A stretch of 64,000 bases of DNA from Paenarthrobacter sp. DKR-5. GTDB taxonomy: Bacteria; Actinomycetota; Actinomycetes; Actinomycetales; Micrococcaceae. This document shows, one piece after another, positions 1 through 64,000 of this stretch (the first letter of the stretch is position 1; each line of letters opens with the position of its first letter). The position numbers and the translations under genes were made by a program. A model generated the notes under the pieces. It was given only the letters and a program-made list of their open reading frames with translations, had not been told where the DNA came from and did no database searches. The stretch covers positions 186,001 to 250,000 of the forward strand of contig NZ_JAHBOI010000005.1 of NCBI RefSeq assembly GCF_018531425.1, written 5' to 3'.

Positions 1-723
1 TGGGGCACGAACATCGTCGAACTGTCCGAGGACCAGCTGCAGGAGCTGGCACGCCTGTTCAAGGACAAGGGCATGCGGGTCTCCGCCATCGCCTCGCCGA
101 TCGGGAAGGTCGACGTCGGCCTGCCGATCGCGCACGAGGTGGAGCGGCTGCGCCGTGCGGTCCGTGCCGCGGAGGTCCTCGATGCGCGGTACATCCGCAT
201 CTTCTCCTTCTACTACGGCTCCGGAGTGGCAGTGGAGAGCGTCCGCGACGACGTCATCGAGCGGATGCGTGCCTTGGCCGCCGTCGCCGAGGAAGCCGGC
301 GTGGTGCTGCTGCACGAAAACGAAAAGGACATTTTCGGGGACGTCCCCGAGCGGGTCCTGGACATCATCGAATCCGTCGCTTCGCCGGCCCTCAAGGTGG
401 CCTGGGACGCCGCGAACTTCGTGCAGGTCGGCGTCAAGCCGTTCGAGGAGGCCTACGCCAAGCTGCGCCCGCATCTGGAGTACCTGCAGGTCAAGGACGC
501 GCTGTTCGCCAACGGCCATGTGACGCCGGCAGGTGAGGGGGACGGGGACCTGCTGCGCACCGTCCAGGCCCTGAAGGACGACGGCTACACCGGTTTCGCA
601 TCCCTCGAACCGCACCTCGCCGGAGCCCACGGGCTCGGCGGATTCTCCGGGCCGACCGCCTTCGGCATCGCCGCCCGCGCCTTCGCCAAAGTGACAGCAG
701 AAGCAGGAGTGAAAACAGCATGA
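1..723 (+). CDS. Sugar phosphate isomerase/epimerase family protein (5'-truncated)
   Basis: The reading frame is open from base 1, so the N-terminus lies outside the window; 240 residues are present. The TIM-barrel isomerase/epimerase (AP endonuclease 2-like) fold is suggested by metal-site-type acidic motifs in order: HENE, then WDAANF, then a C-terminal SLEPHL. Family members isomerise, epimerise or eliminate on keto-sugars or inositols using a divalent metal in the cytoplasm. The stop overlaps the next start (ATGA at 720), so it is translationally coupled to a Gfo/Idh/MocA dehydrogenase. That pairing suggests action on a keto-sugar made by the neighbour. The substrate cannot be read from sequence. 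Confidence 0.8.
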   Translation, partial: WGTNIVELSEDQLQELARLFKDKGMRVSAIASPIGKVDVGLPIAHEVERLRRAVRAAEVLDARYIRIFSFYYGSGVAVESVRDDVIERMRALAAVAEEAGVVLLHENEKDIFGDVPERVLDIIESVASPALKVAWDAANFVQVGVKPFEEAYAKLRPHLEYLQVKDALFANGHVTPAGEGDGDLLRTVQALKDDGYTGFASLEPHLAGAHGLGGFSGPTAFGIAARAFAKVTAEAGVKTA

Positions 724-1892
724 CCGAAACCACCCGAGTAGCCATTGCCGGCTGCGGCAACATCGGCCGCACCCACGCGGCAGCCGTCCGGGAGATCCCC
801 GGTCTCAGCGTCGTTGCGCTCGTGGATGCCATCCCGGCCGCGGCGGAAGCGCTCGCCGACGCCATCGAGCGCAACGGGGACCCCCGGCCGCGCACCTACG
901 CCACCCTCGCCGAGGCCTTCGACGGCAGCGACATCGACCTCGTCGCCGTCGCCACCCCCAGCGGCCTGCACATCCAGCAGGGCCTGGAGGTGCTCGCCGC
1001 CGGGAAACACCTGATCATCGAAAAGCCCCTTGACGTCGACCTCAGCCGCGCGCAGGAGATCGAAGCGGCTGCTGCGGAAGCATCCAGCCGGGGCATCGTG
1101 GCATCGGTGATCAGCCAGCACCGCTTCGACCAGGGCAGCCGCGCGGTGGCCGACGCCGTCGGCGCGGGCCGCTTCGGCCGGCTCACGTCGGCCATAGCGT
1201 CCGTGGCCTGGTGGCGCAGCCAGGGCTACTACGATTCCGGCGACTGGCGGGGCACGTGGGCCATGGACGGGGGCGGTGCCCTGATGAACCAGGGCGTGCA
1301 CACCGTGGACCTGCTCCTGTGGCTGATGGGCCGCCCGGTGGAGATCAGTGCCAGGACCGCGCTGCTGGCGCACGAACGGGTCGAAGTCGAAGATACCGCC
1401 GTGGCCACCGTGACGTTCGAAAACGGCGGCCTCGCCGTCCTCCACGCAACCACCGCGGCCTACCCCGGGCTGACGGTGCGGCTGCAGCTGATGGGCTCCG
1501 CCGGATCGGCAGTGCTCGACAACGACCGGCTGGAGTACTTCCACGCCGCCGGAGAGGGAACCGCCTCGGCGGACATGGGCCTGCAGGGCGGGGGCAACCA
1601 GGCTGCGGACGAGCTGGCCAAGTACCCGTCGGAAACCTACGAGGCGAAGGACCCGACCGTCTATCCCGCCGGCCATATCCGCCAGTACCGCGACGTCCTG
1701 GACGCCATCGCCTCCGGGCGCGCCCCGGGGGTGACCGTGACTGACGCGGTCAACGCCCTCGCGGCCGTGCGGGCCGTCTACGTCTCGGCGACTCTCAATA
1801 CGCCAGTGCTGTTCCAGGACGTACTGGACGGCAAATACAACGACCTCGAGGTCCGTACCGGCAGCACTGCTGCGGAAAGGGTGCAGGCATGA
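720..1892 (+). CDS. Gfo/Idh/MocA family NAD(P)-dependent oxidoreductase
   Basis: This 390-residue protein has an N-terminal Rossmann motif (AIAGCGNIGRTHA, near residues 8-20). It also has the family EKP motif (IIEKPLDV, near 100), whose Lys is usually catalytic, and a C-terminal alpha/beta substrate domain with the GGALMNQGVHTVDLL segment. Family members oxidise a ring hydroxyl of a sugar or inositol, often making 3-keto sugars. It overlaps both neighbours by four bases, giving a tightly coupled three-gene cassette with two TIM-barrel proteins. The substrate is unknown; a glycoside or inositol is plausible. Confidence 0.85.
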   Translation: MTETTRVAIAGCGNIGRTHAAAVREIPGLSVVALVDAIPAAAEALADAIERNGDPRPRTYATLAEAFDGSDIDLVAVATPSGLHIQQGLEVLAAGKHLIIEKPLDVDLSRAQEIEAAAAEASSRGIVASVISQHRFDQGSRAVADAVGAGRFGRLTSAIASVAWWRSQGYYDSGDWRGTWAMDGGGALMNQGVHTVDLLLWLMGRPVEISARTALLAHERVEVEDTAVATVTFENGGLAVLHATTAAYPGLTVRLQLMGSAGSAVLDNDRLEYFHAAGEGTASADMGLQGGGNQAADELAKYPSETYEAKDPTVYPAGHIRQYRDVLDAIASGRAPGVTVTDAVNALAAVRAVYVSATLNTPVLFQDVLDGKYNDLEVRTGSTAAERVQA

Positions 1893-2773
1893 AATTCTCG
1901 GTTTTCACGGCGTCGACGCCGGAGTGGAGCCCCGAGGAGGCGGCATCCGCGCTCGCCGCCCAGGGCTGGGACGGGATTGAATGGCGCATCACCGACCAGG
2001 CGGAGTCGGAAACGCCCGGGTTCTGGGCCGGCAACAAAGCCACCTGGCCGCTGGCCGGACTCGAAGGCAACCTGGAGAGGATCGCCGCGGTCACCGGCCG
2101 GGCGGGGCTGGAGTTCTCCGGGATCGGCGGCTATGCGCGCTGCGACAACCACGACGACGTCGAACGGATGCTGGCCGCGACGGCCGCGCTGGGGGCACGC
2201 CAGGTCCGCGTGACCACCCTGCCGCTCGGCACGGCCGCATGGGGTGCGGAAGCGCCCAGCGGCAGGCCCTACCCGGAGCTGTTCGCCGCCGCCCGAAAGG
2301 ACTTCGAATGGGTTGCCGGCCGTGCCGCCCACCACGGCGTGAAGGCCCTCGTCGAGCTCCACCACCGCACGATCACCGCCTCCGCGTCCTCGGCGCTGCG
2401 GCTGCTCGAGGGCCTGGATCCGCAGCACGTCGGCGTCATCCACGACCTGGGGAACCTGGTCATTGAGGGGTGGGAGGATCCGCTGCCGGCGTTCGAATTG
2501 CTCGGCGACTATCTGGCGCACGTCCACGTCAAGAACGCGGCCTGGGTACGCCAGGACGCACCGGACGCCTCCGGGGCCGCCGTGTACGACACCCAATGGG
2601 TTCCGCTGCGCGAGGGACAGGGCAGCGTGCTGGAGTACTTCCGGGCGCTGGCGGCCTTCGGCTACGACGGCTGGGTGACGGTCGAGGATTTCTCCACGGC
2701 GCTCCCGCTGGCCGAACGCACCGCCGACAACCTGGACTACCTGCGCAAGACCGCGGCCCTGGCTGCGCTCTGA
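1889..2773 (+). CDS. Sugar phosphate isomerase/epimerase family protein
   Basis: This 294-residue protein starts with MKFSVFTASTPEW and shows the TIM-barrel epimerase pattern: ALVELHH (metal-ligand Glu), VIHDLGN (Asp), HVHVKN (His) and VTVEDFS near the C-terminus. It overlaps the preceding dehydrogenase by ATGA. It differs clearly from the truncated epimerase at the window start, so the cassette carries two distinct isomerase-type enzymes around one dehydrogenase. That arrangement fits a multi-step oxidation and elimination route. The substrate is not recognisable. Confidence 0.83.
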   Translation: MKFSVFTASTPEWSPEEAASALAAQGWDGIEWRITDQAESETPGFWAGNKATWPLAGLEGNLERIAAVTGRAGLEFSGIGGYARCDNHDDVERMLAATAALGARQVRVTTLPLGTAAWGAEAPSGRPYPELFAAARKDFEWVAGRAAHHGVKALVELHHRTITASASSALRLLEGLDPQHVGVIHDLGNLVIEGWEDPLPAFELLGDYLAHVHVKNAAWVRQDAPDASGAAVYDTQWVPLREGQGSVLEYFRALAAFGYDGWVTVEDFSTALPLAERTADNLDYLRKTAALAAL

Positions 2774-2813
2774 GCTGCCCGAAGCGAATTGCCACTCTAC
2801 CCACGATGAGGTC

Positions 2814-4220
2814 ATGTCAATGTCGATAGCATCCGATCCGAACCGGCTCCTGCCCGCCGAGCCAGGCGTGCGGGCGATTGCCCGTTCGCTGCTGGAACAG
2901 GTCCAGGACCTGCCCATCATCTCCCCGCACGGCCATATCGACGCGGACATGCTCCTCCACGACACGCCGTTCCCGGATCCGGCAGCGCTGCTGGTCAGCC
3001 CTGACCACTACGTCACGCGCCTGATCCACGCCAGCGGGGTGCCGCTCGACCAGCTCGGCGTTGGCCCGGGAGCCCGCACCGAGCCGCGGACGGTATGGCG
3101 CCATTTCTGCGCCGCCTGGCCGCTCTTCGAGGGGACCGCTTCCGGCTACTGGCTTCGCAGCGAGTTCGAGCATGTCTTCGGACTCACGGAAGAGCCCTCG
3201 GAAGCCGCAGCGGACGCGTTGTTCGACACGATCAGCGCGCGGCTGAAGGACCCGGGGTTCCGGCCGCGGCAGCTCTTCAAGGACTTCAACATCGAAGTCC
3301 TCGCCACCACTGACGATCCACTGGACGACCTTGCCGCCCACGCCGGGCTTGCCGCGGACCCGGCCTTCCAGGGCCGGGTGGTGCCGACCTTCCGCCCGGA
3401 TGCCTACATCAACGCCCACGCGCCGGGTTTCGCGGACAACGTCACGAGGCTGGTGCAGTCCGCCGGGGACGGCAAATCGGGATACGCCGGCTACGTCACG
3501 GCGCTGGAAAACCGGCGCCGCTACTTCATCGACCACGGCGCCGTGTCCGCCGACCACGGCGTGCGCACCCCGCTGACGCTGAAGCTGGACCGTGTTGAGG
3601 CCGAAGCGCTGTTCGAGAAGGCTCGCCGCGGGGACGTGAGCGCAGCCGAACGTGACGCCTTCGAAGCCCACATGCTGTACCAGATGGCGCGGATGTCGGT
3701 CGAGGACGGCCTGGTGATGACCATTCACCCCGGTTCGTTCCGCAACCACCACCCCGGGACGTTCGAGCGGTTCGGCGCCGACACCGGCCACGACATCCCC
3801 TTCGCGGTGAACTACACCGAGGGGATCCGGCCCTTGCTGGCCGATTTCGGCACCGCCAAGGACTTCCACCTGGTCCTCTTCACGTTGGACGAAACAGTGT
3901 TCTCCCGCGAACTCGCGCCGCTGGCCGGTTTCTATCCGGCCGTGTACCTGGGAGCGCCGTGGTGGTTCCTCGACGCCCCGGACGCCATGCTGCGCTTCCG
4001 CTCGGCAGTGACCGAAACGGCCGGCTTCTCCCGTTCGGCCGGGTTCATCGACGACACCAGGGCCTTCTGCTCCATTCCCGCCCGGCACGACACGTCGCGG
4101 CGGATCGAAGCCTCCTTCCTGGCCCGGTTGGTCGCCGAACACCGGATCACCGAGGCCGGCGCCGCCCGGATCATCGTCGACCTGGTCGATGCCTCGCCGC
4201 GCAGGGTATTCAAGCTGTGA
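2814..4220 (+). CDS. uxaC: Glucuronate (uronate) isomerase
   Basis: The 468-residue length matches bacterial uronate isomerases (about 470). Family motifs of this amidohydrolase-superfamily enzyme are visible: ISPHGHID (first metal-ligand histidines, near residue 38), NIEVLATTDDP, and YLGAPWWFLDAP near the C-terminus. It converts D-glucuronate to D-fructuronate (or galacturonate to tagaturonate) in the cytoplasm. The ATG lies 40 nt after the previous gene; a second ATG two codons on is possible. Its stop overlaps the GTG of the fructuronate reductase gene, linking two consecutive steps. Confidence 0.93.
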   Translation: MSMSIASDPNRLLPAEPGVRAIARSLLEQVQDLPIISPHGHIDADMLLHDTPFPDPAALLVSPDHYVTRLIHASGVPLDQLGVGPGARTEPRTVWRHFCAAWPLFEGTASGYWLRSEFEHVFGLTEEPSEAAADALFDTISARLKDPGFRPRQLFKDFNIEVLATTDDPLDDLAAHAGLAADPAFQGRVVPTFRPDAYINAHAPGFADNVTRLVQSAGDGKSGYAGYVTALENRRRYFIDHGAVSADHGVRTPLTLKLDRVEAEALFEKARRGDVSAAERDAFEAHMLYQMARMSVEDGLVMTIHPGSFRNHHPGTFERFGADTGHDIPFAVNYTEGIRPLLADFGTAKDFHLVLFTLDETVFSRELAPLAGFYPAVYLGAPWWFLDAPDAMLRFRSAVTETAGFSRSAGFIDDTRAFCSIPARHDTSRRIEASFLARLVAEHRITEAGAARIIVDLVDASPRRVFKL

Positions 4221-5632
4221 CTGTCCAATCCTCCGGGTCAACGTTCCGGCAGACAACAGCCCCTCGTCCGCTCAACCGGAGCACGTGGGCGGGGCCCGCT
4301 CCCGCCCCGGTGCGCATCGTGCATCTCGGTCTCGGGGCGTTCCACCGCGCCCACCAGGCCTGGTACACCCAGCAGTCCGACCCGGACGGGGAATGGGGGA
4401 TCGCGGCGTTCACCGGCCGGCGGCCGGACGCCGCGCAGGCACTCGCCGCCCAGGATGGACTGTCCACCTTGATTATCCGTTCCGACCGCGGCGATGAATT
4501 CCAGGTGCTCACGTCCATCGTCGAAGCCCGCGACGGCGCCGACCTGCACCGCCTGAAGGAACTGCTGGCCTCACCCGCAACGGCGGTGGTCACGTTGACG
4601 ATCACGGAAGCTGCCTACCATCTGCGCTCGGACCTCAGCCTGGACACCGCTGATCCCGCGGTCGCGGCCGATATCGCCGGCCTCGGCGGGGACGGCTCGG
4701 CCCCCGGGCCGTCCACGCCGCTCGGCCGGCTGGTGGCCGGACTGGGTGCCCGCCGGGATGCCGGCGCCGGGCCGGTCGCCGTCGTCTCCTGCGACAACCT
4801 CGCTGCCAATGCGGTGGCGGCCCGCAATGCCGTGCTCGGCATCGCCGCCGGCAGCGACCCTTCCCTTGCGGCGTGGATCGGGAGCAACGTCAGTTTTGTC
4901 GGGACCTCCGTGGACAGGATCACGCCGCGGACCACCCAGGCCGAGATCGACCTCGTGGCTGAGCGCTGCGGGTTTGCCGATTCCTCACCGGTGGTGACGG
5001 AGCCGTTCAGCAACTGGGTCCTGAGCGGCGAGTTCCCTGCGGGGCGCCCTGCGTGGGAACGGGCGGGCGCGGTCTTCGTGGATGACATCGAGCCCTACGA
5101 GCTCCGCAAGCTGTGGCTGCTCAACGGCGCCCACTCGCTGCTGGCCTACGCGGGGCTGCAGCGCGGCCATGCGACGGTGGCCGAGGCCCTTGCCGACCCG
5201 CGGTGCGCCGCCTGGGTCCAGGAATTGTGGGACGAGGCGGAGCACAACCTTCCTGCGGAGGGTCTGCAGATCCCGCAGTACCGGCAGGCGCTGCTGGAGC
5301 GCTTCGGCAACAGCCGGATCGCGCACCACCTGGCTCAGATCGCCGCTGACGGAACGAGCAAGCTGCGTGTGCGCGCCGTGCCTGTCCTGAAGGAGGAGCG
5401 GGCCGCGGGCAGGGCCGGGAGCGGCGCCGCCCGGATGATCGCCGCCTGGCTGGGCTATGCGGCGGCCACTTCGGGCCTGCAGGACCCGCAGGCTGCGGGG
5501 ATTGCCGAGGCCCTGGGCCGTGCGGGCCGGGACCGAACGCGGGCGCTGGTGCGACTCGTCGACGGCGACCTTGCCTCGGACGAGAACCTGCTCGACCTCC
5601 TTGAGGAGCTGGCAGGCGGAATCGGCGGCTAG
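4217..5632 (+). CDS. uxuB: Mannitol dehydrogenase family protein, probable D-fructuronate reductase
   Basis: I place the start at GTG 4217, overlapping the uxaC stop (GTGA), which gives 471 residues; upstream extensions would run inside uxaC. Polyol-specific long-chain dehydrogenase features are clear: IVHLGLGAFHRAHQAWY (nucleotide binding), VDRITPRT, and KLWLLNGAHS with the family catalytic Lys. The enzyme should reduce D-fructuronate to D-mannonate with NADH. A related altronate or mannitol enzyme is possible, but linkage to uxaC, the glucuronidase and a ManD-type dehydratase favours fructuronate reductase. Confidence 0.88.
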   Translation: MTVQSSGSTFRQTTAPRPLNRSTWAGPAPAPVRIVHLGLGAFHRAHQAWYTQQSDPDGEWGIAAFTGRRPDAAQALAAQDGLSTLIIRSDRGDEFQVLTSIVEARDGADLHRLKELLASPATAVVTLTITEAAYHLRSDLSLDTADPAVAADIAGLGGDGSAPGPSTPLGRLVAGLGARRDAGAGPVAVVSCDNLAANAVAARNAVLGIAAGSDPSLAAWIGSNVSFVGTSVDRITPRTTQAEIDLVAERCGFADSSPVVTEPFSNWVLSGEFPAGRPAWERAGAVFVDDIEPYELRKLWLLNGAHSLLAYAGLQRGHATVAEALADPRCAAWVQELWDEAEHNLPAEGLQIPQYRQALLERFGNSRIAHHLAQIAADGTSKLRVRAVPVLKEERAAGRAGSGAARMIAAWLGYAAATSGLQDPQAAGIAEALGRAGRDRTRALVRLVDGDLASDENLLDLLEELAGGIGG

Positions 5633-5647
5633 CTTTGGCAACTGTTG

Positions 5648-5659
5648 GCAACCGGTTGC
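5648..5659. promoter_or_regulatory. LacI/GalR-type operator palindrome
   Basis: GCAACCGGTTGC is a perfect 12-bp palindrome with a central CpG, the hallmark of LacI-family operators. It overlaps the -35 hexamer of the putative glucuronidase promoter, the expected position for repression. The cognate regulator is not adjacent; the LacI gene at 57720 has a similar AACCGGTT core in front of its own target, so a shared or related regulator is possible. Confidence 0.65.
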
Positions 5660-5684
5660 ATCGATTTGCCGGGCTTCCTAGGAT
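5656..5684 (+). promoter_or_regulatory. Putative promoter of the beta-glucuronidase gene
   Basis: TTGCAT (5656-5661) is followed after 17 bp by TAGGAT (5679-5684), an acceptable sigma-70-type promoter. The operator palindrome shares its -35 bases, so binding would exclude RNA polymerase. Confidence 0.55.
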
Positions 5685-5698
5685 GGGTGTAAGCCTCC

Positions 5699-5733
5699 GG
5701 GGCTGCGGCGCATGCATCGCGCGCCGCAGCCCC
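5699..5733 (+). other. 13-bp perfect leader hairpin before beta-glucuronidase
   Basis: GGGGCTGCGGCGC (5699-5711) pairs perfectly with 5721-5733 around a 9-nt loop. No T-run follows, so it is a poor intrinsic terminator. It lies between the putative promoter and the ribosome-binding site AGGACGAG (5750-5757). It may stabilise the 5' end of the transcript or act as a processing site; alternatively it terminates upstream transcription in another way. Confidence 0.6.
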
Positions 5734-5743
5734 GCCGCAATGA

Positions 5744-8925
<3,182 letters not shown>

Positions 8926-9009
8926 CCCGCACAACCGTGCAGCCCGCACCACCGCTTAGCCGGCACCCCTGACCGAAACCAGCAGACCGCTTCCATTGAA
9001 AGGACAACC

Positions 9010-10239
9010 GTGAAAATCATTGCTGCTGACGTGTTCGTCACCAGTCCGACCCGCAACTTCGTCACGCTCAGGATCACCACCGATGAGGGCGTCACCGGCA
9101 TCGGGGACGCCACGCTCAACGGCCGTGAGCTGGCGGTGGCCGCCTACCTCAAGGAGCACGTTGCCCAGCTGCTGATCGGGCGCGATCCGCACCGGATCGA
9201 GGACACCTGGCAGTTCCTGTACCGCAGCGCCTACTGGCGCCGCGGGCCGGTGACGATGGCGGCGATTGCCGCCGTCGACATGGCTCTGTGGGACATCAAG
9301 GGCAAGGTTGCCGGGCTCCCGGTGTACCAGCTCCTCGGGGGCGCCTCCCGCAATGCCCTGCGGGCCTACGGCCACGCCTCCGGCAGCGACATTCCGTCCC
9401 TGTTCGATTCGGTCCGCGAGCACCTGGAACTGGGCTACAGGTCCATCCGGATCCAGACCGCCATTCCGGGCATCAAGGCCGTCTACGGGGTCGCAGCGCA
9501 GGCCCAGGCCTCGGGGGAGCGCTACGACTACGAGCCCGCCGGCCGCGGCGCCTACCCGCAGGAAGAGGACTGGGACACACGCGCGTACCTGCGCCACCTC
9601 CCGACGGTTTTCGAGGCGGTCCGCAACGAGTTCGGCCCGGAACTGCCCCTGCTGCACGACGGCCACCACCGCATGACCCCTATCCAGGCTGCGAAGCTCG
9701 GCAAGGCCCTGGAGCCGTACGACCTGTTCTGGCTCGAGGACTGCACGCCGGCGGAGAACCAGGAAGGGCTGCGCCTGGTCCGCCAGCACACCACGACCCC
9801 TCTGGCGATCGGGGAAATCTTCAACACCGTTTGGGACTTCCAGGCGCTGATCAAGGAGCAGCTGATCGACTATGTCCGGGCGGCCTCCACCCACTTCGGC
9901 GGCATCTCGCCGCTGAAGAAGGTCATGGACTACGCGGCGCAGTACCAGATTAAGTCCGGCTTCCACGGCCCGACCGACATCTCCCCGGTCGGCTTCGCGG
10001 CCCAGCTCCACGTGGGCCTGGCGATCCACAACTACGGCATCCAGGAGTACATGCAGCACTCGGAGAAGACGAACACCGTCTTCGAGCAGAGCATGACCTT
10101 CAAGGATGGCTACCTGCACCCCGGCGACGCCCCGGGACTGGGCGTGGAGCTGAACGAGGAAGCGGCCGCCTCCTTCCCGTACCAGCAGGCCTACCTGCCC
10201 TACAACCGCCTCGCCGACGGGACCATGCACGACTGGTGA
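9010..10239 (+). CDS. ManD-type D-mannonate dehydratase (enolase superfamily)
   Basis: The GTG start at 9010 follows AAAGGA (8998-9003) and gives 409 residues. The ManD signature LLHDGHH supplies Asp217 and His219; Glu243 (WLED) and Glu269 (AIGE) are the metal ligands. All four are offset by seven from the well-studied Novosphingobium enzyme as I remember it. It should dehydrate D-mannonate to 2-keto-3-deoxygluconate, the next step after UxuB, replacing the unrelated UxuA. Residue 321 is Pro ([10 protein letters not shown]) where high-activity ManDs have Ala, so low or broader activity (mannonate/gluconate) is possible. The 84-nt gap after the transporter leaves operon membership open. Confidence 0.85.
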
Positions 10240-10249
10240 GTCCGTCGCG

Positions 10250-10340
10250 CCGGCCGCGACCGTCACACCACGCGAGCAGTAAGATTCCGCAAAAAGCGCG
10301 CGGAATCCATCCTCGCTTTCGGTGTGACGGCTGCGGCCGG
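10250..10340. repeat. 91-nt imperfect palindrome between convergent genes, likely bidirectional terminator
   Basis: Nested complementary blocks span the gap. CCGGCCGC (10250) pairs with 10333-10340, CCGTCACACC (10260-10269) with 10321-10330, GCGAG (10272-10276) with 10312-10316, and GATTCCGC (10283-10290) with 10300-10307. About 31 pairs form one long interrupted stem. It sits between convergent stops, so it could end transcription both ways, although no long T-run flanks it. Confidence 0.7.
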
Positions 10341-10344
10341 ATCC

Positions 10345-11427
10345 TTAGTGGCGGTGCTCGCGTGGCGTGACGGCGGAGCCCGCTCCGGGGTCGGACCCGG
10401 AGCCGGCGGCCCTCTGCCGACGGGGGTGCCGGTGCAGCCGGAGGAGCAGGTAGGCGACGCCGGCGAGGGGGATGGGGAGCCAGTATTCCAGCAGCCTCCA
10501 CCCGATCACGCCCAGCAGGGCTTCGGGCCGGTCCGTGCCGAGCTCCACGAGCACCGGCACGAGCGCTCCTTCGACGATCCCGATGCCGCCGGGTGTCAGC
10601 GGAAGCGAGGCCAGGATGCTCGCCAGCCCGTAGGCGGCCAGCAGTGCCGGGACGGAGAGGAATTCGCCGAACGCGGCGAGGACCAGCCACAGCGCGACGG
10701 CGTCCAGCAGCCAGTTGGCAAGGGCGAGCAGCGCGGCCAGCCCGAAGGCCCTTGGCCTGAGTTCGAAGAGGTCGAGCTGCCGGGCGAGGCGCCGGACGAA
10801 CGCCTCCGCGGCGTCCTGCCGGACCACGCGCAGGCGCCGGGCGCCCGCACGGGCAGCGGAAACACCGGCGTCGAGGTGCCGGCGGAGCAGGATTGCTGCG
10901 CCGGCCGCCGCGATCAGCAGCACCAGCACGGCCGCCCCGGCCACCTCGATGTAGGCGCCAAGGTGCGGAGCCGGCAAAACCAGGACCACCCCGCCGGCAA
11001 AGACGGCACCGAGGGCGAGGTTTGAGCCGACGGACTCCATGGTGGCCGCCGCGAGGGCATCCGGAGGGGAGCATCCGGCGGACACCAGCATCCGGTACCG
11101 CACTGCCGCGGCGGATGTGGTTCCGCCGGGCAGGACGTGGACGAGACCTTGATAGCACAGGTCGATCAGCACGAGCGTGCCGTAGCCGGGGCGGTCCTCG
11201 GCTGGCAGCATCATCCTGGTCAGGCCGCTGAAGGCGAACCAGGACGCGGCCTCGAAAGCCAGTGCAGTGACCATCAGCGGGGCTGACAGGCCCGCCAGCA
11301 CGCCGAGTTCGCCCTCCGCCGTGGCCAGCTGCGGCAGTGCGAAGTACTCGGCGATGATGACGGCAGCGAGAATCAGGACGGTGCGGCGCACGCCCTTCGG
11401 AATGCGGTCAGCGCGCCAGGCGGCCAA
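10345..11427 (-). CDS. UPF0104 / lysylphosphatidylglycerol synthase-type membrane protein
   Basis: This 360-residue integral membrane protein has about eight hydrophobic segments. Family-like motifs include a GxxL-rich first helix, the TRMMLPAEDRPGYG loop, and LLDAVALWLVLAAFG followed by LTPGGIGIVEGALVPVL. The last matches the conserved PGGxGxxE segment of the flippase-like UPF0104 family, often labelled lysylphosphatidylglycerol synthase TM region. No aminoacyl-transferase domain is attached, so it is not a complete MprF. It overlaps the 3' end of the ABC permease gene and so probably joins that operon. The transported molecule is unknown. Confidence 0.8.
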   Translation of the reverse strand: MAAWRADRIPKGVRRTVLILAAVIIAEYFALPQLATAEGELGVLAGLSAPLMVTALAFEAASWFAFSGLTRMMLPAEDRPGYGTLVLIDLCYQGLVHVLPGGTTSAAAVRYRMLVSAGCSPPDALAAATMESVGSNLALGAVFAGGVVLVLPAPHLGAYIEVAGAAVLVLLIAAAGAAILLRRHLDAGVSAARAGARRLRVVRQDAAEAFVRRLARQLDLFELRPRAFGLAALLALANWLLDAVALWLVLAAFGEFLSVPALLAAYGLASILASLPLTPGGIGIVEGALVPVLVELGTDRPEALLGVIGWRLLEYWLPIPLAGVAYLLLRLHRHPRRQRAAGSGSDPGAGSAVTPREHRH

Positions 11428-12244
11428 GCAGCGCCGCCGCGATGCCGATCATGGCGACCGCGGACGCGGCCAGCACTGCCAAATCGAGCAGGATGTGCGC
11501 GGGGGTGCCGATCAGCAGGCCCCGCAGCGCATCCACTTCGTAGCCCAGGGGGTTGGCCCGGTTCAAGGCCTGCAGCCAGTCCGGCATCAATCCGACCGGG
11601 TAGAGCGCGTTCGAGGCAAAGAACAGCGGCATGGTGATGGCCTGCCCGATGCCCATCAACCGTTCCCGGCTCAGGACCAGGCCCGCGATGGTGATCGAGA
11701 GGCAGCAGAAGAAGGCTGAACCGAGCACCACGAATCCGGCCGTGCCGAGCAGGAGCAGCGGGTTGGTCGTCAGCCTCACGCCCAGGAGGGCCGCGAGCAC
11801 GAGGACGACGACAGCCTGAACGAGCGCCCGCATGCCCGAGGCGAAGGCCTTGCCGGCGACGAGCGCGGCCCTCGGCGTCGGGGTGACCAGCAACCGGGCG
11901 AGGATGCCGGCGTCGCGGTCCCAGATGATCTGGATGCCGTAGAAGATCGCGACGAACAGGGCGGACTGGGCCAGGATCCCAGGGGTGAGGTAGTCGAGAT
12001 AGGGGACGTTTCCCGTCGGGATGGCCCGCAGCCGGGTGAAGGTTTCACCGAAGATGAGCAGCCAGAGGGCCGGCTGGATGGCCCGGATGAGCAGCTCGGT
12101 GCGGTCATGGGCCATTTTCTGCAGTTCGACCACGCACATGGTCAGGACCCGTGACATGAGGAGGCCGGCCAGCCCGGCCAGGCGGCGCGGCCACGCCGGG
12201 GACGCCCCTGCCTGCGGACGGAGGTCGGCGGGAACGCTTGTCAT
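11408..12244 (-). CDS. ABC-2 type transporter permease
   Basis: I choose the ATG at 12244, which overlaps the stop of the ATPase gene (ATGA) and gives 278 residues; a longer open frame upstream is only a shadow of the ATPase gene. About six hydrophobic segments are visible, with the ABC-2 pattern LWLLIFGETFTRLRAIPTG after helix 1 and NPLGYEVDALRGLLIG near the C-terminus. It forms the membrane half of an exporter, likely for a drug, lipid or polysaccharide, with the adjacent ATPase. Confidence 0.88.
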   Translation of the reverse strand: MTSVPADLRPQAGASPAWPRRLAGLAGLLMSRVLTMCVVELQKMAHDRTELLIRAIQPALWLLIFGETFTRLRAIPTGNVPYLDYLTPGILAQSALFVAIFYGIQIIWDRDAGILARLLVTPTPRAALVAGKAFASGMRALVQAVVVLVLAALLGVRLTTNPLLLLGTAGFVVLGSAFFCCLSITIAGLVLSRERLMGIGQAITMPLFFASNALYPVGLMPDWLQALNRANPLGYEVDALRGLLIGTPAHILLDLAVLAASAVAMIGIAAALLGRLAR

Positions 12245-13047
12245 GGTCTGCGCCCGCTGCCGAACCGGCCGTTCGGGCCGGGCGAGCCGAACGATCCGGG
12301 CGAGCCGTAGGACTCGCCCGCGACGGCCAGGAAGACGTCGTCGAGCGTGGCTTCGGGGCCGAGGGAGGCCTTGAGGTCGTGAGGTGTGCCCAGACCGTGC
12401 ACAAGACCGCGGTGCATCAGCGCGACCTCGTCGCAGTGCTGGTCCGCCTCGTCCATGTAGTGGGTGGTGACCAGCACCGTCATCCCGGTGCGGTCCTTGA
12501 CCTCCCCGATCCTCTCCCACACCGCCGCCCGGCCGCCGGGGTCCAGACCCACCGTGGGCTCGTCGAGGACAAGCAGGCGCGGGGCACTGACGAGCGCCTG
12601 CGCCAACTCCAGCCGCCGGATCATCCCGCCTGAAAGCGCGGCCGCGGTCTTCCCTGCCATGTCCAGCAGGCCGACGGACTCCAGCGCGTCGTCGACCGCA
12701 ACGCGCCGCTGGGCCCGCGGGACGTCGAAGAGCCTCGCGAACAGGGTCACGTTCTCCCGCACCGAGAGGTCCTTGTCGGCGGACGGCTGCTGCGGCACAT
12801 AGCCGATCAGCCGCCGTGCCTGCAGCTTGTTGCGGGCCACATCGACGCCGAAAACCTCGATCGTGCCAACCTTGGTCGCCAGCAGGGTGGTGATCATGCG
12901 GATGACGGTGGTCTTTCCTGCTCCGTTCGGGCCGAGCAGACCGAACACGGTGCCCGCGGCCACCTCCAGATCAACCCCGGCCACAGCCAAGGTCTGTCCG
13001 AAGCTGTAGCGGATCCCCCTGCATTTGACCGCCGGAGTCTGCTGCAT
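12241..13047 (-). CDS. ABC transporter ATP-binding protein (drug/daunorubicin-type exporter)
   Basis: The start at ATG 13047 (MQQTPAVKCRG) gives 268 residues; longer frames enter the divergent pyrE promoter. Walker A is GPNGAGKTT, the Q-loop region is GYVPQQPSADKDLSVREN, the signature is ALSGGMIRRLELAQAL, and Walker B is RLLVLDEPTVGLD with a downstream TTHYMDEAD switch. The order and the GLDPGGRAAVW segment fit the DrrA-like exporter ATPases. It energises the permease encoded just downstream. Confidence 0.9.
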   Translation of the reverse strand: MQQTPAVKCRGIRYSFGQTLAVAGVDLEVAAGTVFGLLGPNGAGKTTVIRMITTLLATKVGTIEVFGVDVARNKLQARRLIGYVPQQPSADKDLSVRENVTLFARLFDVPRAQRRVAVDDALESVGLLDMAGKTAAALSGGMIRRLELAQALVSAPRLLVLDEPTVGLDPGGRAAVWERIGEVKDRTGMTVLVTTHYMDEADQHCDEVALMHRGLVHGLGTPHDLKASLGPEATLDDVFLAVAGESYGSPGSFGSPGPNGRFGSGRRP

Positions 13048-13131
13048 GGTGCCAGCCTTTCCCCGCCGCCGACGTGGGGCAAGGGGCGAAGGTCCCCGCG
13101 CCAGCCGCACCGCAACGTTTGCGGGCGCCCC

Positions 13132-13137
13132 TAAGAT
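13132..13137 (+). promoter_or_regulatory. Leaderless-type -10 box of pyrE
   Basis: TAAGAT ends 7 nt before the ATG at 13145, so transcription would start at or next to the start codon. This supports that ATG over the in-frame ATG at 13136, which lies inside the -10 box. Confidence 0.6.
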
Positions 13138-13144
13138 GGAAGCC

Positions 13145-13720
13145 ATGACTTCTGCGCTTGCGTTGCCCGCCGCCCGTGCCCGGTTGCTGGATCTGATCAA
13201 GGAGCTCGCGGTGGTGCGCGGGAAGGTGACGCTTTCCAGCGGCGCCGAGGCCGATTACTACATCGACCTGCGCCGGATCACGCTGCACCACGAGGCGTCC
13301 CGGCTGGTGGGCCAGGTGATGCTGGCGTTGATCGACGACGCCGGGCTGGACGGCTTCGAAGCCGCCGGCGGACTGACGATGGGGGCGGACCCGGTCGGCA
13401 CCGCGGTGATGCACGCCGCCGGTGACGCCGGCCGGCCAATCGACTCGTTCGTGGTCCGCAAGGCACAGAAGTCCTACGGCATGGGCCGCCAGGTCGAAGG
13501 CCCCGAGGTCCGCGGACGCCGCGTCATCGCCCTGGAAGACACCTCCACCACCGGCGGCTCCGCCCTGACCGCGGTGGAGGCGCTGCGCAAGGCCGGCGCC
13601 GACGTCGTCGCCGTCGCCGTCATCGTGGACCGGAACACCGGGGCGAAGGAACGGATCGAGCAGGAAGCCGGCCTGCCGTACCTGTACGCCTTCGGCAAGG
13701 ACGAGCTCGGCCTCGACTGA
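13145..13720 (+). CDS. pyrE: Orotate phosphoribosyltransferase
   Basis: This 191-residue protein has the OPRT order: VTLSSGAEADYYIDLR near the N-terminus, GGLTMGADPVGTAV (PRPP-site region), FVVRKAQKSYGMGRQ, and the PRPP-binding VIALEDTSTTGGSAL. It attaches orotate to PRPP to make OMP in pyrimidine synthesis. Length and motifs match actinobacterial PyrE proteins. The gene stands alone, divergent from the ABC exporter, with a leaderless-type promoter. Confidence 0.93.
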   Translation: MTSALALPAARARLLDLIKELAVVRGKVTLSSGAEADYYIDLRRITLHHEASRLVGQVMLALIDDAGLDGFEAAGGLTMGADPVGTAVMHAAGDAGRPIDSFVVRKAQKSYGMGRQVEGPEVRGRRVIALEDTSTTGGSALTAVEALRKAGADVVAVAVIVDRNTGAKERIEQEAGLPYLYAFGKDELGLD

Positions 13721-13751
13721 GGCGGGTTCCGCCTGGGCGTCGGGTTCGCCG

Positions 13752-14549
13752 TCAGATCTGAGGGATCAGGTCCGCCACCGAGTTCAGGGTCTGGTTCGGC
13801 CGGAACGGGAACCGGCTGATGTGTTCCTGCTGCGTGATGCCGCTGAGCACCAGGACCGTGTGCAGGCCCGCTTCCATGCCGGCAATGATGTCGGTGTCCA
13901 TCCGGTCCCCGATCATGGCCGTGGTCTCCGAATGTGCCTCGATCTGGTTCATGGCGGAACGGAACATCATCGGGTTCGGCTTGCCGATCGTGTAGGGCTC
14001 CCGGTTTGTCGCCTTGCTGATCAGCGCGGCGATGGCGCCGGTGGCCGGCATCGGGCCTTCCTTGGACGGGCCGGTCGGGTCCGGGTTGGTGCTGATGAAC
14101 CGGGCGCCTTCGAGGATGAGCCGGATTGCCTTGGTGATGGCCTCGAACGAGTAGGTGCGCGTCTCTCCGAGGACCACGTAGTCCGGGTCCTGGTCGGTGA
14201 GGATGAAGCCGGACTCGTGCAACGCCGTCGTCAGTCCCGCCTCGCCGATCACGAACGCCCGGCCCCCGGGCATCTGGGCCTTGAGGAACTGGGCGGTGGC
14301 CAGCGCGGAGGTCCAGATGTTCTCCTCAGGCACTTCCAGCCCGGAGGACCGCAGACGGGCGGCCAGGTCCCGCGGGGTGAAGATGGAGTTGTTGGTGAGC
14401 ACCAGGAAACGCTTCGAGGTGTCCACCCAGCGCTGGATGAGCTCCGCGGCGCCGGTGATCGCGTGGTTCTCGTGCACCAGCACGCCGTCCATGTCGGTCA
14501 GCCAGCACTCAATGTCAGCCGGGGTCCGGGCACCCTCTACAGCCACCAT
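13752..14549 (-). CDS. HAD-IIA family hydrolase (NagD-like phosphatase)
   Basis: This 265-residue protein has motif I as DMDGVLVHEN (near residue 18), LVLTNNSIF as motif II, and a C-terminal GKPNPMMF...MIGDRMDTDI segment for motifs III/IV. The cap placement is that of HAD subclass IIA, whose members dephosphorylate sugar phosphates or nucleotides. The ATG follows GGAGGAGA, a strong ribosome-binding site. It is convergent with pyrE and divergent from the methyltransferase. The physiological substrate is unknown. Confidence 0.87.
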   Translation of the reverse strand: MVAVEGARTPADIECWLTDMDGVLVHENHAITGAAELIQRWVDTSKRFLVLTNNSIFTPRDLAARLRSSGLEVPEENIWTSALATAQFLKAQMPGGRAFVIGEAGLTTALHESGFILTDQDPDYVVLGETRTYSFEAITKAIRLILEGARFISTNPDPTGPSKEGPMPATGAIAALISKATNREPYTIGKPNPMMFRSAMNQIEAHSETTAMIGDRMDTDIIAGMEAGLHTVLVLSGITQQEHISRFPFRPNQTLNSVADLIPQI

Positions 14550-14638
14550 GTTCTCCTCCGCTCAGCTGTCGTTTGCTGGCCCCAGTCTGCCATCTCCGGC
14601 GACGGGTTACAGTGTCGGCCGTTACAGGACCCCCGCCC

Positions 14639-14691
14639 AACGGCCAGTTGCGGCGGCCTCGACCCGCCGGAGGCCGCCGCAACTGGCCGTT
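14639..14691. repeat. Perfect 22-bp inverted repeat, AACGGCCAGTTG family (copy A)
   Basis: Bases 14639-14660 pair perfectly with 14670-14691 around a 9-nt loop. The same arm core recurs at 52041-52097 and 53142-53182. It lies between the divergent HAD and TrmH genes, so it is not a simple terminator for either. Confidence 0.8.
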
Positions 14692-14769
14692 CGGCGGAAG
14701 GGGGCGACGGCGCCGCCCGGCGGAAGGGGGCGACGGCGCCGCCCGGCGGAAGGGGGCGACGGCGCCGCT
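14692..14769 (+). repeat. Three tandem 26-bp repeats
   Basis: The unit CGGCGGAAGGGGGCGACGGC plus GCCGCC occurs at 14692-14717, 14718-14743 and 14744-14769. Copies differ only at the last base of the third (C to T). The array directly abuts inverted-repeat copy A and ends in the promoter of the TrmH gene. Confidence 0.9.
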
Positions 14770-14774
14770 AGGCT
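14769..14774 (+). promoter_or_regulatory. Leaderless-type -10 box of the TrmH-family gene
   Basis: TAGGCT lies 6 nt before the GTG start at 14781. Its first T is the single base by which the third 26-bp repeat differs from the others. Confidence 0.55.
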
Positions 14775-14780
14775 TGGGGC

Positions 14781-15440
14781 GTGAAGAACGAGCCCGCCCC
14801 TGCCGCCGATGCCGCCCCCGATCCCGCCCCGGGCGTTGGCGTCGGTCCGTGGGAAGGCCCGCTTCCGGATGGGCCGCAGTGGGATCCGGAACTCCTGGCG
14901 CACGGGGACACACGCAACGTGGTGGACGAATACCGGTACTGGCGGCACGACGCGATCGTCGCCGACCTTGATGCGAAGCGGCATTCGTTCCACGTGGCGA
15001 TCGAGAACTGGCAGCACGACCTGAATATCGGTTCCGTGGTGCGGACAGCCAACGCTTTCATGGCCAAGGAAGTCCACATCATCGGCCGTCGGCGCTGGAA
15101 CCGGCGCGGGGCCATGGTCACCGACAAGTACCAGCATGTGCGCCACCACCCGAGCGTGGAAGAGTTCGTCGCCTGGGCCCGGGGCGAAGGCCTGACCGTG
15201 ATCGGGATCGACAACTTCCCCGATTCCGTGCCGCTGGAAACCTACGACCTGCCGGAGAACTGCGTGCTGGTCTTCGGGCAGGAGGGGCCGGGGTTGACCC
15301 CGGAGGTGCACGGCGCCGCCGAGGCCACGCTGTCCATCGCCCAGTTCGGGTCCACCCGATCCATCAATGCGTCCGCCGCGGCGGCGATCGCGATGCACGC
15401 CTGGGTGCGCCGGCACGTGTTCGGGCAGAAAGTTTCCTGA
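14781..15440 (+). CDS. TrmH/SpoU family RNA methyltransferase
   Basis: This 219-residue SPOUT methyltransferase has a short Pro/Ala-rich N-terminal tail. It carries the three family motifs: NIGSVVRTANAF (motif 1), VLVFGQEGPGLTPEV (motif 2) and STRSINASAAAAIAMHAW (motif 3). It should 2'-O-methylate a tRNA or rRNA ribose using S-adenosylmethionine; the target position cannot be read. The GTG start has no good Shine-Dalgarno sequence but lies 6 nt after TAGGCT, so the mRNA is probably leaderless. Confidence 0.88.
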   Translation: MKNEPAPAADAAPDPAPGVGVGPWEGPLPDGPQWDPELLAHGDTRNVVDEYRYWRHDAIVADLDAKRHSFHVAIENWQHDLNIGSVVRTANAFMAKEVHIIGRRRWNRRGAMVTDKYQHVRHHPSVEEFVAWARGEGLTVIGIDNFPDSVPLETYDLPENCVLVFGQEGPGLTPEVHGAAEATLSIAQFGSTRSINASAAAAIAMHAWVRRHVFGQKVS

Positions 15441-15525
15441 GGCATCTATAGTCAGATCGGCCTTGGGGCGTTTAGGCTCTGGCGTGTGTGGGCGCAAAGG
15501 GCGCCCGCCTAGGGGAAGTCATCTG

Positions 15526-17502
15526 ATGAAGGTCTCAACTTCGCATTCCCGGCGCTTCACGCGCCTGCTGGCGTTTGGCGCATCCCTTGCCTGCGCCGTC
15601 GGCCTGACGGCCACCGCAGCCGTCGCAGCCCCGCCGTCACCGCCGCCGTCGAACAACTATCCCGGTTCGGTTCCCCCATGGGCAGGCTCGCGGACCAAGA
15701 CCGGTACGCCGCTGAGCAACACCACTGTCGAGGGCGAGATCTACCTGAAGCTGCCTGACGCCGGTGCCGCCCAGGCGTTCGCCACCGCCGTCTCGACGCC
15801 GGGCAGCCCGGACTACCAGAACTATCTCTCCCCGGAGGAGTGGATCGGCAAGTACGGACCTGCGAAGGCGGACGTGGCCGCGCTGGTCGACTATCTCAAG
15901 GCGCAGGGCATGGTGGTGACTTCCGTTCCCGCCAGCGGCCTCTACGTGGTCTTCCGCGGCACGGTCTCGCAGATCAACGCCGCCTTCAGCACCACGGAGC
16001 AGACCTACTCCTTCCACGGCACGAACCTGATCGGACCGGCGACGGCGCCGTCCCTGCCGGCGGACCTGGCCGCCCGGGTCTCCGGCATCTCCATCGACCA
16101 GGGCCGGCTGCTCACCCGTCCGTCCCTTGCCTCGGCCGACGGCGAGGCGGGCCAGACGCAGCCCACCGGCAAGCCCGTGAGCGCTCCGCCGGTGGCCGCA
16201 CCCTGCTCCGCTTACTGGGGCCAGCACCAGGCGACGGTCCCGGAGGCCTACGGGAAGACAAGCTTCGGCACGGCCATCTGCGGCTACACCCCGTCCCAGC
16301 TGCAGGGCGCCTACGGTGTCACCAGCCCGTCGACGGCGGGCGCCGGCCAGACGGTCGCCATCATCGATGCCTACGCATCCCCGAGCATTGAGTCCGACGC
16401 GAACACCTACTCTCAGAACAACGGCGTGCCGGAGTTCAAGGCCGGGCAGTACCAGCAGATTGTCCCGGACTCCCGGATGTTCATGGACCAGGCGATCTGC
16501 GGCGAGCCCAGCGGCTGGCAGGGGGAGCAGACGCTCGACGTCGAAGCCGTCCACGGACTGGCGCCGGCTGCCAACATCCTCTACGTCGGAGCCAACAACT
16601 GCGGCGCCGGCATCGACGTGGCCATGTCCACGATCCTGGACCAGAAGCTAAGCACGATTGTCAGCAACAGCTACGGCTACGTGGGCGAGGCCGTCTCGCC
16701 GAACGCGCTGATGGGCATGCAGAACCTGCACGTGCAGGCGGCCGGCGAAGGCGTGGGTCTGTACTTCTCGAGCGGTGACTACGGCGACGAGAAGGCCTCG
16801 CTGGGCTACACGTCCCCTGACTTCCCGGCCAGCTCCCCGTTCGTCACCGCCGTCGGCGGCACCAGCCTGGCGGTCGGCAAGGACAACAACTACCTCTTCG
16901 AGACCGGCTGGGGCACCACCCGGGACCAGATCGTGCAGAACGCCGACGGCAGCCTCGGCTACGCGGCCGCCCTGCCCGGGGCGTTCCGCTTCGGCGCCGG
17001 CGGCGGCACCAGCGCCGTCTTCGACCAGCCCGCGTACCAGCAGGGCGCCGTCCCGTCCGCGCTCGCCAACGGCCACCGCGTCTCCCCGGACGTGGCCTCG
17101 CTCGCGGATCCGTACACCGGGTACCAGGTGGGCATCAGCCCGATCACCAACGACAAGGTGGTCAAGACGGGCTCCTACGAGACGACCCGCTACGGCGGCA
17201 CCTCGCTGGCCTGCCCGCTGACAGCGGCACAAATGGCGATCGCCCAGTCCGCAACGGGCCACACGGTCGGCTTCGCGAACCCGGCCATCTACCAGGCGGC
17301 CCAGTCGGCAGGTTCCGGCGTGCGGGACGTGGCGCCGCAGCCCAGCCCGCAGGCCCTCGTGTTCTCGAGTTCAGTCAGCGGCGCGAGCTACCTGGTCGGC
17401 ACCGACCAGGACACCTCGCTGACCACGGCTCCGGGCTATGACGACGTGACAGGCCTGGGCAGCATGACGGTCCGGTTCGCCACTGCCGTCGCGGGCGGCT
17501 AA
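15526..17502 (+). CDS. Secreted S53 family serine peptidase (sedolisin/kumamolisin type)
   Basis: The start at ATG 15526 follows AGGGGAAG (15511-15518) and yields 658 residues with a signal peptide (Arg-rich start, hydrophobic core, cleavage near AVAAPP). An S53 prodomain follows (YQNYLSPEEWIGKYGP). The catalytic set is Glu334 and Asp338 (EQTLD), oxyanion Asp418 (SSGDYG) and Ser560 (GGTSLACP). A C-terminal DDVTGLGSM segment fits the calcium site. It is an extracellular, autoprocessed, usually acid-active endopeptidase. A strong terminator follows. Confidence 0.93.
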   Translation: MKVSTSHSRRFTRLLAFGASLACAVGLTATAAVAAPPSPPPSNNYPGSVPPWAGSRTKTGTPLSNTTVEGEIYLKLPDAGAAQAFATAVSTPGSPDYQNYLSPEEWIGKYGPAKADVAALVDYLKAQGMVVTSVPASGLYVVFRGTVSQINAAFSTTEQTYSFHGTNLIGPATAPSLPADLAARVSGISIDQGRLLTRPSLASADGEAGQTQPTGKPVSAPPVAAPCSAYWGQHQATVPEAYGKTSFGTAICGYTPSQLQGAYGVTSPSTAGAGQTVAIIDAYASPSIESDANTYSQNNGVPEFKAGQYQQIVPDSRMFMDQAICGEPSGWQGEQTLDVEAVHGLAPAANILYVGANNCGAGIDVAMSTILDQKLSTIVSNSYGYVGEAVSPNALMGMQNLHVQAAGEGVGLYFSSGDYGDEKASLGYTSPDFPASSPFVTAVGGTSLAVGKDNNYLFETGWGTTRDQIVQNADGSLGYAAALPGAFRFGAGGGTSAVFDQPAYQQGAVPSALANGHRVSPDVASLADPYTGYQVGISPITNDKVVKTGSYETTRYGGTSLACPLTAAQMAIAQSATGHTVGFANPAIYQAAQSAGSGVRDVAPQPSPQALVFSSSVSGASYLVGTDQDTSLTTAPGYDDVTGLGSMTVRFATAVAGG

Positions 17503-17555
17503 GCGCCAGGCCGGGCGTCAGCCGGCGGCACCGCCGCGGCAGAGCCACAGCAGCC

Positions 17556-17596
17556 GTGAAGCCGGGTCCGGGAACATTTCCCGGGCCCGGCTTCAC
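17556..17596 (+). terminator. Intrinsic-type terminator hairpin after the S53 peptidase
   Basis: A 19-bp stem (17556-17574 with 17578-17596, one G-T wobble) closes a 3-nt loop. Only a short T content follows (GTATTC). Confidence 0.75.
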
Positions 17597-17622
17597 GTAT
17601 TCGGTGGAAAGGCGCTCGTGGC

Positions 17623-17628
17623 TAGGAT
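17623..17628 (+). promoter_or_regulatory. Putative -10 of the fba promoter
   Basis: TAGGAT lies 17 bp after a weak TTCGGT (17600-17605). It sits within a 7-bp inverted repeat (CGTGGCT/AGCCACG). Confidence 0.4.
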
Positions 17629-17672
17629 GTAAGGAGCCACGTAGCTACCACTGCTTTCGATGAGGAGCCAGC

Positions 17673-18692
<1,020 letters not shown>

Positions 18693-18704
18693 GAGGCACC
18701 CCTG

Positions 18705-19130
18705 ATGTCCGACGAATTCAGGCCGCGCAACCTGCTGGGCCCGGAGCCGACTCTCCTGCCGGACGAGCCGGAGGTCTACCGTGGGCTCGCGACGGGCCAC
18801 GAGGCCGTGGACCTGGCCGCGCAGCACCCGACGTCCTCGCTCCTGTGGGCCATCCTGGCCGACGAGGCGTTCGCCGAGGGCCGGACCATCGAGTCCTACG
18901 CCTACGCGCGCACCGGATACCACCGGGGCCTGGACGCGCTGCGCCGCAACGGCTGGCGCGGGGCGGGTCCGGTGCCGTACTCGCATGAACCGAACCAGGG
19001 CTTCCTGCGGGCGCTGTACGCGCTGGGCCGCGCTGCGGCTGCCATCGGTGAAACCGACGAAGCGGCTCGTGTGGAGGAGTTCCTGCGGGAATCCGATCCC
19101 GCCGCGAAGGCGGAAATCGAGAAGAGCTAG
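18705..19130 (+). CDS. DUF3151 family protein
   Basis: This 141-residue soluble protein has LLGPEPTLLPDEPEV at its start, then WAILADEAFAEGRTIESYAYARTGYHRGLDALRRNGW, which is split here by recognition of the conserved AYARTGYHRGLD core. These match the actinobacterial DUF3151 family, whose function is unknown. It lies directly behind fba, with AGGAGG (18691-18696) as ribosome-binding site. The same family lies near fba and purA in mycobacteria (from memory), suggesting a metabolic link. Confidence 0.8.
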   Translation: MSDEFRPRNLLGPEPTLLPDEPEVYRGLATGHEAVDLAAQHPTSSLLWAILADEAFAEGRTIESYAYARTGYHRGLDALRRNGWRGAGPVPYSHEPNQGFLRALYALGRAAAAIGETDEAARVEEFLRESDPAAKAEIEKS

Positions 19131-19144
19131 CGGGGGTTTCCCCG

Positions 19145-19188
19145 ACGCAGCGTGCCCCCGGTCCTCGGACCGGGGGCACGTTGCGTTT
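19145..19188 (+). terminator. Intrinsic terminator after fba-DUF3151
   Basis: A roughly 20-bp stem (19145-19164 with 19167-19186, one wobble) is followed by TTT. It also faces the convergent gene ending at 19205. Confidence 0.8.
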
Positions 19189-19204
19189 ATGGCGCTGGCC
19201 CGGT

Positions 19205-19834
19205 TCAGTGCCGGATCGTGGTGACGAGGGTGGCGATGGACGGCGCCGGGGGAGCTGAGCCGAAGCCAAATGTCACAGGGGGCAGGACGGGCCGCAGGCC
19301 GCCCAGCTCCTCCCCGTCCCAGGACGCGCACAGCCCGGTGAGGCGGCGCAGGTCGGTGACGCCGTAGAACTCGCGGCGCCCCCCGCCTGCCGAGCCCGCC
19401 GTGCGCAGCCGCGCCAGCCTGGCCAAGGGATCGAGCGCCCCCAGCCACAGCGGGCTGGTTCCGAGGCGCCGCGGCACGGCGCGCAGCAGATGGCCCAAAG
19501 GCGCGCGGGCCCCGATGCCAGCGGAGAGGGAAAGCGGGCCGGCGGTGACCGTGAGTTCCCGCGGTGACAGGTCCGCGCGCACCGGGGCGATGAGCACCTC
19601 ATCGAAGGTGTAGGTCGCGCGCACGTAGGCGGCGACGTCGTCGTTCGGGGCAAGCAGGACCCGACGGCCGTCCGGGTGCTGAACCATCACATCCGTGAAT
19701 CCGCCCAGCGGCGAGGACTGCCAGTGCCCGACGACGATCCGGATACCGGCACCGGTGCCCATGCCGGCGATGTAGCCGCGGAACCGGTCCGGCGGCGGAT
19801 TGTGCTGTGCTGGCCTGCGTTGCGGGAGGATCAT
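19205..19834 (-). CDS. Conserved hypothetical actinobacterial protein (near purA)
   Basis: This 209-residue soluble protein has no recognised motif. Visible are GHWQSSPLGGFTDVMVQHPDG near the start, LLAPNDDVAAYVRATYTFDEV, and REFYGVTDLRRLTG towards the end. A protein of similar size and neighbourhood (between purA and DUF3151/fba) occurs in mycobacteria by memory. The ATG at 19834 is supported by TAGATT six nt upstream, implying a leaderless transcript; a later in-frame ATG at 19762 is less likely. Function is unknown. Confidence 0.75.
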   Translation of the reverse strand: MILPQRRPAQHNPPPDRFRGYIAGMGTGAGIRIVVGHWQSSPLGGFTDVMVQHPDGRRVLLAPNDDVAAYVRATYTFDEVLIAPVRADLSPRELTVTAGPLSLSAGIGARAPLGHLLRAVPRRLGTSPLWLGALDPLARLARLRTAGSAGGGRREFYGVTDLRRLTGLCASWDGEELGGLRPVLPPVTFGFGSAPPAPSIATLVTTIRH

Positions 19835-19840
19835 GCGGCC

Positions 19841-19846
19841 AATCTA
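19841..19846 (-). promoter_or_regulatory. Leaderless-type -10 box for the gene starting at 19834
   Basis: On the minus strand TAGATT is followed after 6 nt by the ATG. Confidence 0.55.
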
Positions 19847-19892
19847 CCCGGGGCTCCGCGCCCGGAAAGTCGCGCCGCTGTGCCCGCTCGGG

Positions 19893-19898
19893 TAATCT
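19893..19898 (+). promoter_or_regulatory. Putative -10 box of the purA transcript
   Basis: TAATCT would start an RNA near 19905, leaving a leader of about 115 nt before purA. No convincing -35 is seen. Confidence 0.4.
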
Positions 19899-19910
19899 TG
19901 GCTGGTAAGA

Positions 19911-19958
19911 GCCCCTTCGCGCGATGAGCTTCTTACGCTGTGCACGAGGGGCGTTTTT
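19911..19958 (+). terminator. Terminator-like hairpin in the purA leader (possible attenuator)
   Basis: GCCCCT (19911-19916) can pair with AGGGGC (19947-19952), with extra pairs possible inside. G and five Ts follow. It lies downstream of the putative -10 and upstream of purA, so it could end transcription early. Confidence 0.5.
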
Positions 19959-20019
19959 GTGTCCGGCAGCCGCTGGACAGCCGGTGAACGCCGGTCACAT
20001 GAGCAAGGGGGAGGATCCC

Positions 20020-21309
20020 ATGCCAGCAATTGTCATTGTCGGAGCCCAGTGGGGCGACGAGGGTAAGGGCAAGGCCACCGACCTGCTCGGTGGCCGCGTT
20101 GACTACGTCGTCAAGCCCAACGGCGGCAACAACGCCGGCCACACCGTCGTCGTCGGCGGCGAGAAGTACGAGCTGAAGCTCCTTCCCGCCGGCATTCTCA
20201 GCCCCAACGTGGTCCCGATCATCGGCAACGGTGTGGTGGTCAACCTCGAGGCCCTGTTCGAGGAGATCGACGGCCTGAACGCGCGCGGCGCGGACACGTC
20301 CAGGCTGCTGGTTTCCGCGAACGCGCACCTTGTAGCTCCGTACCACCAGGTGCTGGACAAGGTGACCGAACGGTTCCTCGGCAAGCGCGCCATCGGCACC
20401 ACCGGCCGCGGCATCGGCCCGGCCTACATGGACAAGGTGGCCCGGCTGGGCATCCGCGTGCAGGACATCTTCGACGAGTCGATTCTGCGGCAGAAGGTCG
20501 AGGGCTCGCTGCGGCAGAAGAACGAACTGCTGGTCAAGGTGTACAACCGCCGCGCGGTCGACGTCGAGGAAATCGTCGAGTACTTCCTGGGCTTCGCCGA
20601 GCGGCTCGCGCCGATGGTGGTCGACTCCACCTATGTGCTGAACAAGGCCCTGGACGAGGGCAAGGTCGTGCTGATGGAAGGTGGCCAGGCGACCTTCCTG
20701 GACGTGGACCACGGCACCTACCCCTTCGTGACCTCCTCCAACCCGACGGCGGGCGGATCCTCCGTCGGCTCCGGCATCGGACCGACCCGCATTTCCCGCG
20801 TGGTGGGCATCATCAAGGCCTACACCACGCGCGTTGGCGCAGGGCCGTTCCCGACCGAACTGTTCGACGAGATGGGGGAGTACCTGCAGAAGACGGGCGG
20901 CGAATTCGGCGTCAATACGGGCCGGCCCCGCCGCTGCGGCTGGTACGACGCGCTGCTGGCACGGCATGCCTCCCGCGTGAACGGCTTCACCGACTACTTC
21001 CTCACGAAGCTGGATGTGCTCACCGGCATCGAGCGGATCCCGGTCTGCGTGGCCTACGACGTCGACGGCGTCCGGCACGATGAGATGCCGATGACGCAGA
21101 CCGAGTTCCACCACGCCAAGCCGATCTTCGAGTACTTCGACGGCTGGACCGAGGACATTTCGAGCGCCAAGACGATCGAGGACCTTCCGGCGAACGCGCA
21201 GACCTATGTCCGGGCGCTTGAGCGGCTCTCCGGCACCCGTTTCTCCGCGATCGGCGTCGGCCCGGACCGGGACCAGACCATCGTGGTCAACGACCTGATC
21301 CTCGACTAG
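20020..21309 (+). CDS. purA: Adenylosuccinate synthetase
   Basis: The start at ATG 20020 follows GGGGGAGGA and gives 429 residues; an open extension to 19924 lacks family similarity. The P-loop-type [11 protein letters not shown] opens the protein, followed by [21 protein letters not shown] (IMP site) and [13 protein letters not shown]. It joins IMP and aspartate using GTP, the first committed step to AMP. The leader contains a terminator-like hairpin, so expression may be attenuated. Confidence 0.95.
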
Positions 21310-21360
21310 GTCCGGCACTGCCGGCCCGCAGCAGGTGCTGCCGGCCCGCTCGCGACTTTG

Positions 21361-21402
21361 CAGATCATGCCGCCTCCTGGACCCGGGAGGCGTCATGATC
21401 TG
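21361..21402 (+). terminator. Terminator hairpin between purA and the convergent MscS-like gene
   Basis: A 17-bp stem with one mismatch pairs 21361-21377 with 21386-21402 around an 8-nt loop. A second GC-rich inverted repeat lies at about 21424-21458. Together they probably separate the convergent genes. Confidence 0.7.
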
Positions 21403-21504
21403 TACATCCGCGCAGGACGCGGAGGAGGGCCCGGAGCGCGTGCGCCCCGGACCCTCCGAATCAATGCCGCACATCAGTCCAATGCGGGGTATGGATGCTG
21501 CGTT

Positions 21505-22266
21505 TTAGTACCGGTGTGCGCCGGCCTCATCCGCATCCGACTCCGGCATCAGCTGCTGGGCGGCGCCGCGGATCTGGTCGGCGGCCGGCGGAGCGGCCTG
21601 CGCGTGGGCCTTGATCAGCGGAGCTTCTTCCTCCGCCTTGTTCAGGTACCGCTCCCACCGCTGGGACATCGGCTTGATCAGGCCGCCACCCACGCCGACC
21701 ACGACGACGCCGACAAGGGCAGTCAGGACAGCGATCAGGATCGGTGTGGTGACCGTGGTGGCGATGTCCACCTGGTTCAGCGCGGCGATGATGCCAAGGC
21801 CGAGGATGAAGATGCTGGCGATGTTGGCCAGCGTCCGGCCGTAGGACAGGCCGCCGAGCGAGCCTTGGATCAGGGTCTTGACCGCGGCGGCGATGGCGGC
21901 GCTGATCACCACGATGATGATGGCGACGACGATCTTGGGCAGGAAGGCGATGATTGCCGCCAGCAGCGTGCTGACAGGGTTCGGGCCGAAGACGCCGAAG
22001 GCGAACTGCAGCACGAACAGGACCAGCGCGTAGTAAATGATCTTGGAGACGATGTCGCTCGCATCGAGTGCGGAGTTGGCCAGAGCCTTCTTGATGCCGC
22101 CGCGTTCAACAGCGCGGTCGAAGCCGACCCGGTGCAGCAACTCGGAGAGGGCTTTGGCGATCGCCTTTGCGACGATCAGGCCGACAATCAGGATGACAAG
22201 GAACAACAGGAACTGAGGGATAAAGGCGACCACAACCGCCAAACCGCTCTTGAGGGTGTCGAGCAT
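21505..22266 (-). CDS. MscS-like membrane protein with TM-helix repeats
   Basis: This 253-residue protein has about five hydrophobic helices. Two related segments (QFLLFLVILIVGLIVAKAIA at the start, FLPKIVVAIIIVVISAAIAA in the middle) each continue into a short amphipathic stretch. This is the conserved TM-helix repeat found in small mechanosensitive-channel relatives. The large cytoplasmic MscS beta domain is missing and a charged tail ends the protein, so a gated channel is not assured. The upstream gap carries twin AAGCATGCTT palindromes. Confidence 0.75.
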   Translation of the reverse strand: MLDTLKSGLAVVVAFIPQFLLFLVILIVGLIVAKAIAKALSELLHRVGFDRAVERGGIKKALANSALDASDIVSKIIYYALVLFVLQFAFGVFGPNPVSTLLAAIIAFLPKIVVAIIIVVISAAIAAAVKTLIQGSLGGLSYGRTLANIASIFILGLGIIAALNQVDIATTVTTPILIAVLTALVGVVVVGVGGGLIKPMSQRWERYLNKAEEEAPLIKAHAQAAPPAADQIRGAAQQLMPESDADEAGAHRY

Positions 22267-22324
22267 TGAAACCTCCGGTTGCGTTCTCGGATAAAGGTCC
22301 TCGAAGGGACCATGTCAAATCTGC

Positions 22325-22336
22325 TAAGCATGCTTA
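22325..22336. promoter_or_regulatory. Palindrome TAAGCATGCTTA (copy 1 of 2)
   Basis: A perfect 12-bp palindrome in an unusually AT-rich gap between divergent genes. Its core recurs 47 bp downstream. A transcription-factor site is inferred; the factor is unknown. Confidence 0.5.
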
Positions 22337-22372
22337 CCGAAATTTAGTAAACATGGTTGAGTAACAAATCGC

Positions 22373-22382
22373 AAGCATGCTT
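22373..22382. promoter_or_regulatory. Palindrome AAGCATGCTT (copy 2 of 2)
   Basis: A perfect 10-bp repeat of the core at 22326-22335, centre-to-centre 47 bp, so the two copies lie on a similar DNA face at about 4.5 turns. Confidence 0.5.
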
Positions 22383-22457
22383 ATGGATTGTTGCAATATG
22401 GTGCCGGCCGGCGCCCGGGCGGTAGCGTGAAGCAGAACCCGAAACGAAGGAGCAGCC

Positions 22458-23264
22458 ATGAAGGTCAGTGTCGGCCAGTTCGGACCGGGCGGAGACGTTG
22501 CGGAAAACCTCGCCACCATGCGGCGCCTGGCCTCGGACGCCAGGGCCGAGGGTGCGGAGCTGGTCGTCTTCCCGGAGGAATCGATGTTCACGGTCGGCAA
22601 GGTCGAAGGAAGCCTCGCCGCCGCCGTCGAGCGGGACTGGTCCACCTTCGTGCAGCAGCTGTCCTTCATCGCCGCGGAACTTCAAATCGCCGTCGTTGCC
22701 GGCGGTTATGAGACAAGCGGCGAGGAGCGCCCCTACAACACGCTCGTCATCGTCGATGCGAGCGGCCGGATCGTGGAGACCTACCGCAAGCTGCATCTCT
22801 ATGACGCGTTCAGCTACCAGGAGTCCAAGCGGATCAAGCCCGGGGACCACAACGTGAAGGTGGTGGCGCTGGGTGGTCTGCACGTCGGCGTCATGACCTG
22901 CTACGACCTGCGCTTCCCCGAAGTCGCGCGGGCCCTCGCGGAGCAGGGAGCGGACCTCATCTGCGTGCCCGCCGCCTGGTTCAAAGGGGACCACAAGATC
23001 GACCACTGGGAGACTCTGCTCAAGGCCCGCGCCATCGAGAACACCTGCTGGGTGGCCGCCGCCGGAACCTCCAGCGCGCACACCGTGGGCCACTCGGCCA
23101 TCATCAACCCGATGGGCGTCCCGCAGGACTTCCTATCCGACGAGCCGGAGGGCATCGTGACGGTCGACGTCACAACCCGCCGCATTGCCGAGGTACGCGA
23201 ATTCCTGCCGGTGCTCAAGAATCGCCGCCTGGTCAGCAGCCGCCAGATCCTGCCCGCGCACTGA
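22458..23264 (+). CDS. Carbon-nitrogen hydrolase (nitrilase superfamily)
   Basis: This 268-residue protein has the family triad: Glu40 (VVFPEES), Lys111 (YRKLHLYD) and Cys148 (MTCYDLRFPE). Family members hydrolyse omega-amides, deaminated glutathione or carbamoyl compounds in the cytoplasm. The short length without extra domains points to an amidase of the Nit/omega-amidase type rather than NAD synthetase or Lnt. The 3' end carries a near-perfect 20-bp duplication that repeats the stop region (23247-23286). The ribosome-binding site is AAGGAG. Confidence 0.88.
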   Translation: MKVSVGQFGPGGDVAENLATMRRLASDARAEGAELVVFPEESMFTVGKVEGSLAAAVERDWSTFVQQLSFIAAELQIAVVAGGYETSGEERPYNTLVIVDASGRIVETYRKLHLYDAFSYQESKRIKPGDHNVKVVALGGLHVGVMTCYDLRFPEVARALAEQGADLICVPAAWFKGDHKIDHWETLLKARAIENTCWVAAAGTSSAHTVGHSAIINPMGVPQDFLSDEPEGIVTVDVTTRRIAEVREFLPVLKNRRLVSSRQILPAH

Positions 23265-23321
23265 GCATCCTGCCCGCGGACTGAGCATCACGTCCCTCCC
23301 GAAAAAGTTTTTCGGTCCCGC

Positions 23322-23349
23322 GTAACCTTTCCGGACCCGCCGGCGATTA
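23322..23349 (+). promoter_or_regulatory. Possible ECF-sigma promoter of the secreted Ala/Pro-rich protein gene
   Basis: GTAACC (23322-23327) is followed after 16 bp by CGATTA (23344-23349), the spacing and -35 AAC character of ECF promoters. A 9-bp hairpin (23370-23378 with 23387-23395) lies in the leader. Confidence 0.4.
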
Positions 23350-23430
23350 CTTGGTTGTAAGCGTCGGGTTGGAACCTGTCCCCCATCAGGTTCCAGCCCG
23401 GCCTACGGACAACCAAAGGATGTTTTTTTA

Positions 23431-23925
23431 ATGAAGAGTGTTAGCAAGACCACCAAGACTGTCATCGGTGTCGCCATTCTGGCGGCCGGAGGGTTCTCCG
23501 GCATCGGCCTGGCCAACGCGGCCCAGGAATCCAGCACCCAGAGCGCCTCGGTGACCCCCGCTACGCCCGCTGTTCCGGCGGTCCCGGCCACCCCGTCCGC
23601 TTCGATTCCGGCGACGCCGGCCGTTCCGGCTGTGCCCTCGGTTCCGACCGCGCCGGCGGCCAAGGCTTCTGCCAAGGCTTCCGCGGATGCAACCGCCAAG
23701 GCTTCCTCGGATGACGAGAAGGCGACCGCCGACACCGAGTCCAGCGCCGACGCCAAGGCGGGCGTCGACGGCAGCAAGGTGTCCGCTGAAGCCAACGTGA
23801 ACGGCGCCGCCCACGCTGCCGTGACCCCGGCGATCCCCGCCGTTCCGGCCAAGACCGGCGCCCCGGCTCTCCCGGCCGTTCCCGCTGTTCCGAACGCCCC
23901 GAAGCTTCCGCAGCTGGGCAAGTAA
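23431..23925 (+). CDS. Secreted Ala/Pro/Val-rich low-complexity protein
   Basis: This 164-residue protein starts MKSVSKTTKTVIGVAILAAG, a signal peptide with likely cleavage near ANAAQ. The mature part has blocks of PATPAVPAVP at both ends around a Lys/Ala/Asp/Ser-rich centre (AKASADATAKASSDDEKATAD), so it is probably disordered and exported. No domain is recognised. Its promoter looks ECF-type, and the sigma gene that follows may control it. Function unknown; a cell-wall spacer or envelope-stress product is possible. Confidence 0.7.
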   Translation: MKSVSKTTKTVIGVAILAAGGFSGIGLANAAQESSTQSASVTPATPAVPAVPATPSASIPATPAVPAVPSVPTAPAAKASAKASADATAKASSDDEKATADTESSADAKAGVDGSKVSAEANVNGAAHAAVTPAIPAVPAKTGAPALPAVPAVPNAPKLPQLGK

Positions 23926-23957
23926 GCTCCGCGCGACCTTCTGAGCGTCAGGCTGTT

Positions 23958-23993
23958 GGTGTGCGGCGGTTAGACTTGTACCCGCCGCACACC
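23958..23993 (+). other. 12-bp perfect hairpin between secreted-protein gene and sigma gene
   Basis: GGTGTGCGGCGG (23958-23969) pairs perfectly with 23982-23993 around a 12-nt loop containing TAGACT. It may terminate the upstream RNA or fold in the sigma leader; no T-run follows. Confidence 0.5.
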
Positions 23994-24016
23994 GGCAGCA
24001 ACGGAAGGACAGCTAC

Positions 24017-24568
24017 TTGGCAGTACAGCTGACCGACGGTGAATTGTCAGCAGCTCTGGCCGGGGATCCCTCCGGCTTCAGCGCCGTCTACGCGACCACC
24101 GCTCCCGCCGTTCTCGGATACTTCCGGGCGCGGGGAGCGGACGACGCCGAGGCCCTCACCCAGGACGTGTTCGTCGACATTCTTCCGAAGCTCGGATCAG
24201 TGACCGGCGGGGAAAAGGGCCTGCGGACCTTCATATTTTCGGTGGCACACGCCCGGCTGGTGGACCACCACAGGCGGCGTGAAAGAACGCCGCAGCTAAG
24301 CGAATACGATCCGCTGGGAGACAGCAGAGTCTCCAGCTCCGCCGAGGACCAGGCCCTCGAATCGCTCGGCGCGGGAGTCACCGACATGCTCCACCAGCTC
24401 AACGACGAGCAGCGGGAAGTGATCGTGCTGCGGATCGTCGCGGACCTGGCGATCGAACAGGTCGCCGAGATCATGGGCAAATCCACAGGGGCCATCAAAC
24501 AACTTCAACGCCGCGGGCTTCTCGCCTTGCGCGAACTCGTGACGGCAAAGGACTACTCGTCATCATGA
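24017..24568 (+). CDS. ECF-like RNA polymerase sigma factor
   Basis: The TTG start at 24017 follows GGAAGGAC and gives 183 residues. Region 2 runs from FSAVYATTAPAVLGYFRARG through TQDVFVDILPKL to FSVAHARLVDHHRRRE. Region 4 is LNDEQREVIVLRIVADLAIEQ with helix-turn-helix AEIMGKSTGAIKQLQRRGL. There is no region 1 or 3, as in ECF factors. It overlaps the next gene by ATGA; that membrane protein may be its anti-sigma partner. Confidence 0.85.
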   Translation: MAVQLTDGELSAALAGDPSGFSAVYATTAPAVLGYFRARGADDAEALTQDVFVDILPKLGSVTGGEKGLRTFIFSVAHARLVDHHRRRERTPQLSEYDPLGDSRVSSSAEDQALESLGAGVTDMLHQLNDEQREVIVLRIVADLAIEQVAEIMGKSTGAIKQLQRRGLLALRELVTAKDYSSS

Positions 24569-25233
24569 CACCCGACCAGAACCGCGAGACGGACGAGCGC
24601 ATCCTCGAGATGCTGCACGAGTCCGACCTTGAGGATGATGCCGCCCTGGCGGCCTCCCTTCGCGACCTGCGTGCCCTGGGCCAGCAGGAGGCGCCCGAGC
24701 CGTCCGCAGAGCTCGCCGCGCTCCTCACCCCCGGTGTCAGCAGCCTCGAGCGCAAGCGCTGGAGCCGCCGCCACCGCACCGCCGTCGTCAGCGTCGCCGT
24801 GGTCGGTGCGATGGGCCTGGGCGCCGGAGCTGTGGCCGCGGCCAATCCGGACTTCCGCGATTCCGTCAGCAAGACCGTCTCGGTCCTGTTGCGCCCTTCC
24901 GCCGAGCAATCCCAGCCGCCAGCCGTGAAGGCTCCCGCCAGCCACGAGCCCTCGGCCATCCCCGCGGTACCGGGCACGGGCAGCCAACTTCCTGTGCCCG
25001 CTCCAACAGCCACCGCAGAGAGCCGCGGGTCCGCAGCCGCGCCGGGCGCCGCCGTCGAACGCCCCAAGCAGTTGCCCGCTCCGGCGTCGCCCACCGCGAC
25101 GCCGACCGAGCCGGGCAAGAGCAGCTCCGTGCCAGGCCGGATCCCTGGTGGCGACCAGCTGCCTGCCATTCCGCTTCCGCCCCGGCCGAGCCTGCCCGTC
25201 GTTCTCCCGCAGCCGGTTCCCGGCGGCAAATAG
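24565..25233 (+). CDS. Single-pass membrane protein, candidate anti-sigma factor
   Basis: This 222-residue protein has an acidic cytoplasmic-type N-terminus (about 70 residues, SDLEDDAALAASLRDLRALG). A basic RKRWSRRHR patch and one hydrophobic helix (AVVSVAVVGAMGLGAGAVAA) follow, then a Pro/Ala-rich outside tail. Topology and ATGA coupling to the sigma gene fit an anti-sigma factor. No HxxxCxxC zinc motif is present, so it is not a classical ZAS protein and the role is inferred. Confidence 0.65.
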   Translation: MTPDQNRETDERILEMLHESDLEDDAALAASLRDLRALGQQEAPEPSAELAALLTPGVSSLERKRWSRRHRTAVVSVAVVGAMGLGAGAVAAANPDFRDSVSKTVSVLLRPSAEQSQPPAVKAPASHEPSAIPAVPGTGSQLPVPAPTATAESRGSAAAPGAAVERPKQLPAPASPTATPTEPGKSSSVPGRIPGGDQLPAIPLPPRPSLPVVLPQPVPGGK

Positions 25234-25277
25234 ACTGAGGACGGTACGCACCACCGTTTCGCCCGCAAGGAGGATCC

Positions 25278-25688
25278 ATGCTGAACGATCCAGCCGTCAT
25301 CGAGAGTCTGCTACGCAAGCCCGGACGGTGGGCTGTGGTGGGGCTGTCCAACAACCCGCTGCGGCCGGCGGTGGGCGTGGCACGCTACCTCAAGGATTCG
25401 CTCGGCAAGCAGATTGTGCCTGTCAGCCTCAAGGGCGATGACGTGCACGGCGAGAAGGGCTATACCCGGCTGGCGGACGTTCCCGGGCACATCGACGTGG
25501 TCGACTGTTTTGTGAATTCCTCCCGCGTGGGCGACGTCGTGGACCAGGCAATCGACATCGGAGCCGGGGCTGTCTGGCTCCAGCTGGGCGTTATCGATCA
25601 TGCCGCCGTCGAACGCGCCGAGGCCGCCGGGCTGGACGTGGTGATGGACCGCTGTCCGGCGATCGAGGCTCCGCGCCTCGGCCTCTGA
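25278..25688 (+). CDS. CoA-binding domain protein (YccU-like)
   Basis: This 136-residue protein is a single Rossmann-like CoA-binding domain. It has WAVVGLSNNPLRPAVGVARY at the start, VPVSLKGDDVHGEKGY in the middle, VDVVDCFVNSSRV, and GAVWLQLGVI, ending with MDRCPAIE. These match the small cytoplasmic family related to the succinyl-CoA synthetase alpha-subunit N-domain. The role is not established; ligand binding is known for the family. The ribosome-binding site is AAGGAGG. Confidence 0.85.
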   Translation: MLNDPAVIESLLRKPGRWAVVGLSNNPLRPAVGVARYLKDSLGKQIVPVSLKGDDVHGEKGYTRLADVPGHIDVVDCFVNSSRVGDVVDQAIDIGAGAVWLQLGVIDHAAVERAEAAGLDVVMDRCPAIEAPRLGL

Positions 25689-25731
25689 GGCTGCTTCACA
25701 CTGCCTCGTCCGGCCGTCCGGCCGCTGCGGA

Positions 25732-26598
25732 TCAGAACTTGCCGTACCGTCCGCGGGCCATCGAGTACACGCCGTAGCACATGAGCCCGGCCGCGACCGC
25801 GGCGAGCAGGAAGACGCCGTACGGCTGGGAACCAAGGGTCTTCAGGCCGCCGTCCAGACCCGAGGATTTTGACGGGTCAGCAGTGGCTGTGGCGACGATG
25901 ATCAGGATGCCGACGACGGCGAGGACCACACCCTTGGCCGCGTAACCGATTGTCCCGAGCCATTCGACGGCCGTGCGCGCCCGTCCGGGGTCCTGCAGAT
26001 CCTCCATGAACTTGCGCGTGACGCCGCGGTATACGTAGAAGCCGCCGGCCGCGATGATGGCGAGTCCGACCGCGATCAGCAGCACAGCACCGGCGGGAGC
26101 GCCCATCAGCTTGGCCGTGAAGTCGCTGGCCGACTGGCTGGAGTTCTTGCTGCCCCCGGCGCCGAACACGGCGAAGGTGAATGCCAGGAAGCCGAAGACC
26201 ACGGCCTTGCCTGCCGCCGCACCGGCTTTGCCGAGCTTCTTCTTTGGCTCGGGTTCGGAGCGCCACTCGAAGAACGCCTCGCTGAGCATCCAGAGCGCCA
26301 GGGCGGCACACGCCGCGAAGCCCGCCCACAGCAGGAGGGGGCCGCCCGGCTTTGAGGCAAGCGACCCGATTGCGCCCGACTGGTCAGCCCGGCCCCCCTG
26401 CCCCCTGTCGATCTGCAGGGCGATGAATCCGATCAGGATGTGCACCAGGCCGATGAAGACAAAGCCGGTGCGGGCGAGAACCCGCAGGGCGGGGCTTCGG
26501 CTCGCCGACGCCGCCTCGGAGGCCGCTCTGTTTGCCTTGCCTGCCGCCTGGCCCATCTTCCGTTCTCCCATCGGTACCGAGCCGCCGGGACGCCGCAT
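25732..26598 (-). CDS. DUF1206 family membrane protein
   Basis: This 288-residue protein has six hydrophobic segments arranged as three similar pairs: ARTGFVFIGLVHILIGFIAL, then KAVVFGFLAFTFAVFGAG, then GTIGYAAKGVVLAVVGILII. The repeated R/KGxxY/G entry is typical of the DUF1206 tandem repeat. The function is unknown. The start is uncertain: ATGs at 26598, 26571 and 26556 are in frame, the last with GGAGAACGGAAG before it. It is divergent from the MmcQ-family gene with overlapping promoters. Confidence 0.75.
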   Translation of the reverse strand: MRRPGGSVPMGERKMGQAAGKANRAASEAASASRSPALRVLARTGFVFIGLVHILIGFIALQIDRGQGGRADQSGAIGSLASKPGGPLLLWAGFAACAALALWMLSEAFFEWRSEPEPKKKLGKAGAAAGKAVVFGFLAFTFAVFGAGGSKNSSQSASDFTAKLMGAPAGAVLLIAVGLAIIAAGGFYVYRGVTRKFMEDLQDPGRARTAVEWLGTIGYAAKGVVLAVVGILIIVATATADPSKSSGLDGGLKTLGSQPYGVFLLAAVAAGLMCYGVYSMARGRYGKF

Positions 26599-26625
26599 CG
26601 GGGTTGCTCCAGTGTAGACCGCGGC

Positions 26626-26631
26626 TATGCT
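26626..26631 (+). promoter_or_regulatory. Leaderless-type -10 box of the MmcQ/YjbR gene
   Basis: TATGCT lies 6 nt before the GTG at 26638. Confidence 0.55.
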
Positions 26632-26637
26632 GGCGTG

Positions 26638-27015
26638 GTGACCCCGGATTACCTGAGGGCGCTGTGCCTGTCACACCCCGGCGCCTACGAGGATTTCCCG
26701 TTCGGCCCGGAGACCTCGGTGTTCAAAGTCAGGGCCAGGCCCGGACCGGGGAAGGTCTTCGCCCTGACCGCGCTGGCAGCGCGCCCGCTGAGTGTCAGCC
26801 TCAAGTGCGAGCCCGCGCTGGCCGAACAGCTGCGCGCCGCGCACCCGACCATCACCGGCGCCTGGCACCTGAACAAGAAACACTGGAACGGGGTGGCGCT
26901 GGACGGAACCCTGGCGGACGACATGGTCCGTGACATGATCGAGGATTCCTACGACCTCGTGGTCGCGTCCCTTCCGCTTCGGGACCGCCAGCGGCTGGGC
27001 TGGAACCAAAAATGA
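26638..27015 (+). CDS. MmcQ/YjbR family protein
   Basis: The start at GTG 26638 is chosen from TATGCT six nt upstream and gives 125 residues. Family features are visible: CLSHPGAYEDFPFGPE at the N-terminus, VFALTALAARPLSVSLKC, and HLNKKHWNGVALDGTL (the conserved KxHWN segment), then SYDLVVASLP. This cyanobacteria-to-enterobacteria family has a CyaY-like fold and is often called DNA-binding without proof. The stop codon lies inside a 24-bp inverted repeat. Confidence 0.85.
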   Translation: MTPDYLRALCLSHPGAYEDFPFGPETSVFKVRARPGPGKVFALTALAARPLSVSLKCEPALAEQLRAAHPTITGAWHLNKKHWNGVALDGTLADDMVRDMIEDSYDLVVASLPLRDRQRLGWNQK

Positions 27016-27073
27016 CGCGGTTTCCCGCCTGCGACGCGGGTTAAGGCGTGTCGCAGGCGGGAAACCGCGTCAT
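27012..27073. terminator. Perfect 24-bp inverted repeat, bidirectional terminator between mmcQ-type gene and purL
   Basis: Bases 27012-27035 pair without mismatch with 27050-27073 around a 14-nt loop. The MmcQ stop codon (27013-27015) is part of the left arm. Convergent genes end on each side. Short A/T bases flank only the left side. Confidence 0.75.
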
Positions 27074-27090
27074 GGGCGGGAGCCGTCCGG

Positions 27091-29397
27091 TCAGTCGAAG
27101 TACTTCGGCAGGACGGCGTCGTTCGCCTCGCGCAGCTGGGCCAGCGGCAGGCTGAACCGGCCCTGCACATCGAGCGCCTCGGACGCCGCGTCCACGACAC
27201 CGATCCGCAGATGCGCGAAGCCTCGGGCGGTGCACATGTCGGTGAACCGGATCTCCTCGGATCGCGGGACGGCGACAAGCGCACGGGCCTGCGACTCGGA
27301 GAACAGGGCAGTGAACAGGTCGATCCCGTCACGCTCGCACAATTCGTCCAGGCCGATCCGCGCGCCGGTGTTGAAGCGCAGTGACGCCTCGACCAGGGCG
27401 GCCGCGAGACCGCCTTCGGAGAGATCGTGCGCGGCGTCGATCATGCCGTCGCGGGAGGCGTTGACCAGGATCTCGCCCAGCGCCTTCTCCGCCGCGAGAT
27501 CCGCCACCGGCGGCTTGCCGCCGAGGTGGCCGCGCAGGTTGGCCCATTCGGATCCACCCAGCTCGTCGCGGGTGGTGCCCAGCAGGTAGATGGCCTGCCC
27601 GTCCTCCGCCCAGCCACTCGGGGTGCGGCGGGCGACGTCGTCGAACACGCCCAGCACGCCGACCACCGGGGTGGGGTGGATGGCGACGCCGCCCGTCTGG
27701 TTGTACAGCGAGACGTTGCCGCCGGTGACCGGGACGCCGAGCTCTTGGCAGCCGTCGGCCAGCCCGCGAACGGATTCCGCGAACTGCCACATGACCTCCG
27801 GGTCCTCGGGCGAGCCGAAGTTGAGGCAGTCGGTGACAGCCAGCGGCTTCGCACCGGAGGTGGCCACGTTGCGGTAGGCCTCGGCCAGGGCCAGGCGGGC
27901 GCCCTCGTACGGGTCAAGGTAGGAGTAGCGGCCGTTGGCGTCCGTGGAGATGGACACGCCCAGGCCGGTCTCCTCGTCGACGCGGACCACACCGGCGTCG
28001 TCCGGGAACGCCAGCGCGGTGTTGCCCTGCACGTAGCGGTCGTACTGGTTGGTGACCCAGTCCTTGGAGGCCATGTTCGGCGAGGAGATGAGCTCGACGA
28101 CGGCAGCCGCGAGCTCCTCGGGGGTCTGCGGCCGTCCGGCGTCCTGCACGCTGCCGGTGAAGCTGTCCGCCTGGATGCTGTCCAGCCATTCCGGCCGGTT
28201 GTACGGGCGGTTGTACACGGGACCCTCGTGGGCCACGGTGCGCGGGTCGACGTCGACGATCTTCTCGCCGTCCCACTCGATGACGAGCCTGCCGGTGTCG
28301 GTGACTTCGCCAAGCCAGGAGTACTCCACGGCCCACTTGTCCATGATCGCTTCGAAGGCGGCCACGTTCTCCGGCGTCACGACGGCCATCATGCGTTCCT
28401 GCGACTCGGACATCAGGATCTCGCCCGGGGTCAGCGACGGGTCGCGCAGCAGCACCTTGGTCAGCTCGACGTGCATGCCGCCGTCGCCGTTGGAGGCCAG
28501 CTCCGAGGTGGCGCAGGAGATGCCGGCCGCCCCGAGGTCCTGGATGCCTTCAACCACGGAGGCCTTGAACAGCTCCAGGCAGCACTCAATGAGCACCTTC
28601 TCCGCGAACGGGTCGCCCACCTGGACGGCCGGGCGCTTGGAGGGCTTCGTCGCATCGAAGGACTCGGAGGCCAGCACCGAGGCGCCGCCGATGCCGTCGC
28701 CGCCGGTGCGGGCGCCGAAGAGGACCACCTTGTTGCCGACACCGGAGGCGTTGGCGAGGCGGATGTCCTCGTGCCGGAGCACGCCCACCGCGAGGGCGTT
28801 CACCAGCGGGTTGCCCTGGTAGACGGAGTCGAAGACGACCTCGCCGCCGATGTTCGGCAGGCCCAGCGAGTTGCCGTAGCCGCCGATGCCCGAGACGATG
28901 CCGTGCACCAGGCGGGCGGTGTCCGGGTGGTCGATGGCGCCGAAGCGCAGCGGATCCATCACGGCCACCGGGCGGGCGCCCATCGAGATGATGTCGCGGA
29001 CGATGCCGCCGACGCCGGTCGCGGCGCCCTGGTAGGGCTCGACGAAGGACGGGTGGTTGTGGGACTCGACCTTGAAGGTCACGGCCCAGCCGTCGCCGAT
29101 GTCCACGACGCCGGCGTTCTCGCCGATGCCGACGAGCAGGTGCTCCTTCATCTTCTCGGTGACCTTTTCACCGAATTGACGCAGGTGCACCTTGGAGGAT
29201 TTGTAGGAGCAGTGCTCGGACCACATGACCGAGTACATCGCGAGCTCGGCGGCGGTGGGACGGCGGCCCAGCAGCTTGACGATTTCCTCGAATTCGGTGT
29301 CCTTCAGGCCCAGCTCTGCCCAGGGCAGTTCCTGCTCGGGGGTCTGCGCGGCGTGCTCGACGGTGTCGATGTTGAACTTCTGGGTGACCTCGGTCAT
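27091..29397 (-). CDS. purL: Phosphoribosylformylglycinamidine synthase subunit PurL
   Basis: The 768-residue length fits the small, three-component type PurL rather than the 1300-residue fused enzyme. Motifs are [12 protein letters not shown] near residue 58, [24 protein letters not shown], and two AIRS-like halves with GGDGIGGAS and the C-terminal DLSEGGLA. It converts FGAR, ATP and ammonia to FGAM in purine synthesis. The ATG overlaps the purQ stop by one base, so purS-purQ-purL are coupled and make one complex. Confidence 0.96.
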
Positions 29398-30149
29398 TAC
29401 TTGCCTCCGACGAGCTTATTGAGAACAGAGGTGAAGAACCCGAGCCCGTCGGTGCCGGTGTGGGCCGGGCCGTATCCTGCTTCGACGGCGTGCTCCGGGT
29501 GCGGCATGAGCCCCACCACGTTGCCGGCGGCGTTGGAAATGCCGGCGATGTCCCGGCGGGAGCCGTTCGGGTTGAAGCCGACGTAGCGGAAGACCACGCG
29601 GCCCTCGGCCTCCAGTGCGTCCAGCGTCTTCTCATCGGCGATGAACTGGCCGTCCTGGTTCTTCAGCGGGACGGTGATTTCCTGGCCGGCGGCGTAGTCC
29701 GAGGTCCAGGCCGTGGTGTTGTTTTCGATCCGCAGCACCTGGTCACGGCACAGGAACTTCAGGTGGTCGTTCTTGATCATCGATCCGGGCAGCAGGTGCG
29801 ATTCGGTCAGGATCTGGAAGCCGTTGCAGATGCCCAGCACGGGTAGCTTCGCATCGGACTTCGCGGCGTCGATGATTTTGTCCATCAGCGGCGCGAAGCG
29901 GGCGATCGCACCGGCCCGGAGGTAGTCGCCGTAGGAGAAGCCGCCGGGGATGACGACGGCGTCCACGTCGCCCAGTTCGGTGGCGGCGTGCCACAGCGGG
30001 ACGGCCGTGCCGCCGGCCAGGCGTACGGCGCGCGCGGCGTCGCGGTCGTCCAGGGTTCCGGGGAAGGTGACGACGCCGATGCGGGCGCCGGAGAGCGCAG
30101 ACCCGGCGGCGGGCGCCGCCAGGTCGCCGATCAGAGGAGTCTCAGTCAT
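29397..30149 (-). CDS. purQ: Phosphoribosylformylglycinamidine synthase subunit PurQ (glutaminase)
   Basis: This 250-residue class I glutaminase has [19 protein letters not shown] at the N-terminus, [18 protein letters not shown], nucleophile Cys in [11 protein letters not shown], and a C-terminal [10 protein letters not shown] supplying His and Glu. It releases ammonia from glutamine for PurL. An extra N-terminal 20 residues precede the usual start. It overlaps purS and purL by single bases. Confidence 0.95.
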
Positions 30150-30400
30150 CAGCCTTCAACTACCTCGATGTTCACGACGTCCTCGATGACCGGGTTGGAG
30201 AGCAAGGTTTCGGCCGCGTTGCGCGCCTGCGCCAGGATCTCGTCGGTCACCTCGCCGTCGACGGTCAGTTCAAAGCGCTTGCCCTGGCGGACGGCGCTGA
30301 AGCTGGTGAAACCCAGCCGGGGGAGTGCCCCGACGATGGCCTTCCCCTGCGGATCAAGAATTTCGGGCTTGGGCATGACGTCAACGACGATCCGGGGCAT
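30149..30400 (-). CDS. purS: Phosphoribosylformylglycinamidine synthase subunit PurS
   Basis: The start at ATG 30400 ([20 protein letters not shown]) gives 83 residues, the usual PurS size; the longer open frame upstream is antisense to the DUF503 gene. [20 protein letters not shown] is the family core. It bridges PurQ and PurL and helps channel ammonia. First gene of purSQL; divergent from DUF503. Confidence 0.93.
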
Positions 30401-30518
30401 CCGGTGACTCCTGTTTGGTGAGCGTAACGAGGGAAGCGTCCGCGGATGGTGCCGTCTCACGCTGATCCAGCGCTCCGCGAGCTTGCAGAGCCAGTCTATC
30501 GAGCTTTCGCGCCGGTCG

Positions 30519-30547
30519 TTGACTTGTGTCAGTGATGCGGCTAGGAC
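30519..30547 (+). promoter_or_regulatory. Promoter of the DUF503 gene, leaderless type
   Basis: TTGACT (30519-30524), 17 bp, TAGGAC (30542-30547), then 6 nt to the ATG at 30554. The good -35 and spacing make this the best-supported leaderless promoter in the window. Confidence 0.65.
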
Positions 30548-30553
30548 CGTGGC

Positions 30554-30847
30554 ATGTGGATCGGGTGGATCGAGTTGGATTTGCTGCTGGGCGATGTGCA
30601 TTCGCTGAAGGAAAAGCGCGCCGTCGTCCGGCCCTTGGTCAATGAGCTGCGGCGACGGTTCGAGGCGGCCGTGGCTGAAGCCGGCGCGCTGGACCTGTAC
30701 CGCCGGGCGGTGGTCGGAGCCGCCGTCGTCTCGGGGGACAGGGCGCACGTGGTGGACCTGCTCGACGCCGTCGAGCGTCTCGCCGCGGCGCGGCCCGAAG
30801 TGGACCTGCTCAGCGCCCGCCGGCGCATCCTCAGCAGCGAGGACTAG
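30554..30847 (+). CDS. DUF503 family protein (YlxP-like)
   Basis: This 97-residue protein starts MWIGWIELDLLLGDVHSLKE, with the family-typical LLGDVHSLKEKR segment, a central VVSGDRAHVVDLLDAVERL and a C-terminal LLSARRRI. The fold is ferredoxin-like and small. In many bacteria the family lies in the nusA-infB-rbfA region; here it stands alone, divergent from purSQL. Function unknown, with RNA or ribosome-linked roles only suggested by linkage elsewhere. Confidence 0.82.
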   Translation: MWIGWIELDLLLGDVHSLKEKRAVVRPLVNELRRRFEAAVAEAGALDLYRRAVVGAAVVSGDRAHVVDLLDAVERLAAARPEVDLLSARRRILSSED

Positions 30848-30871
30848 CGGGCGCCCGCCTGCGGGGCGGCG

Positions 30872-31183
30872 TTAGGAGTTCGCGTGCGGGGTCGTGTCCG
30901 GCTGGACCAGGCGCCAGGCCGTCATCCGGCCGGCGACGGAGGGGAACAGGTCCCCTTCGAAGATGGTGCGCCTGGTCGAAGAGTCCCCGAGCACGGCCCA
31001 GAGGCCTGTCCGCGGGCAGTGGCTGCCGGTGACCGCCGTGATCCAGGTGGACGGCCGAGCCAGGGTGGCGCTGGAGGAGGAACCGGCATCCGGCCGGTTC
31101 GAAGAGAGTCGTTTCACTTGATCCCCATTGATTGAAGTGAGCTGTCCCTTGCAGGTTATGCGTCCCGGGGCCGCAGAAGCCAT
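30872..31183 (-). CDS. Small hypothetical protein with CPxTGxW motif
   Basis: I choose ATG 31183, with GGAC about 8 nt upstream, giving 103 residues; TTG 31240 would add 19. The core has WITAVTGSHCPRTGLW (near residues 47-62), then RRTIFEGDLFPSVAGRMTAW and an LVQP end. The invariant-looking Cys-Pro and Trp residues and the EGD-FP-GR-TxW string resemble small actinobacterial proteins of unknown function I have seen. One Cys is isolated at residue 11. No signal or membrane segment. Function unknown. Confidence 0.6.
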   Translation of the reverse strand: MASAAPGRITCKGQLTSINGDQVKRLSSNRPDAGSSSSATLARPSTWITAVTGSHCPRTGLWAVLGDSSTRRTIFEGDLFPSVAGRMTAWRLVQPDTTPHANS

Positions 31184-31247
31184 GTGCAGTTGTCCAATGT
31201 CGCGCGGAGGCGGTTGAGCAACCGCGCAAGCTGCGGGCAACGGACGG

Positions 31248-31616
31248 TCAGAGCAGGCCGGGGCGGGCGCCGAGCAGGGCAGCGATCCGTTCCCAGTCCG
31301 CGATTCGGCATCCGTCCGTGAGGCTGAACTCGGCGCGGACCTCCCGGCCCAGGAACAGCCCGGACACCGTGGCGCGCTGCGGGCCGCCGTACTGCTGGGT
31401 GCAGACCCTCAGGCGCGTCCGCACCGGGAAGAAGAGGCTCTCGCCGTGCTCCAGCACCGCGGCCAGGGCGGCCGGGGCGTCCTCCACGGTGGTTCCGGGC
31501 CGCAGGCCGGCGTCGTCCGCCACGAGGCGGCGGACGACGGGAGCGGCGCCCGGGGATTCGAACAGGGTGACCACCAGGTCGGCCGCCGGGCTGCCAGCGG
31601 GCGCTTCGGAGACCAT
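31248..31616 (-). CDS. SSI-like (subtilisin inhibitor-like) protein lacking a signal peptide
   Basis: This 122-residue protein has LVVTLFESPGAAPVVRRLVA, then VCTQQYGGPQRATVSGLFLG and FSLTDGCRIADWERIAALLG. The last two blocks align with the SSI-like lipoprotein at 32543 (MCNQIYAGPETATVTG, RTDGCKEEVW). The first cysteine pair of that relative is replaced by Ala and Leu, leaving one pair, and there is no signal peptide. It starts 3 nt after the preceding stop, in the same operon. A cytoplasmic role is likely; a protease target is unproven. Confidence 0.65.
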   Translation of the reverse strand: MVSEAPAGSPAADLVVTLFESPGAAPVVRRLVADDAGLRPGTTVEDAPAALAAVLEHGESLFFPVRTRLRVCTQQYGGPQRATVSGLFLGREVRAEFSLTDGCRIADWERIAALLGARPGLL

Positions 31617-31619
31617 GAG

Positions 31620-32546
31620 CTACCGCTTCTTCGCCAGGCCCGTGACGGCCTCAAGCAGGCGCGCCCGGAGGCCGGAGGCCTCCTCACTGAAGGAACGCTG
31701 CGCGGCCACGTACCGTGCCTTGCCCTCCGCCGTCTCGATAGGGATCGGGGGATATCCCCAGTCGGCGAGGTCATAGGGCGAAGCCTGCATGTCCATGGCC
31801 CGGATGCGCCAGGATAATTCGAAGCAGTCCATCAGCAGCTCGCTCGGAAGTGCCGGGGAAAGCTTGTAGGCCCACTTGTAGAGGTCCATGTTGGCGTGCA
31901 GGCAACCGGGTTGTTCCAGCACGCGCTGGGTGGCGCGGCTGGGCTGCAGCTCGTTGCGCGGCACCGCGGCGGAGGTGAAGAACCGGAAGGCATCGAAGTG
32001 GGAGCAGCGGATCCGCTCCCGCTCAATCACCTCATCGGTCCCCGCGCCTCCCAGCCGCAGCTGGAGGTACTCGTGCCGGATCTCCTGCCGCTCCTGCTGG
32101 TACACCATGGCCCACTCGTGCAGGCCGAAACAGCCGAACTGGGCGGGGCGTGCGGCGGTGCCGGCGAGGATGACGAGTGCGAAGTCGACGGCGTCGCGCC
32201 GGTCCGTGAGGAAAGCCGCCGTGTCCACGATGACGGCCTGCTCCGCGGCGCCGAGGCCGGCCTGCGCCCGTTCGAGAGTGCTCGGTTCCCGGTAATGCTT
32301 CCAGCCGAGGCGCTCGTGTGCGCCGTCGCCCGTCAGGACCGTGCCGGCGCCGGGGTGCCAGCGGAGCAGCTGGCCGGGCTTGTGCGAGTAGTAGGTGAAC
32401 AGGAAGTCCTCGACGGGGTGCTTCCGGTTTGCGGAGCGGCGCTGCAGGTACGGGTCGGCGTAACGGCGCACGCGCGCGGCGTGGGCCGCTTCCCGGGCGC
32501 GCCAGGCGGCGGGATCGAGCACCGCGCCGATGGCCGGAGAGGTCAC
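31620..32546 (-). CDS. Conserved actinobacterial protein, often labelled 3-methyladenine DNA glycosylase
   Basis: The GTG at 32546 overlaps the preceding stop (GTGA) and gives 308 residues. Conserved-looking strings are HPVEDFLFTYYSHKPGQLLRWHPG, FGLHEWAMVYQ, IRCSHFDAFRFFT and CLHANMDLYKWAYKL, with several His/Asp residues that could hold a metal. Databases often attach the glycosylase name, but no helix-hairpin-helix or AlkA-type motif is visible, so I treat the function as unknown. It is sandwiched between two SSI-like genes. Confidence 0.7.
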   Translation of the reverse strand: MTSPAIGAVLDPAAWRAREAAHAARVRRYADPYLQRRSANRKHPVEDFLFTYYSHKPGQLLRWHPGAGTVLTGDGAHERLGWKHYREPSTLERAQAGLGAAEQAVIVDTAAFLTDRRDAVDFALVILAGTAARPAQFGCFGLHEWAMVYQQERQEIRHEYLQLRLGGAGTDEVIERERIRCSHFDAFRFFTSAAVPRNELQPSRATQRVLEQPGCLHANMDLYKWAYKLSPALPSELLMDCFELSWRIRAMDMQASPYDLADWGYPPIPIETAEGKARYVAAQRSFSEEASGLRARLLEAVTGLAKKR

Positions 32547-33079
32547 TTGGCTCCGCCGGCGGTGAACCCGAAGAGCGGTGCGAGCGTCCGCCACACTTCT
32601 TCCTTGCAGCCGTCGGTCCTGCCGAATGCCGATTTCACCGGCGTGCGGTCGATGGTGCCGGTGACCGTGGCGGTCTCGGGTCCGGCATAGATCTGGTTGC
32701 ACATCCGGGTGGGGTCCGGCTTGGTGTCGAAGGCTGCCTTGTTGGCGAGGACCGCCTTGCAGGCCGCGGCGGGATCGGGGACCGTGCTGCCCGCGGCCGC
32801 GCTGCCCGACTTGCATTCCAGCCGGTACTGGACGGGTTTGGCGTTCGCAGTGGCGCGCACGGTGACCTGCAGCGAAGCGTCCTTCGCCACGGGTGCTGAG
32901 GCGGGCGGCGTCGTCGGCGTGGCAGGAGCGGGCGTCGTCGTCGGGGTCGAGCCCGGGGTCGAGGCTGGGGGAGTGGTTGCCGGAGAGGTGCCCCCGCCGG
33001 TGGGGCCGCCGCAGGCGGACAGCAACAGGCTGCCGGCCAAAGCGGCCGCGGCGGCGAACGTCATTCCACGCGCGCCCAT
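32543..33079 (-). CDS. SSI-like lipoprotein (putative secreted protease inhibitor)
   Basis: This 178-residue protein has a lipoprotein signal (LLLSACGG, Cys near 23) and a Thr/Pro-rich linker to about residue 70. An SSI-type domain follows: YRLECKSG, VPDPAAACKAVL, MCNQIYAGPETATVTG and FGRTDGCKEEVW. Four domain cysteines match the two SSI disulfides. SSI proteins block subtilisin-like proteases through a reactive loop between the second and third cysteines. Anchoring in the membrane suggests protection of the cell surface. Inhibition is inferred. Confidence 0.75.
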   Translation of the reverse strand: MGARGMTFAAAAALAGSLLLSACGGPTGGGTSPATTPPASTPGSTPTTTPAPATPTTPPASAPVAKDASLQVTVRATANAKPVQYRLECKSGSAAAGSTVPDPAAACKAVLANKAAFDTKPDPTRMCNQIYAGPETATVTGTIDRTPVKSAFGRTDGCKEEVWRTLAPLFGFTAGGAK

Positions 33080-33081
33080 GG

Positions 33082-33552
33082 TCAGCCCGCCCTGACGTCG
33101 GACTGGGCCGCGCCGATCAGCCGGGTCATCGAGGCATGCAGGTCCGCCGCGTCCTGGCGGGTGAGGCCCAGGCGGTCCAGCATGGCGCCCGGCACGCCGA
33201 GGGCCTTGTTGCGCAGTGCGGTGCCCTCGGCGGTGAGGCCGACGGCGAGTGCACGCTCGTTGCCTTCGGCCCGCCGGCGCGTGACGTATCCGAGGGCTTC
33301 AAGGCGCTTGAGCAGGGGTGAGAGGGTGGCGGGTTCCAGCAGCAGGGCATCGCTGAGTTCGCGGACCGAGCGGGGATTCCGTTCCCAGAGCGCGAGCATC
33401 ACCAGGTACTGCGGATGCGTGAGCTTCAGTTCCCGCAGGACGGGTTTGTAGGCCCCGATGACCGTCCGGGATGCGACGGCCAGCGCGAAGCACAACTGCC
33501 GCTCGAGCAGAAGGTCTTCTTCGGTGCCGGATGCCGGCTTGGGAGTTGCCAT
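33082..33552 (-). CDS. MarR-family regulator, OhrR-type organic peroxide sensor
   Basis: This 156-residue winged-helix protein has the OhrR N-terminal signature ERQLCFALAVASR with the reactive Cys at 21, then LTHPQYLVMLALWE, SVRELSDALLLEPATLSPLLKRLE (recognition helix) and YVTRRRAEGNER (wing). OhrR represses ohr and is released when Cys is oxidised by organic peroxides. No ohr gene is in the window. The gap to the divergent gene at 33657 has an imperfect dyad (TTAGT-GT-ACTAA, 33598-33609). It may cotranscribe with the SSI-like genes 3 nt downstream. Confidence 0.82.
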   Translation of the reverse strand: MATPKPASGTEEDLLLERQLCFALAVASRTVIGAYKPVLRELKLTHPQYLVMLALWERNPRSVRELSDALLLEPATLSPLLKRLEALGYVTRRRAEGNERALAVGLTAEGTALRNKALGVPGAMLDRLGLTRQDAADLHASMTRLIGAAQSDVRAG

Positions 33553-33597
33553 GGTGTCTCCAGTATACGAACGTCTCCCGCAACTGTGCGCTAATAT

Positions 33598-33609
33598 TTA
33601 GTGTACTAA
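33598..33609. promoter_or_regulatory. Dyad TTAGT-GT-ACTAA, candidate OhrR/MarR operator
   Basis: Two 5-bp arms with a 2-bp centre lie in the AT-rich gap between the divergent regulator and the small gene at 33657, next to a TATACT -10 (33562-33567, minus strand). Confidence 0.4.
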
Positions 33610-33656
33610 CGTTGTCGACGGCACGAGGGCGGCCGTCCGAGTCAAGGAGCCTAACC

Positions 33657-33878
33657 ATGGCCGAGGCTGAGGGCTTTGCCAGCCGCTTCATGAAACTGAC
33701 CGGCAAACTTCGGATCTTCTTCGGTCCGGCGCAGCAGGGATCCTTGGAGGGCCCGGTGATCGTGCGGCGCGACGCCGCTCAGCTGCGCCGGGAGGCGGAG
33801 CTGAGCCAGTGGGAGACGGTGCGCAACCCCGACGGCACGACCTATCTGCGGGAGCGGCCGGCAGGGCAAACGAGCTGA
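33657..33878 (+). CDS. Small hypothetical protein
   Basis: The ATG at 33657 after AAGGAG (33644-33649) gives 73 residues. Visible are FASRFMKLTGKLRIFFGPAQ near the start and LSQWETVRNPDGTTYLRERP at the end. The basic first half and charged second half show no known motif. It is divergent from the OhrR-type regulator and may be controlled by it. Not recognised. Confidence 0.6.
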   Translation: MAEAEGFASRFMKLTGKLRIFFGPAQQGSLEGPVIVRRDAAQLRREAELSQWETVRNPDGTTYLRERPAGQTS

Positions 33879-33975
33879 AAGTGCCCGGGCTGATCCGGGT
33901 GCCTGCGACGCCTCTGAGCGTAGAATTGTGCTACTGACACCACCGGACCCGATGACGCGGAAGGGGGTGGAAAAA

Positions 33976-34233
33976 GTGGTTGGACATCGAAGCACCGAGC
34001 GGCACGCCGAGCCTGGCGCCGCCACGCACCACAGCGGGGTGGGCCGGGTCATGCACGCGACCGACCGCCTCCGGGCGGTATTCGGTCCCGCGGACCGCGC
34101 CGACCCGAGGGTGCCTGTGACGCACCGTCACGACGACTTCGAGGAAGCCTCGGAAGAGGAACTGGCGACCTTCGAGGTCGAGACCGACTCCGAAGGACAC
34201 CACTACGGCGTCCGCAAGACCGGCGCTGGCTGA
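33976..34233 (+). CDS. Small acidic hypothetical protein
   Basis: GTG 33976 is chosen because GGAAGGGGG lies 8 nt upstream, giving 85 residues; ATG 33952 is an in-frame alternative. A putative -10 (TAGAAT, 33921-33926) precedes it. The protein carries DRLRAVFGPADRADPRVPVT and an acidic tail EEASEEELATFEVETDSEGH. Its FGPA and end-of-chain Tyr-Gly strings loosely echo the gene before it. Function unknown. Confidence 0.5.
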   Translation: MVGHRSTERHAEPGAATHHSGVGRVMHATDRLRAVFGPADRADPRVPVTHRHDDFEEASEEELATFEVETDSEGHHYGVRKTGAG

Positions 34234-34314
34234 AGCCGGGAGGAGCCCGGGCAACAGACGCACAGGGTCCGCGCGCGTTGGGGGCGGCGCGGATCCTGTG
34301 CGTCCGGCGTGGTC

Positions 34315-34833
34315 CTAGCGGCCGGTGCCGCCGTAGACGGTCGCTTCGGACTCGCCGTCGAGGTTGAAGGCGGTGTGGATGGCGCGCACTGCACTGTCGA
34401 GCAGGTCTGCGCGCGTGACGACGGAGATGCGGATCTCCGACGTCGAGATCATGTCGATGTTGATCCCTGCGCTGGAGAGCGCTTCGAAGAACTTGAAAGA
34501 CACCCCGGGGTTGGAGCGCATGCCCGCTCCGATCAGTGACAGCTTGCCGATCTTGTCGTTGTAGATGACGTCCTGGAAGCCGATCCGCTCCTGCGCGGCA
34601 CGCAGCGATTCCAGTGCCTCGGCGCCTTCGACCATGGGCAGGGTGAAGGAGATATCCGTGCGGCCGGAGCCGTGGGTGGAGACGTTCTGCACGATCATGT
34701 CGATATTCACGTGAGCCCCGGCGATCACGCCGAAGATATCCGCCGCCTTGCCGGGGATGTCCGGCACGCCGACGACCGTAACCTTCGCCTCGGACCGGTC
34801 GTGGGCGACGCCGGAGATGATTGGCTGCTCCAA
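34315..34833 (-). CDS. Aspartate kinase beta chain from an internal start within lysC
   Basis: In-frame TTG at 34833 is preceded five nt upstream by the strong Shine-Dalgarno AAGAAGGAG (34839-34847, minus strand). Translation from it gives 172 residues, which are exactly the two ACT domains. Corynebacterium and Bacillus make such alpha and beta chains from overlapping starts, and the corynebacterial beta chain is 172 residues as I recall. The start is inferred from sequence and family precedent. Confidence 0.65.
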
Positions 34834-35601
34834 GGCAACTCCTTCTTGGATCTTGATCTTGTCATCGGGGCTGGGGATGATCCAGGTTCCTTCCTTCTGG
34901 CTGAAGGAGGAGCGCACATGGATCGGGATACCGAACCGGCGGGCGTACTCAACACAGCGCAGGTGCAGGATCTTCGCTCCGGAGGCAGCCAGCTCCAGCA
35001 TTTCTTCGCTGGAGAGCGTGTCGATCTTCTGCGCCGAGGCCACCACGCGCGGGTCGGCGGTGAAGACGCCGTCGACGTCGGTGTAGATCTCGCACACGTC
35101 GGCGTCGAGGGCGGCCGCCAGCGCCACCGCCGTCGTGTCCGACCCGCCGCGGCCCAGCGTGGTGACCTCGTTCGTGGAACGGCTCATGCCCTGGAAGCCG
35201 GCGATGATCGCGATGTTGCCCTTGTCCAGCGAGGTGCGGATGCGGTGCGGGTCCACGTCAATGATGCGGGCCTTGCCGTGAATGCCGTCGGTGATCATGC
35301 CGGCCTGGCTGCCGGTGAAGGACTGCGCGCTGGCGTCGAGTTGGTGGATGGCCATGGCGAGCAGTGCCATTGAGATGCGCTCGCCGGCGCTGAGGAGCAT
35401 GTCCAGTTCGCGTGCCGGGGCCGCGTCGGTGACCTGGGCCGCCAAGTCGAGCAGCTCGTCCGTCGTGTCGCCCATGGCGGAGACCACGACGACGACCTCG
35501 TTGCCCGCGTGCTGCGTATCCACGATGCGCTTGGCCACGCGTTTGATGCCCTCGGCGTCCGCGACCGAAGAACCACCAAACTTCTGCACAATCAAACTCA
35601 T
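34315..35601 (-). CDS. lysC: Aspartate kinase (alpha chain)
   Basis: The ATG at 35601 gives 428 residues. The kinase opens with [19 protein letters not shown], has [13 protein letters not shown] in the middle, and two C-terminal ACT domains ([36 protein letters not shown]). It phosphorylates aspartate, the entry to lysine, threonine and methionine synthesis, and the ACT domains bind lysine/threonine. No asd gene follows, unlike in corynebacteria. An internal start at 34833 probably makes a separate beta chain. It lies behind recR with a 138-nt gap. Confidence 0.95.
34839..34847 (-). promoter_or_regulatory. Internal Shine-Dalgarno within lysC
   Basis: AAGAAGGAG on the minus strand sits 5 nt before the in-frame TTG at 34833; such purine-rich matches are rare inside GC-rich genes. 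Confidence 0.6.
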
Positions 35602-35739
35602 GCGTGCTCTAACTCCTGAGGGAACGGGCTGTGGCCGGGCGAATGCCAACCTCCCAAGTTTACCGCGACGGCGGCGACTGCCTGAAAAGTGAGACAGCGG
35701 CGTCCGCAGTGTGGACCTCCGGCGAAGGCAGCGCTGGCC

Positions 35740-36336
35740 TCAGCTGAGGTGGCGGCGGCCCTCGAAGGCGCGGCCGAGGGTGACTTCGTCGGCGTATTCG
35801 AGATCCCCGCCAACCGGCAGCCCGGACGCGAGACGGGTGACCGTGACCCCGATGGTTTTGAGCATCCGCGCCAGGTAGGTGGCGGTCGCCTCGCCCTCCA
35901 GGTTCGGGTCGGTGGCGATGATGATTTCCTCGATCTGCCCGTCGGAGAGGCGGTTGAGCAGTTCGCGGATGCGCAGCTGTTCGGGGCCGATGCCGGCGAT
36001 CGGGTTGATGGCTCCGCCGAGCACGTGGTACCGGCCGCGGAAGGACCGGGTCCGCTCGACGGCCTGGACGTCCTTGGACTCCTCCACCACGCAGATCATC
36101 GTCGGGTCGCGCCGCGGGTCGCGGCAAATGCTGCAGGTCTCCTGTTCGGAGACGTTGCCGCAGATGCTGCAGAACTTCACCCGCTCCTTCACCGTCGTGA
36201 TGGCGGTGACGAGCTTCTTCATGTCCTCGGCGTCGGCCTCCAGGATGTGGAACGCCAAACGCTGGGCTGATTTAGGTCCTATGCCGGGCAGCCGGCCCAG
36301 CTCGTCGATCAGCTCCTGGACCGCACCTTCGTACAC
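35740..36336 (-). CDS. recR: Recombination protein RecR
   Basis: The GTG start gives 198 residues, the usual RecR length. Order: helix-hairpin-helix [21 protein letters not shown]4 zinc finger ([15 protein letters not shown]), Toprim domain ([26 protein letters not shown]) and C-terminal Walker-B-like segment. It works with RecFO loading RecA at gapped DNA. It starts 27 nt after dnaX with no ybaB gene between them, a gap in the common dnaX-ybaB-recR order. Confidence 0.95.
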
Positions 36337-36363
36337 GCTTGCCTCGATCTGTTGGGCTGCTGC

Positions 36364-38925
<2,562 letters not shown>

Positions 38926-38931
38926 AGAAGA

Positions 38932-38937
38932 ACCCTA
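38932..38937 (-). promoter_or_regulatory. Leaderless-type -10 box of dnaX
   Basis: On the minus strand TAGGGT is followed after 6 nt by the GTG start at 38925. Confidence 0.5.
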
Positions 38938-39005
38938 TCGGCTGGCATCGGCGGATTGCATCTTGGAAAGGCGCCCGGGGGACAGGGCGTACCCCGGTTA
39001 ACGAT

Positions 39006-39098
39006 GAAGACCCCTCATGCACCCGCCAGAGCCCGCTTACCCTTGCTACCTTCCGGTCCTGGGGGAGTTCACAGGATGACGCCACACGAGGGGCCGCA
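39006..39098 (-). ncRNA. ffs: Signal recognition particle RNA, small bacterial type
   Basis: On the minus strand the conserved SRP tetraloop region ACCGGAAGGTAGCAAGGGTA is present. End helix pairing GGCCCCTC (39088-39095) with GAGGGGTC (39009-39016) closes a rod of about 90 nt. No Alu domain, as in 4.5S-type RNAs. It binds Ffh to target nascent membrane proteins. Exact ends are approximate. It lies upstream of dnaX, as in many actinobacteria. Confidence 0.9.
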
Positions 39099-39183
39099 GA
39101 CCAGTGTACCCGATTTGCGGACGCGGCTCCGACGCCGGCCGGTTCGGGGCGGGAACATTTTGCCGCGGGTCGACCGTGGAGCG

Positions 39184-39519
39184 TCAGCCCGGCTTCGGGC
39201 GAGAGGTGTCTACCGGGAAGGTCATGAACGCGGGTACCTCGTACGGGTGGGCGCCGAGCAGGGCAGCCAGCACCTCGTCCCGACTGCCGCGCGGGTAGAT
39301 CGCCTCGATCCGCACCTCCGCGACCTCCTCGGGCACGCCGACCTTTCCGACGGCGGGCGCCGCACCGGGCAGCGGGGTGAACCGTCCCGTGCCCTCCGCC
39401 GTGAAGGAGCAGTGCGAATAGTTACCCAGACGGCCCGCCCCGGCATCGCCGATCGCCCGGCGCACGGCCTCGGCATGCGTGCGCGGAACATAGACCACCA
39501 GGCAGTCAAAGTCCTCCAT
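39184..39519 (-). CDS. Stand-alone YqfO/NIF3-insert domain protein
   Basis: The ATG at 39519 (MEDFDCLVVYVPRTHAEAVR) gives 111 residues. The string GRLGNYSHCSFTAEGTGRF, followed by VRIEAIYPRG and AHPYEVPAF, matches the PII-like insert domain of bacterial NIF3/YqfO proteins, here without the metal-binding NIF3 halves. Such small versions occur alone in many genomes; function is unknown. It lies between SRP RNA and tRNA-Ser on the minus strand. Confidence 0.8.
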   Translation of the reverse strand: MEDFDCLVVYVPRTHAEAVRRAIGDAGAGRLGNYSHCSFTAEGTGRFTPLPGAAPAVGKVGVPEEVAEVRIEAIYPRGSRDEVLAALLGAHPYEVPAFMTFPVDTSRPKPG

Positions 39520-39607
39520 CGGCCCAGTCTGGCACGCCGGCAGCGGCCGATTCGGCACATCGATGCGCTTCGGGTATTCTGGAGTCTGCTCGATTCGAGC
39601 GCCATCA

Positions 39608-39692
39608 GGAGGATTCGCCTAGCGGCCTATGGCGCACGCCTGGAACGCGTGTTGGGTTAACGCCCTCGGGGGTTCAAATCCCCCATCCTCCG
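39608..39692 (+). tRNA. tRNA-Ser (GGA)
   Basis: The acceptor arm GGAGGAT (39608-39614) pairs with ATCCTCC (39685-39691). The anticodon stem CACGC/GCGTG holds loop CTGGAAC, so the anticodon is GGA at 39642-39644. A long variable arm and the T-loop GGTTCAAATC complete a class II serine tRNA. CCA is not encoded. Confidence 0.95.
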
Positions 39693-39713
39693 CAGCTGCC
39701 GAAACCCGGCACA

Positions 39714-39756
39714 ACACGAAGGACCCCCGGCTACTCGCCGGGGGTCCTTCGTGTTT
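39714..39756 (+). terminator. Intrinsic terminator after tRNA-Ser
   Basis: An 18-bp stem (39714-39731 with 39737-39754), 5-nt loop, then TTT. It also faces the convergent metalloprotease gene. Confidence 0.85.
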
Positions 39757-39780
39757 CCGGGGCTTGCCGCCCTCCTCGCG

Positions 39781-42357
39781 TCAGGGACTGGGCGACGTGC
39801 TGGCCGACGCAACGGCGGACGGCGTCGCCGTCGGCGACGGCGCAGGTGTCGCGGTCGCGGTGGGTGCCGGCGTCGGCGTGGGTGCCGGTGACGGCGCTGG
39901 CGAAGGGGCTGCCTTCGCCAGCGACGGCGTTGCGGCGGTGTACGTGACCGTAACCCTCCCGGCGGAGGTCATGCTGATGCTGCCACCCTCATAGGTCTGG
40001 ACCGTCTGGCCGCCGCTGAGGTACGGGTTCGACGTCGGGTACCCGAGCGGGCCCCGCTCGAAGTCCTGCGCGGCCCAAGCCTGACGGATCGCGCCGGTGG
40101 AAATGAACGTCCCGGAGGTTGAGCTGACGATTGCGCCGCCTTGGTAGCTCTGGTAGGCGCCGCCGCGGATCAGTCCCGTTCCGGTGTCCCCGATGGGGTA
40201 GCCCATCACGCCGGACTCGGAGCCGGCCTGCTGCCATGCCGTGCGGATGGCGCCAGTTGAGATGGCTGCTCCCGTCGACGAAGACCATACGATAGCGCCG
40301 TTTTGGAACGCCTGGCTGCAGCCGCTGTCCTTGAGGCCGCAAACTTCCTCCCCGGTCGGGTAGCCCAACACGCTGTCTTCCGCGCCGGCCGCCAGATACT
40401 TGCCTCCGATTCCCCCGGCGACCCGGTGCGCCCCCGTGGTCGAGGACCAGAGAATGGCACCGCCCTGGAAGTTCTGGCGGCAGCCCGAACCGGCCAGCCC
40501 GCAGAACTCGTTTCCGGTCGGGTAACCGAGGTTGGAGCTCTGCGCACCTGCGGCGAGGTAAGCTCCGCCGATCCCCCCACGGACGGCGTATGCGCCGGTC
40601 AGCGGGGACCACAGAATCGCGCCGCCCTGGTAATTCTGCCGAACCCCGGACGAAGGCCCAGGCATCTCGTCCGTGGTCGGATACCCGAGGGAACCGCGCT
40701 CGTAGTCCTGTGCTGCCCATGCGGAGCGGATGGCGCCCTTGGTGATGTGGGCGCCGAGGGTGGAGGTCCAGTTGATGGCTCCGCCCTGGTAGGTCTGGTA
40801 GACGCCGCCGTCCTTTTGGTACCCCACCTCGTTGGAGGTGGGGTACCCGAGGGAGCCGCGCTCGTAGTCCTGTGCTGCCCATGCGGAGCGGATGGCGCCC
40901 TTGGTGATGTGGGCGCCGAGGGTGGAGGTCCAGTTGATGGCTCCGCCCTGGTAGGTCTGGTAGACGCCGCCGTCCTTTTGGCCGCCCACCTCGTCGGAGG
41001 TCGGATACCCAAGGGGACCGTTCTCGTAGCCCGATTGTCCGTATACCGTGCGGATGGCGCCTACCGAGATGCGGGCGCCGGTGCCGGGCGAGTAGACGAT
41101 GGCTCCGGCCTGGTAGGCCTGGTAGGCGCCGCCGTTCCGCAGACCGGTGACAATGCTGCCCATGGGGGCGCCCAGGTTCGCGTGGCTGCGGAAGACGGGG
41201 CCAAAGATGCCGGCCAGCGGGCTCGGGTGGATTGTGATGACGGCTGAGCCGGTGCTCATCGAATCGACGGAGACCCGTGTGCCGCTGTAGGTCGTGAAGG
41301 ACCTGCCGGCCGGCCACGCCATGTAGGAGTTGTACCAGCCGGCGAAGGGCTCGGTGTCCGGGTTCAGGGCCAGCGAGGCGGCGGGATTGCTGTCCGCCCG
41401 CAGCATCTGCACTCCCTCGTTGCCTCCCACGGCCTTGTCGGCATCGAAGCCCACGGGCTGCCGCAGTTCGAGGTAGTACTCCACGCCGGTCATCGGGTCG
41501 GCGAACTTCACGGCCCGTTGCGGGTCCGTTCCGGCCCACGGTTTCAGCGTGAAGCTTTCGTCGCCGGTTGGGGTTCCGGCATCGAGGATCTCGTCGCCCC
41601 GGCCGAACGAACCGTAATCCCACATGTAGGAATCGATCGCCGGTCGAGGCGTCTGCGTGGCGCCCATGACCGAGAGCGTATTGCCGTATTCGCGGCTGCT
41701 GCAGGAGCCGTCGGCGAAGTAGCCGCCGCCGGTCTCGGCCGCGTCCGGCGTTCCATCGGAGCACTGCAGGGAGTTGCTGTGGTCCACGCCCAGCGTGTGC
41801 CCGATTTCATGCGTGACGACCGTGTTGGTCACCGTGTTCGTGAAGGGCATGAGGATCCGGCCCGACGTCGGACCCGAGGACCACCCGGCCCCGTAGTAGC
41901 CGCCGATCCCGCCGACGACGATGTCCGACCGGGGGATGAACACGGCCAGGCCCTTGTTGGGGCCGGCCGTCCAATTCAGTTCCTTGGTGACTGTTTCCAG
42001 GATTGTGTCGTAGTTCTGCCAGGAATATGCCTTGGAGACGAACCCCTTGATCACGGAGGACACCGACATGGACAGCCGGTTGTTCGACATCGCCTTCCAG
42101 TAGGTGCTGGCCGCGGCGATCGAGTTTTGTGCGGCCGCGACATCGATCAGGTTGACGTCGAGGGTACTCTTGTCGGCCGTCTTGACAGTGACGAGGGTAA
42201 ACTTCATGTCCCCGGAACGGGCCAGGCCCGCGGTGGTGCTGACGGGCACGATGACGGACGCAGGGGCAGCGGAAGCGGGTGTTGCGGCAAAGAAAAGGCT
42301 TGCCGCCGGGAGGAGCATCGCGGTGAGGACCGCGGCGGCTGGCTTGGACAGGCGCAT
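39781..42357 (-). CDS. Secreted zinc metalloprotease with C-terminal LGFP repeats
   Basis: This 858-residue protein has a signal peptide (cleavage near PASAAP) and a metzincin-like protease domain with HEIGHTLGVDH (His183, Glu184, His187, His193). After about residue 380 come seven or more LGFP repeats of roughly 54 residues, each with a GAIxW/GYP pattern, then a Pro/Thr/Ala tail. LGFP repeats are thought to bind cell wall. Two neighbouring repeats are nearly identical in DNA with a 162-bp period (40694-40982). It is probably a wall-associated or secreted peptidase. Confidence 0.85.
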   Translation of the reverse strand: MRLSKPAAAVLTAMLLPAASLFFAATPASAAPASVIVPVSTTAGLARSGDMKFTLVTVKTADKSTLDVNLIDVAAAQNSIAAASTYWKAMSNNRLSMSVSSVIKGFVSKAYSWQNYDTILETVTKELNWTAGPNKGLAVFIPRSDIVVGGIGGYYGAGWSSGPTSGRILMPFTNTVTNTVVTHEIGHTLGVDHSNSLQCSDGTPDAAETGGGYFADGSCSSREYGNTLSVMGATQTPRPAIDSYMWDYGSFGRGDEILDAGTPTGDESFTLKPWAGTDPQRAVKFADPMTGVEYYLELRQPVGFDADKAVGGNEGVQMLRADSNPAASLALNPDTEPFAGWYNSYMAWPAGRSFTTYSGTRVSVDSMSTGSAVITIHPSPLAGIFGPVFRSHANLGAPMGSIVTGLRNGGAYQAYQAGAIVYSPGTGARISVGAIRTVYGQSGYENGPLGYPTSDEVGGQKDGGVYQTYQGGAINWTSTLGAHITKGAIRSAWAAQDYERGSLGYPTSNEVGYQKDGGVYQTYQGGAINWTSTLGAHITKGAIRSAWAAQDYERGSLGYPTTDEMPGPSSGVRQNYQGGAILWSPLTGAYAVRGGIGGAYLAAGAQSSNLGYPTGNEFCGLAGSGCRQNFQGGAILWSSTTGAHRVAGGIGGKYLAAGAEDSVLGYPTGEEVCGLKDSGCSQAFQNGAIVWSSSTGAAISTGAIRTAWQQAGSESGVMGYPIGDTGTGLIRGGAYQSYQGGAIVSSTSGTFISTGAIRQAWAAQDFERGPLGYPTSNPYLSGGQTVQTYEGGSISMTSAGRVTVTYTAATPSLAKAAPSPAPSPAPTPTPAPTATATPAPSPTATPSAVASASTSPSP
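40694..40982 (-). repeat. Near-perfect 162-bp tandem repeat inside the LGFP region
   Basis: Sequence from 40694 recurs at 40856 with very few differences, encoding two almost identical 54-residue repeats. The other LGFP repeats are diverged, so this pair looks like a recent duplication or gene conversion. Confidence 0.85.
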
Positions 42358-42546
42358 GGGAGGGAGACCGTTCCTCGGGTGCGGGGTCCTGCCCGGTGGT
42401 TCCAGCTACCCGGCCAGCATTCTCCCCACAAAAGCTGGTGATGATGGGGCAATAGTAAAGCATTGTGGTTAACGGAACCCATCCGGGATGGCGGCGGCGA
42501 CGAACCGCAACGGACAGAACGCACTTCGACAGTAAGGACACAGCCC

Positions 42547-43038
42547 GTGCAGGAACCGCTCTACGGCATCCCGTTGACCCTGATCGACGGCACCGAAACT
42601 GACTTCGGCCGCTTTGCAGGCAAGAGCGTGCTGGTGGTCAACGTCGCCTCGGAGTGCGGGTTCACCGGCCAGTACGCCGGGCTGGAAGCCCTCTACCAGC
42701 GCTACCGGGACCGCGGGTTCGAAATCCTGGGGGTACCGTGCAACCAGTTCCTGGGCCAGGAGCCCGGGAATGAGGAACAGATCCAGGAGTTTTGCTCCCG
42801 TACTTTCTCCGTAACCTTCCCGTTGACGCGGAAGGCGGACGTCCGCGGGCGGCGGCGGCATCCGCTCTATGCGGAACTCGTGAAGTTCAAGACGGGCATC
42901 CTGCCCGGGGCGATCAGATGGAACTTCGAAAAATTCCTGGTTGGCCGGGACGGTAAGGTGGCGGCCCGGTTTGCTCCGACGGTGGACCCGGAAGCTCCGG
43001 AAGTCGTGCGCGCCATCGAGGAATCGCTTACCGCCTGA
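42547..43038 (+). CDS. Glutathione peroxidase family protein (Cys type)
   Basis: GTG 42547 is chosen because AAGGA (42534-42538) precedes it by 8 nt; it gives 163 residues, the usual size. The peroxidatic Cys37 is in NVASECGFTGQY, Gln is in GVPCNQFLGQE, and WNFEKFLVGRDGK supplies Trp and Asn. Bacterial Cys-type Gpx usually uses thioredoxin to reduce peroxides. An additional Cys is at CSRTF. Its 3' end overlaps that of the convergent secreted-protein gene by 11 bases. Confidence 0.9.
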   Translation: MQEPLYGIPLTLIDGTETDFGRFAGKSVLVVNVASECGFTGQYAGLEALYQRYRDRGFEILGVPCNQFLGQEPGNEEQIQEFCSRTFSVTFPLTRKADVRGRRRHPLYAELVKFKTGILPGAIRWNFEKFLVGRDGKVAARFAPTVDPEAPEVVRAIEESLTA

Positions 43039-43645
43039 TCAGCGTGTTGCCGAAACCTGCGGTGCACCGTCCGTTGCTGAGCAGTCCCCCAGGGGCAACG
43101 ATGTAGTTCGGTGCCGGGTTAAAGACGGCGGTGTGCAGCCTGCCGCTGGCATCCGTGATCCTGCTGGCACACGCCGCCGCGGCCGCCGCGGTGCCGTCAC
43201 GACCGCCGATCCACAAGTCGAGCCAGATCGTCGAGCCGGAACCGTCGACATTGCGGCCCTGGTGGCACGGTCCGTTCTGCGGGGCCGGCCCGTCGCCGCA
43301 AGTGTCTTCGACGATGAAGTAGCGGCGCACGTCGGGCAGGTAGACACGCATTCCGCGCGGAAAGTCCAGCACGTCCTTCCCGTTGACCACGGAGTGCCCC
43401 ACAGCGAGCGTGACCGGATCCGCATAGGTCCCTGTCCCGCCCGCGGTGGCGTGCAGCACGCCGTACGCGATGGTGGCGGACCCGGGAGGAGTGTTGCTGT
43501 ACCAGGAGTAGCCGGTCGTGTAGACCGTCCGCACCACGGTCTCCCGGGCTGCGGCGGCCGCCGGCAGCAAGGGGACCTGCCAGAGGGAGCCGGCGGCGGT
43601 TGTGAAGGCCAGGACGCAGATTGCAGCAACTTTCCTCAGCACCAT
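43028..43645 (-). CDS. Secreted protein with possible double-psi beta-barrel/3D-type domain
   Basis: The ATG at 43645 gives 205 residues with a signal peptide (cleavage near AAAARE). The mature part carries VYTTGYSWYSNTPPGSATIA, YADPVTLAVG, PRGMRVYLPDVRRYFIVEDT and WLDLWIGG. The spaced Y-A-D-P, G-hydrophobic and VEDTC-D pattern resembles 3D/RlpA-like and barwin double-psi barrels of wall-active proteins. Cys pairs suggest disulfides. The specific activity is not known. Confidence 0.65.
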   Translation of the reverse strand: MVLRKVAAICVLAFTTAAGSLWQVPLLPAAAAARETVVRTVYTTGYSWYSNTPPGSATIAYGVLHATAGGTGTYADPVTLAVGHSVVNGKDVLDFPRGMRVYLPDVRRYFIVEDTCGDGPAPQNGPCHQGRNVDGSGSTIWLDLWIGGRDGTAAAAAACASRITDASGRLHTAVFNPAPNYIVAPGGLLSNGRCTAGFGNTLIRR

Positions 43646-43748
43646 CAGTGCCCTTCTTCCGGACCGGTCCGAGCCCCCCACAGATGATGCTCCTAGTGTG
43701 GCCGCCACGGCCGCGCCCCTGCAAGGGCCGGAGGGGGGCGCCAGGAGG

Positions 43749-44657
43749 CTACTGGACGCCGCTGTCGTTCTCCTCGGTGCCGTCCAGCATGGCGATCCAG
43801 CGGCGCAGGAAAGCCGCCCCTGCGTCGTCGTGGATGAGGGTGCCGGCCGTGAGGACCGGGTAGGGCTTCGCGGGCACGCCGTCGGCAGGGCGGACATCCA
43901 CGTGCGCCACCGCGTGGTCGTTGTGGTGCAGCCAGTCCGCCATGGTGTAGTCGCTGCGGGAGTCGCCGACCGTGCGCCAGGACTGCGGCACGATGCCGTC
44001 GGCGGCCAGCATTTCCAGGGCCCGGCAGGCGCCGAGGTCCTTGCCGAGCCGGATGGACTCGATGTCGGTGGAGATGATCGTGGGGTCAACCCGGTAGTCA
44101 ATGGCATCGTCGCTGTCGGGAGCATGGTGGTCCAGCCGGCTCACCCCGAGGTTGTGCTCGGCCATCAGGGCCAGGGCCTCGGCGTCGAAGCGCTGCTGTT
44201 CCTGGAGATAGTCGGCATTGGGCACGTCCACGTGCTGCTCCACGGACACCATGGCGCGCTTGGTTTCGTCGAAGAACATATGGCCCGCGTAGCTGCGCTT
44301 GACCAGCTCGCGCACGGCGTCGGCGAAGCTGGCCGGGATCTTCAGATCCTGGTCCACGTGCACCGGGCCGGCGCCGGCGGAGCCGAAGGTGAACCAGACG
44401 GCGCCCTTTTCGCAGATGGCGTGCAGGCGCACGTGGTCAGGGAGCCCGGCGGCCAGCATCGGCTGCATGACCTGCTCGCGGATGAAGGTGTCCGAGCGTC
44501 CGGTGTTGAAGACCACGGGGATGCCGCGGGCGGCCAGGGTGACCAGGTCGGCGATGATGGCGGGACGGACCCGTCGGGTCACCGGGCTTGCGATCGGGCC
44601 GTCGACGTCGAGTAGCAGGCCGAAGGGTGGGCGGGACGTCTCGGGGAAGGCGGTCAT
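43749..44657 (-). CDS. HAD family hydrolase
   Basis: This 302-residue protein has motif I LLLDVDGPIASPVTRR near the N-terminus, PVVFNTGRS as motif II, and WRTVGDSRSDYTMADWL as motif IV. A large insert between is typical of Cof-type cap class II phosphatases. The substrate is probably a sugar phosphate or nucleotide; it cannot be read. It stands just downstream of the LacI regulator gene on the same strand, with 32 nt between. Confidence 0.8.
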   Translation of the reverse strand: MTAFPETSRPPFGLLLDVDGPIASPVTRRVRPAIIADLVTLAARGIPVVFNTGRSDTFIREQVMQPMLAAGLPDHVRLHAICEKGAVWFTFGSAGAGPVHVDQDLKIPASFADAVRELVKRSYAGHMFFDETKRAMVSVEQHVDVPNADYLQEQQRFDAEALALMAEHNLGVSRLDHHAPDSDDAIDYRVDPTIISTDIESIRLGKDLGACRALEMLAADGIVPQSWRTVGDSRSDYTMADWLHHNDHAVAHVDVRPADGVPAKPYPVLTAGTLIHDDAGAAFLRRWIAMLDGTEENDSGVQ

Positions 44658-44689
44658 GCAGCCATTATCCTTCCTGGCGGCCGGTCGGC

Positions 44690-45706
44690 TCAGTCCGTGC
44701 GCACAGGTGACGCGGAGCTGCGGACGATCAGCTCGTTCGGCGCCACGATCCAGCCGGCGTCCGGGGCGCTGCCGTCGAGGGCGCTGAGCAGGATCCGCGC
44801 CGCGGTGGCACCCTGTCCGGCGGGATCCTGGGAGACGGTGGTCAGGCCGAGGGCTTCGGCGGCCTCATGGTTGTCCAGCCCGACGACGGAGAGGTCCTCC
44901 GGCACCCGCAGCCCGTTGCGGCGCGCAGCCGTGATGGCGCCGAACGCCATCTCGTCGCAGGCCGCGAAGACAGCTGTCGGCCGGGGGACGCCGGCGGAAA
45001 GGATGCGCTCCATGGCGCGGCTGCCCCCGGCGATGGTGAAGCTCGTGCGCGCCGTGAGCGCGGGGTCCACCGCCAGGCCCGCGGCCGCCATGGCCGCCGC
45101 AAAGCCGCTGTTGCGCGCGCTGGCGACCGAGAACGACGTCTCGTCCTCGACGTCGCCTCCGATGAACGCGATCCGCCGGTGTCCCAGCGACGCGAGGTAG
45201 TCGACGGCTTTGCGGCAGGCCTGGGCGTCGTCGATGCTCACGCTGACGCAGCCGTCGAGCCGTCCGCCGACCACCACCGACGGGTAGTTCAGCTCCGCAA
45301 TGACCTTCTGCTCGGAGGCGAGCAGGGCGCGGCAGAGGATCATGACGGCGTCAATCCGTTCCCGCAGCATGGCCCGGCTGAACACCCGCTCGCGGTTCTC
45401 GTCCGAGCCGCCCAGGTTGTAAACGACCAGGTCGTAACCCGCGGCGCGGAGGACCTGGTCCGCCCCCTCGAGCACGGAGGAGAAGAACCACTTGTTGATC
45501 GACGGGACCACGACGCCGACAGCGTTGGTGCGCCCCGTGGACAGCCCGGAAGCAGTGGAGGAGATGACGTAGCCGAGCGAGTCCGCTGCCTGCACGACCT
45601 TCTGCCGGGTCTTCTCGGAGACTTTCGGCAGCCCGCGCAGGGCCCGGGATACCGTGGCCGTGGACACGCCGCTGAGGCGGGCCACATCGTGGATGCTCAC
45701 GCTCAT
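44690..45706 (-). CDS. LacI-family transcriptional regulator
   Basis: This 338-residue regulator starts SIHDVARLSGVSTATVSRAL, a LacI helix-turn-helix, with hinge helix ASGLSTGRTNAVGVVVPS and a periplasmic-binding-like sensor domain (AFIGGDVEDETSF, FAACDEMAFGA, VVGLDNHEAAEALGL). Recognition helix TATVSRAL is common in repressors that bind AAACGTTT cores, the pair of which lies ahead of the SBP and Gfo/Idh genes. GGAGGAC precedes the ATG. It likely represses those genes and is released by a sugar. Confidence 0.9.
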   Translation of the reverse strand: MSVSIHDVARLSGVSTATVSRALRGLPKVSEKTRQKVVQAADSLGYVISSTASGLSTGRTNAVGVVVPSINKWFFSSVLEGADQVLRAAGYDLVVYNLGGSDENRERVFSRAMLRERIDAVMILCRALLASEQKVIAELNYPSVVVGGRLDGCVSVSIDDAQACRKAVDYLASLGHRRIAFIGGDVEDETSFSVASARNSGFAAAMAAAGLAVDPALTARTSFTIAGGSRAMERILSAGVPRPTAVFAACDEMAFGAITAARRNGLRVPEDLSVVGLDNHEAAEALGLTTVSQDPAGQGATAARILLSALDGSAPDAGWIVAPNELIVRSSASPVRTD

Positions 45707-45767
45707 GGATGTCCTCCGGCTTGCGGGCTGCGGCAGCCCCGGGTCGGGCGCCCACTCTCATGATAAA

Positions 45768-45805
45768 GGCGGGCAGGGCGCCCGTTCCCGGACGTCCTGC
45801 CCGCC
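45768..45805 (-). terminator. Terminator between the binding-protein gene and the LacI gene
   Basis: GGCGGGCAGG (45768-45777) pairs with 45796-45805, with additional inner pairs; TTTAT follows on the minus strand. Confidence 0.7.
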
Positions 45806-45824
45806 CTCATAGCGGCGGCAAAGC

Positions 45825-47099
45825 CTACTTTGAGCCGGCCGACGCGATGGCGTTGCCCATGTCCGTCAGCGCCTGGTCGACACTCTTCTCACCCTTGATG
45901 GCGGCGTACGCGTTGTCCTGGACCGCCTTGGTCACCGCCGGGTAGAACGGGGTAACGGGCCGCGGGACGGCGTTCTCGATCGACGTCTTCAAGGTGCTCA
46001 GGAACGGGAGCTTCGCGTTGAGCTCCTTGTCGTCGTAGAGGGCGGTCAGCACAGGTGCCTTCGAGCCCTGGGTGACGAAGAACCGCTGCGACTCTTCGGA
46101 GGTCATGTACTTGATGAAATCCAAGGCTGTGGCCTTGTGCTTGGAGTACACGCTGATGCCGGAGTTGTGGCCGCCCAGCGTGGAGGCGCCGGGTCCGTCC
46201 TTGCCCGGCAGCGGGGCAATGCCGACGCTGTCCTTGACCTTGGAACTGCCGTCCGTCTTGGCGAGGCTGTAGGCGTAGGGCCAGTTGCGCATGAAGAGCA
46301 GCTTGCCGTCCTCGAACGCCTGGCGGCCCTGCTCCTCCTGGTAGGTGATGGCTTCCTTCGGAATGACGCCGGACTTGTAGGCGTCCACCAGGTTCTGCAG
46401 GCCCGCCTTCGCTGCCGGCGTGTTGACCGCGGGGGTTTTGCCGTCCTCGCCGACGATCGCCCCGCCGGCGGTGTTGATTGCCTCGGAGGCGTTGACGGTC
46501 AGGCCCTCGTACTGGGCGTACTGGCCGGCATAGCAGCCCATGTCATGCTGCTTCGCCACGGAGCATGCCGACACCAGCGCGTCCCAGGTCTTCGGCGGGG
46601 ACGGGACCAGGTCCTTGCGGTAGTAGAGCAGGGCGCCGTCGCTGGTCTGCGGGAGGGTGAAGAGCGTCTTGTTGTAGGTGCCGGTCTTCACTGTCGCCGG
46701 CAGATAGCCGGCGGTGTCCACGGCGAACTTGCCGGTCAGCGGCTGCAGCCATCCCTTGGCCGCGAACTCGGCGGTCCAGACGACGTCGACGCTGACGACG
46801 TCGTAGTCGGCGTTCTTGGCCTGGAAGTTCTGCACCAAGTCGTCGTGCTGCTGGTCGGCCTTGTCGGACTGCTCCTTGAAGGTGACCTTCTCATTCGGGT
46901 GCGCCGCGTTCCACTTGTCGATCAGCGGCCGGATGACATTGTTGTTGTCCTTGCCCTGGACATAGGTGATCGGGCCGCGTGAATCGGTCCCGTTCGCCGC
47001 ATCGGCGTTTGCGCCCGCCGTCGTGCCGCCTGCGCAACCCGACAGCAGCAGTGCCGCAACCCCCAGTGCCGCGGCGCTGATTTTCCTGCCAGCCTCCAT
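45825..47099 (-). CDS. Sugar ABC transporter substrate-binding lipoprotein (orphan)
   Basis: This 424-residue family 1 binding protein has a lipobox (LLLSGCAGG) and then ITYVQGKDNNNVIRPLIDKWN. DVVSVDVVWTAEFAAKGWL and GALLYYRKDLVPSPPKTWD carry the usual open/closed pocket contacts. It should capture an oligosaccharide outside the cell. No permease or ATPase gene is adjacent, so it must use a transporter encoded elsewhere or the shared MsiK-type ATPase. Twin LacI operators precede it. Confidence 0.88.
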   Translation of the reverse strand: MEAGRKISAAALGVAALLLSGCAGGTTAGANADAANGTDSRGPITYVQGKDNNNVIRPLIDKWNAAHPNEKVTFKEQSDKADQQHDDLVQNFQAKNADYDVVSVDVVWTAEFAAKGWLQPLTGKFAVDTAGYLPATVKTGTYNKTLFTLPQTSDGALLYYRKDLVPSPPKTWDALVSACSVAKQHDMGCYAGQYAQYEGLTVNASEAINTAGGAIVGEDGKTPAVNTPAAKAGLQNLVDAYKSGVIPKEAITYQEEQGRQAFEDGKLLFMRNWPYAYSLAKTDGSSKVKDSVGIAPLPGKDGPGASTLGGHNSGISVYSKHKATALDFIKYMTSEESQRFFVTQGSKAPVLTALYDDKELNAKLPFLSTLKTSIENAVPRPVTPFYPAVTKAVQDNAYAAIKGEKSVDQALTDMGNAIASAGSK

Positions 47100-47174
47100 G
47101 ATGCCTCCTCGTTGAGTTCATCGTTCTTCGGTGAGTGTGATGTGCGTCATGCTACTGATACGCTGAACAGAAGT

Positions 47175-47186
47175 GCAAACGTTTAC
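47175..47186. promoter_or_regulatory. LacI-type operator 1
   Basis: GCAAACGTTTAC, near-perfect palindrome with central CpG, in the divergent gap between the binding protein and the oxidoreductase genes. Confidence 0.65.
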
Positions 47187-47229
47187 CTTCGACACGCCGG
47201 GACCGTTGCGACCTGGGGGTGCAGGCAGT

Positions 47230-47241
47230 GGAAACGTTTGC
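47230..47241. promoter_or_regulatory. LacI-type operator 2
   Basis: GGAAACGTTTGC, sharing AAACGTTT with operator 1; centres are 55 bp apart (about five helical turns), favouring a DNA loop or two separate promoters under one repressor. Confidence 0.65.
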
Positions 47242-47287
47242 CCCGGGTCGGAACAACCCGGGAGACGACAAGCAGAAGGACAAGAGC

Positions 47288-48379
47288 ATGAAGCAGCAAG
47301 CAGCCACCCTCCGGGTCGGCGTGGTCGGCCTCGGCTGGGCCGGGCAGCAGCACCTTGAGGCGTACAGCAAGATCGACGGCGTCCAAATCGTGGCCCTGGC
47401 CGGGATGGAGGAGGATCTGCTGGCTCAGCTGCAGGAGCAGTACGCGGTGCCGCATGCTGTGCGCACGTGGGAAGAGCTGCTTGCACTGCCGGACCTCGAC
47501 GCCGTCAGCGTGGCGGTCCCGACCTTCCTGCATGCCCCCATTGCCATCGCCGCGCTCGAGCGCGGGCTGCATGTGCTCAGTGAGAAGCCGATCGCGCGCA
47601 ACGGCGACGAGGGCCAGCGCATGGTCGACGCCGCGCGCCGTGCCGGACGGGTGCTCGATGTCGCCTTCAACCACCGCCGCCGCGGCGACATCCAGGTCCT
47701 CAAGGGCATCATCGACCGGGGCGAGCTTGGCCGGCCCTATTACGCCAAGGCCTCCTGGGTCCGCCGCTCGGGCATCCCGAAGCTGGGCAGCTGGTTTACG
47801 AACAAGGAAATGGCCGGCGGCGGCCCGTTGGCGGACATCGGCGTGCACGTCCTGGACTACGCGCTCTATCTCCTCGGGGAACCGAAGGTCCTGAGCGTCT
47901 CCGCCGCCACCTATGCCGAACTCGGGCCGCGGGGACGGGGCGGCAACGACCGCTACACCGCTCTGAGCACGAACTTTGCCTATGAGGTGGAGGACTTCGC
48001 GTCGGCCTTCATCCGGCTCGAGGGCGGGACCACCCTGGTCCTGGAGTCCGGCTGGGCGAGCTACCGCGACGAGGCGGACCTGATGGACTTCTCCGTCTTC
48101 GGGACCGACGGCGGAGCGGACCTGCGCGCCGTCGGCGCCTCCAACACGCCTGTGGCGGACCTGCGGGTCTTCACCGAGAAAGACGGCGTGAACGCCGACT
48201 ACACGCCGGCGGCCGAGCCGGGCAGGGCCCACCAGGCCGTGGTCGAGGACTTCGTTGCCACCGTGCGCGCGGGGGAGAGTGTCTGGGGTGCCCATGACGG
48301 GTCGCTCGCGCTCAGCCGCGCCCGGGTCATCGACGCCTGCTACCAGTCCGCCGCCGAACACCGAGAAGTGGAGCTCTGA
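47288..48379 (+). CDS. Gfo/Idh/MocA family oxidoreductase
   Basis: The ATG at 47288 follows AGAAGGAC and gives 363 residues. Rossmann motif VGVVGLGWAGQQHLEAY, catalytic-type LSEKPIARN, and GGGPLADIGVHVLDYALYLLG mark the family. It probably oxidises a sugar ring hydroxyl with NAD(P). It heads a three-gene operon with a ThuA-domain protein and another dehydrogenase and is divergent from the binding protein under twin operators. Confidence 0.87.
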   Translation: MKQQAATLRVGVVGLGWAGQQHLEAYSKIDGVQIVALAGMEEDLLAQLQEQYAVPHAVRTWEELLALPDLDAVSVAVPTFLHAPIAIAALERGLHVLSEKPIARNGDEGQRMVDAARRAGRVLDVAFNHRRRGDIQVLKGIIDRGELGRPYYAKASWVRRSGIPKLGSWFTNKEMAGGGPLADIGVHVLDYALYLLGEPKVLSVSAATYAELGPRGRGGNDRYTALSTNFAYEVEDFASAFIRLEGGTTLVLESGWASYRDEADLMDFSVFGTDGGADLRAVGASNTPVADLRVFTEKDGVNADYTPAAEPGRAHQAVVEDFVATVRAGESVWGAHDGSLALSRARVIDACYQSAAEHREVEL

Positions 48380-48382
48380 GCC

Positions 48383-49129
48383 ATGTCAGCCGCGAACCTG
48401 TCCATCACCGTCTGGAACGAGGGCGTGCACGAGGCCCGCAACGAGCCGGCGAGCATGGCCGTGAACTATCCCGACGGCATCCACGGCGCGATTGCGCAGG
48501 GGCTGGCCGGGCACTTTCCGGAGGCCAGCATCCGCACCGCGGTGCTGGCCGACGAGGAGCACGGTCTCAGCGAGGAGGTGCTCGCTGAGACCGATGTGCT
48601 GCTCTGGTGGGGCCACATTGCCCACGACCAGGTGAGCGACGCCGTCGTCGAGCGCGTGCAGCGGCATGTGCTGGGCGGCATGGGGCTCCTGGTGCTTCAC
48701 TCGGGGCACTTCTCCAAAATCTTTACCCGGCTGCTGGGCACCACCTGCTCCCTGCTGTGGCGCAACGAAGCGGAGCGGGAGCTCGTCTGGAGCGTGAACC
48801 CCACCCACCCGATCGCCGAGGGCATCGAGAGTCCGGTCATCATCCCCGAGCAGGAGATGTACGGTGAGTTCTTCGACATTCCCGCCCCGGACGAGCTCGT
48901 CTTCATCAGCTCCTTCGACGGCGGCGAAGTCTTCCGCTCCGGGGTCACCTTCAGCCGCGGCAAGGGGCGCATCTTCTACTTCAGCCCCGGGGACCAGGAG
49001 TACCCGGTCTACCACCAGGCCCAGATCCGGCAGATCCTGGCCAACGGTGTGAAGTGGGCTGCGCAGCCCGGTATCGAGCGGGTTGCGCCGCAGGTGGGCA
49101 ACGCGCAGCGCGGCTGGTTCGGCGCATGA
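48383..49129 (+). CDS. ThuA-domain protein
   Basis: This 248-residue protein starts [20 protein letters not shown] and carries [32 protein letters not shown] and [16 protein letters not shown], all typical of the ThuA glutamine-amidotransferase-like fold. ThuA is linked to 3-keto-sugar (trehalose, sucrose) catabolism in rhizobia, where ThuB is a Gfo/Idh dehydrogenase. Here the ThuA gene lies between two such dehydrogenases, a good match. It has its own 3-nt gap and ATGA overlap downstream. Confidence 0.85.
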
Positions 49130-50271
49130 GCGGTCCCGGGGGAGCAGCCCGGCTGCGCGTCGCCGTCGTGGGGGCCGGCATGATCGGCGAGGTCCACCGC
49201 CGCGCCGCCGTGCTGGCCGGCGCCGAGCTCGCCGGCGTCATGGCCTCCAGCCCGGAACGTTCCCGCGAGGCGGCCGCCGCCTGGCGCACCCAGGCCTTTG
49301 GCGACATTGACGCCGTGGCGGCCTCCGACGTCGACGTCGTCCACATCTGTACGCCCAACAGCACCCACACGCCGTACGTGCTGCGGCTGCTCGAGGCCGG
49401 CAAGCACGTCATCTGCGAGAAGCCGCTGGCGACCAGCACGGCCGACGCCGAACGCATGGCAGTTGCCGCCGCCGAAGCCGGCGTCGTCGCGGCCGTCCCC
49501 TTCGTGTACCGCTACCACCCGCTGGTGCGCGAGATCAGGGCGCGGCGGCAGGCCGGGGAGTTCGGGCCGTGGAACCTGCTGCATGGTTCCTATCTGCAGG
49601 ACTGGCTGCTCTCCCCGGATGCGTCCAGCTGGCGGGTTGATCCGGCGGCGGGCGGCGCCTCCCGCGCCTTCGGCGACATCGGCTCGCACTGGTGCGACCT
49701 GGTGGAATGGGTCAGCGGTGAACGGTTCACGTCGCTGACCGCGCAGACCTCGATCACCGTGCCGGAGCGTCCCGCAGGTTCCGGAGCCTCCTTCGGCGGC
49801 GAGTCCTCCGGCGACCGCGTGCCCGTGCAGACCGAGGACGCTGCCGCCCTGCTCCTGCGCACCGGCACGGGAGTCCTGGCCTCCGCGACCGTGTCGCAGG
49901 TCTCCGCCGGGCGTAAGAACAGGCTCTGGTTCGAACTGGACGGAGCGCTCGGCAGCGCCGTCTTCGACCAGGAAAATCCCGAGCAGATCTGGCTCGGCGG
50001 CGAGGAAGGCAGCCGGCTGCTGGTGCGCGATCCGGCGCACGGCTCGGCGGAGCAGCGCCGGCTGTCCGTGCTGCCGGGCGGGCACGCACAGGGCTACGCG
50101 CAGTGTTTTGAGGCGTTCGTCGCGGATACATACGACGCCGTCGCCGGGGGCAAGCCCGAAGGCCTGCCCACCTTCCAGGACGGGGTGCGCTCGGCCCGCA
50201 TCGTTGAGGCGGTGCTCGCCTCCGCCGCATCAGGGCGGTGGACCGAGGTCGGCGGCGGGTCGCTGTCGTAA
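49126..50271 (+). CDS. Gfo/Idh/MocA family oxidoreductase
   Basis: ATG 49126 overlaps the ThuA stop (ATGA) and gives 381 residues; a longer frame upstream is inside thuA. Motifs are [48 protein letters not shown], and [18 protein letters not shown]. The YLQDW string is shared with the dehydrogenase at 53228 and with levoglucosan dehydrogenase-type enzymes as I remember them. The probable role is 3-oxidation of a sugar. Last gene of the operon. Confidence 0.85.
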
Positions 50272-50333
50272 CCGTTTGGACACAACCGGCGGCCACGCGG
50301 GCGTTTTTCTTTCGCCTGCCGAACGTTCTTCCA

Positions 50334-50339
50334 TAAGCT
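50334..50339 (+). promoter_or_regulatory. Leaderless-type -10 box for the gene at 50346
   Basis: TAAGCT lies 6 nt before the GTG at 50346. Confidence 0.55.
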
Positions 50340-50345
50340 GGGCTG

Positions 50346-50645
50346 GTGATCTTCAAAGCTGTGGGCGACGGCAGGCCCTATCCCGACCATGGATACCAGA
50401 CCCCCAAGGACTGGGCGGCGGTCCCTCCGCGCCAGGTGAGGCTCGACGAGCTGGTTACCACGAAGCGGACCCTGGACCTGGAAGCTCTGCTCGCGGAAGA
50501 CTCCACCTTCTTCGGCGACCTGTTCCCGCACGTCGTGCAGTGGAAAGGCACGCTGTACCTGGAGGACGGCCTGCACCGGGCGGTCAGGACGGCGCTGCAT
50601 CAGCGCACGGTCCTGCACGCCAGGGTGCTGGTGATAGATGACTGA
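50346..50645 (+). CDS. Conserved hypothetical actinobacterial protein
   Basis: This 99-residue soluble protein starts MIFKAVGDGRPYPDHGYQTP. It has TKRTLDLEALLAEDSTFFGD and LYLEDGLHRAVRTALHQRTV, with a VHARVLVID-like end. Similar small proteins precede LytR-type genes in other actinobacteria by memory. Function unknown. The start is supported by TAAGCT six nt upstream. It overlaps the next gene by 8 bases, so the two are coupled. Confidence 0.7.
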   Translation: MIFKAVGDGRPYPDHGYQTPKDWAAVPPRQVRLDELVTTKRTLDLEALLAEDSTFFGDLFPHVVQWKGTLYLEDGLHRAVRTALHQRTVLHARVLVIDD

Positions 50646-51336
50646 AGGCCCGGCGGACGAGAGGGCGCGGCGTAAAGCGGAGCGGCGCGACCCGGACTAC
50701 TACCACGGACACCATGTGGTCAACGGCGACTACCTGCGTGAGGTGTTCGCCGAGGACCCCGGACAAACCCGGAACCCGGTCCGGTTCCGGCACCGGCTCA
50801 CCCACGCCATCGTCCTGACCTTCCTGGTGGTGCTGCTGGTCTCCGCCGGGCTCACCGCGCTCGCCGTGTCCCGCGGGGACCTGAAGCTGCCGTTCCTGGA
50901 GCCTTCCGCGGCGCCGGCGCCCGCGCAGACCTGCCCTACGGCCACGTTCCGGTACCTGCCCAACAAGAATGTGACCGTCAACGTTTTCAACGGCACATTC
51001 CAGGAGGGCCGCGCCGCCTCCGTCGCGGCCCAGTTGAAGGCCCGCGGATACAAGATCGGCAAGGTCGGCAACAAGCCGACCGGTTCCCAGCGCGCCGCCG
51101 TGATCGTGTCCGGGCCGGCCGGGCAGGCGGCCGCCTACAACCTGCAGCGCAACATCGCTGGCACCGAGTACGTGGCCGACCGGCGCTCCGACGCCTCCGT
51201 GGATGTGGTGCTTGCTCCCGGCTATTCCGGGCTGGTCAAGGCCGAACGGGTGGACCAAAGCCAGGGCCGGCTCTCCTGCCCGCAGCTCTCGCCGTCGCCT
51301 GCGGCCACGTCGAAGGCTTCCCCCAAGGGCAAGTGA
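50638..51336 (+). CDS. Membrane-anchored LytR C-terminal domain protein
   Basis: This 232-residue protein has a charged cytoplasmic N-terminus of about 55 residues (ARRKAERRDPDYYHGHHVVNG), one hydrophobic helix (AIVLTFLVVLLVSAGLTALA), then an outside LytR_C domain (VTVNVFNGTFQEGRAASVAA, LKARGYKIGKVG). LytR_C alone, without the LCP ligase domain, may bind wall polymers. The Ser/Pro tail ends the chain. It overlaps the previous gene, likely a two-gene unit. Confidence 0.82.
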   Translation: MTEGPADERARRKAERRDPDYYHGHHVVNGDYLREVFAEDPGQTRNPVRFRHRLTHAIVLTFLVVLLVSAGLTALAVSRGDLKLPFLEPSAAPAPAQTCPTATFRYLPNKNVTVNVFNGTFQEGRAASVAAQLKARGYKIGKVGNKPTGSQRAAVIVSGPAGQAAAYNLQRNIAGTEYVADRRSDASVDVVLAPGYSGLVKAERVDQSQGRLSCPQLSPSPAATSKASPKGK

Positions 51337-51340
51337 CGCG

Positions 51341-51991
51341 CTAGGCGCTCTGCGCGGGAACCGTTCGGATCGGCTTGCCCGCCGCGTCGAACCGGGCGCC
51401 CACGCCGGACTGGATGAAGCGGACGGTGGAAGCAATGTGCTTTTCCTGGGCGTCCGTGTCCTCATCCGCCTGGCCGCGGGCCGCCGTCGCCGTCAGCGAG
51501 CCGTGCACCAGCTGGGCCAGCGCCCCGATGTCCGACGGCGGCAGGTAGCCCTCGCGGACGCCGTCGCGCAGGATGTCCTGCAACAGGGTGTTCAGGTCCC
51601 CGACATGCACAGCGAGCTTGCCGAAGGATTCCGGGGAGAGCACTGAGCGCATCGCGGGCCCGGGCGGGAGGTGGCGCCGGGTCAGGTCCTCAATCTGGGC
51701 ACGGACGTACAGTGCGAGCCGGTCCACCGGATTGTCCAGGCGGCCGAGGTCGGCCTTGAGGTCCGCGAGGAAACGCTCGGTCTCGTCCAGGGCGTAGGCG
51801 ACGAGCAGCTGCTCCATGTCCGCGTAGTAGTTGTAGACCGCGGTGCGCCCGACGCCGGCGTGCCGGGCGACGTCGGTCATGGTCAGACCGGGCAGGCCGC
51901 GGCTGAAAAGCAGGTCGCCGAAGGCCGCGAGGATCCGCTGCTGCGTGTGCTGCCGCTGGGCGGCATTCGTGCTGGCGGTGATCCGGGGCAT
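51341..51991 (-). CDS. TetR-family transcriptional regulator
   Basis: This 216-residue regulator has a TetR HTH (ILAAFGDLLFSRGLPGLTMT then DVARHAGVGRTAVYNYYADME) and an all-helical ligand domain without known features. Ligand and targets are unknown. TAAAGT six nt before the ATG suggests a leaderless transcript. It is convergent with the LytR_C gene (stops 4 nt apart) and tail-to-tail with nothing else; inverted-repeat copy B lies just upstream. Confidence 0.88.
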   Translation of the reverse strand: MPRITASTNAAQRQHTQQRILAAFGDLLFSRGLPGLTMTDVARHAGVGRTAVYNYYADMEQLLVAYALDETERFLADLKADLGRLDNPVDRLALYVRAQIEDLTRRHLPPGPAMRSVLSPESFGKLAVHVGDLNTLLQDILRDGVREGYLPPSDIGALAQLVHGSLTATAARGQADEDTDAQEKHIASTVRFIQSGVGARFDAAGKPIRTVPAQSA

Positions 51992-51997
51992 ACAGAC

Positions 51998-52003
51998 ACT
52001 TTA
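51998..52003 (-). promoter_or_regulatory. Leaderless-type -10 box of the TetR gene
   Basis: On the minus strand TAAAGT is followed after 6 nt by the ATG at 51991. Confidence 0.5.
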
Positions 52004-52040
52004 GCCCAGACTGTCACCAAAAGGTGCCGATTCTTCGGCC

Positions 52041-52097
52041 CGAACGGCCAGTTGCGGCGGCATTCCGCGCGCGGAGCTCACCACAACTGGCCGTTCG
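52041..52097. repeat. Inverted repeat, AACGGCCAGTTG family (copy B)
   Basis: Bases 52041-52057 pair with 52081-52097 (17 bp, one wobble) around a 23-nt loop. It lies 7 nt past the stop of the epimerase gene ending at 52105 and could act as its terminator. Confidence 0.75.
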
Positions 52098-52104
52098 CGG
52101 GGCC

Positions 52105-53106
52105 TTAGTCCTGGTTGCTGAAGGCCGAGTCGAAGGACGCCGTCGGCTGCGGATAGTCGAACTTCCGCAGGTTGGCCAGGGCCTCGGGAGCCCCGTGCAG
52201 GCGGTCCATGCCAGCGTCTTCCCACTCCACGCTGATCGGGCCGTCGTAGCCGACGGCGTTCAGGGCCCGGAACGACGCTTCCCACGGCACGTCTCCGCGG
52301 CCGGCGGAGACAAAGTCCCATCCGCGGCGCGGGTCACCCCAAGGCAGGTGCGAGCCGAGACGGGTGTTTCGGCCGGTGATGCGGACCTTGATGTCCTTGC
52401 AGTCGACGTGGTAGATCCGGTCCTTGAAGTCCCAGATGAAGGAGACCGGGTCGATCTGCTGCCACATGAAGTGCGACGGGTCCCAGTTCAGGCCGAACGC
52501 GGGCCGGTGGCCGACAGCTTCGAGGGCGCGGACAGTGGTCCAGTAGTCGTAGGCGATTTCACCGGGGTGCACCTCATGGGCAAAGCGCACTCCGTGGTCG
52601 TCGAAGACGTCCAGGATCGGGTTCCAGCGGTCGGCGAAGTCCTGGTAGCCGGCGTCGATGACGGATTCCGGCACTGGCGGGAACATGGCGACGTACTGCC
52701 AGATGGAGGAGCCGGTGAAGCCGACCACCGTGTCCACCCCGAGGGCACGGGCGAGCTTGGCGGTGTTCTTCAGCTCCTCGGCTGCCCGGGTGCGCACACC
52801 CTCGGGGTCGCCGTCGCCCCAGACCTTGGAGCCGACGATGCCCTGGTGCCGGAAGTCGATCGGGTTGTCGCAGACCGCCTGGCCCTTGAGGTGGTTGGAG
52901 ATGGCCCAGACCTTGAGGTTGTACTTGTCCAGCACGTCGAGCTTGGACTGGATGTAGTCCTTGTCGTCCCAGCGCCAGGCGTCAAGATGGTCCCCGGAGA
53001 CGGCAATTTCGAGGCCGTCGTAGCCCCAGCCGGAGGCGAGCCGGGCGACTTCTTCGAACGGCAGGTCGGCCCACTGGCCGGTGAAGAGGGTGTAGGGGCG
53101 GGGCAT
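52105..53106 (-). CDS. Sugar phosphate isomerase/epimerase family protein
   Basis: The ATG at 53106 (MPRPYTLFTGQWADLPFEEV) gives 333 residues; upstream frame extension enters the inverted repeat. Metal-site-type strings are FAHEVHPGEIAYD (Glu), GLNWDPSHFMWQ (Asp, His), YHVDCKDIK (Asp), and ISVEWED (Glu). The length and motifs resemble the larger TIM-barrel epimerase/hydrolyase group paired with Gfo/Idh dehydrogenases. It follows the dehydrogenase at 53228 in the operon, separated by inverted-repeat copy C. Confidence 0.85.
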   Translation of the reverse strand: MPRPYTLFTGQWADLPFEEVARLASGWGYDGLEIAVSGDHLDAWRWDDKDYIQSKLDVLDKYNLKVWAISNHLKGQAVCDNPIDFRHQGIVGSKVWGDGDPEGVRTRAAEELKNTAKLARALGVDTVVGFTGSSIWQYVAMFPPVPESVIDAGYQDFADRWNPILDVFDDHGVRFAHEVHPGEIAYDYWTTVRALEAVGHRPAFGLNWDPSHFMWQQIDPVSFIWDFKDRIYHVDCKDIKVRITGRNTRLGSHLPWGDPRRGWDFVSAGRGDVPWEASFRALNAVGYDGPISVEWEDAGMDRLHGAPEALANLRKFDYPQPTASFDSAFSNQD

Positions 53107-53141
53107 GTACGGCTCCTTGGGGTGGTCGGCGGGCGAGGGGT

Positions 53142-53182
53142 CAGTTGTGGCGGGCTTCCGGCTCGGAAGCCCGCCACAACTG
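53142..53182. repeat. Inverted repeat, AACGGCCAGTTG family (copy C)
   Basis: Bases 53142-53160 pair perfectly with 53164-53182 around 3 nt. The right arm continues with GCCGTTCGGC as in copies A and B, but the left arm is cut, so this is a truncated family member inside an operon. Confidence 0.7.
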
Positions 53183-53227
53183 GCCGTTCGGCTGAGGTTC
53201 GGGAACGGACGGGCGGCGGAAGGGCCT

Positions 53228-54376
53228 CTAGCCCAACGGTACGGTGACGCTGTTGCTGGCTGCGGATTCCTCAATGGCGGCGAGGACCCGCTGCACCTGG
53301 AGGCCCTCCTCGAACGACGGCGACGGCGCGGTTCCGGCCGCAATGTGGTTGAGGAAGTCGCGGATCTGATGGGTGAACGTGTGCTCCCATCCGATGACGT
53401 GTCCCGGCGGCCACCACGCGGCCGCATACGGGTGGTCGGCTTCCGTGGTGAGGATCCGGGTGCTGCCGGCGGTCCGGCCCGGGACGCTGCCGTCGTAGAA
53501 CTGCAGTTCGTTCGGGTTCTCCAGGTCGAAGGCGAGCGACCCGTGCGAGCCGTACACCTCCAGGCGCAGCGCGTTCTTCCGGCCGGAGGCGATCCGGGAC
53601 ACTTCCACCGAGCCGACGGCGCCGGAGCCCAGGCTCAGCGTGGCCCAGGCGGCGTCGTCGACCGTGACGGCTTCCGGACCGTCCGGGCCGGTCCGCTCGG
53701 TGACGAAGGTGTGCAGCCGCCCGGACACCGCGGTGGCGGCCGCACCGGTGAGGTGCTGGATCTGGTCGATGGCGTGCGAGGCGATGTCGCCCAGCGCGCC
53801 CGAGCCTGCGGTCTCCTTGCGCAGCCGCCAGCTCATCGGCGCTTCCGCGTCGGCCAGCCAGTCCTGCAGGTAGGAGGCACGCACCTGACGGATCGTGCCG
53901 AGCCGGCCCTCAGCGATGAGCTCCCGGGCCAGGGCCAGGGCGGGCACCCGCCGGTAGTTGAACCCGACCATGGACTGGACCCCGCGGGCGCGGGCGGCTG
54001 CCGCGGCTGCCACCATCGCCTCGGATTCGGCCAGCGTGTTGGCCAGCGGCTTCTCCACCAGCACGTGCTTGCCGGCCTCGAGGGCGGCGACGGCGATTTC
54101 CGCGTGGAGCCACCCCGGCGCGCAGATGTCGACAATGTCGATATCGTCGCGCCGGATCACCTCCTGCCAGTCGGTCGCCGCTTCCGCCCAGCCGTACCGG
54201 TGCGCGGCGGCCTTGACCGCCGCGCCGTCCCGGCCGACGAGGACCTGCTGGCTGAAGGTGGGCACGTCGAAGAACGCGCCCACGTTGCGCCACGCGTTCG
54301 AGTGGGCCTTGCCCATGAACGCATAACCGACCGCCGCCACACCCAGGGGGCGGCCCGGAGTGGTGTCCGTGCCCAT
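53228..54376 (-). CDS. Gfo/Idh/MocA family oxidoreductase (levoglucosan dehydrogenase-like)
   Basis: The ATG at 54376 gives 382 residues. Motifs: VAAVGYAFMGKAHSNAWRNV, VLVEKPLANTLAESEAM, MVGFNYRRVPALALARELI, and SYLQDWLADAEAPMSWRLRK then GSGALGDIASHAIDQIQHL. The GKAHS start, FNYRR and YLQDW...SWR strings match my memory of levoglucosan dehydrogenase from Pseudarthrobacter. A 3-oxidation of an anhydro-sugar or glycoside is plausible; the true substrate is unproven. It lies mid-operon. Confidence 0.85.
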   Translation of the reverse strand: MGTDTTPGRPLGVAAVGYAFMGKAHSNAWRNVGAFFDVPTFSQQVLVGRDGAAVKAAAHRYGWAEAATDWQEVIRRDDIDIVDICAPGWLHAEIAVAALEAGKHVLVEKPLANTLAESEAMVAAAAAARARGVQSMVGFNYRRVPALALARELIAEGRLGTIRQVRASYLQDWLADAEAPMSWRLRKETAGSGALGDIASHAIDQIQHLTGAAATAVSGRLHTFVTERTGPDGPEAVTVDDAAWATLSLGSGAVGSVEVSRIASGRKNALRLEVYGSHGSLAFDLENPNELQFYDGSVPGRTAGSTRILTTEADHPYAAAWWPPGHVIGWEHTFTHQIRDFLNHIAAGTAPSPSFEEGLQVQRVLAAIEESAASNSVTVPLG

Positions 54377-54383
54377 GCCGTGC

Positions 54384-55505
54384 CTACAGCGTCGCCGCGT
54401 AGGGGTCCCAGTCCTCGGGCAGCGGCTCGGCGGCGGAAGCGCTGCTCTGCAGGCCCACGACTTCCCCGGACTGCACGGACTCGGAGATGGACACCATGGC
54501 GTCGAGCACGTGGTACGCCATTTCGCCCTGCGCCCGGTGCGGCCGGCCGGCCCGCAGGGCCCGCGCCATCTCCAGGACGCCGGAGCCGCGCGAGCTGGTG
54601 GCGCCGACGGAGTGGAAGGTTTCGGGCTCGTCCGAATCACGCCGGGTGATCGTGATGTCGCCGTCGAACATGTTCGGGTCCGGGAACGCGATGGTGGCCT
54701 CGGTGCCGGTGACCTCCACGAATCCGTGGCGCTTCAGCGGCGAATCGAAGCTGAAGATGCTCTGCGAGGACTCGCCGCTGGCGAACTGTGCCAGGGCGCT
54801 CACATGCGTGGGCACCGTGACTTCGAATTCCTCGCCCGCCCGCGGGCCGGATCCGATCACGCGGGTTTCGCGGGACTTGGAACCGAAGGCGGCAACGCGG
54901 GCAATCGGGCCGAAGGTCTGAACCAGCGTGGTGAGGTAGTAGGGCCCGATGTCGAAGAGGGGGCCGGCGCCTTCCTGGAACAGGAACGCCGGGTTCGGGT
55001 GCCAGGACTCCGGGCCGGGGGACTGCATGAGCGTCAGCGCGGTGAGCGGGATGCCGATGTCGCCGCGCTTGATCATCCGCAGCGCGGTCTGCAGGCCGGC
55101 CCCGAGGAAGGTGTCCGGCGCACAGCCCAGCCGCACCCCGGCGGCTTCGGCTGCCTTGAGCAGGCCGAGCCCGCTCTCGCGGTCCAGCGAGAACGGCTTC
55201 TCGCTCCATACGTGCTTGCCCGCGTTGACTGCCGCCGTGGCGATTTCCACGTGCGCAGTCGGAATCGTCAGATTCACGATGATTTCGACGTCGGGGTGCG
55301 ACAGCGCCGCCTCCACCCCGCCGGACTGCTCAATTCCGAACTCCGCCGCGCGCTCCGCTGCGACATTCTCGAACATGTCGGCCACCACGTGGACCTTGAC
55401 GTCCGGGAAGCTGGTGAGGTTCTTCAGGTATTCCTTGCTGATGACGCCGGCGCCGATGATGCCGACGCCGACGGGTCCGGTCCTGCCGGTTGGCTGCTGG
55501 CTCAT
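54384..55505 (-). CDS. Gfo/Idh/MocA family oxidoreductase
   Basis: This 373-residue protein has VGIIGAGVISKEYLKNLTSF, VWSEKPFSLDRESG and GPLFDIGPYYLTTLVQTFGP. It differs from the dehydrogenase at 53228, so the operon encodes two distinct oxidoreductases. The GAGxI-S-x-x-YL start and FDIGPYYL string are typical of family members linked to isomerases for inositol or glycoside use. It overlaps the epimerase gene upstream (55502) by ATGA and is 7 nt from the next. Confidence 0.85.
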   Translation of the reverse strand: MSQQPTGRTGPVGVGIIGAGVISKEYLKNLTSFPDVKVHVVADMFENVAAERAAEFGIEQSGGVEAALSHPDVEIIVNLTIPTAHVEIATAAVNAGKHVWSEKPFSLDRESGLGLLKAAEAAGVRLGCAPDTFLGAGLQTALRMIKRGDIGIPLTALTLMQSPGPESWHPNPAFLFQEGAGPLFDIGPYYLTTLVQTFGPIARVAAFGSKSRETRVIGSGPRAGEEFEVTVPTHVSALAQFASGESSQSIFSFDSPLKRHGFVEVTGTEATIAFPDPNMFDGDITITRRDSDEPETFHSVGATSSRGSGVLEMARALRAGRPHRAQGEMAYHVLDAMVSISESVQSGEVVGLQSSASAAEPLPEDWDPYAATL

Positions 55506-56239
55506 GCGTTCTTTCCTGCCTTCAGGTAGGTGAGGCTGTCGGCGACGGCGTCGAAGATGTCCCCGCTGAAATCGTCGAGTTCCACCACTCCGACTTCCAC
55601 GGACGCTGCCGCTTCGATGACGTCCCAGACCGGCATCTTGCCGGCGCCGACGGCGACCTGGTCCTTGTCTTCCTTGGTCAGCGGACCGTCCTTGATGTGG
55701 ATGAACCTGACCCTGTCGCCGAGCCGGCGCAGCAGCGCGGCGGCGTCCTCGCCGCCGACAGCTGCCCAGTAGGTGTCCACTTCCAGCACGACCTCGGGAT
55801 CGAGGTGCCCGGCGAGGACTTCAAGGGCGGCGCGGCCGCCGACCCGGGTCTCCAGCTCAAACTCGTGGTTGTGGTAGCCGACGCGGATGCCGTATTCGGC
55901 GCCCTTCCGGGCGGCGGCGTTCAGCGCCTCGGCCGTGGCCTTGATGTCCTCTTCTGTGGTCCACCGGGCGCGGTCCACGTGCGGGTCGATCACCGTGCCG
56001 ATGCCGAGCTTGCGGGCGGCTTCGAAAATCTCGTCCTGGTCCGCGCGCAGCAGCGGCGCGTGGCCGCTCGGAGCGCTCAGCCCGTTGGCCCGCAGGGCCT
56101 CCGCGAGGGCGTCGGCGGTGGCCACGAAGTTGTAGGGCTCGACGGCGGCGTAGCCCAGGCCGGCCACCCGTGCGATGGTGCCGGGCAGGTCGGTTTCGAG
56201 CGGGCCGCGGACGGTGTACAGCTGGAGGGAATAGAGCAC
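55502..56239 (-). CDS. Sugar phosphate isomerase/epimerase family protein
   Basis: This 245-residue TIM-barrel protein starts MLYSLQLYTVRGPLETDLPG and carries VGYHNHEFELETR (Glu site), VVLEVDTYWAAVGG (Asp site), VRFIHIKDG (His, Lys) and VGVVELDDFSGD (Glu). The YTVR and YHNH strings are common in the family assigned to inosose or keto-sugar conversion. It is the first gene of the four-gene minus operon and is divergent from the ROK regulator. Confidence 0.85.
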   Translation of the reverse strand: MLYSLQLYTVRGPLETDLPGTIARVAGLGYAAVEPYNFVATADALAEALRANGLSAPSGHAPLLRADQDEIFEAARKLGIGTVIDPHVDRARWTTEEDIKATAEALNAAARKGAEYGIRVGYHNHEFELETRVGGRAALEVLAGHLDPEVVLEVDTYWAAVGGEDAAALLRRLGDRVRFIHIKDGPLTKEDKDQVAVGAGKMPVWDVIEAAASVEVGVVELDDFSGDIFDAVADSLTYLKAGKNA

Positions 56240-56344
56240 GGGCTCTCCTTGGGATCGTCATTGACCTGCGGGCTGCGGGACCCGAGGGATGGGGACTGCC
56301 GGAGCTTTGAAGGATTTCCGACGTCGTTCCTCAACCTAGGGCAG

Positions 56345-56368
56345 CTTTTGTCAGCGGTCAAGCAAAAG
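56345..56368. promoter_or_regulatory. Inverted repeat CTTTTG-N12-CAAAAG upstream of ROK gene
   Basis: CTTTTG (56345-56350) and CAAAAG (56363-56368) form a dyad in the AT-richer gap between the divergent operon and the ROK gene, a candidate regulator site; evidence is only symmetry and position. Confidence 0.35.
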
Positions 56369-56435
56369 TCCGCCGTCATTTGTTGAACTTTCGGAATTGT
56401 GACAGGGAGAAGGGCGGCATGCTATTCCTTACTCC

Positions 56436-57644
56436 ATGTCCACACCCCGTTTATCCGCGCCGTCCGGGGCCGAAGCCCCGGCTGCGGGCCTTTCGCGCGC
56501 AGGCGATCTCTTCCAGATCCTGCGCGACGGACGGGCCCGGACGCGGGCAGAACTGGCCGCGATGACCGGGCTGGCCCGCTCGACCGTGGCGGCCAAAGTG
56601 GACGCGCTCACGGCTTCGGGGCTGATCGGACCGGCCGGGGAGGCTGTGTCCTCCGGCGGCCGGCCGCCCTCCCGGTTTGCCTTCCAGCCCGCGGCAAAGG
56701 TGGTGCTGGCCGTCGATATCGGTGCCACGCACGCCCTGGTGGCGCTGACCGACCTTGGTGCCCGGGTGCTGGCCGAGGCGAGCGCCGCGATCGACGTCGC
56801 GGCGGGACCGCAGGCGGTGCTGGACCTGGTGTGCGGGCTCTGCACGCAGGTCCTGCGCGAGGGCGGCCGCCAGGCCCGGGAGCTCGCCGGCATCGGCATC
56901 GGCCTGCCGGGCCCGGTGGAACACTCCAGCGGCCGTCCCACCAACCCGCCCATCATGCCCGGCTGGGACGGGTTCGATGTGCCCGGCTATGTGCAGCGGA
57001 CCTTTCCGGTGGACGTGCTGGTGGACAACGACGTCAACATCATGGCGCTGGGGGAACGTGCGGCCTACTGGCCGGAGGATGACAATCTGCTGTTCATCAA
57101 GGTGGCCACCGGCATCGGCGCCGGGATCGTCAGCAGCGGGGTGCTGCAGCGCGGCGCTGTCGGCACGGCGGGGGACCTGGGGCATGTGCGGGTCCCGCGC
57201 GGGGACACTGTGCTGTGCCGGTGCGGCAACTACGGCTGCCTGGAGGCGCTCGCGTCCGGCCCCGCGATTGCCGCGGCGCTGGCCCGGACGGGACTTGCCG
57301 CAGCCACCTCGGACGATGTCCTGCTGCTCGCACGGCAGGGAAACCTGCAGGCCATCCAGGCCCTGCGCCAGGCCGGCCGCGACGTCGGCGAAGTGCTGGC
57401 CATGTGCGTGAACCTGCTCAATCCCTCGGTAATCGTCATCGGAGGCCGGCTGGCTGCGGCGGGGGAACACCTCATTGCCGGTGTGCGCGAGGTCGTCTAC
57501 CAGCGCTCACTGCCGCTGGCGACCTCGAGGCTGCGCATTGTGCAGTCGATGGCGGCGGACCAGGCGGGCGTCCTGGGCGCGAGCCGCATGGTGATCGACC
57601 ATGTCCTTTCCGCCGACAGCGTCGAATCCCTGCTGGCTTCCTAA
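56436..57644 (+). CDS. ROK-family transcriptional regulator
   Basis: This 402-residue protein has an N-terminal winged helix (LFQILRDGRARTRAELAAMT, then LARSTVAAKVDALTASGLI) and a ROK sugar-kinase-like domain. The latter shows AVDIGATHALVALTDL, GIGLPGPVEHSSG, VDNDVNIMALGE and the zinc motif CRCGNYGCLEAL. ROK repressors such as NagC and Mlc respond to sugars. It faces the four-gene sugar operon and probably controls it. The kinase activity is likely lost. Confidence 0.9.
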   Translation: MSTPRLSAPSGAEAPAAGLSRAGDLFQILRDGRARTRAELAAMTGLARSTVAAKVDALTASGLIGPAGEAVSSGGRPPSRFAFQPAAKVVLAVDIGATHALVALTDLGARVLAEASAAIDVAAGPQAVLDLVCGLCTQVLREGGRQARELAGIGIGLPGPVEHSSGRPTNPPIMPGWDGFDVPGYVQRTFPVDVLVDNDVNIMALGERAAYWPEDDNLLFIKVATGIGAGIVSSGVLQRGAVGTAGDLGHVRVPRGDTVLCRCGNYGCLEALASGPAIAAALARTGLAAATSDDVLLLARQGNLQAIQALRQAGRDVGEVLAMCVNLLNPSVIVIGGRLAAAGEHLIAGVREVVYQRSLPLATSRLRIVQSMAADQAGVLGASRMVIDHVLSADSVESLLAS

Positions 57645-57719
57645 CCTCCGGTCTTCTGGCCGTACTCTTGGTATTCGGGCGCCCGAACAGGTAGGGTGCA
57701 GTCACAGGGGAGGGCGGCC

Positions 57720-58751
57720 GTGGGCCGAGTCACGATCGCGGGCCTGGCCGAGCAGCTGGGGATCTCCAAGGCTTCCGTCTCCTACGCCCTGAACGGACAG
57801 CCGGGCGTCAGTGAGCAGACCCGGCAGAAGGTCCTCGATCTTGCTGCCGAGCTCGGGTGGTATCCCAGTTCCAGTGCCAGGGCCCTTTCGAAGTCCCGTG
57901 CGGGCGTGGTGGGCATCGTTCTCTCCCGCGAGCCCGAACTGATCGGCGCCGAGCCCTACTACATGAGCTTGATCGCCGGCATTGAATCGGTCCTGATCAC
58001 GACCGAGATCAGCCTCCTGCTTCGCGTGGCCGGTGCCGAAGAAGGCAAGGACCTCGCCGTGTACCGGAGGTGGGCGGGGGAGCGCAGGGTTGACGGGGTG
58101 ATCCTTTTTGACCATCTCATCCAGGATCCGCGCCCGGCCCTGCTGGACCGTCTCGGCCTGCCGTTCGTGCTGCACGGCACCTCAGCTCCGGATGCGCGGT
58201 TCGCATCGACGACGGCGGACCAGGCCGCGGACGCGGCGACCATCGTCGGGCATCTGCAGGCGTTGGGCCACCGGCGGATCGCCCACGTGACCGGGCCGCT
58301 GCGGCTGCTGCACGAACAGGCGCGGCAGTCGGCCGTGCGGCTCCATGCGCAGCGTGCGGGGATGGAGGTGCTCGACGTCGAGTCCGACTACACCGTCGAC
58401 GGCGGCTCGCGCGCCGCAGAGGAGCTGCTCGGCGGCCCGGACAGGCCGACGGCGATCATCTTCGGCAACGACCTGATGGCGATGGGCGGGATCATGGCCG
58501 GGCGCCGGAACCGGACGGCGGTGCCCGGTGAGGTTTCACTGGTCAGCTGGGACGACTCCATGCTCTGTTGGATCGCGTCGCCGTCGGTGACCGCGCTGCA
58601 GCGCGACCCGGTGGAGCAGGGCCGGCAGTCGGCGCGCCTCCTGCTGGAAGTGATCGACGGCCATCAGCGCCGCAACATCCAGGCGGCCCCCAGTGCGCTG
58701 GTTCCGCGCGAGAGCACGGCGCCTCCTGCCGCACCCGGGCCCCGTCCGTGA
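57720..58751 (+). CDS. LacI-family transcriptional regulator
   Basis: GTG 57720 is chosen from GGGGAGG (57706-57712) upstream, giving 343 residues; GTG 57696 would add eight. HTH VTIAGLAEQLGISKASVSYA, hinge SSSARALSKSRAGVVGIVLS and a sensor domain (RIAHVTGPLRLLHEQARQSA, AIIFGNDLMAMGG, LVSWDDSMLCWIASP) are standard. It lies directly ahead of a sugar ABC operon and a promoter holding an AACCGGTT dyad, so likely represses it. A 10-bp hairpin follows the gene. Confidence 0.9.
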   Translation: MGRVTIAGLAEQLGISKASVSYALNGQPGVSEQTRQKVLDLAAELGWYPSSSARALSKSRAGVVGIVLSREPELIGAEPYYMSLIAGIESVLITTEISLLLRVAGAEEGKDLAVYRRWAGERRVDGVILFDHLIQDPRPALLDRLGLPFVLHGTSAPDARFASTTADQAADAATIVGHLQALGHRRIAHVTGPLRLLHEQARQSAVRLHAQRAGMEVLDVESDYTVDGGSRAAEELLGGPDRPTAIIFGNDLMAMGGIMAGRRNRTAVPGEVSLVSWDDSMLCWIASPSVTALQRDPVEQGRQSARLLLEVIDGHQRRNIQAAPSALVPRESTAPPAAPGPRP

Positions 58752-58777
58752 CAACGGATCCGGGCCGGGATCCGTTG
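58752..58777 (+). terminator. Hairpin after the LacI gene
   Basis: CAACGGATCC (58752-58761) pairs perfectly with 58768-58777 around GGGCCG. It overlaps the -35 region of the next promoter; no T-run follows. Confidence 0.5.
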
Positions 58778-58803
58778 GTTAACTGAACCGGTTAGGTTAC
58801 ACT
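58775..58803 (+). promoter_or_regulatory. Promoter P1 with LacI-type operator, sugar ABC operon
   Basis: TTGGTT (58775-58780), 17 bp, TACACT (58798-58803). The spacer contains AACCGGTT (58786-58793), a CpG-centred dyad typical of LacI sites. It would give a leader of about 230 nt. Confidence 0.5.
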
Positions 58804-58948
58804 CGTCACATTGCCGGAGACCACCCCGGCCGCGTCCGAAAGGCCCAGAATCCGCCCCGGGACGCCGGCAACGGCGTCGTGTGGATACTGCACGCCCATC
58901 TTTCATTTTTCGGACGCTAAAAGAAGACAAAGAGTTGGCATCTTTTGA

Positions 58949-58977
58949 TTGACGCCCGGCAGAAGTTCCTTTAGCTT
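58949..58977 (+). promoter_or_regulatory. Promoter P2, sugar ABC operon
   Basis: TTGACG (58949-58954), 17 bp, TAGCTT (58972-58977), about 55 nt upstream of the binding-protein start. No clear operator overlaps it, so P2 may be a basal promoter. Confidence 0.45.
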
Positions 58978-59038
58978 GAAGACATGCCGGCTCCCTGGCT
59001 CAAACAGGCGCACTTTGAACAGACAAGGAAGTCATGAA

Positions 59039-60358
59039 GTGAAAATTCGTACCCTCGCCGCGACTGCGGCGATCGCGGCCCTGGCGCTGACCACCGCAGC
59101 ATGCGGCGGCGGCAGCAACAGCAGCAGCTCCAGCTCCTCCGACAGCTCCGGGGGGAAGACCCTCACCTACTGGGCCAGCAACCAGGGCACCAGCTTGGAC
59201 AACGACAAGGAGGTGCTGACGCCGCAGCTGCAGAAGTTCCAGCAGCAGACCGGCATCAAGGTAAACCTCGAGGTCATCGGCTGGAACGACCTGCAGACCC
59301 GCATCCAGACGGCGGTGACCTCCGGCCAGGCCCCCGACGTCGTCAACATCGGCAACACATGGGCCGCGTCGCTGCAGTCGACCGGGGCGTTCATGCCCTT
59401 CGACAGCAGTGCCCTCGACGCCATCGGCGGCAAGGACAAGTTCGTTAAGACCGCGCTCGACACGGGTGGTGCGCCCGGCCAGGACCCGACATCCGTGCCT
59501 CTTTACGGCCTGGCCTACGGCCTCTACTACAACAAGGCCATGTTCTCCTCCGCCGGGCTGAAACCGCCGACGACCTGGGAAGAGCTCGTCACGGACGCCA
59601 AGAAGCTCACCAGCGGCGACAAGTACGGCTTCGCCCTTGCGGCCGGCAGCTACACCGAGAACTCGCACTTCGCCTTCATCAACGCGGCGCAGAACGGCGC
59701 CGACCTCTTTGACTCCAGCGGAAAGCCCACCTTCACCTCCGATGGCGTGGTCAACGGCATCAAGCGCTACCTGGACCTGATGCAGACGGACAAGGTTGTC
59801 AACGTTTCCAACGTCCAGTACGACAACGGCACCAAGGCCGTGAACGACTTCGCCACCCGCAAGGTCGCCATGATCCTGAACCAGAACAACGCCGACAACA
59901 GCATCCAGGCCAACGGTATGAAGTCCAGCGAGTACGGAGTGGTTCCCTTCCCGGCTCCGGAAGGCAGCGCCACCAAGGTTGCCAGCCACGTCGCCGGCAT
60001 CAACCTCTCGATCTTCAAGAACACGAAGAACAAGGATGCGGCACTGCAGTTCGTGAAGTTCATGACCAGCCCGGAGACGCAGACGGCGCTGGACAAGAAG
60101 TTCACCGCGCTGCCGGTGCTCAAGGACGCCACCCCGAACTTCACCGACAACGCTGAAGAGGCCAAGACCTTCGCGGACATCTACGCCACCAAGTCCAAGC
60201 CGCTGCCGCTGGTCGCCTCCGAGGACCAGTTCGAAAGCACCGTCGGCAAGGCCATGAACCAGATGTTCGCCAAGATCGCCTCGGGCGGCACCGTCAGCAC
60301 GAGCGACATCCGCTCGGCCCTCGACACCGCCCAGCAGCAGGTCGCGGCGGCCGGATAG
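59039..60358 (+). CDS. Sugar ABC transporter substrate-binding lipoprotein
   Basis: GTG 59039 with AAGGAA (59025-59030) eight nt upstream gives 439 residues. Lipobox LTTAACGGG and a Ser-rich linker precede a family 1 sugar-binding fold: TLTYWASNQGTSLDNDKEVL, GWNDLQTRIQTAVTSGQAPD and GLYYNKAMFSSAGLKPPTTW. It captures a sugar outside the cell for the two permeases that follow. A strong hairpin lies after it, typical where binding protein is made in excess over permease. Confidence 0.92.
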   Translation: MKIRTLAATAAIAALALTTAACGGGSNSSSSSSSDSSGGKTLTYWASNQGTSLDNDKEVLTPQLQKFQQQTGIKVNLEVIGWNDLQTRIQTAVTSGQAPDVVNIGNTWAASLQSTGAFMPFDSSALDAIGGKDKFVKTALDTGGAPGQDPTSVPLYGLAYGLYYNKAMFSSAGLKPPTTWEELVTDAKKLTSGDKYGFALAAGSYTENSHFAFINAAQNGADLFDSSGKPTFTSDGVVNGIKRYLDLMQTDKVVNVSNVQYDNGTKAVNDFATRKVAMILNQNNADNSIQANGMKSSEYGVVPFPAPEGSATKVASHVAGINLSIFKNTKNKDAALQFVKFMTSPETQTALDKKFTALPVLKDATPNFTDNAEEAKTFADIYATKSKPLPLVASEDQFESTVGKAMNQMFAKIASGGTVSTSDIRSALDTAQQQVAAAG

Positions 60359-60366
60359 CTTCCGCA

Positions 60367-60400
60367 GAAGGGCGGGCCGCCCCCTGGTGGCCCGCCCTTC
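60367..60400 (+). terminator. Hairpin between binding-protein and permease genes (partial terminator)
   Basis: GAAGGGCGGGCC (60367-60378) pairs perfectly with 60389-60400 around 10 nt. No T-run follows, so read-through into the permease genes is likely. Confidence 0.6.
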
Positions 60401-60440
60401 CGTGCACGTCCGGACAATCACAGAAAGGGGAGTGCCTCGT

Positions 60441-61415
60441 ATGTCCGCTGCGACTGCTGCTCCAACAACACCCAAGGCTGCAGGACACCGGGCCGGCAAG
60501 CCGCGCAGGCCACGGCCCGCCGGCTGGTGGCTGCCGTACGCGCTCCTGGCCCCCGCCGTCATCTTCGAACTCCTGATCCACGTCATCCCGATGTTCACCG
60601 GCATCTGGATGAGCTTCATCAAACTCACCAAGGCCTTCATCGCCAACTGGGGCAATGCCCCCGTCACGGGTGTCGCCAACTACAACGTGGCGCTCGACTT
60701 CAACGGCGCGGTGGGCGCCGGCCTGCTGCGGTCCTTCCTCGTCACCTGCGCCTTCACCCTCCTGGTGGTGGCAATCTCCTGGGTGCTGGGCATGGCGGCA
60801 GCCGTGGCCCTGCAGAAGAACTTCTGGGGCCGCGGGTTCATCCGCACCCTGTTCCTCGTCCCGTACGCCCTGCCGATGTACGCCGGCATCATCGCGTGGA
60901 AATTCATGCTCCAAAAGGACACCGGGGCGATCAACCACTTCTTCTACGACAACCTCCACCTCGGCGGCGACAAGCCGTTCTGGCTGATCGGCGACAACGC
61001 GTTCATCTCCGTGGTCATCGTGGCCATCTGGCGGCTCTGGCCCTTCGCCTTCCTGATGCTGATGGCCGGCCTGCAGTCCATCCCTTCCGACGTCTACGAG
61101 GCATCCGCCGTCGACGGCGCGAAGCCGTTCCGGCAGTGGCGTTCCATCACGCTGCCGATGCTCAGGCCCGTGAACATGGTGCTGATCCTGGTCATGTTCC
61201 TGTGGACCTTCAACGACTTCAACACCCCGTTCGTGCTGTTCGGCAACGGCCAGCCGCCGGCCGGGGACCTGATCTCGTTCCACATCTACAACGCCTCGTT
61301 CCTGACCTGGAACTTCGGCTCGGGAGCGGCCATGTCGGTGCTGCTCCTGCTTTTCCTGCTGCTCGTCTCGGGCATCTACCTGATTGTGCTGAACCGGAGG
61401 TCGCACCGTGCGTGA
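60441..61415 (+). CDS. Sugar ABC transporter permease (MalF/UgpA-like)
   Basis: ATG 60441 after AAAGGGGAG gives 324 residues with six hydrophobic segments. The EAA-type loop is YEASAVDGAKPFRQWRSITL. The N-terminus is basic and soluble. It pairs with the next permease; no ATPase gene is in view before the window ends, and a shared MsiK-type ATPase may serve it. It overlaps the next start by 8 bases. Confidence 0.92.
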   Translation: MSAATAAPTTPKAAGHRAGKPRRPRPAGWWLPYALLAPAVIFELLIHVIPMFTGIWMSFIKLTKAFIANWGNAPVTGVANYNVALDFNGAVGAGLLRSFLVTCAFTLLVVAISWVLGMAAAVALQKNFWGRGFIRTLFLVPYALPMYAGIIAWKFMLQKDTGAINHFFYDNLHLGGDKPFWLIGDNAFISVVIVAIWRLWPFAFLMLMAGLQSIPSDVYEASAVDGAKPFRQWRSITLPMLRPVNMVLILVMFLWTFNDFNTPFVLFGNGQPPAGDLISFHIYNASFLTWNFGSGAAMSVLLLLFLLLVSGIYLIVLNRRSHRA

Positions 61416-62247
61416 AACACAGGGAGCCAGAATCTTCCGCATCGTGGTGGTCGCCATCCTGGTGGTCTTCACCGTGGTGCCCATCTACGTCATGGTGACC
61501 TCTGCACTGAAGCCTCTCAGCGATGTTCAGGGCCCGTTCAGCTGGTGGCCGTCTTCGATCACCTTCACGCCGTTCGTCGAGATGTGGAAAACGGTGCCGC
61601 TGGCCAGCTACTTCGTCAACAGCCTGATCGTGGCAGGAGCGGCGACGGTGATCAGCCTCATCATCGCCGTCTTCGCCTCCTTCGCCATTTCCCGCTACCG
61701 GTTCCTCGGCCGGTCGATCTTCTCCACCACCGTGCTCTCGACCCAGATGTTCCCGGGCGTGCTGTTCCTGCTGCCGCTGTTCCTGATCTTCGTGAACATC
61801 AACACGGCCACCGGGATCCAGCTCGTGGGCACCCGCGGCGGCCTGATCATCACCTACCTCACGTTCTCGCTCCCGTTCTCCATCTGGATGCTGGCCGGCT
61901 ACTTCGACGGGATCCCGCACGACCTGGACGAGGCCGCGAAGGTGGACGGGTGCGGGCCGATGGGGGCGCTCATCCGCGTGGTCCTGCCGGCGGCGCGTCC
62001 GGGCCTGATTGCGGTGGCCATTTACAGCTTCATGACCTCCTGGGGTGAAGTGCTCTTCGCCTCGGTGATGACCACTGATGCCAACCGCACGCTGGCCGTC
62101 GGCCTGCAGCTCTACTCGACCCAGACCAACGTCTACTGGAACCAGATCATGGCGGCGTCGCTGGTGGTCAGTGTCCCGGTGGTGGTCGGGTTCCTGCTGC
62201 TGCAGCGAAACTTTGTCGCCGGCCTCACCGCCGGCGCGGTGAAGTGA
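61408..62247 (+). CDS. Sugar ABC transporter permease (MalG/UgpE-like)
   Basis: The GTG at 61408 overlaps the preceding gene, giving 279 residues and six hydrophobic segments. The EAA loop is LDEAAKVDGCGPMGALIRVV and the FQ-type N-terminal SALKPLSDVQGPFSWWPSSI is standard for the family. It forms the second half of the channel. A glycosidase gene follows 20 nt later, so imported sugar is probably an oligosaccharide. Confidence 0.92.
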   Translation: MRETQGARIFRIVVVAILVVFTVVPIYVMVTSALKPLSDVQGPFSWWPSSITFTPFVEMWKTVPLASYFVNSLIVAGAATVISLIIAVFASFAISRYRFLGRSIFSTTVLSTQMFPGVLFLLPLFLIFVNINTATGIQLVGTRGGLIITYLTFSLPFSIWMLAGYFDGIPHDLDEAAKVDGCGPMGALIRVVLPAARPGLIAVAIYSFMTSWGEVLFASVMTTDANRTLAVGLQLYSTQTNVYWNQIMAASLVVSVPVVVGFLLLQRNFVAGLTAGAVK

Positions 62248-62267
62248 CCGAAGGAAAGGGCACCTTC

Positions 62268-64000
62268 ATGCAACGACATTTCGAAATGGTCCAGGGCCCG
62301 GACGGAACCGCCGTCTGGCTCGGCGCCAACTTCTGGTCCCGCACCGGCGGTCCGCTCATGTGGCGCAACTACGACGGCGCCGTGGTGCGCGAGGAGCTGA
62401 AGGTCCTCGCCGACAACGGGCTCAACCTGACGCGTTCCTTCTTCTACTGGCCGGACTTCCAGCCCGCCCCGGACACGGTGGACGAGGAATCGTGTTCGCA
62501 CTTCGAGGACTTCCTCGACGCGCACATCGAGGCCGGGATGACGACGATTCCGACCTTCATCGTCGGGCACATGTCCGGGGAGAACTGGGACCCGGCGTGG
62601 CGGGCCGGCCGCAACCTCTACACCGATGTTTGGTTCGTGAACCGCCAGGCCTGGTACATCAAGACGCTGACCGCGCGATACGCCGCTCATCAGGCGGTTG
62701 CCGGGTGGCTCATCACCAACGAGATGCCGATCTACGGCGGCGAAGCGAGCCGGCCCGAGGTCGCCGCCTGGGCGGAGCTGATGGTCAATGCGGTCCGGGC
62801 AGGAGGCGGCAGTCAGCCGGTGTCCGTGGGCGACGGCGCGTGGGGCATCGAGACCACCGGCCATGACAACGGGTTCACCATCCGGGATCTGGCCCCGTTC
62901 GTCGACTTCGTCGGCCCGCACGTCTACCGGATGGAATCCGACGTCGTCCGCCAGCACCTGAAGGCCGCGTTCGTCTGCGAGATGTCCGCCATCAGCGGCC
63001 AGCCCGTGGTGATGGAGGAATTCGGGCTCTCCAGCGACTTCGTCTCCGCCGAGAATGCCGGCCACTACTACCGTCAACTGCTGCACAACACGCTGCTCGC
63101 CGGTGCGACGGGCTGGATCGCGTGGAACAACACCGACTACGACCACATCATCACCCAGCGGCCCTACAGCCACCACCCGTTCGAGCTGCATTTCGGCATC
63201 ACCGACGCCGAGGGTGCACCCAAACCGGCGCTGCGGGAGCTGAAGGCCTTCGGCGGGACGCTTGCGGCCATCGACCTGCCGCGGCTGAAGCGGTCCGAGG
63301 TCTCCGCGGCGCTGGTGCTCACGTCCTACCTTGCCGCGGACTACCCCTTCACGGAGGAGGCCGAACGCGAGCTGGTGGTCAAGACAGCCGAGCAGGCCTA
63401 CGTGGCCGCACACGAGGCGCACCTGCCTGTCGCCGTCGTCCGCGAGGCCGAGGACGGGCCACTGCCGGAGGGCTACGGGCTGTACCTGCTGCCCTCGATC
63501 AAGGCGCTCACCGGCCCGTCCTGGGCGCAGCTTCCGGGGCTGGCCGCCGGGGGCGCCACCGTCTACGCCTCCTACTGCGTCGGCGAGACCGGGACCCAGC
63601 GCGGGCCGTGGTGGATCCGCACCGAGGAACTTTTCGGCGTGGAGCGGCAGCTGGTGTACGGGCTGAACAACCCCATCCGGGACGACGTCGTCGAATTCAC
63701 CTTCACCGAGGACTTCGGGGGCATCAGGGCCGGCGGGACGCTGCGCTTCCGCGCCGCCGGGAACGAACACTCGCGCGCCTTCCTGCCGGTGAAGGAAACG
63801 GACGGCACCGTGGTCGCCCGCGACCAGCATGGCAACCCGGCGGTGGTGGTGAAGCGCCACGGCGAGGGCCGGGCCGTGCTGTGCACCTATCCGCTGGAGT
63901 ACATGGCTTCCGTCCAGGGCGCCGTCAACCCGGAGGAAAGCTACCGGCTGTACGAGGCGCTCGCGGACGTGGCTGGCATCCGGCCGCCGGTCGAGGTCCC
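62268..64000 (+). CDS. Clan GH-A glycoside hydrolase (3'-truncated)
   Basis: ATG 62268 follows AAGGAAAGG, and the frame stays open to the window end (577 complete codons). The barrel begins VWLGANFWSRTGG; the acid/base is probably in WLITNEMPIYGG and the nucleophile in VVMEEFGLSSDF. A later region (VSAALVLTSYLAADYPFTEE, then YGLYLLPSIKALTGPSW) resembles the trimerisation domain of GH42/GH5-like beta-glycosidases. No signal peptide is seen, so it hydrolyses imported sugar in the cytoplasm. The linkage cut is not readable. Confidence 0.8.
   Translation, partial: MQRHFEMVQGPDGTAVWLGANFWSRTGGPLMWRNYDGAVVREELKVLADNGLNLTRSFFYWPDFQPAPDTVDEESCSHFEDFLDAHIEAGMTTIPTFIVGHMSGENWDPAWRAGRNLYTDVWFVNRQAWYIKTLTARYAAHQAVAGWLITNEMPIYGGEASRPEVAAWAELMVNAVRAGGGSQPVSVGDGAWGIETTGHDNGFTIRDLAPFVDFVGPHVYRMESDVVRQHLKAAFVCEMSAISGQPVVMEEFGLSSDFVSAENAGHYYRQLLHNTLLAGATGWIAWNNTDYDHIITQRPYSHHPFELHFGITDAEGAPKPALRELKAFGGTLAAIDLPRLKRSEVSAALVLTSYLAADYPFTEEAERELVVKTAEQAYVAAHEAHLPVAVVREAEDGPLPEGYGLYLLPSIKALTGPSWAQLPGLAAGGATVYASYCVGETGTQRGPWWIRTEELFGVERQLVYGLNNPIRDDVVEFTFTEDFGGIRAGGTLRFRAAGNEHSRAFLPVKETDGTVVARDQHGNPAVVVKRHGEGRAVLCTYPLEYMASVQGAVNPEESYRLYEALADVAGIRPPVEV

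Follow-up and report, generated by a model that had tools for sequence, protein, structure and literature searches.

A conserved leaderless SSI-fold paralogue encoded beside an SSI-fold lipoprotein in Paenarthrobacter sp. DKR-5 and its relatives

Within the window, by which we mean the whole 64,000-nucleotide stretch of Paenarthrobacter sp. DKR-5 DNA that we analysed, a short gene encodes a protein, hereafter the 31248 protein, that shares the fold of the secreted Streptomyces subtilisin inhibitor (SSI) with a lipoprotein encoded two genes upstream and carries no leader of its own. Comparison with related genomes shows that this leaderless paralogue is real and conserved in soil bacteria, and makes a guard role for it plausible. 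The preliminary description of this DNA had reported both open reading frames, with a conserved protein between them; we found the frames at the same coordinates, the sequence placed them on the minus strand, and the intervening gene is real, starts with GTG and has relatives in other genomes. The features of the locus are as follows.

31248..31616, minus strand: leaderless SSI-fold paralogue, 122 aa (open reading frame, alignment, predicted structure, profile against the PDB)
31395..31406, minus strand: CTQQ segment, residues 72-75, placed opposite the reactive-site loop of SSI (Cys71-Pro-Met73-Val74) in the 2sic alignment; coordinates reckoned from the ATG at 31616
31617..31622, minus strand: TAG CTC immediately before the ATG of the 31248 gene, that is, the in-frame stop of GLY plus one codon (sequence)
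31620..32546, minus strand: GLY, a glycosylase-like conserved protein, 308 aa, GTG start (sequence)
32543..33079, minus strand: LIP, SSI-fold lipoprotein, 178 aa, four domain cysteines (sub-cut-off match to Pfam SSI; structure)
33011..33013, minus strand: lipobox cysteine of LIP, LSAC, Cys23 (translation and lipobox scan)
33082..33552, minus strand: MarR-family (OhrR-like) regulator (Pfam MarR; NCBIfam OhrR-like below its cut-off)

The MarR gene lies upstream of LIP at a spacing of 2 nt, the LIP stop and the GLY start overlap in GTGA, and 3 nt (CTC) separate the GLY stop from the ATG of the leaderless gene, which continues in the GLY frame. Packed in this way, the MarR, LIP, GLY and leaderless genes look like a single operon with translational coupling, of which MarR would probably be the first gene.

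An SSI fold had been proposed for the 31248 protein, with structure prediction as the check; we ran that check, and Foldseek, VIA-align and a profile search of the PDB all agree with the proposal. The predicted models reached a pLDDT of 86.6 for the 31248 protein and 81.9 for LIP, and for each model all of the best 14 Foldseek matches were SSI-family chains. VIA-align matched the 31248 model to SSI with Z 8.5 and an rmsd of 4.5 over 97 residues; the best chain from an unrelated family gave Z 4.1. Profiles built from each protein with its aligned relatives matched SSI structures in the PDB, at E 6.7e-6 for the 31248 protein and 1.6e-6 for LIP. Taken alone, LIP scored 20.0 bits against Pfam SSI (PF00720), for which the curated cut-off is 23.9, and no Pfam or NCBIfam family, PF00720 included, matched the 31248 protein; 30 of the 58 members of the 31248 alignment match PF00720 at E ≤ 0.1. 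Searching the PDB with phmmer gave no match for either the 31248 protein or GLY, a geranyltransferase hit at E 0.37 being dismissed as chance. Staphostatin was absent among the Foldseek and VIA-align matches listed for the 31248 protein, the best of those listed being SSI chains. The 31248 protein is an SSI-fold paralogue; we do not file it as an SSI-family inhibitor because it falls below the Pfam cut-off, lacks the set of four cysteines and has no export signal. LIP has the SSI fold, the four cysteines and the export signal.

The lack of a signal peptide in the 31248 protein, also part of the preliminary description, holds: a lipobox scan finds no lipobox. A revised start site, named beforehand as a refutation, is excluded; an in-frame TAG stands two codons 5′ of the ATG, so that no N-terminal extension or signal peptide can be restored. 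We found 31 leaderless homologues, none of which has a lipobox (0/31) and whose N-terminal hydrophobicity lies well under the level of the lipoproteins. Close pairs among them (dN < 0.2) show purifying selection, with dN/dS of 0.12–0.31; values of 0.48–0.81 for the window protein against the others were set aside because synonymous distances appear saturated. Judged from these sequences, the number of homologues, the missing lipobox, the low N-terminal hydrophobicity and the purifying selection mark the leaderless form as more than chance, and we infer that the 31248 protein stays in the cytoplasm.

The cysteines were as first described: LIP has four in its domain, along with its LSAC lipobox, and in the 31248 protein the second pair survives as Cys72 (within CTQQYGGP) and Cys103 (within DGC), the columns aligned with the first pair being occupied by Ala33 and Leu51. 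Across 96 sequences (lipoproteins, outgroup forms and leaderless proteins), both pairs are present in 52, each a lipoprotein or an outgroup form, and the second pair alone is present in 27 leaderless proteins and in 13 lipoproteins, all 13 from genus g24 and all with a lipobox; the remaining four, leaderless proteins of genus g19, have no cysteines. The suggestion that disulfide loss fits adaptation to the cytoplasm agrees directly only with the four g19 proteins, and it is weakened by the 13 exported two-cysteine lipoproteins and by the second pair kept in 27/27 of the other leaderless proteins. Because 13 lipobox-bearing lipoproteins lack the first pair, its loss needs no exit from the secretory pathway, and on their account we rejected the idea that a missing disulfide and a missing export signal go together. 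The g19 proteins are those of L076–L079, where the gene after GLY encodes a leaderless SSI-like protein whose loop is altered and in which none of the four family positions holds a cysteine; the L079 gene appears frameshifted close to its end.

The 27 two-cysteine leaderless proteins show no variation at Cys72, Thr73, Gln75, Tyr76 or Cys103 and a single change, to Glu, at Gln74; the loop varies more in the lipoproteins than in the leaderless proteins. Loop variation followed no clean pattern with respect to subtilase presence, altered loops occurring also in some subtilase-bearing genomes. In the 2sic alignment, CTQQY of the 31248 protein lies over CPMVY of SSI, whose P1 position we take to be Met73, so that the putative P1 residue of the 31248 protein is Gln74; glutamine at such a position is atypical for subtilisin.

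A search for the trio of lipoprotein, GLY and leaderless genes in other genomes had been proposed at the outset, and it recovered the trio in 23/23 sampled genomes of genus g10 and in four of genus g19. Every sampled g10 genome (23/23) has at least two SSI genes, the order being MarR (where in range), lipoprotein, GLY and leaderless gene; the four g19 genomes keep this order, and Arthrobacter sp. StoSoilB13 carries the trio on plasmid StoSoilB13-2. Three genomes (G128, G069 and G283) have the lipoprotein gene adjoining the leaderless gene, with no GLY in the 7 kb examined. Most other genera have a single four-cysteine lipoprotein, usually behind GLY, and those loci examined outside Micrococcaceae that gave a match all encode four-cysteine, exported-looking forms. 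At L005 (Actinobacteria bacterium Ga0077560, 3688–4519) we observed an exported protein with two tandem SSI-like domains.

In a tree built from a short alignment of 102 columns, with moderate supports and a root that the data do not fix, a cluster of 26 two-cysteine leaderless proteins, out of 27, is recovered (88/90) and nests with the 13 two-cysteine lipoproteins in a larger group (92/82). The leaderless protein of the window falls, weakly, just outside (87/77), and the zero-cysteine leaderless proteins are placed elsewhere. AU tests are compatible with all leaderless proteins having arisen once (p 0.08), and likewise with one origin for the two-cysteine leaderless set (p 0.19). The most likely order of events, as read from these sequences, would be from a four-cysteine to a two-cysteine lipoprotein, followed by loss of the leader.

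A Peptidase_S8 scan of 16 genomes revealed a large subtilase next to the SSI genes, with I9 propeptide, S8, PA and fn3 domains and, judged by eye from the sequence, an N-terminal export signal. The subtilase is present in 104 of 295 family genomes and lies within 5 kb of an SSI gene in 79 of the 80 that have both on one contig, a count that omits G148 (placeholder coordinates) and does not represent 79 independent events, since the genomes and genera are related and a neighbourhood can be inherited. This linkage was seen in nine genera; four further genomes have the subtilase and SSI genes on separate contigs. The two genes lie tail to tail, 78–342 bp apart, in 36 genomes, mostly with a leaderless or two-cysteine gene, and the subtilase faces away, with GLY in between, in 32. 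Among carriers of the leaderless gene, 28 of 31 have the subtilase, the others being the window genome, G128 and G069; several genera have a subtilase and no SSI match. Five genomes (G009, G136, G240, G257 and G177; L174 and L189–L192) have the trio flanked by two subtilase paralogues, one pointing towards the leaderless gene and the other pointing away from the lipoprotein gene. At least three lineages are represented among the subtilases of the locus, so different subtilases came to occupy the same SSI locus. Four subtilase genes (G230, G288, G023 and G224) contain one in-frame TAG in the aligned range; the gene may be broken or shorter, or the TAG may be an error.

The window genome itself has no subtilase orthologue at E 1e-60; a DUF503 gene occupies the position of the relatives' subtilase, and the genome's other S8 or S53-like genes lie away from the SSI locus. 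Elsewhere in the window, 15367–17502 on the plus strand encodes a 711 aa protease that looks secreted, contains the motif GTSLACP, resembles S53 sedolisins and weakly matches Peptidase_S8.

We propose, with a probability of about 0.4, that the locus is a protease–inhibitor module in which the lipoprotein guards the surface and the leaderless form blocks the subtilase inside the cytoplasm. Both SSI proteins would bind the active site of the neighbouring subtilase family through the CTQQY loop; the lipoprotein, anchored at the outer face of the membrane, would shield the cell surface, and the cytoplasmic leaderless protein would block any subtilase that had folded prior to export, following the logic of staphostatins and Spi. 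As the partner subtilase is missing in the window genome, the pair there would be left over or would act on another protease. The fold, the absent leader, the purifying selection, the subtilase linkage, the near-invariant CTQQY and the staphostatin precedent all suggest such a module. Counting against it are the glutamine at P1, the missing subtilase in the window genome, G128 and G069, the genera with a subtilase but no SSI match, the shared ancestry of the neighbourhoods, and the conserved second cysteine pair, which would be reduced in the cytoplasm. A more specific version, in which a cytoplasmic SSI branch guards the interior against the cell's own subtilase and the cysteine pair is a redox switch, loose inside and locked after oxidation or lysis, seems to us rather unlikely as a whole.

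The three carriers without a subtilase, the window genome among them, are also what would be seen if the SSI fold had been reused and the leaderless protein targeted a cytoplasmic protease or another cytoplasmic partner in place of the neighbouring subtilase. Its loop, steadier than that of the lipoproteins, is as expected for one fixed partner, and its gene is packed behind GLY in the window; yet the other 28 carriers do have the subtilase, usually next door, and we saw no cytoplasmic protease gene at the locus, which leaves this reading on the unlikely side. The packing could also draw attention to GLY, whose relatives are annotated as '3-methyladenine DNA glycosylase' or 'hypothetical protein'; GLY has no Pfam or NCBIfam match, and with no family match the glycosylase label, found in one record, looks unsupported. 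That the leaderless protein regulates this translationally coupled neighbour would suit the widespread MarR–GLY–SSI order, the almost touching genes of the window and the cytoplasmic location that both products would have. We nevertheless regard it as very unlikely: a plasmid of Arthrobacter sp. ERGS1:01 carries GLY beside MarR and no SSI gene, in G128, G069 and G283 the range examined around the leaderless gene contains no GLY, and elsewhere the gene behind GLY encodes an exported lipoprotein. Because GLY and MarR occur without SSI in ERGS1:01, GLY is probably not the SSI target and is likelier a bystander.

The glutamine at P1 would be less awkward if the leaderless protein were no longer an inhibitor and had a binding or redox role, for instance as a Cys72/Cys103 thiol switch under the OhrR-like regulator that heads the probable operon, a possibility to which the invariance of both cysteines in 27 proteins also lends itself. 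The four g19 leaderless proteins have no cysteines at all, yet their close-pair dN/dS is 0.18–0.40, and the OhrR-like match of the MarR protein lies under the family cut-off, so we consider such a role quite improbable. Retention of the loop-tethering cysteine pair would be sensible in an oxidising place, as though the protein were released through lysis or a non-classical route and worked outside; with a signal in 0/31 sequences and an exported four-cysteine paralogue already there, this seems most improbable of all.

Set against known systems, the 31248 protein resembles the SSI family (PF00720; 3ssi, 2sic, sermetstatin 4hwx and SSTI 6i0i) in its fold, in the aligned loop and in the second pair of cysteines, and differs from it in having no export signal, no first pair and Gln in place of Met73; LIP shares both pairs but is membrane-anchored, and both window proteins lie under the Pfam cut-off. 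The accessible text of a study of the fungus Choanephora cucurbitarum describes one SSI-like protein that is likewise predicted to be cytosolic, but this is a prediction only, four cysteines are conserved in 19/19 of the aligned sequences, and that text reports no protease neighbour (PMC5238444). Staphostatin A is an intracellular inhibitor that prevents protease activity before secretion (PMC9696029), and the Spi and staphostatin genes adjoin their protease genes (PMC2873492). The window's relatives, though not the window genome, resemble these systems in having a leaderless gene of this kind beside that of a secreted protease; staphostatins and Spi differ in their lipocalin-like and propeptide-like folds and in targeting cysteine proteases, not subtilases (PMC2873492, PMC9696029). 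IPI/BsuPI of Bacillus subtilis was reported as an intracellular subtilisin inhibitor but has an Ig-like fold unrelated to the 31248 protein, and its intracellularity is doubted, as an alternative start would give it a signal peptide (PMC3901451), which is excluded for the 31248 protein; a review calls intracellular peptidase inhibitors rare (PMC3901451). Emfourin, also a small protein, inhibits proteases and is encoded together with an intracellular one, but its target is an M4 metalloprotease (PMC9505478), and its structural match to the 31248 model is weak (VIA-align Z 2.6). Our searches of the open-access literature yielded no description of a bacterial SSI in the cytoplasm.

A conserved leaderless SSI-fold protein whose gene adjoins that of a secreted subtilase would give the logic of the staphostatins a second fold and a second protease class, and the four-, two- and zero-cysteine forms, exported or not, are a natural series in which to test the role of the disulfides.
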